Below are positions 1 through 64,000 of a stretch of 64,000 nt of DNA, in pieces. The notes below the pieces were generated by a model. The model was not told the DNA's origin. It did not search any database and saw only the letters and a list, made by a program, of their open reading frames with translations. The DNA lies in contig CALBPI010000062.1 in NCBI GenBank assembly GCA_937899415.1, positions 1 to 64,000 on the forward strand, given 5' to 3'. The number at the start of each line of letters is the position of its first letter. Position 1 is the stretch's first letter. Position numbers and translations under genes: made by a program. The DNA is from an uncultured Gammaproteobacteria bacterium (GTDB taxonomy: Bacteria; Pseudomonadota; Gammaproteobacteria; Steroidobacterales; Woeseiaceae).

Positions 1-1061
1 ATGAAAGCCCTGCGATCCGCGCCGATGCTTGCTCCGGCATAACCCAGGCTTAGCGAGTAACTGCGGCCCAGGAACATGTCCTCGGTCTGCATAATCTGGT
101 TGAAGTTCTGGACCTTCTCGAAGCGGTCCTCAACGCGCTCGACACTGACAAAGGGGTAACGCAGGTCGCGGTCGGCGGGGATCAGCGGCGTCGGTGGTTC
201 TTCTTCGGGTACATCGAACTGGTTGTCGTTGACGACAACGCCAAACCGATAGCGCGTGGTCCAACCGTCCACCAGTCCGTTCGACACACCCCACCAGGCA
301 TTGAGGCCACGCTGGTCCTGACGAAACCGCCCAACCTCGCTGCCGCGCGAGAACAGCGGCTCCTCGCGGTCTTCGGTGAAGACGTCGAAGCCCGCGCTGA
401 CGCGTGACTGCAGCGAGTAGAACGGTTGCGCGACGCGAAAGCGTCGTGCTTCGCCATCATCGCTGTCGCGGTAGCGCAGATCGAGTGCAATCCAGCTGCG
501 CCCGACATTGCGGTCCGAGAAGGCGAAGTTGGTCGAGCTGCGGTCATCGTCTCGGCGCCGCGACACCGTGACGGCGCTGCCCGTGCCCAGGATGTTGTCT
601 TCCTCGAGGCCCAGCGTCCAGCGTGTCTCGCCGCCACTGCGCGACAACGCGAGTTCGGGGAAGAGCGTCCAATTGTCGCGAGTCTCGACCAGCAAATCGG
701 CACGGCCGTCCTCAATGCGCAGCACTTGGATGCTCGCGTCGAAAATAAACGGGTTACTGCGCAGCAGCCGTTCGGATTCCTCGATGTTCTGCGCCACGAT
801 CGGGTCGCCGGGCGCGAACAGCAGCTGCGAGCGGATGGCCGAGGGGCGCGTCGTGACGTGGATGCGGTTGGCGAAGCGGTAGAGACGCTTGTTCTCGCCG
901 GGCTTGCTCGTATCGAAAATGTTGTTTATCGAGAGTGTGATTTGGCCGACGGCGATGCCTTGTGCTTCGAGCTTGGCAAACCGGGCGCGCGTGTCCTCGG
1001 TGGCCTGTGCCTGCGATGTCGCGAAGACCCCGACCAGCAGCAGGGTGAGCGTCGGCAGCAA
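1..1061 (-). CDS. Partial outer-membrane protein (POTRA/BamA-like or Omp85-like surface protein), 3' end off the window
   Basis: Open minus frame with no stop through position 1. Reads ...TLLLVGVFATSQAQATEDTRARFAKLEAQGIAVGQITLSINNIFDTSKPGENKRLYRFANRIHVTTRPSAIRSQLLFAPGDPIVAQNIEESERLLRSNPFIFDASIQVLRIEDGRADLLVETRDNWTLFPELALSRSGGE... Signal-peptide-like start (TTG at about 1061), POTRA-like motif, then beta-strand-rich sequence. The ORF track missed it because it runs off the edge. Confidence 0.65.
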   Translation of the reverse strand, partial: MLPTLTLLLVGVFATSQAQATEDTRARFAKLEAQGIAVGQITLSINNIFDTSKPGENKRLYRFANRIHVTTRPSAIRSQLLFAPGDPIVAQNIEESERLLRSNPFIFDASIQVLRIEDGRADLLVETRDNWTLFPELALSRSGGETRWTLGLEEDNILGTGSAVTVSRRRDDDRSSTNFAFSDRNVGRSWIALDLRYRDSDDGEARRFRVAQPFYSLQSRVSAGFDVFTEDREEPLFSRGSEVGRFRQDQRGLNAWWGVSNGLVDGWTTRYRFGVVVNDNQFDVPEEEPPTPLIPADRDLRYPFVSVERVEDRFEKVQNFNQIMQTEDMFLGRSYSLSLGYAGASIGADRRAF

Positions 1062-1253
1062 GGGCGGGCGCGCCGGGCGCCGGGCGCGATGACGGGGGGT
1101 GGGGGGCGTCTTGGCTCAAGAGTGCCGGGCACTGCGTTTCATCGCAACGACGGGGTGCCGGTCTACGCTGAATCCGGGGCGTTTTTTCCTGCGAATACAT
1201 AACGCTAGACGCGCTTTCACATAAACACGGCCTCGACGGCGCTCGGAGACACC

Positions 1254-1712
1254 ATGATCGAATTGGGCGGTATTACGGTCACGCTGGCGCTTGCCATCTG
1301 GGTTGGCGCCATCGTATTTCAGTCGGCCGTGGTCGCCCCAAGCGTGTTCAAGACACTGGAGGCCGATAGTGCCGGGCGCTTCCTCCGCGGTCTGTTTCCA
1401 CGTTTCTTCCGGGCAGGGCTGGTGTGCGGCTTTGCGATGCTGGCGGGCGCCGCAGTTTTGTATATTGCCGGCGTCCGTGACGGACGCGTGACGACGCTAG
1501 CCGCAGTAACGGCGTTGATGGTGTTGCTGCAGTTCACCGCGGGGCGCATGGTGCCTGCGATCAACGCGGCTCGCGATGCGGGTGAGGCCGGGCGTAAGCG
1601 TTTCGGTCAATTGCATGGCATCAACGTGCTGCTGACGATCGCCGTATTGTTGTTGGGCATCGGAATGCTCGCGGCACTGGCCATGGCAGTGCCGCTGCAA
1701 ATTGGGGTCTGA
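1254..1712 (+). CDS. DUF4149-like small integral membrane protein
   Basis: 152 aa with about four hydrophobic helices; AIWVGAIVFQSAVVAPSVFKTL motif. Confidence 0.6.
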   Translation: MIELGGITVTLALAIWVGAIVFQSAVVAPSVFKTLEADSAGRFLRGLFPRFFRAGLVCGFAMLAGAAVLYIAGVRDGRVTTLAAVTALMVLLQFTAGRMVPAINAARDAGEAGRKRFGQLHGINVLLTIAVLLLGIGMLAALAMAVPLQIGV

Positions 1713-1713
1713 C

Positions 1714-2460
1714 ATGGCAGGACTACAAGCTGACAGCACTGTCGACGACTACGAAGTCGCCCACTACACCAAGCTCGCCGAGACCTGGTGGGACACCGAA
1801 GGCCCGTTTTGGCCGCTGCACACACTGAACACGCTGCGTGTGACTTACATTCGCGATCAGCTTTGTGCGAGGCTGCGTCGCGACGCCGCGGACGACGTGC
1901 CCCTGTCAGGCGTCGAGGTGCTTGATGTTGGTTGTGGCGGCGGCATTCTCTCGGAGTCGATGGCGCGTCTCGGCGCCAACGTGACGGGGATCGATATCGT
2001 CGAGAAGAACATTGGCATCGCGAGCCTGCACGCGCGAGATGCCGGCCTAGCCATTGACTACCAGCAGCGCACGGCGTCCTCGCTCGCCGGCACAGGCGCT
2101 CTGTTCGACGTCGTGCTCAACATGGAAGTGGTCGAGCACGTGGCCGATCTCGAGGCGTTCATGCGCGACTGCGGCAAGCTGGTGCGGCCGGGCGGCAGTC
2201 AGTTTGTGGCAACGATCAACCGCAACCCACTGGCCTGGTTCGTCGCCATTTTCGGCGCAGAGTATGTGTTGCGCTGGCTGCCCCGCGGTACGCACCGCTA
2301 CCGCATGCTGCGCAAGCCTGCCGAGGTGCAGGCCTGCCTGGAGCGCGATGGTTTTGAGCTCGCCGACGTCACGGGTGTCCGCGTCAATCCGCTGTCGCGC
2401 ACGATGGCGCTGACCTCGATGACGGCGATTAACTACATGCTGCTCGCACACAAGCGCTGA
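1714..2460 (+). CDS. ubiG: Ubiquinone biosynthesis O-methyltransferase
   Basis: ETWWDTEGPFWPLHTLNTLR and VLDVGCGGGILSESMARLGANVTGIDIVEKNI are classic UbiG motifs. Confidence 0.95.
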   Translation: MAGLQADSTVDDYEVAHYTKLAETWWDTEGPFWPLHTLNTLRVTYIRDQLCARLRRDAADDVPLSGVEVLDVGCGGGILSESMARLGANVTGIDIVEKNIGIASLHARDAGLAIDYQQRTASSLAGTGALFDVVLNMEVVEHVADLEAFMRDCGKLVRPGGSQFVATINRNPLAWFVAIFGAEYVLRWLPRGTHRYRMLRKPAEVQACLERDGFELADVTGVRVNPLSRTMALTSMTAINYMLLAHKR

Positions 2461-2466
2461 TGTCGT

Positions 2467-3369
2467 TCATTCGGCGAGTGTGCAGCTCGTCTGCATCCAT
2501 CGCAGGTTGATCGCCAGCCGCGTCGCCGTGGGTTCGCCCCAGGCGTAACTGGCAGCCGAGGTCTCCTCCCCGCGGTAGACGTAGAGCACGAGCGAGTCGC
2601 GGTTGGTGCCCGTGGGCCAGGCGACGTTGCGTATCTTGATGCCGACACGTTGCGGCTCGGGCTCATCCGTGTCGACCCAAGCGCGGCCGCCCTGGTCGGG
2701 GAGTATGAGCTGACTCTCGAAGTGCCAGTTCTCGCCGTCGCGCTTCGGGATCGCCAGCCAGCACTGGAATGACCGCGAGCGTCGCAGGATGTAGGGCATC
2801 TCAGCGGCGGCTTCGTCGTCGATGCTGGCTGCCGGGATTTGCAGTTCGCTGTCCGCGATGAGCCAGGCCGCGCCGTTGGCCTCGACACAGTCTTCACCCG
2901 ACACCTGGCCTTCAAACTGCGCGGCACGTCGCAGCCAGATCACGTCGCACTGCGCAGAGCCGACGGCGTCGGGCTCGATTGCGGCGCGCTCGAGATCTGC
3001 AAGCAGCGGCAGTTGCCAGCGCGCCATGCGCAGCGCGCCGGCTTCCGCGTCAACTCGCAGCCGCCAGAGACCGCGTGCAGTGACCGTGTCGGAATCCTCA
3101 GCGAGACGACGCCAGGCAAGCGTCGCCGTATCCGACGCTTCGACGGCTTCAATGATCTGTCGCTCACGGCTGTGCCGCAGACTCATGTCGACCTCAAGCT
3201 CGCCCTCGAAGTAGACCTGTTCCTGGTTGTCGAAGTCGCCGGCCAGCAGTGCCGCGAGCCGCGTCAGGTCGCGCTCGAGCACAGCTTGCTGGGCGAAGGC
3301 CGGTGCTGCCGCGAGGCCCATGCAGCCCGCTGTGAGCAGGGCCAAAACTCGTGATCTTGTGTTGCGCAT
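2467..3369 (-). CDS. CpcT/CpeT-like chromophore lyase family protein, secreted
   Basis: Signal peptide then LAALLAGDFDNQEQVYFEGE and YRGEETSAASYAWGEPTATRLAINLR; family-like overall pattern. Confidence 0.6.
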   Translation of the reverse strand: MRNTRSRVLALLTAGCMGLAAAPAFAQQAVLERDLTRLAALLAGDFDNQEQVYFEGELEVDMSLRHSRERQIIEAVEASDTATLAWRRLAEDSDTVTARGLWRLRVDAEAGALRMARWQLPLLADLERAAIEPDAVGSAQCDVIWLRRAAQFEGQVSGEDCVEANGAAWLIADSELQIPAASIDDEAAAEMPYILRRSRSFQCWLAIPKRDGENWHFESQLILPDQGGRAWVDTDEPEPQRVGIKIRNVAWPTGTNRDSLVLYVYRGEETSAASYAWGEPTATRLAINLRWMQTSCTLAE

Positions 3370-3463
3370 ACGTCAGCTCCCCCGAAGACGTGTTCGCCAG
3401 CGGACCGCCATGACGACGGCCTCTACCTGACGTATTCTCACACGTGCGAGGGGAGAGAACGAT

Positions 3464-4306
3464 ATGCAGCTCGAATCCGAGAATCGGTCCTTTGGGGGGC
3501 GGCAGCAGCGCTACCGGCACACGTCGAGCACGCTCGGCTGCGAGATGACGGTGTCCGTGTACCTGCCGCCTCAGGCGGAGACCGGTCGCGTGCCTGTGTT
3601 GTACTGGCTCAGCGGTCTGACCTGCACCGACGAGAACTTCGTCGCGAAGGCGGGTGCCCAGCGCGCAGCCGCCGAGCACGGTGTGGCTATCGTGGCACCA
3701 GACACCTCGCCGCGCGGCGATATCGTGCCCGACGATCCCGATGGCGCCTGGGACTTTGGCAAGGGCGCGGGCTTTTACGTCGACGCCACCCAGTCGCCGT
3801 GGTCGCGGCACTACCGGATGGACAGCTACGTCACCGAGGAGCTACCGGCGTTGGTCACTGCAGCACTCTCACTGGACAGCGAGCGCGCATCGATCTCGGG
3901 CCATTCCATGGGCGGCCACGGCGCGCTCGTGCTGGCCTTGCGCAACGCTGGCCACTACCGCTCGGTCTCGGCATTCGCGCCGATTGCAGCCGCCTCGCGC
4001 TGCCCCTGGGGCGAGAAGGCGCTGGGCGGCTATCTGGGCGACGATCGCAGTGCCTGGCAACGCTACGACGCGTGTGCACTGATCGCGGGCGGTGCGCCGT
4101 TGCCGCCGACCCTGGTCGATCAGGGCGGCGATGACGCCTTCCTCGAACGTGAACTCAATATCCCGTTGCTCGAACAGACGCTGGCGGACGCGGGCGCGGA
4201 AGCGCGTGTGCGCATGCAGGCCGGTTACGACCACAGCTACTTCTTTATCGCGAGCTTCATCGACGCGCACATCGCGTTCCACGCGGAACATCTCGCCGCA
4301 GACTAG
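3464..4306 (+). CDS. fghA: S-formylglutathione hydrolase
   Basis: YWLSGLTCTDENFVAKAGAQRAAAEHG, SISGHSMGGHGAL and DHSYFFIASFIDAHIAFHA. Confidence 0.95.
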   Translation: MQLESENRSFGGRQQRYRHTSSTLGCEMTVSVYLPPQAETGRVPVLYWLSGLTCTDENFVAKAGAQRAAAEHGVAIVAPDTSPRGDIVPDDPDGAWDFGKGAGFYVDATQSPWSRHYRMDSYVTEELPALVTAALSLDSERASISGHSMGGHGALVLALRNAGHYRSVSAFAPIAAASRCPWGEKALGGYLGDDRSAWQRYDACALIAGGAPLPPTLVDQGGDDAFLERELNIPLLEQTLADAGAEARVRMQAGYDHSYFFIASFIDAHIAFHAEHLAAD

Positions 4307-4317
4307 GACCCGATCGC

Positions 4318-6522
4318 GTGCCCGAACAGCCAGCAGAGTCGCATACGGATGGCGTGACGCGGGCACGCACGTTTCGCGAGCTGCCGCAGTTCTACTACCA
4401 CACGCACTTCGTGGAGATGCTGTCGTTCGTCGAGCAGCATTACGCGCATGCCCTGCGCGCCGAAGACCGGGCGTTTCTCGAGGTCTTTCGCGGCTTGCCA
4501 CATGCAGCGCAGTGTCTTTATGTCCGGCTCGTCAATCGCAAAGGCAGTGTGCTGGGCGTCGGAAAGCTCGACTACCCGGAGTTGGGGTCGGCCGAGCCCC
4601 TGATCGACACACTGATCCGCGCACGACTTGCCGCGCGGCCTGACGTGAACGACTTCGAGGACGTCCTGCCCGCATTGTCCTGTGCGGATCTGCGCGGCGT
4701 GCTCGATCGGGTGTCGCCCGGGCTGCGCCGGTCACTGCGCAAGGCCGAGCTTATGGCGCACGCGCGCGAGGCCGTGGGTGCGACGCGTTTGCTGCAGGCG
4801 CTTGATCGCGCCCGTTGGGTGGTTCAGCGCCGAACCGATGTCGTGGGCTACCTCTTATTCCTGTTCTTCGGCACCGTCCAGCAGGGCACATTGCGATTCA
4901 CCATGCGCGACCTCGGTATCGTTCGTACGCAAGCACACGACGCCACCTACGAGCCGCGTTTTGCATCGCGTGAGGACGCCACCGAAACCTGGTTTTTTGC
5001 GAGCCGTAAAGCGCGCCTGCGCGCACTGGGTGCGCCCGCGGTTGATTCGCTCGTGCGTGAGCTCGGGCGCTGGCCCGAGCCTGTGTCGGCAACGGGCGCG
5101 ATGCACGCCGATGCACTCGCGGAGCGGCTCGGCCGCGCCCTCGAACAGGCATCGCGGGCGGATGACGCGTTAGCGGTGTATCGGCGGGGCGCGACAGCGC
5201 ACTGTCTGGAGCGCCAGGTGCGGTTGCTGCTGCGAGACAACCACAAGGACGCCGCGCGCGATGTACTCGAGAGCTGTCTCGACACGCCGCGCAGTGACGA
5301 GGAATGGCTGTTTGCGCAGGACCTCTACGCGCGTCAATTCGGTGGCAAACGCACCTCGACGCTCACGGATGTGCTACGTGAAGCCGATTGCATCCGTCTC
5401 GACCAGGCGGTGAGCGACAGCCCGGAACGCGCGGTCGTCCACTGGTTTGCGCGGCAGGGTCACGAGGCCTGGTGCGCTGAAAACACGTTGTGGCGGACAC
5501 TGTTTGGTCTTGTGTTCTGGGACCTGTTGTTCGGCGAGGCGGCCGACGCGCGGCATTCACCGTTCGACGCGCTGCCAGCCGGTCTCGACGACGGCAGCTT
5601 CTACGCGCAGCAACAGCCGGGCATTGAACAGACGCTCGCGGTCTGCGCAACGGCGGCTGGATTGCAGCGACAGGTCGTGGCCGCAGCAACGCGTTACCAC
5701 GGTGAGGCCAATGCAATCTTCCGCTGGCACGCGGCGACACTCGATGGCGTGTTTGCGCTTGCGCGGCTGGGTGACCCAGGCGCGACTGTTCAGATACTGC
5801 GTGAACTGGCACGCGACTTTCGCAACGCGCACGGCTTCCCCGACTTGCTCGTGGTGGACGGCGACGGCCTTCGTTTCATCGAGGTGAAAACTTCGGGCGA
5901 TCAGTTGCGTCGTAATCAGCTGCTGCGACTCGAGCAGCTGCGCGCAGCAGGACTGCGCGCGGATGTCCTGCGCGTCGAGTGGTTCGTCGACCCAGAACAG
6001 CCCTACGTGGTCGTGGATGTCGAGACCACGGGAGGGCGGGGCGACTTCCACCGGGTCACGGAGATCGGCGCCGTGCGGGTGGTGGGTGGTCAGATCGTTG
6101 ACCGGTTCCAGACGCTAATCCAGCCTGATCGACGCATCCCCGCACCGATCACGCGACTGACCGGGATCACCGACGCCATGGTGGCCGGTGCCCCGCGATT
6201 CGCAGACGTCGCCGCGTCCTTTAGCGAATTCCTCGACGGCGCCATCTTCGTCGCGCATAACGTGGAGTTTGATTACGGGTTTATCAGCCGGGAGTTTCGA
6301 CGACTCGGCATGCCGTTCCGGATGCCGAAGCTTTGCACCTGCGCCACGATGCGGCGGTTGTTCCCCGGGCACGCCTCCTACAGCCTGAAGTCGTTATGCG
6401 TCGATTTTGATGTCGAGCTCGATCAACACCACAGGGCGCTTTGCGACGCGGAAGCGGCCGCAGGCTTATTGCAGCACATCAACGAGCGGCGGGCAGCGCT
6501 CGAACCTCAAGTGCGGGCGTGA
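4318..6522 (+). CDS. FAN1-like VRR-NUC nuclease fused to a C-terminal DEDDh (DnaQ-like) 3'-5' exonuclease
   Basis: N-terminal YYHTHFVEMLSFVEQHYAHALRAEDRAF...LYVRLVNRKG; VRR-NUC core GFPDLLVVDGDGLRFIEVKTSGDQLRRNQLLRLEQLRAAG; C-terminal VVVDVETTGG...AHNVEFDYGFISREF...HRALCDAEA. Confidence 0.88.
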   Translation: MPEQPAESHTDGVTRARTFRELPQFYYHTHFVEMLSFVEQHYAHALRAEDRAFLEVFRGLPHAAQCLYVRLVNRKGSVLGVGKLDYPELGSAEPLIDTLIRARLAARPDVNDFEDVLPALSCADLRGVLDRVSPGLRRSLRKAELMAHAREAVGATRLLQALDRARWVVQRRTDVVGYLLFLFFGTVQQGTLRFTMRDLGIVRTQAHDATYEPRFASREDATETWFFASRKARLRALGAPAVDSLVRELGRWPEPVSATGAMHADALAERLGRALEQASRADDALAVYRRGATAHCLERQVRLLLRDNHKDAARDVLESCLDTPRSDEEWLFAQDLYARQFGGKRTSTLTDVLREADCIRLDQAVSDSPERAVVHWFARQGHEAWCAENTLWRTLFGLVFWDLLFGEAADARHSPFDALPAGLDDGSFYAQQQPGIEQTLAVCATAAGLQRQVVAAATRYHGEANAIFRWHAATLDGVFALARLGDPGATVQILRELARDFRNAHGFPDLLVVDGDGLRFIEVKTSGDQLRRNQLLRLEQLRAAGLRADVLRVEWFVDPEQPYVVVDVETTGGRGDFHRVTEIGAVRVVGGQIVDRFQTLIQPDRRIPAPITRLTGITDAMVAGAPRFADVAASFSEFLDGAIFVAHNVEFDYGFISREFRRLGMPFRMPKLCTCATMRRLFPGHASYSLKSLCVDFDVELDQHHRALCDAEAAAGLLQHINERRAALEPQVRA

Positions 6523-6524
6523 GG

Positions 6525-7985
6525 TCAGGGATTGGCGATGCGCAGCGTGCGCCGCAGTTCGTCGCCGTCCTGCATGTCGTAACGCACGATGATCTCGTCG
6601 TTGCCGTCGCCGTCGAGATCGGCGGCAAACACATTGCTGCCGTTCTTGGGCGCACGCAGCTCCATGTCGGTGTTACGCCGTTCAAACCGACCGTCACCCA
6701 GGTTGCGGCGCCAGCCCAGCTTGTCGCGGCCGCGTTTCAGGATCAGGTCCTGGCGGCCGTCGCCATCAAGATCGCCAAATTCGACGGTGGGGAATTCCAC
6801 CTGGCCGCTGCCAAAGTCGAAACGTACCTTGGCGCGAATCTCGGCCGAAGCCTCGGCCGCGATGACGCCCGCGTCGTCCGCCGTGTGCACGGCGATATCG
6901 AGGGTGACGGAGCGCGAGAACAGTGCGCCGATGATCGTACGCACGCCAATGCGGACGCCCGGTGAAACGATTGCAGCGCGGCCTTCTTCGAGCTGCACTT
7001 TTCTAATGTAGAACTGGTAGCCCTTGCTCGAAATTACCGTATCCGGCTCTGTGTCGAAGCTGAGGTCGGGTCGCGCCAGATGGATACGGTAGGTGGTCTG
7101 CTTATCGAAGACGCCCGTGCTCTTGGTTTCGAGCGTTACGAGGTCGGGCAGGTCGTCGCCATTGATGTCGGAGAGCAACTCGGGCTCGCGCAGCGTGACA
7201 TCGCGCTGGTCGAGCTCGGGGTCGCCGTTGTAGAAGCGCTCGATGTCGCGCTCGCTACTGAGCTCGAGGCCCAGCGCCAGCGTTTGCGCCGCGACGGTGT
7301 CTTCGGCCCCCGCCAGATCGAAGCGCAGCAGGTCGTCACCGCGCACGGCTACGACCGCGGCCTGGGCCTCAAGGCGGGCTGGTGCTGTGCGCACGGGACG
7401 GTAGTTTTGAGCTCGCTCGAAGCTTCTGCGGATGCTGGGCAAATCGAGCAGCGTGACCTCGGCATAGGCATCGCCGCTGATAACGGCAAGCTCATCGAAG
7501 CCCTGGACGAGAATCTCGCTGTCGTCGTCGCCATCGATGTCCTGTGCGATATCGAGCGACGAGGTGAGCGGCGCGAACGAGCGACCCCGGTAGAGGCTCT
7601 CGACGCTGGCGAGCGGCGTGTATGCGCCATCGAGCGTGTCGAGTCGCTCGACGCGGTCCGCGCACAACACAAAGAGAGCGTCACCATCGCCATTCGGGCC
7701 TGCGTCGATGGCCACGGCGTCCTCGGGCAGCGCCCGTTCAATGATCGTCGTGCCCGAGTCGTCAGCGGTCAGGAACGCGATGCGAGGCGTGCCCGAATCA
7801 TCGCGCCCGGCGAGCGCCAGGACCTCGCCGCTTCGGTCTGCGAATTCGAGCGTCACGACGCCCGTCTGTGGCAGGAACGAGAGCTTGTGGGTGTCTTCGG
7901 CGCCCGCCGCGGTGCAGCACAGTGAGCCCACGACAACGATCGACGTCCGGCGCAAGGACTGCGCGAGAAAGTGCATTACATTCAT
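6525..7985 (-). CDS. Secreted FG-GAP/VCBS repeat protein
   Basis: Signal peptide plus repeated Asp-rich FG-GAP motifs: DINGDDLPDLV, DLDGDGRQDLILKRGRDKLGW, DLDGDGNDEIIVRY. Confidence 0.8.
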   Translation of the reverse strand: MNVMHFLAQSLRRTSIVVVGSLCCTAAGAEDTHKLSFLPQTGVVTLEFADRSGEVLALAGRDDSGTPRIAFLTADDSGTTIIERALPEDAVAIDAGPNGDGDALFVLCADRVERLDTLDGAYTPLASVESLYRGRSFAPLTSSLDIAQDIDGDDDSEILVQGFDELAVISGDAYAEVTLLDLPSIRRSFERAQNYRPVRTAPARLEAQAAVVAVRGDDLLRFDLAGAEDTVAAQTLALGLELSSERDIERFYNGDPELDQRDVTLREPELLSDINGDDLPDLVTLETKSTGVFDKQTTYRIHLARPDLSFDTEPDTVISSKGYQFYIRKVQLEEGRAAIVSPGVRIGVRTIIGALFSRSVTLDIAVHTADDAGVIAAEASAEIRAKVRFDFGSGQVEFPTVEFGDLDGDGRQDLILKRGRDKLGWRRNLGDGRFERRNTDMELRAPKNGSNVFAADLDGDGNDEIIVRYDMQDGDELRRTLRIANP

Positions 7986-8000
7986 GGTTCGCCTCGCACC

Positions 8001-8035
8001 AAAAACCCCTGAGACCACGCGGGTGCTCAGGGGTT
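8001..8035 (-). terminator. Rho-independent terminator downstream of the zapG-like gene
   Basis: aaaaacccctgag-N12-ctcaggggtt: 10-bp stem with a T-tract on the minus strand. Confidence 0.7.
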
Positions 8036-8057
8036 CAGGTCGATTGGGTTGGCAGGA

Positions 8058-8741
8058 TCAGGTGGCGCCGGCTTTGCGCAGCGATTCGGGATCAGCTTTG
8101 CCCGCGTCGTCGTCCTCGGCGGCCTCAGACTTGGCCTCAGGTTCTTCGCCAGCGCTTGCCTCGGTCCCCGCGTCGGTTTCTGACTCAGGCTGTGCTTCGG
8201 TCTCGGCGACCGCGGTTTCGTCGGGCTCGTCGTCGATAACCTCGATCTCAACCTCGACCTTTTTGGCGTCTTCCATGGGCTCTGCGTCGGCCGGGGCGTC
8301 GGCGTCAGTCAGGTCGGAAGCCTCGGCGGCTTCGGGCGTATCCTCGGCTTCCGGCGGGGCTGCTTCAGCGGTTTCCTCAACAGCCTCACCAGCCTCAACT
8401 GAGGCGGCCGCGACGCCCGCCACGGTCGTGGCCGCGACACCCTCAATCGCACGCAGGCTCGGGAACGCGAGGCGCGCCCGGTCTTCGTCGTTGCAGAGTG
8501 CATCAGCGCCGCTGGCCATGTGTTCATAGAGATCGCGGTACTGGCGACCGATGTTGCGGAAGTGCTCGGCGGTTTCGCCGAAATGCTCGGTGACGTTCCG
8601 ACGGTAGTCTGAAAACTCCTCCTCGAGCGCCTCTGCGCGCTTGGCTTCGCTGCTAGCGCCACCGCGCCCGATGAGAAAACCCAACAAGCCGCCTGAGGCG
8701 AGGCAAAACAGGGCAAGAACGATGGCCATCGTCGTGGGCAT
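8058..8741 (-). CDS. zapG: YhcB/ZapG (DUF1043) family protein with an acidic Ala/Glu-rich tail
   Basis: N-terminal TM plus GGLLGFLIGRGGASSEAKRAEALEEEFSDYRRNVTEHFGETAEHFRNIGRQYRDLYEHMASGA. Confidence 0.8.
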   Translation of the reverse strand: MPTTMAIVLALFCLASGGLLGFLIGRGGASSEAKRAEALEEEFSDYRRNVTEHFGETAEHFRNIGRQYRDLYEHMASGADALCNDEDRARLAFPSLRAIEGVAATTVAGVAAASVEAGEAVEETAEAAPPEAEDTPEAAEASDLTDADAPADAEPMEDAKKVEVEIEVIDDEPDETAVAETEAQPESETDAGTEASAGEEPEAKSEAAEDDDAGKADPESLRKAGAT

Positions 8742-8883
8742 TGCAGCTCTCCGTTGTCGGCGCGGTCCAGAAGCTCGAGTTGAGCATACCAGTTACCTTG
8801 GGTGTGCCAAGAGTGGAAAAAGTTTCACATCACGCGATATCCGTATGGTCTAGCATGATGCGATTCCAAGGCAGGAAACCAGC

Positions 8884-9897
8884 ATGATCCAACATCTTGT
8901 GACGTCCCGATCGCGCCTTCTTCTTACCGCGCTGATGACCACTCTAAGCCTCGCCATCGCAGGTTGCGGCGGCGGCGGCGGGGGCGGCAGCGCACCACCG
9001 CCGACGGGCGGCGGTACGCCGCCACCGACGGGCACGCGTTACGTGGACCGTGTGTTCACGGGCTTTGTCGAGACGCAGGCTGTCCAGTTCGGCGCGGGCG
9101 AGCGTGAGCAGACCCTCGAGCCGCTGTTCATGGATATCTACACGCCGGCAGACGACACGGAAACCGACCGACCCGTGGTCTTGTTGGCCTTCGGCGGCGC
9201 CTTCGTGTCGGGCATGCGCAGCGACCTGCGTGACCTCGCGATCGACTTCGCGCTGCGTGGCTACGTGGCGGCGACCATCGACTACCGACTGTTGCAGACG
9301 CAGCCTGCCGATGCCGACGCGGCGACTATCGCGATTCTGCAGCCAATCCATGACCTCAAAGCCGCTGTTCGCTTCTTCCGCGAGGACGCGGCCACCTTGG
9401 ACACTTACGGCACCGATGGCGAGAACGTTTTCGCGGCCGGGGTTTCAGCGGGCGCCGTGCTCGCGCTTACCGCGGGAGTGCTGGACGAAGCCGATACGCT
9501 GACGCCTGGCGTCGAGGCCTGGCTTGCGACGAAGGGCGGTCTCGACGGCAACAGCTCTGCGAACGCGGGGCAGTACTCGTCTGAGGTACAGGGCGTGCTC
9601 GCGGTGTCTGGTGCCATTGGCGATCTCAGTTGGGTCGACGACAAGGCGGCGCCGTTCTACGCCGCCCATGAGGAGTTCGACCCCGTCGTGCCCTGCGGTA
9701 TGGGTACGGGTGATCTCGGTGGCTTTCCTTTGACGGGTTTCGGTTCTTGCGACGTCGTGCCCGCAGGCGATGCCGCGGGCGTGCAAAACGAGTTCTTCTT
9801 CGTTGCGGGCGCCACGACGCACGTGGGTTACAGCGCCGCCGATATCACCACCATTCTTGAAGGTGGTGCGGCTTTGTTTGCTTCTTTGTTGCCCTAG
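8884..9897 (+). CDS. Lipoprotein alpha/beta-hydrolase (esterase/lipase-like)
   Basis: Lipobox LAIAGCGGGGGGGS; HGG-like LLAFGGAFVSGM; nucleophile-elbow-like GVSAGAVLAL. Confidence 0.75.
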   Translation: MIQHLVTSRSRLLLTALMTTLSLAIAGCGGGGGGGSAPPPTGGGTPPPTGTRYVDRVFTGFVETQAVQFGAGEREQTLEPLFMDIYTPADDTETDRPVVLLAFGGAFVSGMRSDLRDLAIDFALRGYVAATIDYRLLQTQPADADAATIAILQPIHDLKAAVRFFREDAATLDTYGTDGENVFAAGVSAGAVLALTAGVLDEADTLTPGVEAWLATKGGLDGNSSANAGQYSSEVQGVLAVSGAIGDLSWVDDKAAPFYAAHEEFDPVVPCGMGTGDLGGFPLTGFGSCDVVPAGDAAGVQNEFFFVAGATTHVGYSAADITTILEGGAALFASLLP

Positions 9898-9906
9898 GTT
9901 TGTGGA

Positions 9907-10491
9907 TCACTCCTCGGGTGGCCCATTGAACTGGATTGACCAAGCGATGGCCTGCTCGGTGAGTTCAACGTTGCTCGCCTCTGCATATGCCTCGAGGTTT
10001 TCTGGCTGCGTGAAGTGAGCGGGGTGGCGCTTCACCACGATGTTTGCCTTGGGGAAGACACGTGGCAAATGCTCGTTGTACCAACGACTGAAGAGGCGCC
10101 AACCGGCAAGGTCCACGTCTTCGTGTGAGCGAAATACGAATTGGATGTGACATTCGCGATGTTCTGTCGCACCGCGCGGATAGCGCGGAAACGTCACCGA
10201 GATTGATTTGACCAGAGCATGCTGTTCTTCTGACATCGCAAATAGCGCTCTCGCTCTGCTGGCAGTCCCAAAGTCAATCTCATCACTGACTATGACGCCC
10301 TCTGTTGCAAGCGCATGATCCAAACTCTTGATCACCTGCGCTTGATCCTTGGGTTCCTCGAACTGCAGCTGAAACCGTAGCGTCGGACTGATTTTGCCGA
10401 ATTGCCATGACGTGTCACACGAAGTCGGCACAGATAACAACGCACTAACGCCTGCGATCATGATCAGCGAGGTTCGCCGAGTGCGGGTCAC
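9907..10491 (-). CDS. Hypothetical secreted protein/lipoprotein
   Basis: 194-aa ORF with N-terminal signal ending in VPTSC. Confidence 0.55.
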   Translation of the reverse strand: MTRTRRTSLIMIAGVSALLSVPTSCDTSWQFGKISPTLRFQLQFEEPKDQAQVIKSLDHALATEGVIVSDEIDFGTASRARALFAMSEEQHALVKSISVTFPRYPRGATEHRECHIQFVFRSHEDVDLAGWRLFSRWYNEHLPRVFPKANIVVKRHPAHFTQPENLEAYAEASNVELTEQAIAWSIQFNGPPEE

Positions 10492-10601
10492 AATGGACTC
10501 TCTTCCTTTTTATTGACCGAAGTTCCAGAGAACCATCCGAGGCCGGATCCTCCGGGTGAATGCGTTGGTAAAACAAGTTGCCTAACGTAGAGGGTACACG
10601 C

Positions 10602-10632
10602 AAAAAAAATCCCGCCTCAAAGGCGGGATTTT
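10602..10632 (-). terminator. Rho-independent terminator, probably the ancestral terminator of the tRNA-Ala/tRNA-Glu unit
   Basis: aaaaaaaatcccgcct-caa-aggcgggatttt: strong stem with U8 on the minus strand, immediately outside the truncated tRNA-Glu copy. Confidence 0.75.
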
Positions 10633-10636
10633 CAAG

Positions 10637-10687
10637 ATGGCGTCCCCTAGGGGATTCGAACCCCTGTTACCGCCGTGAAAGGGCGGT
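10637..10687. repeat. Distal att copy: 51-bp duplicate of the tRNA-Glu 3' region (truncated tRNA)
   Basis: atggcgtcccctaggggattcgaacccctgttaccgccgtgaaagggcggt, identical to 18710-18760. Confidence 0.95.
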
Positions 10688-10789
10688 CTTACACGCTAAC
10701 CATATCTCGCCATACTTGATCAAAAGTGGTCATAAGCCCTTGAAATAATGATCTTTTGCCGCCTATCCTGTAGCCATACTTGATCAAAG

Positions 10790-12052
10790 TTGTCCTCAGA
10801 AACCGTGAGTGACTCGACTTTGACTCGACTTTTCAGACCGCCTCAGAGGCCGTCTGACGCACGAATGGGAGGCAGACGCATGGCAAGTCCACTCAGATCC
10901 AAAACGGCGCGTGCTCGCGCACAGGCTGACCGGAAAGGGAATGTTTGGGAGCCGATACCGGGTACTGGTGTCTCGCTCGGATACTCCAAGAGGTCAGGCC
11001 GTTGGCTCGCGCGCCAATTCATCGACGGTAAGGAGAAGCGGATTCGTCTCGGCAAACGTGCCGATGACAAGATGCCAGCCGATGGAACTCGAATCCTGAA
11101 CTATGCCCAGGCTGCCGAGGCGGCAATCGAAGCAGCCAGCAACATCGTGAGCGCTGATCTGGCTTCGCTGACGGTGTCGCAAGCGTTCGACCGCTACCGC
11201 CGCTCACGCGACGCGGAGGGCAGGGACACACGCGATTCGATTCAGCGATTCCGCAAGTGGATCGCACCAACGTTTGGATCAAGCAAGGTTATTGAGCTTG
11301 GGCGAGCGGAGTTGGTCGAGTGGCGCGACATGGTCGCCCGCAGTGTCAAACCGGCAACCGTCAATCGCACGCTGACGATCTTCAAAGCCATGTTGCGCTA
11401 CGCGCTCGAAGAACTCGAAGTCCCGTACAAGGGTGCGCCAATCTACCGCGCGTTGAAACCGCTGAAAGTCGAGAAGAAGGCGCGAGAGCGGTTTCTCACG
11501 CCGGTCGAGCTTGGCCAGCTTGCGAATGAATGCGAACCTGATTTGCAGCGCTTGGTCCTGGCTGCCGCATACACTGGCGCTCGGTTTGGAGATCTTGCCC
11601 GCCTCAAAGTGTCGGATTGGGACAGCGAGTTACGCAAGGCGTGCGTCATGAACTCGAAAACCAACCAACCGCGCTTCGTGCCTGTCACGCGCGCAGGCGC
11701 CGCGTTTTTCGATTCTTTGACCGCCGGTCGAGATCCGAACGAAATTGCCCTACAGCGGCACACGGGCCAGCACTGGGGCAAAAACACCTACGCTCGTGGA
11801 TTGAAACAGGCGGCCGAAGCGGCGGGACTGGATGCGGTGAACTTCCATGCGATCCGACACAGTTACGCGTCAGCTATGAAGCGGGCAGGGGTTGATGACA
11901 CGATCATCGCCAAAGCGCTCGGCCACACATCCACGAAAATGGTTCAGGAGCATTACGCGCACCTAGCCGAGTCGCATGTTGATGAACAGATTCGCAACCA
12001 TGCGCCGGAGATCGATATCGACATCGAAAAGTCGTCCGTGACTCGGCTTTGA
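10790..12052 (+). CDS. int: Tyrosine-type site-specific integrase (true start probably the ATG at 10865 or 10880)
   Basis: ARARAQADRKGNVWEPIPGTGVSLGYSKRSGRWLARQ...; catalytic-domain signatures AAYTGARFGDLARLKVSDWD, NFHAIRHSYASAMKRAGVDDTIIAKALGHTSTKMVQEHYAHL. The track start at 10790 is TTG. Confidence 0.93.
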   Translation: MSSETVSDSTLTRLFRPPQRPSDARMGGRRMASPLRSKTARARAQADRKGNVWEPIPGTGVSLGYSKRSGRWLARQFIDGKEKRIRLGKRADDKMPADGTRILNYAQAAEAAIEAASNIVSADLASLTVSQAFDRYRRSRDAEGRDTRDSIQRFRKWIAPTFGSSKVIELGRAELVEWRDMVARSVKPATVNRTLTIFKAMLRYALEELEVPYKGAPIYRALKPLKVEKKARERFLTPVELGQLANECEPDLQRLVLAAAYTGARFGDLARLKVSDWDSELRKACVMNSKTNQPRFVPVTRAGAAFFDSLTAGRDPNEIALQRHTGQHWGKNTYARGLKQAAEAAGLDAVNFHAIRHSYASAMKRAGVDDTIIAKALGHTSTKMVQEHYAHLAESHVDEQIRNHAPEIDIDIEKSSVTRL

Positions 12053-12282
12053 GACTCGATGTTCCACGTAGAGCGTATGCATCGACTGTGATGATTGCCG
12101 CCTCTCTGGGGCGGTTTACCAGTTCAAGTAGATGACGCGGAATCTATAAACGGTTGATTTCTCCGATTGCGTTCGGCAGTCTGAAAGACGATTCAGTGAG
12201 CCGTGACGGGTAATTCCCTGTAACCGTCGGCGGTCGCTTCGGACACTAAACACATCGAGATCGGAAGGTCGGGTCTCGCCAG

Positions 12283-12305
12283 GGGTGCACTGCAAGGGAG
12301 CACCC
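12283..12305 (+). promoter_or_regulatory. Hairpin directly abutting the start codon of the AlpA-like gene, with the SD in its loop
   Basis: GGGTGC-ACTGCAAGGGA-GCACCC followed immediately by ATG at 12306. Confidence 0.45.
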
Positions 12306-12515
12306 ATGTCCGAAGAAAATCCGTATTCCGTGAGCATCCCCGTTTTCGGCAAGATGCTAGGCATTAGCTACACGACTGCACGTCGCGTCATCTACGGCAC
12401 GAATCCTCCACCATTGATCGATTTCAACGGTCGCACTCGCGTTGCCATTGGAGCACCCGAGTTCGACGCATGGCTGAAAGCGCGAACCCAAGTAACACCC
12501 TTTAAGGCGCGCTGA
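12306..12515 (+). CDS. AlpA/excisionase-like helix-turn-helix protein
   Basis: 69 aa: YSVSIPVFGKMLGISYTTARRVIYG...FNGRTRVAIGAPEFDAWLKAR, a MerR/AlpA-like wHTH pattern. Confidence 0.6.
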   Translation: MSEENPYSVSIPVFGKMLGISYTTARRVIYGTNPPPLIDFNGRTRVAIGAPEFDAWLKARTQVTPFKAR

Positions 12516-13162
12516 TGCCAAAGCAGCCGGGTACGCCTGGCGACCGCAAGATCCTGAAAGCGTTTGCTGTGAATGCACCGAAAGGGCCAGCGTTCGCCAT
12601 CTTGGCGGGCCTGTTCGCGCACGTCGATGCAAACCTGATCGCATGGCCGGGCTACGGACAAATTGCCGCGCTCTCAGGAACCAGTGTGCGGAGTGTCCAG
12701 CGATGGATTCCTAAGCTTGAAACGCTCGGGTTCTTTCGTCGCGAGTCGATGCACACCGGCAGCCGACGCGATGGCACGCGCTACCACTTCGGCGAATTCG
12801 TGGACGGCATTTCGTCTGGTCGTGTCGCCACAGAGGCGATACCGCCAGAGAGGCGATACCGCCACACAGGCGGTCCCGTATCGCCAGAGTGGCGCGCCCG
12901 TGTCGCCAGAGAGGCGACCAAAGAAACCAAGGAAGGAAACCAAGAAGGGGACGCGCGCGCGAGCGCACGCGGGTCGGTCCCCTTTGGCGATAAATCGCAA
13001 CCGGAATTCGAAGCCATCGTCGGGTTCATCTTGGACGCAAAGATCCGGCCGTCGAATCGCGACCAGGTACACGGCGCGGTGCGATCTCGATTCGGCATCG
13101 AGCTTTCCGACAAACAGCACTGGTGGATCGAGCGCCAGGTGAACGACCGGCGAAGCGAATAA
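12515..13162 (+). CDS. Winged-helix replication-initiator-like protein
   Basis: AFAILAGLFAHVDANLIAWPGYGQIAALSGTSVRSVQRWIPKLETLGFFRRE is a wHTH typical of phage/plasmid replication proteins; the ORF contains an iteron cluster (12826-12916). Confidence 0.6.
   Translation: MPKQPGTPGDRKILKAFAVNAPKGPAFAILAGLFAHVDANLIAWPGYGQIAALSGTSVRSVQRWIPKLETLGFFRRESMHTGSRRDGTRYHFGEFVDGISSGRVATEAIPPERRYRHTGGPVSPEWRARVAREATKETKEGNQEGDARASARGSVPFGDKSQPEFEAIVGFILDAKIRPSNRDQVHGAVRSRFGIELSDKQHWWIERQVNDRRSE
12826..12916. repeat. Cluster of five palindromic iteron-like repeats (consensus CGCCAGAGAGGCG), candidate replication origin
   Basis: Copies at 12826, 12843, 12860, 12882 and 12904 (start-to-start 17, 17, 22, 22 bp): CGCCACAGAGGCG, CGCCAGAGAGGCG, CGCCACACAGGCG, CGCCAGAGTGGCG, CGCCAGAGAGGCG. 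Confidence 0.75.
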
Positions 13163-13234
13163 CCGCTCTCAATGGGCGGCAACAACCGTCACGAACAACA
13201 ACCTTTGAACCAACATCCAGCGAGGAACCGAGAA

Positions 13235-13426
13235 ATGCACAACGCCAGAGACTTCCACCAGATCGAACAACGCTTGATCGTGATTCGAGGGCAGATTCAG
13301 CGAGCCGAACGCAAAGCATGGCTGTCGCCAGAGGAACAAGCCGCGTTGCACCGCTGGTACGACGAGCGCGATGCGCTGCAAGCCAAGCTGCGAGGATCGA
13401 CCATCACCAGGGACATAGCGCCATGA
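13235..13426 (+). CDS. Small hypothetical protein
   Basis: MHNARDFHQIEQRLIVIRGQIQRAERKAWLSPEEQAALHRWYDERDALQAKLRG...; GAGGA SD before this ATG. The track ORF starts further upstream at 13172. Confidence 0.55.
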   Translation: MHNARDFHQIEQRLIVIRGQIQRAERKAWLSPEEQAALHRWYDERDALQAKLRGSTITRDIAP

Positions 13427-13617
13427 CACCTGGACTGGCCGAACAGATGCGCCAACGCCTGGTGAATCGCCTGGCCACGATCAATCGACAGATCGACTTG
13501 TTGCTGGCCGAAGACGATCTCGACGACGAGGGCCGACATAGCCTCAAACGGTATCTGGCCGAACGCGAAGCGATCCGGGAGCGAATGCAGGATCACGACG
13601 CAACGAGCTTGCCATGA
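13423..13617 (+). CDS. Small coiled-coil-like hypothetical protein (64 aa)
   Basis: MTPGLAEQMRQRLVNRLATINRQIDLLLAEDDLDDEGRHSLKRYLAEREAIRERMQ; ATGA overlap with both neighbours. Confidence 0.55.
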   Translation: MTPGLAEQMRQRLVNRLATINRQIDLLLAEDDLDDEGRHSLKRYLAEREAIRERMQDHDATSLP

Positions 13618-13889
13618 ACAGGCTGACCGCCCGAGACCTGAGCAATGCCGAACTCGCGCTCGCGGGTCAGATGATCGATGAGCTGATCAGACACAGCGGA
13701 TCGACGACGCGTGCGCATTACCGACGCATTCGCCGGAACGTGCGTGCGGTGATTCGTTACCGGATTTCCCGTGGAATCGACAGAAAACCGCGAAAAAGCA
13801 GTCTGAAACCAGCCCGAAAAGCGGCGATATTCATCGACGCCCAAACGATCAAACAACCACTTAACCGACGAAATGATGACAAATGCTGA
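13614..13889 (+). CDS. Small basic hypothetical protein
   Basis: 91 aa, ATGA-coupled to the upstream ORF. Confidence 0.5.
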   Translation: MNRLTARDLSNAELALAGQMIDELIRHSGSTTRAHYRRIRRNVRAVIRYRISRGIDRKPRKSSLKPARKAAIFIDAQTIKQPLNRRNDDKC

Positions 13890-13915
13890 CATCGCTACGC
13901 GCGAGGTAATCAACC

Positions 13916-14293
13916 ATGACGAATGACGACGACAAAACTGCCGAGCTTGATTCCGTAATCGATCTCGATGAGTATCGCGATTCACCTTCGGGTGACGCTT
14001 CCACTAACGACACACTGCCCGACGTCGATCTGATTCGACAGGTGAGCCACGAGGTCGTCGAAGCGCTCCGGCCATACCTCGCCATGATCGGGCAGTATGA
14101 CTGTGAACCGACGGACGCAAACGCATTGCGACTGCGCGCCGAAATAGGCGCGTTCCGTGGCCAGCTCCACGACATCGCAAGGAAGTACGGTCCACCGATC
14201 ACAAGGCGCGTCGCAGAGCGCGTTTTGAAATTGCACCGCGCCGGCGAATTGGATCTCGATTCGCCCGGCCTCTCCGATGCTTTCCTGCACTGA
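13916..14293 (+). CDS. Hypothetical protein of the integrated element
   Basis: 125-aa ORF, acidic N-terminus, lies between the small-ORF group and the capsid gene. Confidence 0.5.
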   Translation: MTNDDDKTAELDSVIDLDEYRDSPSGDASTNDTLPDVDLIRQVSHEVVEALRPYLAMIGQYDCEPTDANALRLRAEIGAFRGQLHDIARKYGPPITRRVAERVLKLHRAGELDLDSPGLSDAFLH

Positions 14294-14376
14294 CTGCCGT
14301 CTATAGGCGGCAACCGTTTAACCGTGGCGCGGCTGCGTATGGCGTTGGCGCGTCCGAAGTCCAGGAGACACAAACA

Positions 14377-15732
14377 ATGGACGAACTTGAAAAACTAGCG
14401 GCATTGCTCGCTACCGTCGCCAGAGCCGGAACACCGATGACACGCGATCTCGTGCTGTGCCTTGCGGAAGATCGCGGATACCCGATCACTCAAGACGAAC
14501 TCACTGGTGTGATCGATACCGTCAATCGCTTGTTGCCAGGCCGCAATTCACCACAACAGCGAATCGATCACAGCGACCGTTTGAATCGAGCTGAAGCCTA
14601 TCAACTTGGTGGACAACACAATCGCACGCGACCAGGCACTGACACGACGTTCCGTGGCGTCGGCACTCGAAACAGCGTCGAGGACATCATGCATGACCGT
14701 GGTTGGGCTAATCGCATGATCGACGAGACGGCCGTCAGCGAATTACGCTCGATGGCGTTGTCCGCATCGGGCTTCGATGGCGTGAACAACAAAGACCTTC
14801 AAGCGGTCGCCGATGGCCTGATGATCAATCGCGATTTTCAGCAATCGACGGGCGGCCAGGTTCCGGTCGAAGTGTCGGACAACTTTATCGATTTGATCGT
14901 CCATCAGTCGCCATTGCTCCAAGTCATCCCGACCATTCGGATGCTATCGGCATCGCGTCGCATGGACCGCCTTGATATCGACCAGGGTTCGTTGCGACCT
15001 ACGACTGATACCGACACGATCACCAACGAATCGACAGACACGATTGCGTCGCGCACGTTGCAAACGTTGGAAGCGGGCCTTGCGACCGATATCACGTTGA
15101 CGTTCCTCGAAGACAACATCGCCCGAGGCAATGCAAGCAACATCATTCTTGCCAAGATTGCCGCCGTGCTAGGGCAGGACATCGACAATCTGTCGATCAC
15201 TGGTGCGCGCGGCGTGTCGCCGTTCAATACGTTCGCGCAATCGCTCGGGGATGGTCTCGAAGCGCTGACGCTCGCAGACAGCGACGTGACGGACGTGGAC
15301 GTGTCTGGTGCCTCTACGGTAGCCGAGCTGTTTGAAGCGCTTTATGCACAATTGTCGGCCGACTTCCGCTCGTCTCCATTGGTCTACCTGGTGCCGCTGC
15401 AAACCGCCCGTCGGTACGCCCAAAGCGTGAGTATTCGTCAGACGGATTTAGGCGACCAGGTGTTGCGCAACGGCCTTCCGGCGCTTCCGTATCTCGGCCA
15501 GGCGGTGTTGGGTGATCAGCACGTGAACGGCACAGCGGGGCCGACTTCGCGATCCTGGCTGATGCCGGTTTCCAACTTCGCATGGGGCGTTCGCCGTCAG
15601 ATGCGACAGGACACTGACTTCCGGCCACGTCGTCGCGTGTTCGAGATCACCACGACCATGCGTGGTGGTTTCCAGTACAGCACCGGTGACGCCATCGTCC
15701 GTGGCACTGGTCTGGTTGCGGGGGTTCTTTGA
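14377..15732 (+). CDS. Phage major capsid protein (HK97-fold-like)
   Basis: MINRDFQQSTGGQVPVEVSDNFIDLIVHQSPLLQVIPTIRM...RMDRLDID...; ADFRSSPLVYLVPLQTARRYAQSVSIRQTDLGDQVLRNGLPALPYLGQAVLGDQHVNG resembles MCP P-domain/E-loop organisation; AGGAG SD. Confidence 0.7.
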   Translation: MDELEKLAALLATVARAGTPMTRDLVLCLAEDRGYPITQDELTGVIDTVNRLLPGRNSPQQRIDHSDRLNRAEAYQLGGQHNRTRPGTDTTFRGVGTRNSVEDIMHDRGWANRMIDETAVSELRSMALSASGFDGVNNKDLQAVADGLMINRDFQQSTGGQVPVEVSDNFIDLIVHQSPLLQVIPTIRMLSASRRMDRLDIDQGSLRPTTDTDTITNESTDTIASRTLQTLEAGLATDITLTFLEDNIARGNASNIILAKIAAVLGQDIDNLSITGARGVSPFNTFAQSLGDGLEALTLADSDVTDVDVSGASTVAELFEALYAQLSADFRSSPLVYLVPLQTARRYAQSVSIRQTDLGDQVLRNGLPALPYLGQAVLGDQHVNGTAGPTSRSWLMPVSNFAWGVRRQMRQDTDFRPRRRVFEITTTMRGGFQYSTGDAIVRGTGLVAGVL

Positions 15733-15893
15733 TGAGCAAGCACGACGAAAAAGCAGAAGCGAAAAAGCATCCTGAATTGCGCCGACTCGAAGCGCTTGTG
15801 AAATGCGCCGAACAGTCGGGCAACAAAGAACGTGTGAAGGCAGCGAAAGCGGCCGTAGCAGCGTTTGGCAAAGATGCCCGCGAAGTCGGTTAA
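15732..15893 (+). CDS. Small hypothetical protein (53 aa) downstream of the capsid gene
   Basis: TGATG overlap with the capsid stop; MSKHDEKAEAKKHPELRRLEALVKCAEQSGNKERVKAAKAAVAAFGKDAREVG. Below the ORF-track length cut-off. Confidence 0.45.
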   Translation: MSKHDEKAEAKKHPELRRLEALVKCAEQSGNKERVKAAKAAVAAFGKDAREVG

Positions 15894-16080
15894 GTCGGAC
15901 GGCGAAGTCGTTGTCCGTGGCAATCACGCCGTGTCATCACGCTACCAGGCATTGGAAGCGGAACGACGCGCCGCGATTGCTGCGGGCGACCGCGACGCCG
16001 AACTGACGGCCGAGCGTGCGTTGCGTGCGGAAGGGTTCTGGCCTTCTCGCACGTTTCGCACAGCCGGTTTCGAAGACTGA
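15865..16080 (+). CDS. Small hypothetical protein
   Basis: 71 aa; overlaps the 53-aa ORF end. Start possibly at 15874. Confidence 0.45.
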   Translation: MAKMPAKSVKSDGEVVVRGNHAVSSRYQALEAERRAAIAAGDRDAELTAERALRAEGFWPSRTFRTAGFED

Positions 16081-16168
16081 CCGCCGAACAAAAGCGGCAA
16101 CGCGGACTGTGGTGTGCGTCGCTTGGTATGCAGTCGAGTCCCCTGTCGGGAAGCGAAGGAGTGCTTGC

Positions 16169-16201
16169 ATACCTGACAGGTATGTGATACCTATTAGGTA
16201 T
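16169..16201. promoter_or_regulatory. Twin palindromic operator ATACCT-N3-AGGTAT
   Basis: ATACCTGACAGGTAT at 16169-16183 and ATACCTATTAGGTAT at 16187-16201, centre spacing 18 bp; the second overlaps the HTH start codon (ATG at 16200). Confidence 0.85.
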
Positions 16202-16526
16202 GGTTAATAAATCTTCCCTCGCAGCACGCTTCCGCGCCTTCCGTGAGTCCCAGGGGTGGAGTCTGAAGGATCTCGAAGATTGCTTGCTGATTCATCGACA
16301 GACTTGGTTGAAGTGGGAGCGGGGCGAGCAGACGCCACCGGCCGCTACACGAGCTTTACTCTTTGCTTTTGAGAAGGCGCACGCCATTGGATGTTTGGAG
16401 GATCTAAGCGATCACATACTGGCGAATCATCGGTGGTTTGGCGCTCTAAAAGAAGGTCGCGTGTCAAAGCGGGCTAAGTCGAAATCTGGTGTTGGTGATC
16501 GGTCCAGATTACGGAGGGCGACATGA
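16200..16526 (+). CDS. HTH (Xre/Cro-type) transcriptional regulator
   Basis: LAARFRAFRESQGWSLKDLEDCLLIHRQTWLKWERGEQTPPAATRALLFAFE. Confidence 0.75.
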   Translation: MVNKSSLAARFRAFRESQGWSLKDLEDCLLIHRQTWLKWERGEQTPPAATRALLFAFEKAHAIGCLEDLSDHILANHRWFGALKEGRVSKRAKSKSGVGDRSRLRRAT

Positions 16527-16804
16527 CCTGGTTTCACTCAGTAGGTCGCTTCCTTCGTCGCAACTACCCTCGCGCGACAGGCAAGCAGTCAATTGGAACG
16601 AGAGTTCCGTTGCACGGATATCACTTCAATGGTTCTCGACCGGGGCGCGCAATGGACCACGATTTGCGAGCCGAGCTTTTTCTCGTCCGGCGGGAAATCG
16701 GTCGGGTTTCGCGTGGCCCAATTGGAGCCGTTCAGGGAGCGAATTGGTTAGAACGACTGCGACGCAGGGAGTCGCAGTTGCTTGTTCAGCTGGAGGCGCA
16801 TTGA
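16523..16804 (+). CDS. Small hypothetical protein, coupled to the HTH regulator
   Basis: ATGA overlap with the HTH stop and TGATG overlap with the next gene. Confidence 0.5.
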   Translation: MTWFHSVGRFLRRNYPRATGKQSIGTRVPLHGYHFNGSRPGRAMDHDLRAELFLVRREIGRVSRGPIGAVQGANWLERLRRRESQLLVQLEAH

Positions 16805-17556
16805 TGCCGAGCAAACTACATCAAGTGATAGATGACCCGGATGCGCTTATTGAATTGGATTTCGAAGAGCTAGCGCCATTCGTACTAGATGATCTAAATC
16901 AAATGAGCCCGGGAAACGACCAGACCAACTTCCATATTCGAAACTACTGCAACGCAGTTTCTTCGGCATACCGGGGATCACCAAGAACGGCGCACCCGAG
17001 CGAAAAACTTATAGCACAACATCTCAGCGTAGCTTGGAAGGTCCTAGACCGCATGAGTCTAATCGCCCAAGATATTTCAAAGGACTTTGGCTGGTACTTG
17101 GTCACGCACATCGGCAAGCAGATCGGGTCTGCTGAAGAATTCCGTTCGATGGTGCTTAGATTGAATTTCCCTTCGGACCATTTGCATCCCACGTTAGTCG
17201 CGGAGGCCCGGCACTCATTCGTAAGGGGCGGTTTCTACAATGCCGTTTTTGATTGCGCTCGTATTGTCGAAGACGAAGTACGCCGGGCGTGCGGCTTTGA
17301 TCAGGGATTGATCGGTCAAGCATTGATGGCTAAGGCATTTGATCCCAAGGATGGTCCATTGTCCGATGCGTCCGAACAAAAGGCAGAGCGAGAAGGTCTT
17401 CGCAATCTCGCGACCGGCTTCATGTTGCGATTCAGAAATGCGACCGGACACGCTCGCCCTGAGCTATCGCCTGACGAAGCAATTGATGCAATTCACTCGG
17501 CGAGCTATCTACTGCGGATAGTCCATTCGAGGGTCGATGAACTGGACAGTGAGTGA
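16804..17556 (+). CDS. TIGR02391/Ymh-type (HEPN-like, abortive-infection-associated) protein
   Basis: C-terminal VFDCARIVEDEVRRACGFDQGLIGQALMAKAFDPKDGPLSDASEQKAEREGLRNLATGFMLRFRNATGHARPELSPDEAIDAIHSASYLLRIVHSRVD matches the Ymh-family pattern, including the R-N-x-x-G/A-H-like motif. Confidence 0.75.
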   Translation: MPSKLHQVIDDPDALIELDFEELAPFVLDDLNQMSPGNDQTNFHIRNYCNAVSSAYRGSPRTAHPSEKLIAQHLSVAWKVLDRMSLIAQDISKDFGWYLVTHIGKQIGSAEEFRSMVLRLNFPSDHLHPTLVAEARHSFVRGGFYNAVFDCARIVEDEVRRACGFDQGLIGQALMAKAFDPKDGPLSDASEQKAEREGLRNLATGFMLRFRNATGHARPELSPDEAIDAIHSASYLLRIVHSRVDELDSE

Positions 17557-17660
17557 GGCTTACACTATTCGGCTCAGATGTAGCGTTGATCGTTGCCGCC
17601 TTCCCTCGGCGTTGAAATAGTCGAAACGACCACCACCTCTACTCCATAACGAAAAGACGC

Positions 17661-18098
17661 ATGGAGGCAACGGTGTATCAGGTCAACATCTTCATTAGCC
17701 ATTCCTGGCAGTACTCACAGCACTACGATTCGCTCATGGAGTGGCTTTGCCGTCGTCCGTGGGAAGTGAACCGACAGCCAGTTAGATTCGTTGATTACTC
17801 AGTCCCGAGAGAGAATCCCATCCATTTCGCGACGAACGAAGAGCAATTACGCCGGGCAATATACGCTCAGATTGCGGCGGCTCACGTTGTGATAATTCCA
17901 ACGGGCCTATACGCCAACTACAGCAAGTGGATTCAGAAGGAAATCAACGGCGCGCAAGCCTATGGAAAGCCTATTGTGGCTGTGAACTACCGTGGAGCAC
18001 AGCGTACATCGCAAGTTGTTAGCGAGGCCGCCCGCGAGACTGTTGGTTGGACCAGTGAGTCTGTAGCGAAAGCAGTTTGGCGAGCATACAACGGATGA
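17661..18098 (+). CDS. ThsB-type TIR-like domain protein (DUF1863/MTH538-like)
   Basis: VNIFISHSWQYSQHYDSLMEWL...VRFVDYSVPRENPIHF...LRRAIYAQIAAAHVVIIPTGLYANYSKWIQKEINGAQAYGKPIVAVNYRGAQRTSQVVSEAARETVGWTSESVAKAV. Alternative GTG start at 17673 with GGAGG SD. Confidence 0.88.
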   Translation: MEATVYQVNIFISHSWQYSQHYDSLMEWLCRRPWEVNRQPVRFVDYSVPRENPIHFATNEEQLRRAIYAQIAAAHVVIIPTGLYANYSKWIQKEINGAQAYGKPIVAVNYRGAQRTSQVVSEAARETVGWTSESVAKAVWRAYNG

Positions 18099-18583
18099 CC
18101 GAACGCCAAGAGACGCTCGAGCTGTACAAGACGTTCGTCGAGACGATCACTGCGAACGAACACCGGCGGCAGTCTCTCAGCGCTGTATACACTTCTTTGA
18201 TCGCTTCGGCGTTGGCTCTTGTGGCTTCGGATGCTGAATTCGATCTCGCGTGGATATCTCTCGGAGTGTTTGTCGTAGCGCTCGTCTGGTTCCTATCGGT
18301 TCGTTACTTCCGGCGTCTTGCTGCGGCGAAGTTCGAAGTCGTAAAGAAGATGGAACGGGAGTTCTGTATCCAGCCATTCGCACTCGAATGGTTGTACTTC
18401 AAGCACAAAGCTCCGAAGGAAAAAGGCGACGGTCCCGAGAAGAGAAAGTGGGCACGCGTGACATTGACTCACTACGATCAGGCTGTGCCACTTTTGGCAA
18501 TGCTATTCAGCGGCGGGTACCTGCTTTGGTTGGCATACCAAGGGGTGTCGCTTATGCTGAAAACAGTTGGGTGTGATACGTAG
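18095..18583 (+). CDS. Multi-TM membrane protein, RipA-family/SLATT-like candidate effector
   Basis: ATGA overlap with the TIR gene; YKTFVETITANEHRRQSLSAVYTSLIASALALVASDAEFDLAWISLGVFVVALVWFLSVRYFRRLAAAKFEVVKKMEREFCIQPFALEWLYFK... two N-terminal TM helices and a C-terminal hydrophobic helix. Confidence 0.7.
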   Translation: MTERQETLELYKTFVETITANEHRRQSLSAVYTSLIASALALVASDAEFDLAWISLGVFVVALVWFLSVRYFRRLAAAKFEVVKKMEREFCIQPFALEWLYFKHKAPKEKGDGPEKRKWARVTLTHYDQAVPLLAMLFSGGYLLWLAYQGVSLMLKTVGCDT

Positions 18584-18623
18584 CACCAAGCGCAAAGTGT
18601 GTCGTCCAAGTCTGTCGAGAACG

Positions 18624-18666
18624 AAAAAAGCCGGTAGGGGTTTCCCTTACCGGCTTCTTTCTTTTT
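18624..18666. terminator. Bidirectional terminator at the tRNA-proximal end of the element
   Basis: gaaaaaagccggtaggg-gttt-cccttaccggcttctttctttttc: long stem, A-tract on one side, T-rich on the other. Confidence 0.75.
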
Positions 18667-18709
18667 CACAGCGAAAGTCGAAAACTGACTCGACTTCCAC
18701 TGGACTTTT

Positions 18710-18760
18710 ATGGCGTCCCCTAGGGGATTCGAACCCCTGTTACCGCCGTGAAAGGGCGGT
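18710..18760. repeat. att copy within the intact tRNA-Glu (51-bp direct repeat)
   Basis: Identical to 10637-10687; sequence diverges on either side of the 51 bp. Confidence 0.95.
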
Positions 18761-18786
18761 GTCCTAGGCCTCTAGACGAAGGGGAC
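18711..18786 (-). tRNA. tRNA-Glu (TTC)
   Basis: GTCCCCTTCGTCTAGAGGCCTAGGACACCGCCCTTTCACGGCGGTAACAGGGGTTCGAATCCCCTAGGGGACGCCA on the minus strand; full cloverleaf with CCA. Confidence 0.97.
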
Positions 18787-18817
18787 CCGGAACTGTGTCT
18801 CGGCTTGCCGGAGAATC

Positions 18818-18893
<76 letters not shown>

Positions 18894-19021
18894 GACAGAG
18901 CGCGGTAATGTAGTCGAGGGCACTGGGGCTGTCAAGCCGCTGAAACGCATCGCGTCGAACCGCACGCGAGGCGCCAATTGTGTAGCATGAGCGGCCTTCG
19001 AAACGGACGGGAGAAGCCGAA

Positions 19022-19792
19022 ATGGATCAGCTTTTCGATATTTCTGGGAAGGTGGCGCTTGTGACCGGCGGGTCGCGCGGCATCGGTGAAATGATCGCCG
19101 AGGGCTACGTCCGAAACGGTGTGCGCACCTACATCACGGCGCGAAAAGCTGAGGCCTGCGACCAGACGGCCGACAGGCTCTCCGAGTACGGGGAGTGCAT
19201 CTCATTCCCCGCTGACCTGTCGACGGCTGAGGGCATCGGCTCGCTTGCCGCAGCGCTGCGTGAGCGCGAAACCCGGCTCGATATTCTCGTCAACAATGCG
19301 GGCGCCACCTGGGGCGCGACCTTTGACGAGTTCCCGGAAGCGGGCTGGGACAAGATCATGGACATTAACGTGAAGTCGCCATTCTTCCTGACCCAGACGC
19401 TCATCGACCTGCTCGTCGCCGCGGGCTCGCACGAAGATCCCGCGCGCGTCATCAACATCGGATCGATTGATGGTTTGCACGTCTCGCGTATGGAGACCTA
19501 TTCCTACGCGGCGTCGAAGGCGGCGATCCTGCACCTGACGCGCATGATGGCCAAGAACCTCGTGAAGCGAGATATCACGGTCAATGCCGTGGCGCCCGGT
19601 CCCTTCGAAAGCAAGATGATGGCGCACACGCTGGCCACCATGGGCGAGCAGATTGTCGCTGAGGTGCCGCGCGGAAGGATCGGAAAGCCTGAGGATATGG
19701 CGGGCGCTGCCATTTACCTGGCGTCGCAGGCAGGCGCGTATCTCAACGGGGCGGTGATCCCCGTCGACGGTGGCCTTGCGACCACCGTCTGA
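19022..19792 (+). CDS. SDR family oxidoreductase (RhlG-like)
   Basis: GKVALVTGGSRGIGEMIAEG; YSYAASKAA active site; NNAGATWG. Confidence 0.9.
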   Translation: MDQLFDISGKVALVTGGSRGIGEMIAEGYVRNGVRTYITARKAEACDQTADRLSEYGECISFPADLSTAEGIGSLAAALRERETRLDILVNNAGATWGATFDEFPEAGWDKIMDINVKSPFFLTQTLIDLLVAAGSHEDPARVINIGSIDGLHVSRMETYSYAASKAAILHLTRMMAKNLVKRDITVNAVAPGPFESKMMAHTLATMGEQIVAEVPRGRIGKPEDMAGAAIYLASQAGAYLNGAVIPVDGGLATTV

Positions 19793-19807
19793 CGGGCGCG
19801 GCCGGGC

Positions 19808-20287
19808 TTACTCGCCGGCCGATTTCGACTGCAGCTGGCAGTAATTCTCAATGCCCATCTTCGCGATGAGGCTTTTCTGCGTCTCGATCCAGTCCACGTG
19901 CTCTTCCTCAGACTCGAGGATCGCCCGCAGCATTTCGCGCGTGACGTAATCGCTGACGCTGTCGGCATGGGCAATGGCGTCACGCAGGTCCGGAATCGCG
20001 ATCAACTCGATCTTAAGGTCACAATCGAGGATTTCCTCGACGTGCTCGCCGATGTGCAGCCGGCCAAGATCCTGCAGATTAGGCAGGCCTTCGAGGAACA
20101 GAATGCGCTCGATGAGCTTGTCTGCATGGTTCATCTCGTCGATCGACTCGTGGTATTCGTAGTCGCCGAGTTTGTGCAGACCCCAGTCCTTGAGCATCCG
20201 GGAATGCAGGAAGTACTGATTGATCGCGGTCAACTCGTTCTTGAGAATCTTGTTCAGGTGCGCGATGAGCGTCTTGTCGCCTTTCAT
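19808..20287 (-). CDS. bfr: Bacterioferritin
   Basis: [75 protein letters not shown]. Confidence 0.96.
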
Positions 20288-20392
20288 TGGGGGAGGCCTC
20301 TACGGTCGTCCAGGGCAGGTTCGGACGCCGGCACGCGGCGTCGAGACCGCGATAATAGGCACTTGCACGGACATTGCAAGTCCGTGTTTTTA

Positions 20393-20413
20393 AACGAAAA
20401 TGATTCTCGTTAG
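20393..20413. promoter_or_regulatory. Putative Fur box upstream of bfr
   Basis: AACGAAAATGATTCTCGTTAG. Confidence 0.55.
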
Positions 20414-20453
20414 CGCCGCGTTTCGCGTTTGCGGGCGGGCGCTTATACGCAGC

Positions 20454-20669
20454 TTAGACGGGCTGCGTAGCGGGGCGGTAGATCTTTGGGCTGGGCAGGG
20501 CGCGGCTGGCCTTGCGCTCAGCAACGATTTCTTCAGCCGTCGTTGCGCAACTGCCACAACAACTCGCAACACCCAGCGTGTCGCGCAGACCTTCCACGCT
20601 GTCTATTCCAGCGTCGACGGCGCGCTCAATCTGGCGTTCAGTGATGGCTTGGCAAATGCAGACGTACAT
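20454..20669 (-). CDS. bfd: Bacterioferritin-associated ferredoxin
   Basis: MYVCICQAITERQIERAVDAG...CCGSCATTAEEIV: Bfd Cys pattern. Confidence 0.93.
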   Translation of the reverse strand: MYVCICQAITERQIERAVDAGIDSVEGLRDTLGVASCCGSCATTAEEIVAERKASRALPSPKIYRPATQPV

Positions 20670-20687
20670 GGTGTGTCTATCTCAATG

Positions 20688-20722
20688 TAAATGAGAATGA
20701 TTGTCAATCACGTTCTCATTTA
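20688..20722. promoter_or_regulatory. Nested palindromic Fur-box region upstream of bfd
   Basis: TAAATGAGAA-TGATTGTCAATCA-CG-TTCTCATTTA: 10-bp outer inverted repeat with an inner 6-1-6 palindrome. Confidence 0.75.
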
Positions 20723-20892
20723 AATGTGGTGCCCGTCACACCCGCATTCTCGCGGGGAACGTGGCGGCGCGGTCGCGACACGGGAACCTGCCAAGGAGTC
20801 GCTGCGGTGCTGCTGGTTCAGGCCTCACCCAAAGGAAGAACCAACAACGAAACGTGCGCGAACCGTGCCGCGACTGCGCTTCCACGGGATGC

Positions 20893-20926
20893 ATACTAGG
20901 CGAAATGAGAATCATTCTCAATAGCA
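20893..20926 (-). promoter_or_regulatory. Fur-box-overlapped minus-strand promoter
   Basis: Minus strand TTGAGA-17 bp-TAGTAT with palindromic TGAGAATCATTCTCA (20906-20920) covering the -35/spacer and a T-rich tract upstream. Confidence 0.6.
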
Positions 20927-21069
20927 TTTAGCAAAAAAACTCGAGATTCCCGAAAGGGTGATTCGGTCACATCTGAGGCTGTGATTCCGGTTCTGACGCA
21001 GCCCCACGGACGTGGCACACTCGCGAGGCGTGGCAGGGGGCCGCCGCGACATCGCTGAACAGGACATTC

Positions 21070-22452
21070 ATGGCAGACGACAAACCGATCCTGCTGATCG
21101 TTGAGGACGACCCGGGGCTGCAAAGCCAGCTCAAGTGGGTGTTCGAGGACTACCAGATCGTTCAGGCCACAACGCGCACGGAGGCGCTGGATGCGATCCG
21201 CCGCCACGAACCCGCCGTTGTGCTCCAGGACCTGGGCTTGCCGCCGGACGCGGAGGGCGTCACGGAAGGTCTGGCCTGTGTCGAGGAGACGCTGGCTCTT
21301 GCGCCGCACACCAAAGTTATTGTCGTAACCGGTCACGGCGACAAGGACAATGCGCTGCGCGCCGTCGCTGCAGGCGCCTACGACTTCTATCAGAAGCCTG
21401 TCGATACCGATGTCCTGAACCTGCTCGTCGACAGAGCGGCAACGCTGGCCGCGCTTGAGGCCGAGAACCGACGCCTGGCGGCGTTGAGCGGTCACTCGCC
21501 GCTCGATGGCATCGTGGCCGTGAGCCCGGCAATGCTCAAAGTCTGCCGCATGATCGAAAAGGTCGCGCCGACTGACGTGACGACGCTGCTGCTCGGCGAG
21601 TCGGGCACGGGCAAAGAGCTGTTGTCGCGCGCGCTGCACGACCTCAGTCCGCGCAAGGACAATGCCTTCGTGGCCATCAACTGTGCGGCGATCCCCGAAA
21701 ACCTGCTCGAGTCGGAGTTGTTCGGCTTCGAGAAGGGTGCGTTCACGGGCGCCAACAAGACCACGCCGGGCAAGGTCGAGGTTGCGAACGGCGGCACGCT
21801 GTTCCTCGATGAAATCGGTGATATGCCGTTGCCACTGCAGGCCAAGCTGCTCCGGTTTCTGCAGGAGCGGGTGGTTGAACGGATCGGCGGCCGGGTTGAG
21901 ATCCCGGTAGACGTTCGCGTCGTCTGCGCGACGAATCAGAACCTGCAGAACCTGATTGCGGAGGGTGGGTTCCGCGAGGACCTTTATTACCGCATCTGCG
22001 AAATCGAGATCGACATCCCGCCGCTGCGTGACCGGGAGAACGGCGTGCTCATGCTGGCGCGCTCACTGCTCGACAAGTACGCGAAAAAGCAGGGTAAGCC
22101 GTTGCGCGGCTTCAGCGACGACGCGCAGCGCGCCATGCTTGCGCACCGCTGGCCCGGCAACGTGCGCGAACTTGAGAACAAGATCAAAGGTGCTGTGATC
22201 ATGGCGGAGGGCAGACAAGTGACGTCTGAGGACCTGGGCCTGGCCGATAGCGAATCGGTGCCGTCACTGAACCTGCGCGAAGTACGTGATGGCGCGGAGC
22301 GTAACGCGGTGCGCCAGGCCATGGTGCAAACGGCGGGGAACATCTCGCGTGCAGCCGCGGCGCTGGGCGTGAGTCGGCCGACGCTCTACGATCTGCTCGA
22401 GCGTCACGGCATCGAATCTGCGGAGTTTTCCAGGGCCGCAAACGCGGACTGA
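21070..22452 (+). CDS. prsR: PEP-CTERM-box sigma54 response regulator
   Basis: KPILLIVEDDPGLQSQLKWVFEDYQIVQATTRTEALDAIRRHEPAVVLQDLGLPP; AAA+ GESGTGKELLSRALH, ESELFGFEKGAFTGA; Fis HTH. Confidence 0.85.
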   Translation: MADDKPILLIVEDDPGLQSQLKWVFEDYQIVQATTRTEALDAIRRHEPAVVLQDLGLPPDAEGVTEGLACVEETLALAPHTKVIVVTGHGDKDNALRAVAAGAYDFYQKPVDTDVLNLLVDRAATLAALEAENRRLAALSGHSPLDGIVAVSPAMLKVCRMIEKVAPTDVTTLLLGESGTGKELLSRALHDLSPRKDNAFVAINCAAIPENLLESELFGFEKGAFTGANKTTPGKVEVANGGTLFLDEIGDMPLPLQAKLLRFLQERVVERIGGRVEIPVDVRVVCATNQNLQNLIAEGGFREDLYYRICEIEIDIPPLRDRENGVLMLARSLLDKYAKKQGKPLRGFSDDAQRAMLAHRWPGNVRELENKIKGAVIMAEGRQVTSEDLGLADSESVPSLNLREVRDGAERNAVRQAMVQTAGNISRAAAALGVSRPTLYDLLERHGIESAEFSRAANAD

Positions 22453-22459
22453 ATCGACC

Positions 22460-23824
22460 TTACTGCGCTTCCTTGAACGTGTCTGGGTTCAGGTCGTGCC
22501 TCGCCAACAGCTTGTAGAAGTCAGTGCGGTTGCGTTTGGCCAGCCGTGCGGCCTGGCTCACGTTGCCGCCCGTGATCTGCAGGATCTGTGAGAGGTAGTT
22601 GCGCGTGAACTCGTCGCGCGCCTCCGAGAACGACGGCAACTTGTCGCCGTGTGCGCCCAGGGCGCTGCGGACGAGCTCCGCCGAGATCACCGGTGAATTC
22701 GAGAGCGCGACGTTCTGGCGAACGACGTTGTAGAGCTGGCGGATGTTGCCGGGCCATTCGGCCATGACCAGCAGCTCGAGCGCTTCGGGCGCGTATACCT
22801 TGCGCTCGGCGTCACCCTGGTCTGTCAGCTGGCGCAGGAAGTGCGAGACCAGCAGCGGAATGTCCTCGCGACGCTCATCGAGCGGCGGCATTTCGATGTT
22901 GACGACGTTCAGGCGGTAATACAGATCTTCCCGAAACTGACCCGAGGCCATCATCTCGCGAAGGTCGCGGTGCGTAGCCGATAGCGTGCGCACGTCGACG
23001 GTGACCGACTCCGTGCTGCCGACCGGACGCACCTGGTTCTCCTGAAGCACGCGCAGCAGCTTGACCTGCAGACGCATGGGCATGTCGCCGATTTCATCAA
23101 GCAGCAGTGTGCCCCCATCGGCTGCCTGAAACAGACCCTTGTGCGCCGTGGTGGCGCCCGTGAAGGCCCCCTTGGCGTGGCCGAACAATTCGGACTCAAG
23201 CAGGTTCTCGGCCATGGCCGAGCAATTGATGGCAACGAACGGTTGGTCAGCGCGTTTGCTCGCGCGGTGCACGGCGCGCGCCAGCAGCTCCTTGCCCGTG
23301 CCCGACTCACCCGTAATCAGTACTCGCGCGTCGGTGTCGGCCACCATGCGCGCCTGGTTCAGGCGGTCTCGCATCGTGGCGTTGCGCGTGATGATCTCGC
23401 TGGCCCAGTCTTCGGTGCTGGCCGACGTGCCCGAGTTCTTGAGCGCCTTCTCGACGTTGGCCAGCAGTTCTTCCTTTTCGATGGGCTTGGTCAGGAATCC
23501 GAACGCACCGCTCTTCGTCGCTTCGACGGCGTCAGGGATCGTACCGTGCGCCGTCATGATGAGCACGTTGAGCCCCGGTGTGCGGCTTTGCAGTTCCTGC
23601 AACAGGCCGATGCCGTCCATCTTGTCCATGCGCAAGTCAGAGATCACGAGGTCGGGCTGGAAGCGGCCCAGCACGGCCAGCGCAGCCACAGCACTCTCAA
23701 CGGCCTCGACGGTGTAATTTTCGGCGCGCAGACGAATGCTCAGCAGGCGCAGCAGGCCCGGGTCGTCGTCGACGAGCAGAATGCGGCCGCGCATCTTGCG
23801 GCCTCTGACGGTGCGTTCACTCAT
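22460..23824 (-). CDS. glrR: Sigma54-dependent response regulator GlrR/QseF
   Basis: GRILLVDDDPGLLRLLSIRLRAENYTVEAVESA; GESGTGKELLARAVH; adjacent QseG-like lipoprotein and histidine kinase. Confidence 0.9.
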   Translation of the reverse strand: MSERTVRGRKMRGRILLVDDDPGLLRLLSIRLRAENYTVEAVESAVAALAVLGRFQPDLVISDLRMDKMDGIGLLQELQSRTPGLNVLIMTAHGTIPDAVEATKSGAFGFLTKPIEKEELLANVEKALKNSGTSASTEDWASEIITRNATMRDRLNQARMVADTDARVLITGESGTGKELLARAVHRASKRADQPFVAINCSAMAENLLESELFGHAKGAFTGATTAHKGLFQAADGGTLLLDEIGDMPMRLQVKLLRVLQENQVRPVGSTESVTVDVRTLSATHRDLREMMASGQFREDLYYRLNVVNIEMPPLDERREDIPLLVSHFLRQLTDQGDAERKVYAPEALELLVMAEWPGNIRQLYNVVRQNVALSNSPVISAELVRSALGAHGDKLPSFSEARDEFTRNYLSQILQITGGNVSQAARLAKRNRTDFYKLLARHDLNPDTFKEAQ

Positions 23825-24455
23825 CGTTACGCGTCGCCTCTGTGGTCGGTACGACGGAGTCGCCGTCACGCTCGCGGATCGTCCGTTCAATTTCTGTAAT
23901 GGCTGCGAGCTTCTGTTCGGTCTCTGCAAGCGCGCTGCGTAGCCGCGTATTGTCGGCCTGCAGCAGCTCGAGCTGGGCCCGGGCCGCGGCGAGTTCCCGT
24001 GCATTGCTGCGACTTTCGGTATTACTCGCCTGGCGTGCAGAGCTTTCGGCCGAGACGCGCGAGCGCAGTAGCGCGAGGTGCACGCTGGCCAGCAGTTGCT
24101 CGTCGGTGAGCAGCAGCTCGGGGCGTTGCAGCAGATCAGTTAGCATGCCGGCGGCGCGCGCCAGGTGTGTTTTGGCGTGGCCGGGTGTGGCCATGGCAAG
24201 GCTCAGCCGAAGCGTGTTGGTCGTCGTCGGGGCGCGTTCGAAATCGAGTTCGAGTTCGCGCCAGGTCCGATCGGCCGCGGTCGGGTCGGGGCCCAGCAGG
24301 CGGTCCACGTCGGCGAGATAGATCTGCACCGTGGACGGTTGCTGACTGACATCGGCGTCAATGGACTCGCCGCTGCCGTCGAACAGGCCGCCAATCGAGC
24401 TGCACCCGGACAGCAGCAACGCCGCCGCCACGCACGCTGTGAGCCGGCTAGCCAT
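23817..24455 (-). CDS. qseG: QseG-like lipoprotein
   Basis: MASRLTACVAAALLLSGCSSIGG lipobox; position between glrR and glrK. Confidence 0.7.
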   Translation of the reverse strand: MASRLTACVAAALLLSGCSSIGGLFDGSGESIDADVSQQPSTVQIYLADVDRLLGPDPTAADRTWRELELDFERAPTTTNTLRLSLAMATPGHAKTHLARAAGMLTDLLQRPELLLTDEQLLASVHLALLRSRVSAESSARQASNTESRSNARELAAARAQLELLQADNTRLRSALAETEQKLAAITEIERTIRERDGDSVVPTTEATRNDE

Positions 24456-25956
24456 TGGCTGCCTGCCGCGTCGCGAGCTCGGGCACTTCGGGCTGCGGGA
24501 TAAGGATTCTGAAGTGCGCACCCGTGAAGACAACGGTGTCGCCGCGCCCCGTGCGAATCGCTTGTTGGTCGTCGGTAATGTCCACCACGCCATCATGGGC
24601 CTGAACCGATTCGAGCACAACCGACAAGCCAATGCCGGTACCGGCCACGAGGCCGCCCTGTTCCTGCTCGCCCTGATAGAACGCATCAAAGACCTTCTTT
24701 CGTTCGCGCATGGGGATTCCGGGGCCCTGGTCAGCGACCTCGATCTGGAACTGACCGTTGCCATCTTTGACCCGCACGAGCAGGCACGCGCCGCGCGGCG
24801 AGAACTTCAGTGCATTGGAAATGAGGTTGTCGAGCACCGTGCGAATCATCTCCCGGTCTGCTTGCACCGTGAGCGTGTCGATGTCGGCGAGAAGACGGAC
24901 GTTTTGGCCGCGCAGCGTCAGCGCGTGACTCTTGAGCACGGAGTCGACGACGTCGCCAATCGCGAACTCGCTCAGATTGAGTACTTCGTTACGGCTTTGC
25001 CAGGCGGAAAAGTTGAGCAGGTTTTCGATCAGTCGCTGCAGGCGCAGGCCGTTGTTACGCAGGATGTCGGTGACCTCGACCTGTGGCGCGTCGAGCTCGC
25101 CGACGGATCCGTCGAGCAGCAGCTCGGTGCCTTCGCGAATGTTCGCGAGCGGTGTCTTGAGTTCGTGTGACATGTGGCGCAGAAAGCGGTTCTTTTCCTT
25201 GGCGAGCTCAAGCAGGCGCCGGCGTAGCCATTCGAGTTGTCGGCCCAGGGACTCGAGGTCGGCCGGGCCATCGACTTCGATGTGGCGTGAGAACTGGCCT
25301 TCGCCGAGTTGTCGAATCGCACGGTCGAGCGCGCGGATGGGGCGGCTGACACGCCAGGTGACAAAGCCCATCGTGAGCACGCTGATGAGCGTCAGGCTGC
25401 CCGCCTGCCAGGCGAGCGCCGTACGTGTGGCCGCCGTGTCTTCCTGCAGCGCGGTGAGCTGTGTGTCGATGTCCGAGGTCAGCAGTCGAGACAGCTGCTG
25501 TGCCGCTGCGATCGCCTGCGCGAAGCCACCCGTCGCTGTCGCCGCACTGCCCGGGTCAGCCGGCTGACGCGTCAGGCCGATCATGAGCGTGGTCAGACGC
25601 GACTCGATGACGTTAAGCAGCGCGAGCGCGTCTGCATTCGTCGTGCGTTCCTGCAATGCGGTGATCGCCGCACCGGCCTCGGCGGCATCCTCGCGCAGGA
25701 ACCCGATGAGCTCAGCGTCCTCGGACACGAGATACTGGCGTGCCACGCGTTCCATGATGCTGAGTTGTTCCTGCAACTCGCGGCTGTTCTGCGTCGCCTC
25801 GATACCCCGCACGATCAGCGACTCGCTGCGCGTGGTGAAACGATCAAGTTGCAGCAGTGCCCACACAAGTGCCACTGACAGCGGCAGCATGATGCAGGCG
25901 TAGCCGATCAATACGAGTGCGTTGATCGAGCGTGGTCTTGGCAGACGAAAACCCAT
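24448..25956 (-). CDS. glrK: Sensor histidine kinase GlrK/QseE
   Basis: HAMP; FLRHMSHELKTPLANIREGTELLLDGSVG; ATPase N/G boxes. Confidence 0.9.
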   Translation of the reverse strand: MGFRLPRPRSINALVLIGYACIMLPLSVALVWALLQLDRFTTRSESLIVRGIEATQNSRELQEQLSIMERVARQYLVSEDAELIGFLREDAAEAGAAITALQERTTNADALALLNVIESRLTTLMIGLTRQPADPGSAATATGGFAQAIAAAQQLSRLLTSDIDTQLTALQEDTAATRTALAWQAGSLTLISVLTMGFVTWRVSRPIRALDRAIRQLGEGQFSRHIEVDGPADLESLGRQLEWLRRRLLELAKEKNRFLRHMSHELKTPLANIREGTELLLDGSVGELDAPQVEVTDILRNNGLRLQRLIENLLNFSAWQSRNEVLNLSEFAIGDVVDSVLKSHALTLRGQNVRLLADIDTLTVQADREMIRTVLDNLISNALKFSPRGACLLVRVKDGNGQFQIEVADQGPGIPMRERKKVFDAFYQGEQEQGGLVAGTGIGLSVVLESVQAHDGVVDITDDQQAIRTGRGDTVVFTGAHFRILIPQPEVPELATRQAANG

Positions 25957-25970
25957 AGTGCGCCGTTTTC

Positions 25971-26984
25971 TCAGTCCCGCCAGTAGGCGCCGGGGTCGCG
26001 CGCCGCAATGCGGCGTTCCCAGTTGAGGCTCGATGTCACGATGGCGTCAAGGCTGTCGAGCTGTGGCGACCAACCGAGCACGTCGCGGATACGATCGGCG
26101 CGGGCCACGAGCGACGGCGGATCGCCCGCCCGGCGCGGTGCGTCCTGAACGCTCAGGGGTGCGCCGTGTGCGGCTTCGACGGCGGCGATGAGTTCGCGCA
26201 CGCTGTAGCCGTGACCGTAGCCACAATTGAGCGTGACGGAGTCGCCGCCGGCGCGCAGGTAGTCGAGCGCGTCGAGATGGGCCGAGGCCAGGTCCTCGAC
26301 GTGAATGTAGTCACGCACGCCCGTGCCGTCGGGCGTATCGAAGTCGGTCCCAAAAACAAACAGCTGGTCGCGACGGCCCGTAGCCACTTCGCAAGCGACC
26401 TTCGTGAGCAACGTGGCGCGCGGCGTGGACTGGCCGATGCGACCGCCCGGGTCTGAGCCTGCGACGTTGAAGTAACGCAGCGCCACGTGACTGGGCCCGC
26501 CGGCGAAGGCCAGGTCGCGGAGCATCCACTCCGTCATGAGTTTGGAGCTGCCGTAGGGATTAATGGGTCGCGTCGCCGATTCCTCTCCGGCCACGCCACC
26601 CTCGGGGATGCCGTATACGGCGGCTGTCGACGAGAACACCACGTGACGCACGCCGTGCGCCTGCGCCGCGTCCATGAGCGCCAACGTGTTGGCCGTGTTG
26701 TTACGGTAGTACTGGAGCGGGTTTTCAACGGACTCGGGCACGATCGTCGCGGCCGCGAAGTGCATGATCGTATCGATGTCGCTGCGCTCTAAGATGGCGT
26801 TGAGTGTCGTTGTGTCACCCGTGTCGCCGACAACCAGTTCGCCGTGCGTGACCGCGGCCTCAAAGCCTGTCGATAGGTTGTCGAGGGTAATGGTTGGCTC
26901 ACCGCGCGCGCCGAGCTGGCGCACAACGTGGCTGCCGATGTAACCGGCGCCGCCTGTGACGAGAATGCGCGCTTTTTCCGACAT
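25971..26984 (-). CDS. galE: UDP-glucose 4-epimerase
   Basis: ARILVTGGAGYIGSHVVRQLGARGEPTITLDNLSTGFEAAV. Confidence 0.93.
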   Translation of the reverse strand: MSEKARILVTGGAGYIGSHVVRQLGARGEPTITLDNLSTGFEAAVTHGELVVGDTGDTTTLNAILERSDIDTIMHFAAATIVPESVENPLQYYRNNTANTLALMDAAQAHGVRHVVFSSTAAVYGIPEGGVAGEESATRPINPYGSSKLMTEWMLRDLAFAGGPSHVALRYFNVAGSDPGGRIGQSTPRATLLTKVACEVATGRRDQLFVFGTDFDTPDGTGVRDYIHVEDLASAHLDALDYLRAGGDSVTLNCGYGHGYSVRELIAAVEAAHGAPLSVQDAPRRAGDPPSLVARADRIRDVLGWSPQLDSLDAIVTSSLNWERRIAARDPGAYWRD

Positions 26985-27196
26985 GTACCGCTTCCTGCAC
27001 GCGGCGGAAGCCGCGAAACGCCTGAATTCAGGCGCAAGATAATACCAGCGTCAAGTCGAACAACCGTCTACCCAGTCGCAATTTTGCGACTGTTTTGTGG
27101 TCTATGTCACTGGTTCATGTATTCCCTGCGGGCTACCCTGTGCGCCATTCAGTCGGGTACCGCATGTAGCACCCCGTCGGTAAGGAGACGTATCGA

Positions 27197-29188
27197 ATGT
27201 CCTTGGCAACCCCCGAACTCGCATTTCGGCAGCGTGTGCAACGCGCCGTTCTCGTCCTGGCCGCAGCCACGCTTGCGGCCTGCGGCGGGGGTGGTGGTGG
27301 TAGTGCACCGCCGCCACCGCCCGTCAACACGGCGCCCTCGGTTAACGCCGGCGGTGATCAGAACGTTGAGCAAAACAGCTCCGTCACGCTCACGGGTTCG
27401 GCCACCGATGACGGCGGTGCCGCCGGCTTGTCATTCTCATGGAGCCAGACAGGCGGGCCCTCGGTCACGCTCGTGGGTGGCGACACAGCGACCGCCAGCT
27501 TTACCGCACCGGCCACGACCGACTTCGTCGTCCTCCAATTCCAGCTCACTGTCAGTGACGGTTCCTTGAATTCGAGCGACACGGTGGGCGTGACTGTCTT
27601 TGATGACACGAGTACGCCCACAGTACTCGGCTCCGTAACGTATGAGTTCGTGCCGGGCTCGGCCGCGGGCCTGAATTACAACGCCACCGAAACGCGCCCC
27701 GTACGCGCGGCGACCGTTCAGGTCATCGATCAGGCCAGCAGCACCGTGCTCGCCGAGGATGTGCTCGACACGCAAGGCCAGTTCTCGCTGGACGTGCCCG
27801 CCAACACGGATGTGTTCGTGCGCGTACGCGCCGAGCTCAAACTGACGGGACAGCCCGGCTGGGACGTCGAGGTGCGTGATAACACCTCATCGACGAGCCT
27901 GCCACTCGAAGAGCGCCCGCTCTACGTGCTCGACGGCCAACCCTTCAACACGGGTACGGGGCCACAGAACATTACGCTCGCAGCGCGCACGGGCTGGGGT
28001 GGTTCGAGTTACACCGGCATTCGCTCGGCAGCGCCGTTTGCCATTCTCGATGCCATATATAAAGCCATCGAACTTGTGGTGGCAGTCGATCCCGATGCGG
28101 AGGTCGCGCCACTCGACGCGTACTGGTGTGTCATCTACTCCTCGGCCGGTACGACGGGGTGCTGTATAGCGACCGGTGAAATCGGTACCTCGTTCTACCG
28201 CGGAGACCTCGACTCGCTGTTCCTGCTCGGCCAGGCCAACGATGACACCGAAGAATTCGACAGCCATGTCGTCACGCACGAATGGGGTCATTATTTCGAA
28301 GACAACTTTGCGCGTTCCGACAGCATCGGTGGCTCGCACTCGCTGAACCAGCGGCTCGACCCGCGTCTCGCCTTCGGCGAAGGCTGGGGTAACGCCGTGG
28401 CCGGCATGATCCTCGGTGACCCGCTGTACTACGACACCTCAGGCAGTCAGCAGGATGCAGGCTTCAATTTCAGTGTCGACGACAACGCGGCCAGCGCATC
28501 GAACCGCGGCTTCTACAGCGAGCGCAGCGTACAGGCGATTCTCTACGACCTGTTTGACGCCGCCGACGACACGGGCGACACCGTGAACATCGGCTTCAAC
28601 TCGATTTACGAGGTGCTCGTCAACGAGCAGGCCAACGGCGTCCCCTTTACAACGATTTACCCGTTCCTCGAGGCCATCCGCGCCCGTGAGCCGGCTGCAG
28701 TGCCTGCGATCAACACGCTGGTGGCGCAGCAGCGCATCAAGTTCGACGCGGACGCCTACGGTACGGGTGAAACGGACGACGCCAGTGGCGGCGTGAATGT
28801 GCTGCCGATCTACACGGAAGTCACTGTGGGCGGCCCGGCCGTGAACATCTGCTCGAGCAACCGTTACGATCCCAACGAAGACGGCAACAAGCTCGGCATC
28901 CGTCGCTTTGCACGCTTTAACGTGCCGGCAGCGGGCAGCTACACGATCCAGGCCACGACGACCAATCCGCCGGCAGCAGGTCAGAGCGACCCCGACATCG
29001 CCGTGTTCCAGGTTGGATTTATCACCGCTGGGTTCAGCCCCGTGGCGGACAGCGAAACGCTGGTGACCAACCTTGCGGCGGGTGAGCATGTCCTCGAGAT
29101 TTACGAGTACTCATACCTGCGCGGCGACGTCCCGGCGATCAGCCAGCCTGACGACAACACCTGCTTCGATCTCACGATCAGCCCCTGA
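27197..29188 (+). CDS. PKD-domain lipoprotein with zincin-like HEWGH motif (putative metallopeptidase)
   Basis: Lipobox TLAACGGGGGG; NTAPSVNAGGDQNVEQNSSVTLTGSATDDGG (PKD/REJ-like); DSHVVTHEWGHYFEDNFARSD. Confidence 0.75.
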   Translation: MSLATPELAFRQRVQRAVLVLAAATLAACGGGGGGSAPPPPPVNTAPSVNAGGDQNVEQNSSVTLTGSATDDGGAAGLSFSWSQTGGPSVTLVGGDTATASFTAPATTDFVVLQFQLTVSDGSLNSSDTVGVTVFDDTSTPTVLGSVTYEFVPGSAAGLNYNATETRPVRAATVQVIDQASSTVLAEDVLDTQGQFSLDVPANTDVFVRVRAELKLTGQPGWDVEVRDNTSSTSLPLEERPLYVLDGQPFNTGTGPQNITLAARTGWGGSSYTGIRSAAPFAILDAIYKAIELVVAVDPDAEVAPLDAYWCVIYSSAGTTGCCIATGEIGTSFYRGDLDSLFLLGQANDDTEEFDSHVVTHEWGHYFEDNFARSDSIGGSHSLNQRLDPRLAFGEGWGNAVAGMILGDPLYYDTSGSQQDAGFNFSVDDNAASASNRGFYSERSVQAILYDLFDAADDTGDTVNIGFNSIYEVLVNEQANGVPFTTIYPFLEAIRAREPAAVPAINTLVAQQRIKFDADAYGTGETDDASGGVNVLPIYTEVTVGGPAVNICSSNRYDPNEDGNKLGIRRFARFNVPAAGSYTIQATTTNPPAAGQSDPDIAVFQVGFITAGFSPVADSETLVTNLAAGEHVLEIYEYSYLRGDVPAISQPDDNTCFDLTISP

Positions 29189-29205
29189 CACGAGGCACCA
29201 CGAAC

Positions 29206-29781
29206 ATGAATCGCATTGCTATTACCCTGACCCTGAGTGCGTCGCTCGTGGCCTGCGGCGGTGAGCCGCCCGCGACGACGACAGAAGCACCGACGGTCGC
29301 CGAGATTTCGAGCAAGCGCCTGCCCGGCGACTCGCCCGGAAAACCGACGGTGCCTGTCTTCATGGCTTACGAGTTTCTGCAGACGCCTGCCGTTGGTGAA
29401 CCGCTGACGGTGCGGGTCGAGCTGACGGGAGCGACGACCGTCGCCGCGAGCGGCATGCGTATCGCCACGCGCGGTGCATTGACGCTCGGCAAGAACACGA
29501 CAGAGCAAATGCCGCTTAAGGCCGACGCGTCGAGCAGCACCGGTGTCATGACCCAGGACATCGTCGTGACGCCGTCAGACACGGGTCGCAGTTACGTTGG
29601 TATCCAGGTGAACGGTCTCTGGGAAGGCCAGCCGTTTACCAAGGCCATGTCGATCCCCGTGCAGGTTGGTGAGGGCGGTCCGAGCCTCGAAACCAATGGC
29701 GTCATTATCGATGACGGGGTGGAGGTCTTGTCCTCGATGCCCGCGGATCAGCAGCTCGAGACGGGCGATAGCACCCGCTAG
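29206..29781 (+). CDS. Hypothetical lipoprotein
   Basis: SASLVACGGEPP lipobox; follows the PKD lipoprotein directly. Confidence 0.65.
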   Translation: MNRIAITLTLSASLVACGGEPPATTTEAPTVAEISSKRLPGDSPGKPTVPVFMAYEFLQTPAVGEPLTVRVELTGATTVAASGMRIATRGALTLGKNTTEQMPLKADASSSTGVMTQDIVVTPSDTGRSYVGIQVNGLWEGQPFTKAMSIPVQVGEGGPSLETNGVIIDDGVEVLSSMPADQQLETGDSTR

Positions 29782-29812
29782 CCCCTAATCCAAACTCAGC
29801 TTCGGCCGCAAG

Positions 29813-29849
29813 AAGCGCGCCCAGGGCATTGACCGGGCGCGCTTTTTTT
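29813..29849 (+). terminator. Rho-independent terminator
   Basis: AGCGCGCCC-N12-GGGCGCGCTTTTTTT. Confidence 0.85.
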
Positions 29850-30078
29850 AGGGGCAGGCCTGGTCTCGGGAAATTTTTCCCACTCTCTGCCCAAAACTGG
29901 AACTGCATCACAGCAGCGGTGCCGGGTTCGCAGTACTTTCTGGCGACACACTGCGCGCATCGGGATTCGCGCGCAGAGCGGCTGGCCACAGCATGCACGG
30001 TCCGGATGCCGTGTGGGCCCGCCACGTCACCGAGCAGGCGCCAGGGAGGTTTGCGTCTGGACGGTCGCAGGGCAGGGC

Positions 30079-33000
30079 ATGATGCACCCGATTCTGAAAG
30101 CGCAGTTATCCGAGGCGACGCGGGGCGAAGGCACCACGTCGAGCCTTGATATTGGCCGGCTCATCGAGCTGGTCGGTGCGTTCTATGAGTCGCTCGACGG
30201 CGGCGACCTGCCCCTCGATGACGTGCTGGCGGCCTCGACGCTCGTGCTCGACCGCAGTGCCGCCGTTAGCGTCACACCCCAGCCCGCGCCACCGGCGCTG
30301 TCCCCGACCGATACCACGATGGCCGTCTCCATGGCCTCGAACTCCGGTATCCGCGCGCGCTTCTCTGGCATCCACCTCGACGACCTGCGTACCGTGCTCG
30401 ACAGCATCGCGGACATGGTGCTGACCGTCGACACCGAGGGGCTGATCCAGTTTTCCAACCGCGTGGCGGTGAAGTTCTTTGCACCCGATCAGCGCTCGCT
30501 GGCCGGGCGCGCGCTCAGCGAATTCCTCCCGATGTCGCAGGGCGCCGAGGTCGGTGCGTTCCTGGATCCATTTGTGGCAGAGCTGGATCGCACCAACCCC
30601 GATCTCATTGGCGGCGAGATTTCGGGCTGTCACATCGACGGTCGCGCCTACCGTATCGAACTGACGGCCAGCCGCATGTCTGCGCTGGGCGCCGGCGAAT
30701 ACGTCATCTGCATGCGTGACGTGTCTGCACGTGCTGCGGCGGCCGCCGCGCTGCGCGAAAACGAAGAACGCTACCGCGCACTCGTCGAGCACGCGCCCGA
30801 GGCCATCCTTGTGTTCGATGCGGGCTCTAACCAGTTCATCGACGCCAACGATCATGCATCGACGCTGTTCAACCTGCCGCGGAAACGTTTGCTCGCGAGC
30901 GGGTTCTTTGGTTTGCGCGACGTCTCCAATGGCGTCGAAACCAGCGCCGAACAAAAACGTATTGAGACCTTCCTGCAGCGTGCGCTGCAGGGCGGCCAAC
31001 CCACGTTCGAGTGGATCTACCACAGCCGTGGCGGTGTCGAGTTGCCTTGCGAGGTGCGCTTGAGTCGCATGCCGGCCGAAGACCGAGATCTCGTACGCGT
31101 CAGCGTCAACTCGATTGCGGGACGCAAGCGCCGCGAGCTCGTCGACTACTCAGAGAAGAAGCTGCTGGAGATGATCGCCTCGGGCGTGTCCTTCAAGAAA
31201 GTCATGCGAGCGCTGTGCCGCACGGCGGAACGTGTGGTTGGCAACTGTCGGGCCAGCATCATGCTCGTCGACGTCAACCGTTCCGACCTCTTGCTGCACA
31301 GTGCGCCGGCGTTTGGCGATGCTGATCTCAAGGCCATTCGCCGACTGCCGCTCGACGAGCCACGACTAAGCTGTGGCGTCGCGATTGCCACGGGCAAGCC
31401 CGCGATCACGCCCGATGTCTTCGCGCACCGCGCGTGGTCCGAGCACCACTTTCTGGCGCGTCGCCTGGGCTTTGTGAGCGCCTGGTCCTTTCCCGTGACG
31501 GGCGTGGACACGGGTGCTGCGGCGACTATCGACGTGTACTTCGAAGAAAAGCGCGAGCCGACCACCGACGAGCTTGATTGGCTCGGCAGCCTGTCCCGCC
31601 TCGCGGGCATTGCGATCGGCCGCGAGCGCAACCGTGCGGCGCTGTCGCAGAGCGAGGGGCGGTTCCGCGGCCTGTTCGAGAATGTCGTGGAAGGCGTCTA
31701 CATTGCCAGTACGGACGGGCGCATCATCTCGGCCAACCCCGCGCTTGTGGCTATGCTCGGCTATGCAGATGAGGACGACCTCATCGAGAATGCGCGGCGT
31801 AAGACCGCTTACGCCAATAAGCAGGATGCGCAGTTTTTCGAACGCGGTATCGAGGACGAGGGTGAGGTGCGGGGCTTCGAGGCGATCATGCTGCGCCGCG
31901 ATGGCACCCCCATCGAGGTCATCGAAAACGCGCGTGCGGTTGACTACGCCAACGGCGAGCGCTGCATCGAGGGCACGATTTCCGATATCACCGAGCGCAA
32001 GCAGGCCGAGCGTCGCATCTTTGCTGAAAAGGAGCGCGCGGAGGTCACGCTGAAGTCGATCGGTGACGGCGTCATCACGACCGATGCCGAGGGCCGCATC
32101 GAGTATCTGAATCCCGTCGCCGAAGACCTGACGGGCTGGACACTGCGTGCCGTACACGGCGAACCCGTCGAGGACCTGCTGACCCTGATCAACGAGCACT
32201 CGCGCGAGATGGTCGATAACCCCATCACCCGTTGCCTGAACGAAGGCCGGGTCATCACGATGTCGGGCCCGACTTTGCTCATCGATCGGTCGGGCCAGGA
32301 AATCGCGATTCAGAATTCCACGGCGCCGATTCGGGACCGCAAGGGCCACACGGTGGGTTCGGTCATGGTGTTCCACGACGTGAGCGCCGAAGGCCGACTC
32401 TCGCGCAAGCTGTCTTACCAGGCGACGCACGACGCCCTGACGGGCTTCATCAACCGTCAGGAGTTCGAGAACGTGCTGGAGCGCGCCATCGCGCGCCGGC
32501 GTACGAATCCGACACATCAGTACGCGCTGCTCTACATTGATATCGATCAGTTCAAGATCGTTAACGACACCTTTGGACACACGGCAGGCGACGAACTCAT
32601 TCGCCAGATCTCGGCCTGCCTGCAAACCTCCATACACATCAATGACACCGTGGCGCGACTCGGTGGCGATGAGTTTGGTTTGCTGCTTTCAAATTGCGAC
32701 GCCGACCGCGCGACCGATATCGCGGAGGTCATTCGCGCCACGGTGGAAGGCTACCGTTTCGAGTGGCAGCACCACGTGCAGGCGGTCACCGCGAGTATCG
32801 GGATCGTCATGCTCGACCGTGACAATGCCACGGTGGGTGCGCTGCTCAGCGCGGCCGACGTTGCCTGCTTTGCCGCCAAGGACATGGGGCGCAACCGCTT
32901 CCACCTTTACCGCGAGGGCGATGCGGGTGTGCGCCACCAGGAGATGCACTGGCTGAATCGCATCAACCGGGCCCTCGAGGAGTCACGCTTCGAGCTCTAC

Positions 33001-33729
33001 TTCCAGCCCATCGCACACACAGTGGCACCCGAGGATGGCCCTGATTGCACGCATTACGAGCTGCTGCTGCGGATGATCGACGAGGACGGCAACGTCATCC
33101 CGCCAGGCACCTTCATTGCGGCAGCGGAGCGCTATGACCGCATGCAGGCGCTGGATCGATGGGTGGTGGCTGAGGCGCTCGCGCACGCCGATCAGGGCGA
33201 CCCCGAACAGCAGGCGGCCTACACCTTGTCGATCAACCTGTCTGGCAATTCGTTGTCCGACGATCGTTTCCTCGAGTACATCAAGGACCTGTTGGCCGAG
33301 ACGCCGCTCTGCAAAGGCGGGGTCTGCTTCGAGATCACCGAGACAGCGGCTATCGCCAATCTCAATCGCGTTCGCCATTTCATGTCCGAGCTCAAGAAGC
33401 TCGGCTGCCTGTTCTCACTCGATGATTTCGGCAGCGGTCTGTCATCGTTCGCCTACCTCAAGAATCTTCCCGTCGATTTCCTCAAGGTCGACGGCGCCTT
33501 CATCAAGAATGTCGCTCGTGATGATGTCGACCAGAGCATGGTGGCGGCCATTCAGCAGGTGGCCCAGGCCATGGGCATTCGCGCCGTGGCGGAGCACGTC
33601 GAGGACGAGGCCACTCGGGTTCGGCTGGCCGAGATCGGTGTGCCGCTCGTGCAGGGCTTCCACATCGCGAGACCTGCGCCCGTGCGCCGGTTCTCGCCCT
33701 GGTCCGCCGAGGCATCGCGTCGCGCTTGA
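30079..33729 (+). CDS. Multi-PAS/GAF GGDEF-EAL c-di-GMP signalling protein
   Basis: DALTGFINRQEFENVL, VARLGGDEFGLLLS, EAL region FELYFQPIA...YELLLRM...DDFGSGLSSFAYLKNLPVDFLKVDGAFI. Confidence 0.93.
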   Translation: MMHPILKAQLSEATRGEGTTSSLDIGRLIELVGAFYESLDGGDLPLDDVLAASTLVLDRSAAVSVTPQPAPPALSPTDTTMAVSMASNSGIRARFSGIHLDDLRTVLDSIADMVLTVDTEGLIQFSNRVAVKFFAPDQRSLAGRALSEFLPMSQGAEVGAFLDPFVAELDRTNPDLIGGEISGCHIDGRAYRIELTASRMSALGAGEYVICMRDVSARAAAAAALRENEERYRALVEHAPEAILVFDAGSNQFIDANDHASTLFNLPRKRLLASGFFGLRDVSNGVETSAEQKRIETFLQRALQGGQPTFEWIYHSRGGVELPCEVRLSRMPAEDRDLVRVSVNSIAGRKRRELVDYSEKKLLEMIASGVSFKKVMRALCRTAERVVGNCRASIMLVDVNRSDLLLHSAPAFGDADLKAIRRLPLDEPRLSCGVAIATGKPAITPDVFAHRAWSEHHFLARRLGFVSAWSFPVTGVDTGAAATIDVYFEEKREPTTDELDWLGSLSRLAGIAIGRERNRAALSQSEGRFRGLFENVVEGVYIASTDGRIISANPALVAMLGYADEDDLIENARRKTAYANKQDAQFFERGIEDEGEVRGFEAIMLRRDGTPIEVIENARAVDYANGERCIEGTISDITERKQAERRIFAEKERAEVTLKSIGDGVITTDAEGRIEYLNPVAEDLTGWTLRAVHGEPVEDLLTLINEHSREMVDNPITRCLNEGRVITMSGPTLLIDRSGQEIAIQNSTAPIRDRKGHTVGSVMVFHDVSAEGRLSRKLSYQATHDALTGFINRQEFENVLERAIARRRTNPTHQYALLYIDIDQFKIVNDTFGHTAGDELIRQISACLQTSIHINDTVARLGGDEFGLLLSNCDADRATDIAEVIRATVEGYRFEWQHHVQAVTASIGIVMLDRDNATVGALLSAADVACFAAKDMGRNRFHLYREGDAGVRHQEMHWLNRINRALEESRFELYFQPIAHTVAPEDGPDCTHYELLLRMIDEDGNVIPPGTFIAAAERYDRMQALDRWVVAEALAHADQGDPEQQAAYTLSINLSGNSLSDDRFLEYIKDLLAETPLCKGGVCFEITETAAIANLNRVRHFMSELKKLGCLFSLDDFGSGLSSFAYLKNLPVDFLKVDGAFIKNVARDDVDQSMVAAIQQVAQAMGIRAVAEHVEDEATRVRLAEIGVPLVQGFHIARPAPVRRFSPWSAEASRRA

Positions 33730-33797
33730 GCCCAAGTCCCAGTGCGATAGACTGGGGGCATGAACCTGTTTGACGCGCGCCGCGCCCAATAACGCGT

Positions 33798-34679
33798 ATG
33801 GCGCCAGCATTGCTCGGACCCAACGAGCCGCCGCCTTACGAAATCCTTAACGCAGACGCGACGCGCCCGCTCCTGCTCGTATGCGAGCACGCGAGTCGGC
33901 GGGTGCCTGACCAGCTTCACGGCGCCTACCCCGAGATGCTGCTCGACACGCACTACGGCTGCGACATCGGCACCGAGCCGCTGGTCCGGCAGCTGGCCGA
34001 GTCGCTCGGAGCCCGCGCCGTCATCGCCCGTTACTCGCGCATCGTCATCGACTGCAATCGCCGGCTCGACGATCCCACGTTGCTGCTGGCCGACACCGAT
34101 CTCGGTCCGGTGGCGGCAAATAGCGACCTCAGTGACGCGGAACTCAAGGCGCGCGTTGACGACATCTACGTACCCTTCCACGCCGCGGTTGCGCGTGAGT
34201 TGCGCGAGCTGTCGTCAGGCTTGTCGTCACCCGTCTACGTGGCCATCCACAGCTTCACGCCCGAGCTTACGGGGTCAGCGCGCCCCTGGGACATGGGCGT
34301 GATGTGGGATGCCGATCCACGTCTGGCGCAGCGCTTGCACGAGTCGCTGCACCAGGAGCCCGGACTACTGATTGGCGACAACGAACCGTATTCCGGCAAG
34401 TACGCAGCTGATTTTTCGGTCGACTTTCATGCCGAACGCGCCGGGCTGGCCAACGTGGCCATAGAGATTCGCCAGGACCACCTGCGCACAGCGGCCGGCG
34501 TATCGGCCTGGGCGGTTCGACTGGCCACGGCGCTCGACGAACTCGCGCGTGCGCCAGATCTGGCGCACCCGTTGGCCGCGCGGCCCGCGACCGACTTTGA
34601 AAAGGAAGCGGGGCTTATCGCCGCCGCGGATCAGGCACGTGTGGGGGCGCACGAAGGGGGATCACGCTATGGCGGTTAA
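33798..34679 (+). CDS. N-formylglutamate amidohydrolase family protein
   Basis: LLVCEHASRRVPDQL...ARYSRIVIDCNRRLDDPTLL...VAIHSFTP. Confidence 0.88.
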   Translation: MAPALLGPNEPPPYEILNADATRPLLLVCEHASRRVPDQLHGAYPEMLLDTHYGCDIGTEPLVRQLAESLGARAVIARYSRIVIDCNRRLDDPTLLLADTDLGPVAANSDLSDAELKARVDDIYVPFHAAVARELRELSSGLSSPVYVAIHSFTPELTGSARPWDMGVMWDADPRLAQRLHESLHQEPGLLIGDNEPYSGKYAADFSVDFHAERAGLANVAIEIRQDHLRTAAGVSAWAVRLATALDELARAPDLAHPLAARPATDFEKEAGLIAAADQARVGAHEGGSRYGG

Positions 34680-35811
34680 GGCACCGACGTTCACGATGGG
34701 GATCGAGGAGGAGTACCTGCTCGTCGATGCAACGACCGGCGAGCTGGCATCGGAGCCGCCTGCTGCGATGCTCGAGGAGTGCCAGAAGGCCGGCGAAGGC
34801 CAGGTCAGCCCCGAGTTCATGCAGTCTCAGATCGAGATCGGCACGCGCGTGTGCAAGAACATCACCGAGGCGCGCGAGGACCTGGCCCGGTTGCGCAACC
34901 TCGTGATCGATACGGCTGCCGAGCACGGCCTCGCGCCCATTGCCGCCTCGACGCATCCCACCGCGCAATGGTGGGCGCAAAAGCCGACCGAGAAACTGCG
35001 CTACCAGGCGCTGGCCGCTGAAATGCAGACCCCCGGTCGTCGTCTCATCATCTGCGGCATGCACGTGCACGTCGGCGTTGAGGACGATGCCGTGCGCATC
35101 GACATGATGAATCAGATGAGCTACTTCCTGCCGCACCTGCTGGCGCTGTCGACCTCATCGCCGTTCTGGGACCGCCGCAACACGGGGCTCAAGTCCTACC
35201 GCCTGACCGTCTTCGACGCATTGCCCCGTACCGGCATTCCAGAACGCTTCGCGAGCTACGCCGAGTTCAGTCGCCACATTGAGATCCTGCGCCGCGCCGG
35301 ACTCATCGAAGACGCCACCAAGATCTGGTGGGATCAGCGCCCGAGCATTCGCTACCCCACACTCGAAACCCGCGTCATGGACGTGGCCACGCTGCTCGAT
35401 GACGCACTGGCGTTGGCCGCGCTCATCGTGTGCCTCATGCGTATGTTCTGGCGCCTGCGCACGCACAATCAGCGCTGGCGCATCTACACGCCTATGCTCA
35501 TCAACGAAAACCGCTGGCGTGCGATTCGATACGGCTTCGATGCCGGCATGGTCGATCTCGCCAAGGGCGACGTCATTCCGTTCTCGGAACTGCTCGAGGA
35601 AATCATCGAGCTTGTCGCCGAAGACGCCGACGCGCTGGGCTGCACCAACGAGATCCTCTCGCTCAGAAACATCCTCGAGCGCGGCAGCAGTTCGCACCGC
35701 CAGGTGGCCTGCTACGAGCAGGCGATTGCCCAGGGCAAGAGCGAGGACGATGCGCTCACGGCCGTTGTGCGTCAGCTCATCAACGAGACCGCAGCGCACC
35801 GCCAGATCTAA
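34669..35811 (+). CDS. Carboxylate-amine ligase (YbdK/GCS2 family)
   Basis: TFTMGIEEEYLLVD; ICGMHVHVGVED. Confidence 0.9.
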   Translation: MAVKAPTFTMGIEEEYLLVDATTGELASEPPAAMLEECQKAGEGQVSPEFMQSQIEIGTRVCKNITEAREDLARLRNLVIDTAAEHGLAPIAASTHPTAQWWAQKPTEKLRYQALAAEMQTPGRRLIICGMHVHVGVEDDAVRIDMMNQMSYFLPHLLALSTSSPFWDRRNTGLKSYRLTVFDALPRTGIPERFASYAEFSRHIEILRRAGLIEDATKIWWDQRPSIRYPTLETRVMDVATLLDDALALAALIVCLMRMFWRLRTHNQRWRIYTPMLINENRWRAIRYGFDAGMVDLAKGDVIPFSELLEEIIELVAEDADALGCTNEILSLRNILERGSSSHRQVACYEQAIAQGKSEDDALTAVVRQLINETAAHRQI

Positions 35812-35888
35812 GCCGGGTAGAGCGGCAGTCGAGGCCGTTTTCTGCGATAATTGCGGGCTACCTGACACCTGGCGGAGGTAGGTGCCCC

Positions 35889-36932
35889 ATGGCCCTTCTA
35901 CTTGAAAAACATGACATTCAGGCGATCGTTGCCGAAGTGGGCCTCGCCGAGCTCATGGACCGCGTCATCGACCATCTCGCCGAGGATTTTGGTCGCTGGG
36001 AAGGCTTCGACAAGTCACCGCGCACGGCCAACCACTACCCGCACGGCGTTATCGAGCTCATGCCGATTTCCAATGAGGATTGGTACAGCTTCAAGTACGT
36101 CACGGGCCACCCGCGCAACCCGCTAGACGGCAAGCTGACGGTCGCCGCATTTGGTGCGCTGGCGGAGGCGTCCAGCGGCTACCCGGTCATGGTTTCGGAA
36201 ATGACGCTGCTGACGGCCATTCGAACGGCGGCGACGTCGGTGTTCGCAGCGCGGCTGCTCGCGCGTCCCGATTCGCGCACGATGGCGCTCATAGGCACCG
36301 GTTGCCAGGCCGAGTTCCAGTCCTACGCCTTCCATCACTCGTTTGGCATCGACACGGTGCGTTTCTATGATGTCGACCCCGACGCCTGCCGCAAGTTTGC
36401 GCGCAACATGGCGGGGCACCCGTTGCGCCTCGTGCGCTGCGATAGTATCGACGAGGCCTGCGAAGGTGCCGACATCGTGTCCACGGTTACGGCAGACAAA
36501 GCCAACCGCACGGTTGTCGGCCGCAAGCACCTCATACCCGGCCGCCATTTTAATGGTGTCGGCGGCGACTGCCCGGGCAAGACCGAGCTCGCGTCCGACA
36601 TGCTGGCCGACCTCAAGATCGCTGTGGAGTACGAACCGCAGTCTCGTATCGAGGGCGAGATTCAGGCGTTGCCGGCCGACACGCCCGTGACCGAACTCTG
36701 GCAGGTGCTCAACGGCACCGCACCCGTGCGTACGAGTGATGAGGACATGACCTTATTTGACTCGGTTGGCTTCGCCATCGAGGACTTCTCGGTGTTACGC
36801 TGCATCTATGGGATCGCCAATGACGGTGATTTCGGGCGTCGGTCGACGCTCGTGTTTGCGCCTGATGATCCCAAAGACCTGTACTCGGAGCTCGCAGTTC
36901 CGGCACTGCCAAAGCGCGTCGCTGCCATGTGA
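35889..36932 (+). CDS. Ornithine cyclodeaminase/mu-crystallin family protein
   Basis: GYPVMVSEMTLLTAIRTAATSVFAARLLARPDSRTMALIGTGCQAEFQ. Confidence 0.9.
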   Translation: MALLLEKHDIQAIVAEVGLAELMDRVIDHLAEDFGRWEGFDKSPRTANHYPHGVIELMPISNEDWYSFKYVTGHPRNPLDGKLTVAAFGALAEASSGYPVMVSEMTLLTAIRTAATSVFAARLLARPDSRTMALIGTGCQAEFQSYAFHHSFGIDTVRFYDVDPDACRKFARNMAGHPLRLVRCDSIDEACEGADIVSTVTADKANRTVVGRKHLIPGRHFNGVGGDCPGKTELASDMLADLKIAVEYEPQSRIEGEIQALPADTPVTELWQVLNGTAPVRTSDEDMTLFDSVGFAIEDFSVLRCIYGIANDGDFGRRSTLVFAPDDPKDLYSELAVPALPKRVAAM

Positions 36933-37001
36933 TTCGCGCCGGTTGCCGTCTCCGGGGACTCATCGATTCACCCACCGCGAAAGCGGCGAAGGAGGCAGGC
37001 A

Positions 37002-37469
37002 ATGAAAGTCGAATTTTCCGTAAATGGCGAGCCACGGACAGTCGATGTCCCGGGCGACAAGCCCGTGCTCTGGGTGGTCCGCGAGGACCTCAAGCTCACT
37101 GCCAGCAAGTTTGGCTGCGGAATCGGTCAGTGCGGTGCCTGCACCGTGCTGCTCGACGGCAACATGACGCGTTCCTGTGGGCTGCCGGTGTCAGCCGTTG
37201 CCGGGCGCGAAATCACAACGCTTGAGGGCGCCGACGACGCGGTTGCGAAGGCTGTGCGCGACGCCTGGCGGGCGCTCGATGTGGTGCAGTGCGGCTACTG
37301 CCAGAGCGGCCAGATGATGAGTGCCATTGCGCTGCTGCGCAGTAACCCGTCACCCGACAATGCGGCCATCGATGCGGCCATGAGCGGCAACCTCTGTCGC
37401 TGCGCCACCTACCAGCGCATTCGCAAGGCCATTCACCAGGCCGCTGGCGAGCTCGGAGGTGCGGCATGA
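37002..37469 (+). CDS. (2Fe-2S)-binding small subunit, isoquinoline 1-oxidoreductase-like
   Basis: FGCGIGQCGACTVLLDG; CGYCQSGQMMSA; GNLCRCATYQRIRKAI. Confidence 0.93.
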   Translation: MKVEFSVNGEPRTVDVPGDKPVLWVVREDLKLTASKFGCGIGQCGACTVLLDGNMTRSCGLPVSAVAGREITTLEGADDAVAKAVRDAWRALDVVQCGYCQSGQMMSAIALLRSNPSPDNAAIDAAMSGNLCRCATYQRIRKAIHQAAGELGGAA

Positions 37470-39688
37470 AACGCTACATCGATGCGGCCGCCGTCACCGC
37501 CTCTCCGGCGCTCTCGCGGCGTCGATTCCTGACGGTCACAACGCTCGGCGGCGCCGGCTTCGTTGTCGGGTGCGGTCAGCGCGAGCAGGCGCCTGCGGCA
37601 GCTGCGGTGCCGGCATCTGCGGCGGCAGAGCCCGCTCCGCAGCCGATTAGCCTGGAAACACTGAATGCGTTTGTGCGCATCGGCAGCGACGATACCGTTA
37701 CGGCTGTCGTCAAGCACCTCGACAAAGGTCAGGGTGTCACGACCGGTCTGCCCTCGATCGTGGCCGAAGAGATGGATGCGGACTGGTCGCAAATGCGCTT
37801 TGAGTTTGCGCCCGCCGACGCGCAGAAGTACGCCAACTTGTTCTTTGGGGTGCAGGGCACGGGCGGCTCGACCGCCATCGCCAACTCCTGGATGCAGTAC
37901 CGCACAGCCGCAGCCGGCGCACGCGCCATGCTCGTGGATGCTGCCGCCAAGCGCTGGTCGGTGCCGGCGGCCGAGATCACGGTTGCGGCAGGCGTCGTCA
38001 GCCACCCTTCGGGCCAGTCGGCCCGTTTCGGAGAGCTGGCCGCAGACGCGGCCGGCGAATCCCCGCCCGACGCGCCGACGCTCAAGGCACCCGAAGACTT
38101 CAAGCTGCTGGGTACGCATTTGCGCCGTATTGATTCCGTGGCCAAGACCGACGGCAGCGCCCAGTACACGATCGACACTGATTTGCCCGACATGAAAGTG
38201 GCGCTCGTCGCCCATTCGCCGCGCTTTGGCGGCCGCGTGGGTGCATTTGATGCCACGGCGGCACAGGCTGTCGAGGGCGTCAGCGAAGTCGTGGAGGTTC
38301 CCACGGGCGTGGCTGTCATTGCCGACAGTTTCTGGTCGGCGCGCAAGGGTCGCGACGCACTCAAGATCGAGTGGGACGACAGCGACGCTGAATTGCGCGG
38401 CACCGAAGAGATTCTCGCCGACTTCCGCGATCTGGCGACAACGCCTGGCGCCACGGCCAGTGATGGCGGCGATGTCGACGCCACGCTCGCCGACGCAAGC
38501 CAGGTGGTCGAGCTCACATTTGAGGCGCCGTTTCTCGCCCATGCCACGATGGAGCCGATGGATTGCGTGGTACGACTCGATGAATCTGGCTGTGACATCT
38601 GGACCGGGTCGCAGCTTCAGACCGTGGACCAACAGGTCGCATCCGCTGTTGCGGGTGTGCCTTTGGGGAACGTACGCGTCAACACGTTGTTTGCCGGCGG
38701 CAGCTTTGGCCGCAGGGCCGTGGCCAACAGTGACTACATCGCCGAGGCCGTTGCCGTGGCACGTGCGAGCCGGAGTGGCGCTCCCGTAAAGCTGATCTGG
38801 ACGCGCGAGGACGATTTCACCTCAGGGCACTTCCGGCCCATGAGTCTGCATGTCATGCGTGCCGGCATCGACGCTATCGGTCAGCCAGTGGGGTGGTCGC
38901 ATCGGATCGTGACGCAGTCGATCCTTTCCGGCACCCCGTTCGAAGGCCTGATCAGCAATGGCGTCGACCCGTCGACGGTCGAAGGCGCGGCGAATTTGCC
39001 GTATGCCGTAAAGCAGCTGCAGGTCGATGTGCATACGCCGCGTATCGGCGTACCGGTGCTCTGGTGGCGCTCGGTCGGGCACACGCAGAACGGCTGGGTC
39101 ACCGAGGTCATGATTGACCAGCTCGCGCATGCCGCCAAGGCCGACCCCGTTGACTATCGCCTGGGGCTGCTCGAGACGCACCCGCGTCACCGCGCTGTGC
39201 TTCAACGCGCAGCAGCTGCCGCTAATTGGTCGGCGCCTGCGCCAGAGGGCCGGTTTCGCGGTGTGGCCGTGCACGAATCATTTTCTAGTTTCGTTGCGCA
39301 AGTTGCTGAAATTAGTGTTGATTCTGTAGGTCGATTGAAGGTCCATCGCGTATTCTGTGCGGTAGATTGCGGCTTCGCGATCAACCCTGATGTGGTGCGC
39401 GCCCAGATGGAAGGCGGCATCGGCATGGGGCTGGGTGCGTTCCTGCGCGAAGGCGTGACGTTCAGCGAGGGGCAGGTGCTCTCGAACAACTACCACCTGT
39501 ATCGGCCGCTGCGCATCAACGAGATGCCCGAGGTCGAGGTGTACATCGTCAACTCGGGCGAAGCGCCGACGGGCGTTGGGGAGCCAGGTTTGCCGCCCAT
39601 CGCACCCGCCGTGACAAATGCGATCTTTGCCGCGACCGGGCAGCTCATTACAACGCTGCCGCTCGGCGACCAATTAAGCGCGGGGTAG
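37466..39688 (+). CDS. Molybdopterin-binding large subunit, isoquinoline 1-oxidoreductase-like, Tat signal
   Basis: [20 protein letters not shown]; xanthine-dehydrogenase-type molybdopterin-binding sequence; ATGA overlap with the 2Fe-2S subunit. Confidence 0.9.
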
Positions 39689-39693
39689 AGCGC

Positions 39694-41247
39694 TTAAGCG
39701 CGTGGCGCGACCATGACTTCGATGAGTCGCGGTCCGCGCTGCGCGAGCGCATTCTTGAGCGCCGTTCGATATTCGGCGGTCGTGGTCACCTGTGTTGCCA
39801 TGACACCCAGCGACGTCGAGAGCGCAGTCCAGTCGATGGCGGGCTGCGTGAGGTCGAGCAATGACCGTGCCGTGTCACCGACATCAGCGAGTCCCACGCG
39901 CGCCAGTTCAATGTTGAGAATGGCGTAGCTGCCGTTATTGAAGAGGACCGTGGTGACATCGAGCTGCTCGCGCGCCATCGTCCAGAGCGCCTGCAGCGTG
40001 TAGAGCCCGCTGCCGTCCGCCTGCAATGCGATGACGGGTCGGTCTGGACAGGCCACCGCCGCACCGACGGCTACCGGCAAACCCTGCCCAATGGCGCCAC
40101 CCGTGAGTGTGAGCCAGTCGTGCGGCGCTGCGGCCGTCGTGGCGAGAAAGGAGGGTAAGCCGGTCGTGGCGGCTTCGTCGCACACGATGGCCTGTTCTGG
40201 CAGGCACTCAGCGAGCACGCCTGCGACCGATGCCGGTGTCAGCGGTCCCTCGGGCGTGACATCGGCGGTCGCGCGCGTGCTTGAAACGGCCGTAGGCGCA
40301 TCAAGCAAGTCCGCCAGACGTATCAACGCGCCTTCAACGTCGTCGCGGGCCTCGCAGAGCATTACGACCCTGGCATCGTCGGGCAACAGTCGGGAGGGCT
40401 GCCCCTCGTAGGCGAAAAACGATACGGGCGCCGGTGCGCCCGCAAGGACCACGGTGTCTGTGCCTGTGAGCGAGGCGATGGCCGCGTCGCCAAAGTAGGG
40501 CAGGCGTTCGACCGCAACCCGCGCGGCGCCGCGCTCCACGCGTGCAGGAAATGTCTCGCAAATCAGCCGCGCGTTCGTCGCAGCCTGAATGCGACCCGCA
40601 GCATCGAGTGCATCACCCAGCAGCGCTGGTCCACCCAGGAACAGGCAAGGCGTGGTGCTGGCCTTGAGCGCCTCGGCTGCTGCTGCAATAACCTCGTCGT
40701 CGGTCGGTACGGCTTGTGGCTGTGCCACTGGCTTGGGCGCCACAGAACTTGCGCCCCAGCAGTGATCGGCAGCGGCGATGACACTTGCGATTGCGCCAGG
40801 GTGCCGCTGCGCGGCCGCGATGGCCTCGGCACCCGCCTGCGCCAGGTCATCGGGTGAGGTCGAGCGCCGGACCCAGTCCGACATCGGCTGCGCAAGCCCT
40901 TCGATGTCTGATGTCAACGGCGCGTCAAGCCCAACATGGTCGACGGCATGATCGCCAATGAGATTGATGACCGGGCTTCTCGCGCGCCGCGCGTTGTGCA
41001 GGTTGGCCAATCCATTGGCAAGTCCGGGCCCGAGGTGTAGCAGCGTCATCGCCGGAACACCCGCCATGCGGCCATACCCGTCGGCCGCGCCCGTGACGAC
41101 ACCCTCGAAGAGCCCGAGAATCGACCGGATGCCGGGCTCGCGATCGAGGGCCGCGACGAGGTGCAGTTCGGAGGTTCCCGGGTTGGCAAAGCAAGCTCGC
41201 ACGCCCTGCTTAGCGAGCGTCGCAATCAGTGCATCGGCGCCGTTCAT
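39694..41247 (-). CDS. ThDP-dependent acetolactate synthase/benzoylformate decarboxylase-like enzyme
   Basis: GVRACFANPGTSELHLVAAL...LFEGVVTGAADGYGRM; ThDP motif QADGSGLYTLQALWTMAREQLDVTTVLFNN. Confidence 0.88.
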   Translation of the reverse strand: MNGADALIATLAKQGVRACFANPGTSELHLVAALDREPGIRSILGLFEGVVTGAADGYGRMAGVPAMTLLHLGPGLANGLANLHNARRARSPVINLIGDHAVDHVGLDAPLTSDIEGLAQPMSDWVRRSTSPDDLAQAGAEAIAAAQRHPGAIASVIAAADHCWGASSVAPKPVAQPQAVPTDDEVIAAAAEALKASTTPCLFLGGPALLGDALDAAGRIQAATNARLICETFPARVERGAARVAVERLPYFGDAAIASLTGTDTVVLAGAPAPVSFFAYEGQPSRLLPDDARVVMLCEARDDVEGALIRLADLLDAPTAVSSTRATADVTPEGPLTPASVAGVLAECLPEQAIVCDEAATTGLPSFLATTAAAPHDWLTLTGGAIGQGLPVAVGAAVACPDRPVIALQADGSGLYTLQALWTMAREQLDVTTVLFNNGSYAILNIELARVGLADVGDTARSLLDLTQPAIDWTALSTSLGVMATQVTTTAEYRTALKNALAQRGPRLIEVMVAPRA

Positions 41248-41302
41248 CGCCCGGAGTCTACCGCACCCCGCGGTAACGACGCGCAGCTACGTTGCGTCGT
41301 GC

Positions 41303-42433
41303 TCAGCGCGTGGAAGCGGTCGCGTTGTCCGTGTCTGTCGTCGATGCGTGTCGAACGTAAGTCTCGAGCAGTGTCTCGATGGCTGCGCGGCGTTCTTCCT
41401 CGGACATGCTGTCGGCGGATTCTGCGTGCTTAAACGTGGCCGTTATGATCTGCATACCATCAACAGCGGTGTCGATGACCACGGTGTTGCCCGGGGCCAG
41501 TCGGCGCGTCCAGGCGGCGCGAACATCGGCCCAGTAGGCTTCAGTCTTGTCCCAATAATCGACACCAGGCTCGAAGTTGTAACCCTCGATGGCACGGTAG
41601 TCGTTGAAACCGAACTCCCGGACGAGTGTCTGCGTTGCCTTACGCCCATCTCTGGCTGTTTTCGTGTTGTCCTGCTCGTGCGTCCAGCCGTGCGGCGTCA
41701 CGGTATGGCGGTTCAACGCATCGATCGCGTTGTAGTCATTACGGGTTGTGTACTCGCGTCGCGGTAAGGGTCGCCAGGTGCGATCGCTGGTCCAGGTGGA
41801 AGCAGCGTCATCGTGTTGCCACTTGCCGGTCCCGCAATAGCGCGGTGCATCGGACACTTCGAACACGCACTGTGTCCAGGCGCCCGCGGTGTGCTCCGGT
41901 GCCAGGTCGCGGACGTCCCAGGTCTGATCCTCGACAAACTCGAAGCGCGTCGATGCTTCGTACGTCCAGTCCTGACGCCAGTGCTTGATCACGTAGCCGC
42001 TCTCCATGACCAGCAAGTGCTGCAGGACGATATGGTCGGGTGTATCGGTGACTACTTGAACCAATTCGAAGGCGCCCGTGGTTTTATCGTCGCGTCGCGT
42101 ATAGGCGGGGCCCAGACGTACGGTCTCCATAAAATGAAAATCGACACGGTGTTCACCACGCATGGCGAGGATCGCCAGTCGGTCTCGCTGCGCGGCAGTG
42201 TCGCCTTCGCGGATCGCCGCGAAACCCGGGTTGGGTACTTCGCGATACTCGGGCATCGGCTTGGCTGCGGGCTCGGGCTCAGCGGTCCCCGCCGACTCGA
42301 TGGGCGCCGATTCTGGCCCAGGCGTTGCCGCGCAACCCGCAAAGAGAAGCGTCACTGCGGCGATCGCCGCGCGATTAAAGGCTACCGGGTGTCGTCCGTG
42401 CGAGTTCGTCATACAGCTGCTCGTGTGGTTCAT
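41303..42433 (-). CDS. DUF6607-like lipoprotein adjacent to hemP
   Basis: RDRLAILAMRGEHRVDFHFMETVRLGPAYTRRDDKTTGAFELVQVV; lipobox LLFAGCAATP. Confidence 0.65.
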   Translation of the reverse strand: MNHTSSCMTNSHGRHPVAFNRAAIAAVTLLFAGCAATPGPESAPIESAGTAEPEPAAKPMPEYREVPNPGFAAIREGDTAAQRDRLAILAMRGEHRVDFHFMETVRLGPAYTRRDDKTTGAFELVQVVTDTPDHIVLQHLLVMESGYVIKHWRQDWTYEASTRFEFVEDQTWDVRDLAPEHTAGAWTQCVFEVSDAPRYCGTGKWQHDDAASTWTSDRTWRPLPRREYTTRNDYNAIDALNRHTVTPHGWTHEQDNTKTARDGRKATQTLVREFGFNDYRAIEGYNFEPGVDYWDKTEAYWADVRAAWTRRLAPGNTVVIDTAVDGMQIITATFKHAESADSMSEEERRAAIETLLETYVRHASTTDTDNATASTR

Positions 42434-42584
42434 TGTTGGCGTTGTCCAGCTTATTGCAGATTCCTGGTCAGAGTCCCATTTTTGGGCCCTGTCCGTTCTC
42501 TCTTTGGGTGGGCCGGGCAGGAAATCGATCCTGAAGGCGAATCCGCTGGCTTGCTGGTTGGGGGTGAACGCGCTGGCTCGCGGA

Positions 42585-42749
42585 TTACTTGGTCAGGATG
42601 AGCTTGCCATTACGCGTCTTTCGCAGGCGGTATTCCTGCCCTTTGAAGTGAATCCGAACCTCCTGCTCTTCGCCGAACAGCTGCTCGGCGAGAATGACTC
42701 GCGGCTGATTGCTGGCGGTCGGTTCGATCGCATCTGGCTTACTCCCCAT
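42585..42749 (-). CDS. hemP: Hemin uptake protein HemP (54 aa; below the ORF-track cut-off)
   Basis: Minus frame MGSKPDAIEPTASNQPRVILAEQLFGEEQEVRIHFKGQEYRLRKTRNGKLILTK*: HemP/HmuP family pattern; Fur box just upstream. Confidence 0.88.
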   Translation of the reverse strand: MGSKPDAIEPTASNQPRVILAEQLFGEEQEVRIHFKGQEYRLRKTRNGKLILTK

Positions 42750-42755
42750 CCAACT

Positions 42756-42777
42756 AAATGATAATGATTCTCATTTG
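42756..42777. promoter_or_regulatory. Fur box upstream of hemP
   Basis: AAATGATAATGATTCTCATTTG, very close to the GATAATGATAATCATTATC consensus. Confidence 0.85.
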
Positions 42778-42882
42778 CGTGTCAACCGGCGTTGACAGCG
42801 CTTGCACGGATACGCGGGCGTAACGACCTTCAGTGATGCCTGGTGCTAGGAGCTCAAACGACCGGTTCGCTACACTCACGCC

Positions 42883-43854
42883 ATGAACATCGTGCCTCTT
42901 GCCGTAGCGCCGATGATGGACTGGACGGACCGGCACTGCCGGTACTTTCACCGTCTGCTGGCGCCCTCAGCCGTGCTGTATACCGAGATGGTGACGGCCG
43001 CGGCACTCGTGCACGGCGACGCGGGGCGGCTGCTCGCGTTCAACACCGAGGAGCATCCTGTCGTGCTGCAGGTGGGCGGCAGCGAGCCTGAGCTCATGCG
43101 TACGGCGGCAAAGTTGGCCGAGCAGGCTGGCTACGATGCCGTGAACATCAATATCGGCTGCCCCAGCGATCGCGTGCAGAAGGGTGCGTTTGGCGCCTGC
43201 CTGATGGCGGAGCCCGACACCGTGTCGCAGTGCTGGCAGGCCATGGCCGAGGCGGTCTCGATTCCCGTCACCGTGAAGTCGCGCATCGGCATTGATGATC
43301 GCGACGACGCCGCGTTTCTCGATGCGTTTGTGGACGCTGTGGCAGGCGCGGGCTGCACCCATTTCGATATTCATGCGCGCATCGCCATCCTCGCGGGCCT
43401 GAGCCCCAAGCAGAATCGCGAGGTGCCGCCGCTCATTTACGACGCCGTGTATCGTCAAAAGCAGCGACGGCCCGATCTCACGGTCTTTATCAATGGCGGT
43501 ATCGTCGATGCCGATGCTGCGGCTGCCCATCTCCAGCATGTTGACGGGGTCATGATTGGTCGGGCGGCCTACCAGGACCCCTGGTCACTGGTGGCGTTCG
43601 AACAACTCGCCAACCCTGACTACACACCACCCGCGCGCGCCGCTGTGGTTCACGAGATGGCGGATTACGTCGAGCGGGCGCTGGGGCAGGGCGCGTCACT
43701 CAAGCACGTCACGCGGCATATGCTGGGCTTGTTCAACGGCTTGCCCGGTGCGCGTGCGTGGCGGCGCACGCTTAGTGAGCGTGCCCATCTCGACGGTGTC
43801 GGGCCGGAACTGTTGCTCGCGGCACTCGAGCCCCTCGAGTCCGTGGCCGCCTGA
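42883..43854 (+). CDS. dusA: tRNA-dihydrouridine(20/20a) synthase
   Basis: MDWTDRHCRYFHRLLAPSAVLYTEMVTAAALVHGD...INIGCPSDRVQKGAFGACLM. Confidence 0.96.
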   Translation: MNIVPLAVAPMMDWTDRHCRYFHRLLAPSAVLYTEMVTAAALVHGDAGRLLAFNTEEHPVVLQVGGSEPELMRTAAKLAEQAGYDAVNINIGCPSDRVQKGAFGACLMAEPDTVSQCWQAMAEAVSIPVTVKSRIGIDDRDDAAFLDAFVDAVAGAGCTHFDIHARIAILAGLSPKQNREVPPLIYDAVYRQKQRRPDLTVFINGGIVDADAAAAHLQHVDGVMIGRAAYQDPWSLVAFEQLANPDYTPPARAAVVHEMADYVERALGQGASLKHVTRHMLGLFNGLPGARAWRRTLSERAHLDGVGPELLLAALEPLESVAA

Positions 43855-43957
43855 GGGCGCTTGCTGGTCTCGTCCGGGACCACTCGATACAATCGCGCGC
43901 ACGAAAACCCCCGGCTGCGTGCCGTGTGGTTTCTTTTTGATTGCCGCAGGGGATGTC

Positions 43958-44779
43958 ATGGGCCGCGCCAAAAGAAAGGGCCAGGAGCCAACGATGGCTG
44001 AGTCAGCCGACCGCCATGATCTGTACGAGGCTTCCGTTCAGGATGTCGAAGTCGAAATTGATTTCCTCGATGCGACGTACGAGAAGCTTCGCGCACGCAA
44101 AGCCACGCGCTTTCGCGAGGACTTCTGTGGCACGGCGAGCGCCGCCTGCGAGTGGGTTCGGCGCCGGTCCGGCAACGAAGCGATTGGCGTGGATCTCGAT
44201 CGCCCGACGCTCGACTGGGGCATCGACCACCGCGTGTCACGGCTGACCGCTGATGCGCAATTGCGCGTCAAACTCCTTCAGGAAGACGTGTGCACCGTCA
44301 CGGCGCCGCCGGCGGATATCATCGGCGCCTTCAATTTCAGCTACAACATCTTCAAGTCGCGAGACGCTCTGCGCGGATACTTCGAAAACGCACGGCGCGG
44401 TCTCGCTGAAGACGGCGTGTTCTTCCTCGACGCGTTCGGCGGCTCCGAGGCCATCAGCGAAATGAAGGAAAAGACAAAGCTCGACGGCTTTACTTACGTC
44501 TGGCACCAGGCCCGCTATCGACCCGTAACTGGCGAGATTCGTTGCCATATTCACTTTCACTTCCCCGATGGCTCGAAGCTCAAGAAGGCCTTCACCTACG
44601 ACTGGCGACTGTGGACGCTGCCTGAGATTCGTGAGCTCTTGCTAGAGGCTGGCTTCGGCACCGTCACGGTCTACTGGGAGGGTGTTGACGAGGACGGCGA
44701 GGGGAACGGTGTCTACGAACCCGACGCACACGGTGAGGCAGATCCGGCCTGGATCGCCTACATTGTGGCGGAGCGCTGA
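43958..44779 (+). CDS. Class I SAM-dependent methyltransferase
   Basis: RFREDFCGTASAACEWVRRRSGNEAIGVDLDRPTLDWG. Confidence 0.85.
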   Translation: MGRAKRKGQEPTMAESADRHDLYEASVQDVEVEIDFLDATYEKLRARKATRFREDFCGTASAACEWVRRRSGNEAIGVDLDRPTLDWGIDHRVSRLTADAQLRVKLLQEDVCTVTAPPADIIGAFNFSYNIFKSRDALRGYFENARRGLAEDGVFFLDAFGGSEAISEMKEKTKLDGFTYVWHQARYRPVTGEIRCHIHFHFPDGSKLKKAFTYDWRLWTLPEIRELLLEAGFGTVTVYWEGVDEDGEGNGVYEPDAHGEADPAWIAYIVAER

Positions 44780-44893
44780 GCATCTACACGCATTGCCTCG
44801 ACATTTCAATGCGTTGCGCGCTTATAATCGACGCCGTGAAGGTGCAGCGGTCACAGTGCCCGCGCCTGGTCTAGGGAGTAGGGGGCCGTCGCA

Positions 44894-45802
44894 GTGAGCG
44901 AGGAACTGGAAGTCGCCATTGTGTTTGCCGATGTCGTCGGCAGCACACAACTGTATGAATCGCTGGGCGACGATCAGGCCCGCGCTGTCGTGCGCCAGTG
45001 CCTGGACATCATGATCAGCGCCACCGACTCGGGCGGTGGTGAGGTCATCAAGACCATGGGGGATGAGGTCATGTCGATCTTCCCCGACTCCGACGCCGCC
45101 ATTGGCGCGGCCGTCGAAATGCAGCAGCGCATCTCGGGCAGCAAGAACCTTGTGCCCGATGGCCAGGGCATCTCGATCCGCATCGGCTGCCACTTCGGTG
45201 TGGTGGCGCGCGAGCCCAACGATATTTTCGGCGCAGCCGTGCACACGGCCAACCGCATGACGTCCCAGGCCAAGGCGCGTCAAATCGTCACGACGGGTGC
45301 CATGGTCGAGCGGCTCGGGGACGCCTGGCGCAAGACCACGCGCCAGATCGACCTGGCCGTCGTCAAAGGCAAGAAGGACGAGGTCGCTCTGTTCGAAGTG
45401 CTTTGGCAGCCCAACGAGGAAGCCACGAGTGTCGTTCAGACGATCGGATTCTCGTCGGCTGACGAGACGCAGCGCCTCACGCTGTCATTTGCCGGTCGCA
45501 ACATGATGGTGGAACCCGAGCGCCAGCAGATCACGATGGGGCGTGCCGAGGACAATGACCTCGTCATCAAGGGCAACCTGATTTCGCGCGTGCACGCGCG
45601 CATCGAGAAACGCCGCAACAAGTACTTCCTCGTCGACGAGAGCACCAACGGGACGTTCGTCGTCACGATTGACGGTCAGGAATCCTTCGTGCGTCGCGAC
45701 AGCATGCAGTTGCAGGGCGAGGGCGTTATTGGTCTGGGCAAGGTAGCCAAGCCTGGCACCTCGCTGGCCGTGCACTACCTGCTCGAAGCCTCCGACGGCT
45801 GA
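44894..45802 (+). CDS. Adenylate/guanylate cyclase catalytic domain fused to FHA domain
   Basis: VAIVFADVVGSTQLYESLGDDQAR...KTMGDEVMSIFPDSDAA; FHA: ITMGRAEDNDLVIKGNLISRVHARIEKRRNKYFLVDESTNGTFV. Confidence 0.92.
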   Translation: MSEELEVAIVFADVVGSTQLYESLGDDQARAVVRQCLDIMISATDSGGGEVIKTMGDEVMSIFPDSDAAIGAAVEMQQRISGSKNLVPDGQGISIRIGCHFGVVAREPNDIFGAAVHTANRMTSQAKARQIVTTGAMVERLGDAWRKTTRQIDLAVVKGKKDEVALFEVLWQPNEEATSVVQTIGFSSADETQRLTLSFAGRNMMVEPERQQITMGRAEDNDLVIKGNLISRVHARIEKRRNKYFLVDESTNGTFVVTIDGQESFVRRDSMQLQGEGVIGLGKVAKPGTSLAVHYLLEASDG

Positions 45803-45814
45803 CGCCTCGACGCG

Positions 45815-47569
45815 TCAGCTCACCGCTTTCAACGCATCCCGAACCTTCAGCTGCGTTTCGCGCAGCCGGTCGGGCACGCGTGCGCCAAAGGCATCGAGGT
45901 ATTCACCAACGGCCGCGATCTCCGCGTCCCAGCCTGCCATATCGACATCCAGCAGCGTCTCGAGCGCACCTGGCGCCATGTCGAGATCATGGGCATCGAT
46001 GTCTGCTTCGTGCGGGAGGTGGCCGATAGCCGTGTCACGAGCCTCGAGCTGACCGTCGCAGCGGCCGATGATCCAGCGCAGGACGCGCAGGTTTTCGCCA
46101 AAGCCTGGCCAGAGGAATCGGCCGTCACTGTCCTGGCGGAACCAGTTGACATGAAAGACGCGTGGCAGCGTGTCGGAGCGCTCGGCGAAGGACAGCCAGT
46201 GCGCCCAGTAGTCGGCGAAGTTGTAGCCGCAGAACGGTTTCATCGCCATGGGGTCGCGGCGCACGACGCCGACGGCGCCCGTAGCCGCAGCCGTCGTTTC
46301 GGACGCTACGCCCGCCGCCACCATGACACCGTGGTGCCAGTCCTTGGCCTCGAACACGAGCGGGGCCAGCTGCTTGCGCCGTCCACCGAACACGATGGCC
46401 GAGATCGGTACGCCGTCGGGCGCCTCGGCCAACTCGCTATATACGGGGTTGGCGGTCGCCCGCACCGTGAAGCGTGCATTGGGATGCGCCGCGGGGCCGT
46501 CGCCCGAATAGGGGTTGCCGCGCCAGTCGGTGGCGGGCGTACCTTCGCCCTTGTCTTCCCACCACGGACAGTTGTCCTCGGTGAGTGCGACGTTAGTGAA
46601 AATGGTGTCGCTGCGAATCGTGTCGAAGGCGTTCTTGTTGGTTTTCTCGTTCGTGCCCGGTACGACGCCGAAATAGCCCGCCTCGGGATTGATCGCGCGC
46701 AGCTGGCCTGCATCGTCGAGATGCAGCCAGGCGATGTCGTCACCCAGTGTCCAGATCTTCCATCCCGGCTGCGAGGCCGGCGGGATCAGCATGGCCAGGT
46801 TGGTCTTGCCGCAGGCAGATGGAAAGGCGCAAGCCAGGTAGTGGGTGTCCCCCGCGGGGCTCTGCACGCCCACGATCAGCATGTGCTCCGCGAGCCAGCC
46901 TTCCTTTCGCGCCTGCCAACTGGCAATACGCAGGGCGTGGCACTTCTTCCCGAGCAGCGCGTTGCCGCCATAGCCCGAGCCGTAGCTCTTGATCTCGAGC
47001 GACTCTGGGAAGTGCATGATGAACCGTTGATCAGGGTCCAGTGTGCCCGTCGAGTGCAGGCCCTTCACGTAGTCGCCGTCGCGCTCGATCCGCGCGAGGG
47101 CGGCATCGCCCATGCGGGTCATCAGCTTCATGTTGACGACCACGTAGGGGCTGTCCGTGATCTCGACGCCACAGCGGGCGTAAGGCGAGTCGATCGGCCC
47201 CATGCAGTAGGGCACGACGTACATCGTGCGCCCGCGCATGGCGCCATTGAACAACGCGTCGATCTTGGCGTGCGCCGCGTCCGGTGCCATCCAGTTGTTG
47301 TTGGGCCCCGCATCCTCTTCGTCGCTCGTGCAGACAAAGGTCAGGTGCTCGACGCGTGCCACATCGTCGGGGTCCGAGCGGTGCAGGTAGCAGCCCGGGT
47401 AGCGGTCCTGGTTCAGCGGTAGCAGGGTACCGTCGTCGGTCATCTGGGCGACGAGCCGGTGGTATTCGGCGTCGCTGCCATCACACCAGACAATACGGTC
47501 AGGTTGCGTGCGCGCGGCAACTGCATCGACCCATGAATTCAGGTCCTGCAATCGGCTGTGTTGGGGCAT
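45815..47569 (-). CDS. pckG: Phosphoenolpyruvate carboxykinase (GTP)
   Basis: MPQHSRLQDLNSWVDAVA...; LACAFPSACGKTNLAMLIPP; GTP-dependent PEPCK pattern. Confidence 0.96.
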   Translation of the reverse strand: MPQHSRLQDLNSWVDAVAARTQPDRIVWCDGSDAEYHRLVAQMTDDGTLLPLNQDRYPGCYLHRSDPDDVARVEHLTFVCTSDEEDAGPNNNWMAPDAAHAKIDALFNGAMRGRTMYVVPYCMGPIDSPYARCGVEITDSPYVVVNMKLMTRMGDAALARIERDGDYVKGLHSTGTLDPDQRFIMHFPESLEIKSYGSGYGGNALLGKKCHALRIASWQARKEGWLAEHMLIVGVQSPAGDTHYLACAFPSACGKTNLAMLIPPASQPGWKIWTLGDDIAWLHLDDAGQLRAINPEAGYFGVVPGTNEKTNKNAFDTIRSDTIFTNVALTEDNCPWWEDKGEGTPATDWRGNPYSGDGPAAHPNARFTVRATANPVYSELAEAPDGVPISAIVFGGRRKQLAPLVFEAKDWHHGVMVAAGVASETTAAATGAVGVVRRDPMAMKPFCGYNFADYWAHWLSFAERSDTLPRVFHVNWFRQDSDGRFLWPGFGENLRVLRWIIGRCDGQLEARDTAIGHLPHEADIDAHDLDMAPGALETLLDVDMAGWDAEIAAVGEYLDAFGARVPDRLRETQLKVRDALKAVS

Positions 47570-47652
47570 GGTTTCGCGGTCGTTTGACGGGGCCGCGATT
47601 ATAGACCAGCGCTTGGGCGCGGTGGTGATGTCAGCGCTGTCAATCGTACGCA

Positions 47653-47692
47653 CAAAAAAAACGCTGACACCCCGGGGGGGAGGTGTCAGCGT
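47653..47692 (-). terminator. Rho-independent terminator downstream of the phasin gene
   Basis: Minus strand ACGCTGACACC-TCCCCCCCGG-GGTGTCAGCGTTTTTTTTG: 11-bp stem, U8. Confidence 0.92.
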
Positions 47693-47760
47693 CAGGTTGC
47701 GCTGGCCGTCGGGGGGGGGAGATGGCCAGTGTTGGGTAACCTCAGGGGGAGAGGTTGAGA
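47653..47760 (-). ncRNA. Candidate 3'UTR-derived RNA: three consecutive hairpins with C-rich loops
   Basis: Minus strand AACCUC-UCCCCCU-GAGGUU; CUGGCC-AUCUCCCCCCCCCGAC-GGCCAG; ACGCUGACACC-UCCCCCCCGG-GGUGUCAGCGU-U8, starting right after the phasin stop codon. Confidence 0.5.
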
Positions 47761-48324
47761 TCAGGCAGCCGTTACCGACTCCGTGACCTCTACTACCTTT
47801 TTCGCAGCCGTTTTAGCGGCCGTTTTTGCTTTAGTTTTAGCTTTTTTTGCCGGTGCCTTACGGGCCGTCTTCTTGGCAGCCGTCTTGGCACGCTTCGGTG
47901 CAGCGGTCTTGCCCAGGCCGGAAACCACGCCGGTCACGTCCGTTGCAGCGCTGCGAACGAGGTCGAAGGCTTCACGGATGTCAGTGATGTAGCCGCGAAC
48001 GACCTTCGGCAGCGTGTCGCGCTGGTAGGCCAGCAGCGAGCCAACCGACTCTGCGCGGGCAGCGGCGTCGAAGCCACCAGCCAGTGCGTCGAGGCTGCCC
48101 TGGACGCTCTTGGTCTGCAGCTCGATCAGGTCTTTCGACAGGCGGAAGCCGATGCCGTTGACGTCAATGCTGGCCTTCGAAAGCTTGGCGACCGGCTTCT
48201 TGCCCGTAGCGATGGCTTTGCCAGCCTGGCCAACGCGTTCCTGCGTGGCGTCAACAGCGGTGTTCATGGTCGTACGTGCCGAGTCGGCGACGCGCGTCAG
48301 CGCGGTTTCGATCTGATCTTTCAC
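47761..48324 (-). CDS. Phasin family protein with Lys/Ala-rich histone H1-like tail
   Basis: VKDQIETALTRVADSARTTMNTAVDATQERV...; tail PKRAKTAAKKTARKAPAKKAKTKAKTAAKTAAKKV; GTG start at 48324. Confidence 0.8.
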   Translation of the reverse strand: MKDQIETALTRVADSARTTMNTAVDATQERVGQAGKAIATGKKPVAKLSKASIDVNGIGFRLSKDLIELQTKSVQGSLDALAGGFDAAARAESVGSLLAYQRDTLPKVVRGYITDIREAFDLVRSAATDVTGVVSGLGKTAAPKRAKTAAKKTARKAPAKKAKTKAKTAAKTAAKKVVEVTESVTAA

Positions 48325-48620
48325 GATGTGGTCCCTCAATGGTGCGGTGCAGCAAATGTTGCAGCGCACAATATGGCAGCGTCATGGTGCTGTCAACCTT
48401 TTTTAGGTAAGTTTTTGGCTTGAGTTCGTCCGGCGCACGGCAGCGTCCCGGAATCCTTAAGCACTGCTTAGCCAGAATGAGACCTGGTTCACACAGAGGT
48501 CGTGAATACGCTCACAGATTCACGGTCGTAACACCCTGATCCATAGGCTTTAGCGTCCCGCTCAGGGACAATCTTATGGTGAAACCGGGGTGTACCCGGG
48601 AATCGGGACAAAGCAGGCTT

Positions 48621-49625
48621 ATGACAATCAGAAACGGCGTGTGCGCGACAGGGACGGGGCGCTTTCTCGCATCCATCATTCTGGCCATGCTGTCAGCAGG
48701 CGCCGGTGCCGCCGGCACACTGGCGGGTACGGACATCGCCAACACGGCCAGCGTCAGCTACGAGCTCGACGGTAATCCGGTCACCCAGGACTCCAACACG
48801 GTCACGATCAGCGTCGCCGAGATTCTCGACGTCACCGTGGTGCTGGTCAGTCCGCAGCAGTCGGTCAGCCCCGGAGACACGGCGCAGGCGCTTGTCTTCA
48901 CGGTCACGAATACGGGCAACGGCCAGGAGTCGTTCACGTTCAGCGTCGACAACGCGCTGGCCGGCGACGATTTCGATCCGATCGCGGCAAACCCCAACAT
49001 CTATTTCGACAGTGATGCGAGTGGCGACTTCAGCGCGGCGGATACGCCCTACGTACCGGGCAGCGGCGATCCTGACCTCGCCCCCGACGCCGCAATCACA
49101 CTCATCGTCGTCAACGACATTCCCACAGGTCTCGCCAATGGGGATCGTGGCACAAGCGCACTGACCGCTGTCGCTGCCACCGGCAGTGGTGCGCCGGGCA
49201 CGCTGTTCGCGGGCGCTGGTGCCGGCGGCGTCGACGCTGTTGCCGGCGCGAGCGGCGCCACCGCGACGGCAACCGGCGAATACCTCGTTTCCGACGTGGC
49301 ACTGGTGCTCAACAAAGTCGCGCTCGTGCTGGACCCGTTCGGCGGTGACCAGCCCGTACCCGGGGCCACGATTCGTTACACGATCACGGCCGAAGTCACG
49401 GGCACCGGGACGGCCGTTGCCGTTACGGTTGAGGATCAGATCCCGGCCAACACGAGCTATGTCCCGGGCAGCCTGACGCTCAATGCGGCCGGCCTCAGCG
49501 ATGCGGCCGATGGCGATGCGGGCGTGTACGAGGCGGCACCGACGCCGCTCGTGCGCGTGACGCTGGGCGACCTGGTCGCCGCGGACGGTGTGCAGACCAT
49601 CATTTTCGAAGTACTCATCGACTGA
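48621..49625 (+). CDS. DUF11-domain secreted/surface protein
   Basis: AGTLAGTDIANTASVSYELDGNPVTQDSNTVTISVAEILDVTVV...; DQIPANTSYVPGSLTLNA. Confidence 0.85.
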   Translation: MTIRNGVCATGTGRFLASIILAMLSAGAGAAGTLAGTDIANTASVSYELDGNPVTQDSNTVTISVAEILDVTVVLVSPQQSVSPGDTAQALVFTVTNTGNGQESFTFSVDNALAGDDFDPIAANPNIYFDSDASGDFSAADTPYVPGSGDPDLAPDAAITLIVVNDIPTGLANGDRGTSALTAVAATGSGAPGTLFAGAGAGGVDAVAGASGATATATGEYLVSDVALVLNKVALVLDPFGGDQPVPGATIRYTITAEVTGTGTAVAVTVEDQIPANTSYVPGSLTLNAAGLSDAADGDAGVYEAAPTPLVRVTLGDLVAADGVQTIIFEVLID

Positions 49626-49676
49626 CGCCACCGAAGTCGTGGCGATGCAATGACAGCAATTATTTAGGAGCGAACC

Positions 49677-50162
49677 ATGAACCGAGCACTGACCCTACTG
49701 GCAGCCGTGTTCTCACTGAGCCTGGCGGCGCCCGCCCTGGCCCAGGAGGGCAAGATTGAACTCAAGAGCATCGTCGAGAAAGAAGTGCGCGTCGTCAATG
49801 ACGCGGGCGAAGAGGTCGTGCAGCTCGTGACCGCCGACAAGGTCGTGCCCGGTGACGTGGTGATCTACACGGTCACCTACACGAATGTAGCCGACCAGGC
49901 CGTCGACAATGTCGTCATCACCAACCCGATCAACGACGCGCTGAGCTACGTCGTCGACTCGGCCTTTGCGCCGGGTGCAGACGTGAGCTTTTCCGTTGAC
50001 GGTGGCGCCTCATTCGATGCGCTCGATGCACTGACCGTGGAACGTGACGGCACCGCGATCGCCGCCAGCGTCGACGATCTAACACACATCCGCTGGATCC
50101 TGCGCGAGCCGCTCGATCCGGGTGCACAGGGCTTCGCCCGATTCCGCGCGCGCCTCAATTAG
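49677..50162 (+). CDS. Small DUF11-domain secreted protein
   Basis: Signal peptide; GDVVIYTVTYTNVADQAVDNVVITNPINDALSYVVDS. Confidence 0.88.
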   Translation: MNRALTLLAAVFSLSLAAPALAQEGKIELKSIVEKEVRVVNDAGEEVVQLVTADKVVPGDVVIYTVTYTNVADQAVDNVVITNPINDALSYVVDSAFAPGADVSFSVDGGASFDALDALTVERDGTAIAASVDDLTHIRWILREPLDPGAQGFARFRARLN

Positions 50163-50302
50163 GCGCGACCAGATTCGCCCGGTAAGGGACCACCGGGCTC
50201 AACGATAACAGGGACTTCCAGGCCGCTGCGCAGGGCGGTTTGGGGCATCCGAGCGACCTGCGCATTGGCAAGAGCAAATTAATGCAAGACAGGAGAAGCG
50301 AA

Positions 50303-51412
50303 ATGACGCTTGCACGCACACCCCTGGGCCGTATTGCGGCTTCGGGTCTCGTAGCGATCGCGTTCTCATTCGCGGGGACGGCACAAGCTGCCGGCACCGC
50401 GGCGGGGACCTCGATCGAAAACGTGGCTACCGTCGACTACGAAGTCGGCTCGATCGCACAGACGCCGATCGAATCGTCTCCGACGGGTAACTCCACGCCT
50501 GGCGTCAGCAACGGTACGGCAACGGCGTTCCTCGTCGATAACCGTGTCGATCTGACGCTCGTGGAAACCGACAGCGCGCCCACCCCGGTCAGCCCGGGAC
50601 AGGCCGACGTCGTGGCTACATTCAGCCTGACCAACACCGGTAACGAGGCGCAGGGCTACGCACTGGTCGCAGCCAACCTCGCAGCCGGCGCAGTCGTTCA
50701 CGGCAACACCGATGATCAGCAGGTCAACAATCTGCGCGCCTTCGCCGATACCGACGGTAGTGGCGACTTCTCGGGCGGTGACGCCCAGTTCGTCGATACG
50801 CTGGCGGCCGACGGCAACATCCTTGTGTTCGTCGTCGCCGACGTGCCGATCGGTGTGGTTAATGGAGAGTTCGCCAATGTCAGCATGACCGCAACGACTG
50901 CGGTTGCGGGCACGAGCGGCGCCACGATTGTCACGGAAACCACGGGCGGCAACACCGCCGGTGTTGACGTCGTGTTTGCCGATGCTGGCAACGACGGTCT
51001 CGAGACGGCTGAAGACGGCTTCGCCGTATCGTCGGCCGCACTGACCGTAACCAAGTCGGACGCGATTATCAGCGACCCGATCAATGGCACCACGGACCCG
51101 CTGTACATCCCGGGTGCGGTCGTTGAGTACACGATCACGATCGTGAACACGGGTACGGCCGATGCCGAACAGGTCAGCGTCACGGACGTCATCGATGGCG
51201 ATCTGACCCTGGCACTGGGCGAATACGGCGGCGGCGCTGATATCGAGTTTGACCTCGGTGGCGCCACGACGGGCTGCACGGCGAACAACGCCGACGCTGA
51301 CCCCTGTGGCCTCACGGGTTCGACGCTTGAAGCCGATGTGAACGCGACGCTGGGTACCAACCCGGGTGTCGATGACACGCTGGTGGTGCGTTTCCGCGTG
51401 ACCATCAACTGA
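50303..51412 (+). CDS. DUF11-domain secreted/surface protein
   Basis: AGTAAGTSIENVATVDYEVGS...VEYTITIVNTGTADAEQVSVTDVIDGDLTL. Confidence 0.88.
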   Translation: MTLARTPLGRIAASGLVAIAFSFAGTAQAAGTAAGTSIENVATVDYEVGSIAQTPIESSPTGNSTPGVSNGTATAFLVDNRVDLTLVETDSAPTPVSPGQADVVATFSLTNTGNEAQGYALVAANLAAGAVVHGNTDDQQVNNLRAFADTDGSGDFSGGDAQFVDTLAADGNILVFVVADVPIGVVNGEFANVSMTATTAVAGTSGATIVTETTGGNTAGVDVVFADAGNDGLETAEDGFAVSSAALTVTKSDAIISDPINGTTDPLYIPGAVVEYTITIVNTGTADAEQVSVTDVIDGDLTLALGEYGGGADIEFDLGGATTGCTANNADADPCGLTGSTLEADVNATLGTNPGVDDTLVVRFRVTIN

Positions 51413-51438
51413 CGGTAGCTACGGAGACGCTGACGCCC

Positions 51439-54400
51439 ATGAGCGAGCGCATCGCTGCTCTTGCACTGCGCGCCGTGGCCGGGAAACCGGCCGCGGCGCG
51501 CGGGCGTTTGTGTGTCCGCCGCCGTCGTGCCGTGCGAGTGGCTCCTGGGTACGTTCGTCGTGCCCCGGCGCTTCTTCGCAGCGCGGTGCTGGTCCTGGCC
51601 TACGTCTTTGGTTCGGGGCTCTCTGCGGCCGCGGCGACGCCACCGGGCACCCAGATCGACAACCAGGCACTGGCACTGTTCCAGACCGAGGCGGGCACGC
51701 CCGTCACGGTGCTCAGCAACACGGCCAGTGTCGTCACGGTGTTTGGTCGCACGCCTTCGCAGGCGACCTTCACACGCCTCGCCGCAGGCACACTGAGCCG
51801 CAACGAGACCATTGGTCCCGTGCAGTGCGCACTGAACGGGACGTTTACCCCTTTGCCTGCACCGCTCGACGGCGCAGGTCAGCCCATAGACCTGACCGCC
51901 CCGCAGACCGTGGCGGACACGGGCATCTTCAACACCGACGAGACGGCGTTCGTCCGTCTCGATGACGGTGACCAAAACCTTAATGGCCTGTTGCGCGAGA
52001 CGGTGACGGTCACCGTCAGCAATGCGCCGGGTGGCGACAGCGAGACGCTGACGCTAACCGAAACCGGCAACAACACGGGTGTGTTCACGGGTTACGTGCC
52101 GCTCGCCGAGGCAACGGCGTCGACGGGCAACTGCGTACTCGAGACGACGCCCGACAGCACGCTCTCCATTAGCTACGCTGACCCGGCGGACAACACGGAC
52201 GCAAGCCAGGCGCTGGCGCTCGTCGAACCGCTTTCCATTGTGTTCGACGCCAGCACGGGCCAGCCCGTGGATGGCGCCACGATAACGCTCGTTGATGCGG
52301 CCACGGGGCAGCCCGCTACGGTGTTCGGCAACGACGGCGTTAGCCTGTACCCGGCGACGGTCGTCAGCGGCGCGTCCGCGACCGATGCCGCCGGTGTGAT
52401 CTACAACGTGCCGGCGGGTGGCTACCGCTTCCCGGTCCTGCCCGCGGGCGACTACCGGCTGCAGATCATACCGCCGGCACAGTTTATCGCGCCGTCCAAC
52501 CGCAGCGTCGCTGAACTCAACGCGCTGCCGGGCGCACCGTTCGACCTGGCAACGGCCTCATTCGGCGGTGACTTCACGCAAGTCGTCGATGGCGCGGGCG
52601 ATCTCGTTGACGTCCCGCTCGATCCCTTTGACGGCGGCCTGTTCCTGTCCAAGCGAACCACGACGGCGGTAGCCGGCGTGGGCGACTTCGTTCGCTACGA
52701 ACTCGGCCTGACCAACGCGTCGGAGCGCGTCGCGGCGACGGGGATCACCGTCAGTGATGTGCCGCCCCAGGGCTTCCGCTACGTGGCTGGTTCGGCGCGG
52801 CTCAACGGCAACGTTATCGCTGATCCCGTATTTGCGGACGCGACAGGCAGTTCGTTCACGTTTAGCTTGCCCGATCTGCCGGCGGCAGCGTCGGCAACGC
52901 TGGCTTACGTCATGGAAATCACGCCCGGTGCCCGTGGACGCCAGGCCATCAACATGGCTTCGGCGCGCGCGGACCGCGGTGTCGCCTCCAACGAAGCGCA
53001 GGTGTCGATTCGCCTGCGTGAAGACCTGTTCCGGAGCACGAGCGTGCTCGTTGGCCGCGTGGTGGAGGGCAACTGCAGCGACGAGACCTTTACGGAGTCT
53101 CAGGGCGTTGCGGGAGTGCGAGTCTTTCTCGAGGACGGTCGCTTCTCGGTCACTGATGACGGCGGTCGCTACCACCTCGAAGGATTGACGCCGGGCCGCC
53201 GTGTGGCGCAGCTCGACGACACCACCGTGCCCGAGTGGCTCGAGCTCGTGCCTTGCGACGCCGCGCCGCGCTTCGGTGGTCGCGCCGACTCGCAGTGGGT
53301 CGACCTGAAGCCGGGTCTGCTGCATCGTGCGGACTTCTACCTCAAGCGCCGCGCGCCCGATACGGGTGCGGTATCGCTGGAGCTCGTTAATGAGAGTGGC
53401 CGCGCCCCGGACACGATTGACTACGAGCTCGAGCTCATCGGTGACGGCAACGTTTCGGTCGAAGGTCTGAGCGCCACGGTGCTGCTGCCCAAGTCGGCCG
53501 CGATCGTGCCGGGATCGGCACGTCTGAACGGCCAGCTTTTGCCGAGTCCGCGCCAGACGGGCAACGCCGTTGTCTTTGTCATCGGCGAGCGTGAAGGCGG
53601 CTGGCGTGATCGCATCACGTTTTCGGCGAAGATCGATGCGGTCTACGCCGGTGAGCTTGTGAGCCGCGCAGTGGCCAACTTCAACACGCCCGCAACCGGC
53701 AACCAGCGGACCCCTGTGGGCGAGGCGCGCATGTTGCGCGAGGCGGCCACGACCGAAAACGCGGAGTATGTGCTCTCGCTGAACTTCGACGTGTTGTCGG
53801 CTGAATTGTCCGCCGACGATCGCGAAACCCTGGACGCGCTCATCGAAACCTGGCGCGGGGTGTACGACATCCGTCTCGCGGCCGGCGGTCACTCGGATGC
53901 GGACCGCATCGCGGCTCGCAACCGGCATGTGTTTGCCGACAACTACGCGTTGTCTGAAGCGCGTGCGGCGGCCGCGGCACGGTATCTCGCCAGCGCGCTC
54001 GATATCGGCACGAAGGCGATCGAGGTGCGCGGCTTTGGCCCGGATCGTCCCGTTGCCAGCAACGACACGGCCGATGGCAAGCGACGCAACCGGCGCGTGG
54101 AGCTCGTCATGAGCGGCACGCGGCCCGGTCGGCAGTCCGTCGTTGAAGTGACGCAAGCTGCCAGTGGCGTGCAGCGTGTCGACACGACGGGCACGACGCC
54201 GGGCCCCGAAACCGCGTCGCGTGATGCGCTTGATCAGAAGATCGCGCGCGTGACGGCAGCCGGTGACGAGGCGGTCATGGTGGCTGCGCCCGGCGTGGAG
54301 GCGCTAGGCAGCGCGCACGGCTTCGTCGCGCCTGCGGCCGATTACCAGCCGCCGATTCCCAGCCTGACCATCGTCGTGGCGCACGCCGGCGACAGCCGCG

Positions 54401-57393
54401 TCGAGCTGTCGCTCAACGGCGCGCCTGTCAGCAATCTCAACTTTGACGGCACCGAGCGCAGCGCCGACAAGCAGCACGCGCTCAGCAGCTGGCGCGGTGT
54501 CGACCTCGCCGATGGCGACAACACGCTCATCGCGACTGTGCTTGATGCCAACGGCGTCGTGTTGGCCACGCATCGACGCGCCGTGCATTACGCGGGGCAG
54601 CCCATCCGCGGCGAACTCGTTGCCAAGGAATCCCGGCTCATCGCGAACGGTCGCCAGCGCCCCGTGATCGGCGTGCGCCTGCTCGATGCCGATGACCAGC
54701 CGGCGCGCGCGGGCTCGATTGGCAGTTTCCGCGTCCGCGCCCCTTACCGCTCCTGGTTCGAGGTGTCGCGAGAGCGCGAGAACCGTCTCGTTGAGGTCGG
54801 CGATCGTCGTCCGCTCTACCGTGTCGGCGAAGACGGCATCGCCTACCTCGAGCTCGAGCCGACGACGCGTGCGGGCGAGGTCATTGTTGATCTCGAATTC
54901 GAGAACGGCCGCCAGCAGGAGCTGCGCACCTACCTCGCGCCGGCACCGCGCGACTGGATCCTTGTCGGCTTTGCCGAAGGCACTGTGGGTTACAACACGC
55001 TCAGTGACAACGTGAATGCCGCGGACGCCGCCGGCTTTGAAGACGACGTGTACACCGACGGCCGCGTGGCGTTCTTCGCCAAGGGCCGGATCAAGGGCGA
55101 TGCGCTGCTGACGCTGGCCTACGACACGCGCGGTAATGCCGTGGACCGGGATGGCTTCGGCACGGAGGTCGACCCTGACGCCTTCTTTACGCTCTACGGC
55201 GACGGCACAGAGACACGTTTCGAGGCAGCGAGTCAGCGCAAGCTTTACGTCAAACTCGAGCGTCAACAGTTCTCGGCCCTGTTCGGCGACTTCGACACGG
55301 GGCTGTCGGTCACGGAACTTGCGCGCTACGAGCGCCGCTTCAACGGTCTGCAGGTGCAGTACTTCGGTGACCGCTTCACCGTCAACGCGTTCGCAGCTGA
55401 GAGTGACCAGTCGTTCCAGCGCGATGACATCCCTGGTGACGGCACGTCGGGTTTGTACCGGCTCTCGGGCCAGGACCTCGTCGTTAACTCCGACGCCGTA
55501 CGAATCGAGACGCGTGACCGCTTCGATGCGTCGGTGGTGATCGCCAGCGAGCGACTGACACGATTCCTCGATTACGACATCGATTACATCAACGGCACGC
55601 TGTTCTTCAAACGGCCCGTGCCGAGCCGCGACCAGGACTTCAACCCGCTTGTCATCGTCGCAGAGTACGAATCGCGGGACGCGGCTGAGGACGACACGAT
55701 CGCGGGCGGCCGCGCGTCGATCAAAGCGCTCGACGGCGCACTTGAGGTTGGCGTGACGGCTGTGCAGGAAAACAACGCCGTAGACGCCAATGCACTCTAC
55801 GGTGTCGACCTGGCCTGGCAGATCGACAACGCGACACGCCTGACCGCTGAGTACGCCGACACTGACCGCAATGATGTAAGTGCCACGACGTCGGGCTACG
55901 CCTACAAGATTGAGCTCGAGCGCGCGACAGGCACCCTCGATGCGCGGCTTTACCACCGCCTGTCGGACTCGAACTTCGGACTGGGCGCGCAGGCCGCGAA
56001 CCAGCTCGGTATTGAGGCGACCGGTCTGGACGCGCGCTGGCAGCATGCCGAGCGCTGGTTCACCCAGATGTCGCTGGGCCACCAGGAGAACCTGGACACG
56101 GGCGCTGAGCGCCAGCGGGCCGAAGCCGAAGTGCGTTATCAGGATTCACGTAACACGGCGTTTACGGGCCTTGCCTTCGTCAGCGACGAGGCCGCGGATG
56201 GCACCGAGCGTGAATCGTCACTGGCACGCGCCGGTATCGGGCGCAGCTTCTTTGGTGACCGCGTTACGCTGCGCCTGTCCACGGAGCAGGCCATCGACAC
56301 GGATGAGAGCATCGACTACCCGTCGCGAACACTCGTCGGACTCGACTGGAAGCTCGCGCAGGCTACGCTGTTCGCGGAGCACGAGGTAGCGAGCGGTGAG
56401 CGCATCGATGCGCAGACCTCACGCGTGGGTTTACGTGCGACGCCCTGGCAGCGCGCCCAGTTCCTGACCACGCTCGACAACCAGGTCACGGAATTTGGCC
56501 CGCGCCTGTTTGCCAATATTGGCTTTATCCAGGGCATTCAGATTGGCGAGCGCTGGACGCTTGATGTTGGCGTCGACCACAGCAACACGCTCATCGACGA
56601 GCAGCGCGCGCAGGCCTTTGATCCCGATCGTGAGCTCGTGTCGGGCAGCCTGCGCGCCGACTTTGTCGCTGCGTTCGCGGGTGCCCTTTACCAGTCCGAC
56701 AATTGGTCGGCCAATGCGCGCTATGAGCGCCGGTCGGCCGATGACGAGGACCGCGACACGGTGCTGTTCGGCTGGTTCCGCGAGCCCGTCGCCGGTCACG
56801 GCCTGTCGGCAGGTTTGCAGTACTTCAACAGCGATCGCGCCGACCGGGGCGAGCGACGCGCCGACCTGCGTTTCGGCTGGGCCTATCGCAAGGCCGATCG
56901 TCGCTGGGCGTTCCTCGACCGTCTCGACCTCGTGCTCGATGAGGGCGACGGTCTGGGCGGCGAGCGTCGCAGCATGCGCTTCATTAACAACTTCAACGCC
57001 GTTCGTCGCATTGGCGCGGCCGGCGAGCTGTCGTTGCAGTACGCCTTCAAGTACGTCGACAGCGAATTCGATGGCGTCGGTTACTCGGGCTACACCGACC
57101 TGGCCGGCGTCGACTACCGCCGCAGCTTCCGCGCACGCTGGGACTGGGGCGTGCACGGCTCGGCCATGACATCGTATGAATCTGGTGTGACCGATTACGG
57201 CGTCGGTGTCGATGTCGGGTTCAACCCCCGCGACAACCTTTGGCTGACGCTCGGTTACAACTTCTCGGGCTTCCGCGACGAGGACTTTGACGACGCGCGC
57301 TACACGGCTGCCGGTCCTTACCTTCGCGTGACGGTCAAGGCTGACCAGCACACGCTTAAGCGCATCACGGGCAGGATTCGCGGCGACCGCTAG
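51439..57393 (+). CDS. Giant (1984 aa) surface protein: DUF11 repeats, OmpA-like domain, C-terminal beta-barrel-like region
   Basis: ASERVAATGITVSDVPPQGFRYVAGS (DUF11); LSLNFDVLSAELSADDRETL...VRGFGPDRPVASNDTADGKRRNRRVELV (OmpA-C); long alternating beta-strand C-terminus. Confidence 0.88.
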   Translation: MSERIAALALRAVAGKPAAARGRLCVRRRRAVRVAPGYVRRAPALLRSAVLVLAYVFGSGLSAAAATPPGTQIDNQALALFQTEAGTPVTVLSNTASVVTVFGRTPSQATFTRLAAGTLSRNETIGPVQCALNGTFTPLPAPLDGAGQPIDLTAPQTVADTGIFNTDETAFVRLDDGDQNLNGLLRETVTVTVSNAPGGDSETLTLTETGNNTGVFTGYVPLAEATASTGNCVLETTPDSTLSISYADPADNTDASQALALVEPLSIVFDASTGQPVDGATITLVDAATGQPATVFGNDGVSLYPATVVSGASATDAAGVIYNVPAGGYRFPVLPAGDYRLQIIPPAQFIAPSNRSVAELNALPGAPFDLATASFGGDFTQVVDGAGDLVDVPLDPFDGGLFLSKRTTTAVAGVGDFVRYELGLTNASERVAATGITVSDVPPQGFRYVAGSARLNGNVIADPVFADATGSSFTFSLPDLPAAASATLAYVMEITPGARGRQAINMASARADRGVASNEAQVSIRLREDLFRSTSVLVGRVVEGNCSDETFTESQGVAGVRVFLEDGRFSVTDDGGRYHLEGLTPGRRVAQLDDTTVPEWLELVPCDAAPRFGGRADSQWVDLKPGLLHRADFYLKRRAPDTGAVSLELVNESGRAPDTIDYELELIGDGNVSVEGLSATVLLPKSAAIVPGSARLNGQLLPSPRQTGNAVVFVIGEREGGWRDRITFSAKIDAVYAGELVSRAVANFNTPATGNQRTPVGEARMLREAATTENAEYVLSLNFDVLSAELSADDRETLDALIETWRGVYDIRLAAGGHSDADRIAARNRHVFADNYALSEARAAAAARYLASALDIGTKAIEVRGFGPDRPVASNDTADGKRRNRRVELVMSGTRPGRQSVVEVTQAASGVQRVDTTGTTPGPETASRDALDQKIARVTAAGDEAVMVAAPGVEALGSAHGFVAPAADYQPPIPSLTIVVAHAGDSRVELSLNGAPVSNLNFDGTERSADKQHALSSWRGVDLADGDNTLIATVLDANGVVLATHRRAVHYAGQPIRGELVAKESRLIANGRQRPVIGVRLLDADDQPARAGSIGSFRVRAPYRSWFEVSRERENRLVEVGDRRPLYRVGEDGIAYLELEPTTRAGEVIVDLEFENGRQQELRTYLAPAPRDWILVGFAEGTVGYNTLSDNVNAADAAGFEDDVYTDGRVAFFAKGRIKGDALLTLAYDTRGNAVDRDGFGTEVDPDAFFTLYGDGTETRFEAASQRKLYVKLERQQFSALFGDFDTGLSVTELARYERRFNGLQVQYFGDRFTVNAFAAESDQSFQRDDIPGDGTSGLYRLSGQDLVVNSDAVRIETRDRFDASVVIASERLTRFLDYDIDYINGTLFFKRPVPSRDQDFNPLVIVAEYESRDAAEDDTIAGGRASIKALDGALEVGVTAVQENNAVDANALYGVDLAWQIDNATRLTAEYADTDRNDVSATTSGYAYKIELERATGTLDARLYHRLSDSNFGLGAQAANQLGIEATGLDARWQHAERWFTQMSLGHQENLDTGAERQRAEAEVRYQDSRNTAFTGLAFVSDEAADGTERESSLARAGIGRSFFGDRVTLRLSTEQAIDTDESIDYPSRTLVGLDWKLAQATLFAEHEVASGERIDAQTSRVGLRATPWQRAQFLTTLDNQVTEFGPRLFANIGFIQGIQIGERWTLDVGVDHSNTLIDEQRAQAFDPDRELVSGSLRADFVAAFAGALYQSDNWSANARYERRSADDEDRDTVLFGWFREPVAGHGLSAGLQYFNSDRADRGERRADLRFGWAYRKADRRWAFLDRLDLVLDEGDGLGGERRSMRFINNFNAVRRIGAAGELSLQYAFKYVDSEFDGVGYSGYTDLAGVDYRRSFRARWDWGVHGSAMTSYESGVTDYGVGVDVGFNPRDNLWLTLGYNFSGFRDEDFDDARYTAAGPYLRVTVKADQHTLKRITGRIRGDR

Positions 57394-57420
57394 CGCCCAT
57401 GGCGCGGTATAGTGCGCGCC

Positions 57421-59346
57421 ATGACCGACCTCGACGATCTGCTGGCCAGCGATGGCGCCGTGGCGCGCGCTATTCCGGGCTATCAGCCGCGGTTGTCGCA
57501 GCGTCTTATGGCCGAGGCTGTCGACGTGGCCATGGCCAGCCGGGAGCATCTCGTGGTTGAGGCGGGCACGGGCACAGGCAAGACCTTTGCCTATCTGTTG
57601 CCTGCGCTTGTGGCCGGACGCCGTACGATCATCTCCACGGGTACGCGCGCACTGCAGGACCAGCTCTTTCACCGCGACCTGCCCATGATCGCGGCGGCCG
57701 TCGGCCGCCCCGTGAAGACCGCCTTGCTCAAGGGGCGCGCCAACTATCTCTGCCTGCACCGGCTCGACCAGGCCTTGACGGATGCGGCGGCGCTGACCGG
57801 CAAGGAAGCGCGGGTTCTTTCCGAGTGGCGCGACATGACCCGGCGCGGCGACCGCGCTGAGGTGACGCAAATCCCTGAGGACGCATCGTTGTGGCCGCGG
57901 GTGACCTCAACCGCCGACAACTGTCTGGGCCAGAAGTGCGCGTTCTACGAGGACTGCTACGTCGCACAGGCGCGCCGCGATGCGCAACGCGCCGACCTCG
58001 TGGTCGTCAACCACCACCTGTTGCTGGCCGACCTCGCGTTCCGCGAGACGGGCTTCGTTGAATTCCTGCCTGACGCTGACGCTGTGATCATCGATGAGGC
58101 ACACCAATTGCCCGACACGGCGCTGCAGTTCTTCGGTGTCAGTCTGTCCACGCGGCAGTGCATCGATCTGTTTGATGAGCTCGAGGTCGACACGGCGGGA
58201 ATAGGCGGGCCACCGCTCGACGAGGCCATGCGGCGCGCCCGCAAAGCGGTGCTCGACTTGCGGGAGGAGGCACCGGCGGATCGTGGCCGCTACGAGTTGG
58301 CCAACCTCGCCGGTGCCATCACCGCGCCTCTGTCCGAGTTTTCGGCGGCGCTGTCAGCGCTGCTTGAAGTACTGGACGAGCTAGGAGTGGATGCGTCCGA
58401 GGCGCTTGTGGATCGCTTGGTCAGGCTGGTGGACCGGCTCGGCATCATCGTCAACGATGACGACCTCGATGGGCTGCGCTGGGTCGAGGTGTCGCGCCGC
58501 AGCGTGCGTCTCAACATGACGCCGCTCGATGTGTCGGTACGACTGCGCGCGGCCATGGATGCCATGGAAACCGCCTGGGTGTTCACGTCGGCAACGCTCG
58601 CGGTTGGTGAGGACTTTTCGCATTTCACGAATCGCGTGGGCGTCGACGATGCGCGATGCCTGCGGTTCGAATCGCCCTTCGACCAGGCGCGTAATGCGCG
58701 TGTGCTGGTGCCCCGCGGTTTGCCGGCGCCGAACGAACGCGGCTTCATGACGAGCCTGCTGGATAAGACCGCGCCATTGCTCTCCGCGACGACCGGCGGC
58801 GTGTTCTTCCTGCACACAAGCTACCGCGCGCTGGCAGAAAGCGCGGCGTGGTTCTCATCGCGGCCTGCCGTGCTCGGTGATCGGGCGCTGTACGTGCAGG
58901 GCGACGCGCCGCGCGACAAGCTGTTGCAGGCGTTTCGCGCCGAGGGCAACGCCGTGCTGCTGGGCACAGGCACGTTCTGGGAAGGCGTCGATGTGCGCGG
59001 GCCCGCGTTGACGCTTGTCGTGATCGACAAGCTGCCGTTCGCGGCGCCCGATGACCCCATGCTCGTGGCGCGCAGCGCCTGGTTGCGCGCCGACGGCCGC
59101 AACCCGTTTCGCGACTACCAGCTGCCGCAGGCGGTGCTTGCGCTCAAGCAGGGCGTGGGGCGCCTGCTTCGTGACACCTCCGATTACGGCGTGGTTGTGC
59201 TCGGCGACCAGCGACTGCACGGTAAGTCCTACGGCCGTCTGTTCCTCGATGCCGTGCAGCCCATGCCCGTTGTTGATGACGTCGCGGACGCTGCGGCATT
59301 TCTCGCGGCGCGGGAGTGCGCCGACGACGAACGTGTGGCGTCGTGA
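57421..59346 (+). CDS. yoaA: DinG-family ATP-dependent helicase YoaA
   Basis: VVEAGTGTGKTFAYLLPAL; Fe-S Cys region CLGQKCAFYEDCYVAQARRDAQRADLVVVNHHLL; DEAH. Confidence 0.93.
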   Translation: MTDLDDLLASDGAVARAIPGYQPRLSQRLMAEAVDVAMASREHLVVEAGTGTGKTFAYLLPALVAGRRTIISTGTRALQDQLFHRDLPMIAAAVGRPVKTALLKGRANYLCLHRLDQALTDAAALTGKEARVLSEWRDMTRRGDRAEVTQIPEDASLWPRVTSTADNCLGQKCAFYEDCYVAQARRDAQRADLVVVNHHLLLADLAFRETGFVEFLPDADAVIIDEAHQLPDTALQFFGVSLSTRQCIDLFDELEVDTAGIGGPPLDEAMRRARKAVLDLREEAPADRGRYELANLAGAITAPLSEFSAALSALLEVLDELGVDASEALVDRLVRLVDRLGIIVNDDDLDGLRWVEVSRRSVRLNMTPLDVSVRLRAAMDAMETAWVFTSATLAVGEDFSHFTNRVGVDDARCLRFESPFDQARNARVLVPRGLPAPNERGFMTSLLDKTAPLLSATTGGVFFLHTSYRALAESAAWFSSRPAVLGDRALYVQGDAPRDKLLQAFRAEGNAVLLGTGTFWEGVDVRGPALTLVVIDKLPFAAPDDPMLVARSAWLRADGRNPFRDYQLPQAVLALKQGVGRLLRDTSDYGVVVLGDQRLHGKSYGRLFLDAVQPMPVVDDVADAAAFLAARECADDERVAS

Positions 59347-59348
59347 CG

Positions 59349-60026
59349 ATGCAGCCACTGCTGGCCATTGAGACCTCGACCGTCGCCTGTTCGGTGGCGG
59401 TGGGCAGCGCGACGGGTGTGGCGCTTCGGGAACGGCACGAGCCAGGTGCCCATGCGAGCCACATCATGGCCATGATCGACGCGGCGCTCGACGAGGCCGA
59501 CATCGGGATGGACGCGCTGGCCGGCATCGTTTACGGGCAGGGCCCGGGCTCCTTTACCGGTGTGCGGATCGCCGTGGCCCTGGCGCAGGGCTTGGCAGCC
59601 GGCCTCGACGTTCCCGTACTGGGTGTCTCCAGTCTTGCAGCGCTCGCGCAGTCGGGGGTGACCACGTACCCGGGTCGCGACCTGCTCGTCGTGCAGGACG
59701 CCCGTATGGGTGAGGTGTACGCCGGCGCGTATGCGCCCGATGACCGGGGCATCGTTCGGGCTCGTGCTGCAGATCGGCTCCTGGGCCCGGATGCCGTCGC
59801 CGCGCTAGCAGATGGCGTCGTTCTGGGCGGCGCGCTGCAAGCGATGCCGGCGCTTGCGTCGCGGCTCTGCGATGACGGCATGGTGAAAGACGCGTCGCAC
59901 GCGCTACCTTCGGCGCGCGAATTGCTCGTGCTGGCGCGTGCGGCTGACGACGGGGACTGGACGCCGGCAGCGCGCGCGGCCGCAGTGTACCTGCGTCAGC
60001 AGGTGGCGACGGCCAAGCCGGCCTGA
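59349..60026 (+). CDS. tsaB: tRNA threonylcarbamoyladenosine biosynthesis protein TsaB
   Basis: LLAIETSTVACSVAVG...GQGPGSFTGVRIAVALAQGLA. Confidence 0.95.
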   Translation: MQPLLAIETSTVACSVAVGSATGVALRERHEPGAHASHIMAMIDAALDEADIGMDALAGIVYGQGPGSFTGVRIAVALAQGLAAGLDVPVLGVSSLAALAQSGVTTYPGRDLLVVQDARMGEVYAGAYAPDDRGIVRARAADRLLGPDAVAALADGVVLGGALQAMPALASRLCDDGMVKDASHALPSARELLVLARAADDGDWTPAARAAAVYLRQQVATAKPA

Positions 60027-60038
60027 CGATTCCGGCTG

Positions 60039-60056
60039 CTGTAACATCGGTGTAAC
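60039..60056 (+). promoter_or_regulatory. Putative Pho box upstream of phoB
   Basis: CTGTAAC-ATCG-GTGTAAC: two 7-bp direct repeats separated by 4 bp. Confidence 0.65.
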
Positions 60057-60096
60057 GTCATATCGTTGTAATACTGGCGTCAATGGTGTTCGGGCC

Positions 60097-60795
60097 ATGA
60101 AGATGAGCGGGCCACGCATCCTAATAGTTGAAGACGAAGCAGCCATCAGCGATATGGTGGCGTTTCATTTGTCGCGCGCGGGTTACGACGTCGCGCAGGC
60201 AGCAGACTGTGAGACGGCGCGGGCCAAGTTGGCCGACCAGGGTGCCGATCTCGCCATTGTGGATTGGATGTTGCCCGACATGAGTGGGCTCGAGCTTGTC
60301 CGGTCGTTACAGCGCGACCCCCAGTACGAAGATCTCGCCATCATCATGCTGACGGCGCGCGCCGATGAGCAAGACAAGGTGCGCGGGCTCGACAGCGGTG
60401 CCGACGACTACATGACCAAGCCCTTCAGTTCGCGGGAACTGTTGTCGCGCATCCAGGCGGTGTTGCGTCGTTCGGCACCAGCCGCGGGCGAGCAGCACAC
60501 GGCTGGGCCGCTGACGATCGACGCCATCGGTCATCGCGTGTTTGCGCGCGACGCGGAAGTGTCGCTCGGGCCCAAGGAATACCGGTTGCTCAAGTTTCTC
60601 GTCACCCACCCGGAACGCGTTTACAGCCGGGCACAACTGCTCGATCGTGTGTGGGGCGCCAATGTCTACGTCGAGGAGCGCACGGTTGACGTGCACATCC
60701 GTCGACTGCGCAAAGCGCTGGAGCCTTATGACGCGGACGGCTGCATCCAGACGGTCCGCGGCGCCGGCTACCGGTTCTCGGCCAGGAGCGACTGA
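60097..60795 (+). CDS. phoB: Phosphate response regulator
   Basis: RILIVEDEAAISDMVAFHLSRAGYDV...; winged-helix C-terminus VYSRAQLLDRVWGANVYVEERTVDVHIRRLRKAL. Confidence 0.95.
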   Translation: MKMSGPRILIVEDEAAISDMVAFHLSRAGYDVAQAADCETARAKLADQGADLAIVDWMLPDMSGLELVRSLQRDPQYEDLAIIMLTARADEQDKVRGLDSGADDYMTKPFSSRELLSRIQAVLRRSAPAAGEQHTAGPLTIDAIGHRVFARDAEVSLGPKEYRLLKFLVTHPERVYSRAQLLDRVWGANVYVEERTVDVHIRRLRKALEPYDADGCIQTVRGAGYRFSARSD

Positions 60796-62105
60796 TGCCG
60801 GGCGCCTGGCGCAGTGTTTTGCTGATCGTCTCGGCGACAATCGGCGCAGGGCTCGGTGTTGGTGCCATGGTCGGCTTTCCCGTCGAGGGTCTCGCGCTCG
60901 CGCTGGCTACATTACTCGGCTACAACCTTTACCGCCTGCTCGACCTCGAACGCACGCTGCGGATTCGTGAACGCGTCGAGGTGCCTGAAGGCAATGGCGT
61001 GTGGTCACGCGTACTCGCAGGCGTACGCTACCAGCAGCAGCGCGTGCGTCGACACAAGCGCCGCGCGCGTGAGGTCATGCGTGAGGTGCGCCAGTCGACC
61101 AACGCATTGCCCGACGGTGTCATCGTGCTGACGCAGGACAACGAGATCCAGCGTTACAACGCGGCGGCGCGCATGCTGCTCGGGCTGCGACGGCGGCGCG
61201 ACCGCGGTCAGCGCGTCGATCATCTCGTGCGCCACCCGGATTTCGTGGCCTACCTGTCAGCCGACGACTACGCCTTGCCCGTGACCATCCCGTCGCCCGT
61301 GCGCGAGGGCGGCTGGTTGAGCCTGCGGCTCGTGCCCTACAGCGAAGCGGGCCGGTTGCTCACTGTGCGCGACATTAGCGAGCGCACGCGGCTGACGCGT
61401 ATGCGTCGCGACTTCGTCGCGAACGCGTCGCACGAACTGCGCACGCCGCTAACAGTAATCTCGGGCTATCTCGATGCCATGCGCGACGACCCTGAATTGC
61501 GCGGGGTGTGGGACAAGCCACTCGACGAAATGGGGCAGCAGGCTGACCGGATGCGGCAGATGCTCGATGAGTTGCTGGCGTTGTCGCGGCTCGAGGCCAG
61601 TGCCACAGCGCCTGCCGATAAGATCGTCGACATGGGCGGCGTCATTCGTGAGTGCGCTGCCTTGTTTGAAGATGGCGATACGGCCATCGAACCTGAGGTG
61701 GTCTCAGGTGCGAATGTGTTGGGCGAGTACGGTGAGATTGTGTCCGTCGTCAGCAATTTGCTGAGCAACGCCATACGCTATGGCGCGGGTGACGCACCCG
61801 TGATCGTGCGCTGGTTCAACACGGAAACCGGTGCCGAGTTGGTGGTTGAGGACCGTGGCGAGGGCATCGCGCCCGAGTATATACCGCGGCCCCCGGAGCT
61901 CTTCTCCCGGGCCACCCGCGGCCGCGGCCGCGACTCCGGCGGCGGTGGTTTGGGGCTCGCCATCGTCAAGCACGCACTCGCGCGCCACGATGCCACGCTC
62001 AAGATCGATAGCACGCTCGGCGAGGGCAGCGCCTTCCGTTGTCTGTTTCCGACTTCTCGGCTTGCGGGCCCCGAGGCCCTGCAGGCGGTTGGTGGCGAGC
62101 GCTAA
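60795..62105 (+). CDS. phoR: Phosphate regulon sensor kinase
   Basis: RDFVANASHELRTPLTVISGYLDAM; coupled to phoB. Confidence 0.95.
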   Translation: MPGAWRSVLLIVSATIGAGLGVGAMVGFPVEGLALALATLLGYNLYRLLDLERTLRIRERVEVPEGNGVWSRVLAGVRYQQQRVRRHKRRAREVMREVRQSTNALPDGVIVLTQDNEIQRYNAAARMLLGLRRRRDRGQRVDHLVRHPDFVAYLSADDYALPVTIPSPVREGGWLSLRLVPYSEAGRLLTVRDISERTRLTRMRRDFVANASHELRTPLTVISGYLDAMRDDPELRGVWDKPLDEMGQQADRMRQMLDELLALSRLEASATAPADKIVDMGGVIRECAALFEDGDTAIEPEVVSGANVLGEYGEIVSVVSNLLSNAIRYGAGDAPVIVRWFNTETGAELVVEDRGEGIAPEYIPRPPELFSRATRGRGRDSGGGGLGLAIVKHALARHDATLKIDSTLGEGSAFRCLFPTSRLAGPEALQAVGGER

Positions 62106-62219
62106 CGCTGCGCGTTGAACTGAGTCGGTCCCGCCGGGTCGAACTGCTAAACTTCCGATAGGCCCTCGCATGCGACGGGCGTCACGGCAATACCGCGAGT
62201 TTGCGGCGAAGGTAACCGA

Positions 62220-62933
62220 ATGCAGCCCGTCGATCTGACACATCACATTTCGAAGCGCTTCGAGAAGGATCTCGAGGAGTTGCGCGGCAACGTGCTCGCT
62301 ATGGGCGGTCTAGTTGAATCACAGCTCACGAAGGCCATCGATGCCGTCGTGTCCGGCAACAGCGAGCTGGGCCTTCGCGTCGCGCACGACGACTACAAAG
62401 TCAACCGGTTCGAGGTCACGATTGATGAAGCCTGCAGCCGCATCATTGCGACGCGTGCGCCGGCGGCATCGGATCTGCGCCTGATCATGGCCATCATCAA
62501 GACGATCACGGATCTCGAGCGTATCGGCGATGAGGCCGAGAAGATCGGTTTTCTTGCTTCCCGGCTCGCCAACATGGATCGGCCCAGCGACTCCTACCGC
62601 GAACTCAAGACGCTGGGCGCCCATGTGCGGCGTATGGTGGCCGCGGCCATGGACGCGTTTGCGCGCATGGACGTCGATGCGGCGCTGGCCACGGTGCGTG
62701 AGGACGAGTACGTCGACGAGGAGTACGAAAAGATCCAGCGTCAATGCATCACGTTCATGATGGAAGACCCGCGCACGATCCGTCGTTTTATGGACGTGAC
62801 CTGGGCTGCGCGGTCGCTGGAACGCATTGGCGACCACGCGAAGAACATCTGCGAGTACGTGATCTACATGGTGCGCGGCAAGGATATCCGCCACATCAAT
62901 GTCGACGAGATTGATCTCGACGAACAGGACTGA
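62220..62933 (+). CDS. phoU: Phosphate signalling protein PhoU
   Basis: THHISKRFEKDLEELRGNVLAMGGLVE; ERIGDEAEKIG; ERIGDHAKNICEYVIYMVRGKDIRH. Confidence 0.96.
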   Translation: MQPVDLTHHISKRFEKDLEELRGNVLAMGGLVESQLTKAIDAVVSGNSELGLRVAHDDYKVNRFEVTIDEACSRIIATRAPAASDLRLIMAIIKTITDLERIGDEAEKIGFLASRLANMDRPSDSYRELKTLGAHVRRMVAAAMDAFARMDVDAALATVREDEYVDEEYEKIQRQCITFMMEDPRTIRRFMDVTWAARSLERIGDHAKNICEYVIYMVRGKDIRHINVDEIDLDEQD

Positions 62934-62936
62934 CGG

Positions 62937-63449
62937 ATGCCGAGACTGACCCGAAGAACGGGCAATGCGCTGACCGCGCTCGCGTGTTTTGGTCTGCTGG
63001 CTTTTGCGCTGTACTCGCAGTACGTGCTCGAGCTCTACCCGTGCCCCCTGTGCATCTTTCAGCGCATTGCGGTTGCAGGTCTGGGGCTTGTGACGCTCAT
63101 CGCGGCGCTCCACAACCCCGCGCGCGTCGGCACTATCGTCTACACCGTGCTGGCACTCGCGACCGGCGGGCTGGGTGTTGGCATCGCCGCACGCCATGTC
63201 TGGCTGCAGAACCTGCCGCCTGACCAGGTGCCCGCCTGCGGTGCCGGCCTCGATTACATGCTCGACACCTTGCCGCTCACGAGTGTCGTTCGGCAGGTGC
63301 TGACGGCATCCGGTGAGTGTGCCGAAGTGTCCTGGCGCCTCCTTGGCCTGACCATGCCCACCTGGGTGGTAATCGCGGTTTCCGCGTTGCTGCTTTGGGT
63401 GCTCGTCGTCAACACGCGGCTGCCACGACGCACTGCCTCGGCTTTGTAG
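62937..63449 (+). CDS. dsbB: Disulfide bond formation protein B
   Basis: LELYPCPLCIFQRIAV; four hydrophobic helices. Confidence 0.93.
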   Translation: MPRLTRRTGNALTALACFGLLAFALYSQYVLELYPCPLCIFQRIAVAGLGLVTLIAALHNPARVGTIVYTVLALATGGLGVGIAARHVWLQNLPPDQVPACGAGLDYMLDTLPLTSVVRQVLTASGECAEVSWRLLGLTMPTWVVIAVSALLLWVLVVNTRLPRRTASAL

Positions 63450-63453
63450 GTCA

Positions 63454-64000
63454 TCAAGTCAGCAGGCGTTGCATGACGCCTTCGTACATTGTCGCCAGCC
63501 TGCCGATATCGCTGATCTTCACGTGCTCGTTGATCTTGTGAATGGAGGCATTCACGGGGCCGAGCTCCACGACGTCAACGCCCGCAGGCGCGATGAAGCG
63601 ACCATCCGACGTGCCGCCGCCCGTCGAAAGCTCGGTGGTGAGGCCCGACACGTCGCGGATCGCCTCGGTCACTGCGTCGGTCAGTGTGCCGGGCTCCGTG
63701 AGAAACGGTTCGCCCGACAGGTGCCAGTCGAGCGTGCAGTCGATACCGAATTCGCCGACGAGCGCCGCGACCTTTTGCTGGAGCTCCTTAAACGTCCATT
63801 CGGTCGAATAGCGGAAGTTGAAGCGTGCCGAGAGGCTGCCCGGTGTGACATTGGGCGCCCCCGTGTCCGAAACGACCTTGACCACCTGAAACGAGGTGGG
63901 CGGGAAGTGGGCGTTGCCGTCGTCGAGCGGCATTCGGACCAGTGCGTCGAGCACGGGCGCAAACGCATGGATGGGGTTGCGCGCGAGGTGCGGGTAGGCA
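63454..64000 (-). CDS. dapE: Succinyl-diaminopimelate desuccinylase, partial (5' end off the window)
   Basis: NVTPGSLSARFNFRYSTEWT...LSTGGGTSDGRFIAPAGVDVVELGPVNASIHKINEHV. Confidence 0.93.
   Translation of the reverse strand, partial: AYPHLARNPIHAFAPVLDALVRMPLDDGNAHFPPTSFQVVKVVSDTGAPNVTPGSLSARFNFRYSTEWTFKELQQKVAALVGEFGIDCTLDWHLSGEPFLTEPGTLTDAVTEAIRDVSGLTTELSTGGGTSDGRFIAPAGVDVVELGPVNASIHKINEHVKISDIGRLATMYEGVMQRLLT

Follow-up and report, generated by a model that had tools for sequence, protein, structure and literature searches.

The window, as the entire analysed stretch of 64,000 nucleotides is called here, encodes on its minus strand a phasin, a protein that coats bioplastic granules, followed by a run of hairpins and by the gene for a GTP-dependent phosphoenolpyruvate (PEP) carboxykinase (Table 1). 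The phasin scores 28.2 bits against the Phasin_2 model (cut-off 24.9), its TGA stop codon occupies positions 47763-47761, and the carboxykinase gene begins approximately 85 nt past the hairpins, a synteny also seen in relatives, in which a TATAAT-like element of its own lies upstream of the carboxykinase gene. Downstream of the phasin promoter, TGC/GCA repeats (~48368-48341) shared with relatives are present, which we take to resemble a PhaR box, and a TATTGTGCGCYGCAACAAT..GCTGCAC pattern near the promoter recurs in relatives. The source genome, 3.94 Mb in 102 contigs and the sole species of its genus in the genome set, possesses both hfq and phaR. A run of genes for secreted proteins lies beside the phasin gene in divergent orientation at 48576-51412 (plus strand); their repeated VxNTG/DxxxP motifs look like DUF11-type surface repeats. 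Convergent with the carboxykinase gene, a protein with a class III adenylate/guanylate cyclase-like domain and a C-terminal FHA-like domain is encoded at 44894-45802 (plus strand).

Table 1. Features of the phasin locus, in window coordinates.
Feature	Position	Strand	Basis or detail
Phasin promoter, TTGACA-17-TATTGT	48368..48396	-	No other promoter-like site within 47500-48500 (expectation 0.2)
Phasin gene, GTG start, 187 aa, Lys/Ala-rich tail	47761..48324	-	PF09361 Phasin_2
Candidate C-rich-loop 3'UTR RNA, ~107 nt, phasin stop to U8 end	47654..47760	-	Candidate 3'UTR-derived sRNA
Hairpin 1, loop UCCCCCU	47738..47756	-	AACCUC 47756-47751, GAGGUU 47743-47738
Hairpin 2, loop AUCUCCCCCCCCCGAC	47702..47729	-	CUGGCC 47729-47724, GGCCAG 47707-47702
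Hairpin 3 with UCCCCCCC, intrinsic terminator and U8	47654..47692	-	Fold
PEP carboxykinase (GTP), gene 3' of phasin	45815..47569	-	NF003253, 833.9 bits, cut-off 504

Directly behind the phasin stop codon, three stem-loops with C-rich loops follow one another on the minus strand, as the preliminary description had stated, and reading of the sequence and folding agree on them. Hairpin 1 contains CUCCCCCUGA, ten bases identical to a tract that is nearly invariant in the genus g70 (see below), and the arms of hairpin 3, ACGCUGACACC (47692-47682) and GGUGUCAGCGU (47671-47661), enclose the loop UCCCCCCCGG and are followed by U8, which extends to 47654. All three hairpins are part of the minimum-free-energy fold, which at -50 kcal/mol for 131 nt is far more stable than dinucleotide shuffles (-31.5 +/- 3.4 kcal/mol; z = -5.49, none of 200 as stable). 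The last hairpin is indeed an intrinsic terminator with U8, but the C-rich loop formerly ascribed to it is partly taken up by the stem, whose 14 pairs include part of the C tract and leave a loop of 6 nt. Most accessible is the tract in the loop of hairpin 2, unpaired to ~84% as compared to ~60% in the terminator hairpin; across phasin UTRs, partition-function folds leave C tracts 0.64 unpaired versus 0.41 for the remaining UTR. The U8 end of hairpin 3 is a possible Hfq-binding 3' end.

A scan of 47500-48500 found a single promoter-like site, the phasin promoter, and none between it and the terminator, the phasin coding sequence included; the hairpins thus belong to the phasin mRNA. From the stop codon to U8, the RNA shares the terminator of the mRNA, and neither a further terminator nor a gene boundary separates it from the coding sequence, as is characteristic of 3'UTR-derived sRNAs. 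The assignment of the element to the phasin transcript, already proposed in the preliminary description, is equally borne out by relatives: in the family f11, most phasin copies have no carboxykinase gene downstream and the tract is still there, therefore it belongs to phasin and not to the carboxykinase. A role as part of the carboxykinase promoter was ruled out on the same ground and by the lack of the tract in most f16 genomes that keep the carboxykinase gene.

Phasin loci were gathered from 47 of the 397 genomes of the order and the stop-to-terminator stretch was read in each; the window phasin alone gave no match, while a 5-row alignment led to eight named loci. The three-hairpin layout was found among the phasin UTRs of this set in the window only, which represents a single-species genus, and an alignment of the UTRs of the window, f4 and g4 yielded no common structure. 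What is conserved is a C-rich or CU-rich tract complementary to the Shine-Dalgarno (SD) sequence, which lies between phasin stop and terminator, appears in variants such as UCCCCCU, CUCCCCC, CUCCCUCC and CCCCUCCCC, and is positioned before or within the terminator. In relatives, conservation holds for the tract, which is kept as stems turn over, and fails for the layout. Three families together contribute 23 phasin 3'UTRs, 21 of which have a strong C tract: 11/12 in Woeseiaceae (f1; UTRs with a recognised terminator), 4/4 in f4 and 6/7 in f11. The order controls, terminators that follow other open reading frames in the window and in 20 randomly chosen 20-kb pieces of the order, show it in one of 29 stop-to-terminator stretches, and the class controls in one of 34. 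With relatives counted as independent, as in all family-wide control comparisons here, the difference between phasin and order control UTRs corresponds to a Fisher probability of ~3e-11. Within the window, the phasin UTR is the sole one with a C tract of this strength among the stop-to-terminator stretches found. The tract is absent in one Woeseiaceae genome, G008, and absent or nearly so in the families f5, f8, f10, f12 and f15 and most of f16. An error in the length of the G tract, a danger named at the outset, is unlikely, because relatives from separate assemblies carry an equivalent tract.

The genus g70 of family f11 displays the tract in its most constant form. Behind nine phasin copies (a tenth is truncated by the end of its contig), CUCCCCCUGAUU and the terminator stem are nearly invariant, with the terminator GCGCCCUCC-GGAGGGCGC-U8 following CUCCCCCUGAUU, while the ~50 nt before CUCCCCCUGAUU have diverged among the copies. 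One copy, L119, carries a compensatory change, with G-C pairs swapped in the terminator stem.

Beyond the order, PF09361 is present in 73 of 276 genomes of a class-wide sample, in which pyrimidine-rich, SD-complementary tracts are located behind phasin in several further families; two of them, f26 and f79, were examined closely. Family f26, with at least 54 genera, looks like Burkholderiaceae as judged from family size and phasin type. Its phasin UTRs contain a broad motif (CCUCC, CUCCC or CCCCC) in 24 of 29 cases versus 7 of 34 class controls, and the best conserved form consists of two hairpins with CUCCCUCCC-like loops, the stems of which covary on both sides (GCGCGG/CCGCGC, GCGUGG/CCACGC, GCACGG/CCGUGC). 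In f79, all 20 phasin UTRs possess a UCCUCC-type motif, mostly as the (UCCUCC)n loop of a hairpin; an alignment of 18 shows double compensatory changes at all 11 stem pairs with 96.8% of cells paired, and neither any of 500 shuffles nor any slid control comes near the observed covariation. These comparative sequence data are strong evidence that the phasin 3'UTRs of f79 are selected as a structured RNA predicted to present an anti-SD loop. Stems are unrelated between the different families, and the C-/CU-rich loops, which recur behind phasin in no fewer than five families of Gammaproteobacteria, look capable of covering the ribosome-binding sites of other mRNAs. The f79 hairpin (L233-L256, L135, L136) is absent from Rfam and constitutes a candidate new RNA family.

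Could the element be a mere strong terminator in a high-GC genome, its C tracts compositional or acting at the DNA level as G-quadruplex or i-motif? C tracts often land in loops where few G are free, and the opposite DNA strand of the window UTR carries several G runs. On the other hand, such tracts are rare in the order control UTRs (one of 29), a strong G tract is never seen in the phasin UTRs of f1, f4 and f11, where the C tract is always on the transcribed strand, the UCCUCC loops of f79 sit on covarying stems, and a quadruplex cannot arise from a single tract such as that of g70. Conservation largely refutes this explanation, to which we attach very little probability, and we are highly confident that the phasin 3'UTR contains a functional, conserved RNA element.

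All Rfam matches of the window are below threshold, with 38.2 bits for ar14 (RF02344, gathering score 58.8), 23.5 bits for CcsR1 (RF02791, 65.3) and 29.7 bits for 6C; no match was obtained for the sX13 family in the scan of the window, for RF02278 (gathering score 50) at E <= 5 or for RF00519 (MmgR/suhB, gathering score 41). A genome-wide search with the ar14 model did not list the window locus and gave 18 bits for the best other place. In relatives, the f26 phasin 3'UTRs reach 35-41 bits against ar14, likewise under its gathering score, RF02278 scores 27.8 bits in the L209 and 35.1 bits in the L128 phasin 3'UTRs, both below 50, and the phasin UTRs of f79 gave nothing relevant above threshold. 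In f4, phasin 3'UTRs match mmgR at 37.2 bits (L025:1806-1880) and 28.0 bits (L019:2064-2124), under the threshold of 41; from these scores, an evolutionary link between phasin 3'UTR and MmgR is possible. Such sub-threshold matches might be read as the trace of a diverged member of a known family, be it alpha-r14/cuckoo, CcsR, 6C, sX13, Burkholderia RF02278 or mmgR. This is highly improbable, as it is already disfavoured by the failure to reach any gathering score, different relatives match different families, as would be expected of a common C-rich hairpin form and not of common descent, and the genomic neighbours differ (polA for sX13, a DUF1127 gene for CcsR). The likeness to cuckoo and CcsR RNAs put forward initially consequently does not extend to Rfam membership, as both models stay below their gathering scores, while a working of the sX13 or alpha-r14/cuckoo type is plausible.

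Our favoured reading, which we consider fairly probable, is that the element is a regulatory RNA derived from the 3'UTR, co-made with phasin and acting in trans as an anti-SD RNA; we infer its processing, any use of Hfq, the action in trans and the targets. Upon synthesis of the storage polymer, phasin would be transcribed from its PhaR-type promoter and transcription would stop at the terminator of hairpin 3, after which the ~107-nt 3'UTR might either remain on the mRNA or be released from it by, for example, RNase E. By pairing with G-rich SD regions, the single-stranded C-rich loops could then keep ribosomes off other mRNAs. Phasin production would thereby be tied to a brake on translation, with nutrient uptake and catabolism as the processes most plausibly affected.

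Alternatively, the element might act solely in cis, with the C-rich loops pairing with the SD sequence of the phasin mRNA itself or tuning its decay, an autoregulation without a separate sRNA. Wherever the element occurs, the phasin transcript carries it, phasin leaders possess GAGGGA/GGAGA-type sites near the start which allow ~4-6 nt of pairing with CUCC/UCCC, and action on phasin's own mRNA would leave a largely identical signature. Also the sRNA MmgR lowers phasin levels in Sinorhizobium meliloti (PMC8401924). Nevertheless, only ~4 contiguous pairs can be formed with the GAGGGA of the window, and multiple redundant loops combined with a strong U8 terminator are more typical of trans-acting RNAs, which makes a purely cis-acting element unlikely.

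With respect to targets of a trans-acting RNA, CAGGGGGAG, the perfect complement of CUCCCCCUG, is located 3-9 nt before an ATG at 34 places in 12 genomes, compared to seven for the reversed pattern. Approximately 22 of these places open a sizeable open reading frame, among which, as read from the translations, five are TonB-dependent-receptor-like and three MFS-transporter-like; no TonB receptor was seen among 311 background genes of the order, a set not matched for SD sequence. This suggests uptake systems as putative targets, with the candidates picked post hoc and the receptors being paralogues. The five receptor-like genes with a ribosome-binding site of exactly CAGGGGGAG, complementary to the phasin-UTR loop, are found at L291, L295, L300, L304 and L313. 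The hfq, phaR and carboxykinase leaders of the source genome contain no G tract matching the loops of the phasin UTR, and an hfq target in the style of sX13 is therefore not suggested. The PhaC_N domain is absent in 11 of 13 genomes searched, the source genome included, which probably reflects the use of another synthase class.

A second multi-hairpin C-loop RNA with a terminator is located elsewhere in the source genome (L004:1466-1690, contig C59 ~27562-27790). Its loops are GCCUCCCCCCCCUUUGUU, ACCCCCCCCUUA and UUCCCCCCUCC, it has no Rfam match, and it immediately follows the gene for a small secreted protein of ~96 aa, with a CnoX-like gene of the thioredoxin fold downstream. C-loop RNAs may thus form a set in this genome, to which the phasin UTR would belong. 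Three matches to CTCCCCCCC on contig C80 and others on C72 and C94 were discarded as further copies, being homopolymer stretches close to or at the ends of contigs; the C/T homopolymer-like sequence on these contigs is probably an assembly-edge artefact.

On a broader scale, the phasin 3'UTR might have been repeatedly turned into an anti-SD RNA with unrelated stems, in Woeseiaceae, f4, f11, the Burkholderiaceae-like family, f79 and probably others, such that the formation of storage granules would emit a general translational brake and a PHB-coupled sRNA class not described before would come to light, a proposition that we regard as evenly balanced. Carbon storage may hence be wired to a regulatory RNA, and a standing association of anti-SD sRNAs with phasin across several families with unrelated stems, if true, would suggest that storage of carbon and control of translation are linked in general. 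Bioplastic production is also concerned, as engineered strains in which phasin is deleted or replaced would lose the 3'UTR RNA or carry it in changed form. The link is directly testable in cultured PHB producers.

C-/CU-rich anti-SD sRNAs are known singly. In the part of the literature covered, the silence of which is no proof, no phasin 3'UTR sRNA was found, and a review of post-transcriptional control of PHA discusses MmgR, ArrF and Crc, but no such RNA (PMC8401924). MmgR (alpha-r8), with a CU-rich stretch and a terminator, controls PHB and phasin (PMC8401924); unlike the window RNA, it is trans-encoded, alphaproteobacterial and repressed by PhaR/AniA. The double-hairpin RNAs ncS03, ncS05, ncS27 and ncS62 of Burkholderia (RF02278), whose CU-rich stretches are predicted to base-pair with sites of ribosome binding, slow growth (PMC5688073); like Bordetella S17 (PMC11722255), they consist of two hairpins with such stretches and have been linked to carbon uptake and the arrest of growth. 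Those members that have been studied are, according to their descriptions, transcribed on their own, in contrast to the phasin 3'UTRs, of which those of f26 mostly lack an RF02278 match (one at 27.8 bits).

Closest in architecture are sX13, alpha-r14 and the CcsR RNAs. The ~115-nt sX13 of Xanthomonadaceae folds into three stable stems with C-rich apical loops (4C, 4C, 5C), is always located downstream of polA and represses, independently of Hfq, mRNAs with G-rich motifs near the start (PMC3771888). The window RNA equally has three C-rich-loop stems and is gammaproteobacterial, but whereas sX13 is separately encoded next to polA, it is a phasin 3'UTR upstream of a PEP carboxykinase gene. Alpha-r14/cuckoo (NfeR1) RNAs combine three hairpins and an anti-SD motif in the loops with variable stems (PMC10746234). 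The window RNA, for which ar14 is the best Rfam match, shares the three hairpins with the last one as terminator; the alphaproteobacterial RNAs carry CCUCCUCCC in their loops, in contrast to UCCCCC(CCC) in those of the window (UCCCCCU, AUCUCCCCCCCCCGAC, UCCCCCCCGG). CcsR1-4 of Rhodobacter, sRNAs with C-rich motifs, are cotranscribed with and downstream of the small protein gene ccaF1 and released by RNase E (PMC10253847); their host gene encodes a DUF1127 protein, that of the window RNA a PF09361 phasin. The phasin 3'UTR RNA plausibly functions like these known anti-SD RNAs, but by Rfam score belongs to none of their families. As a phasin-coupled class it is novel, acting in a manner that would itself be known from RNAs such as sX13 and alpha-r14.
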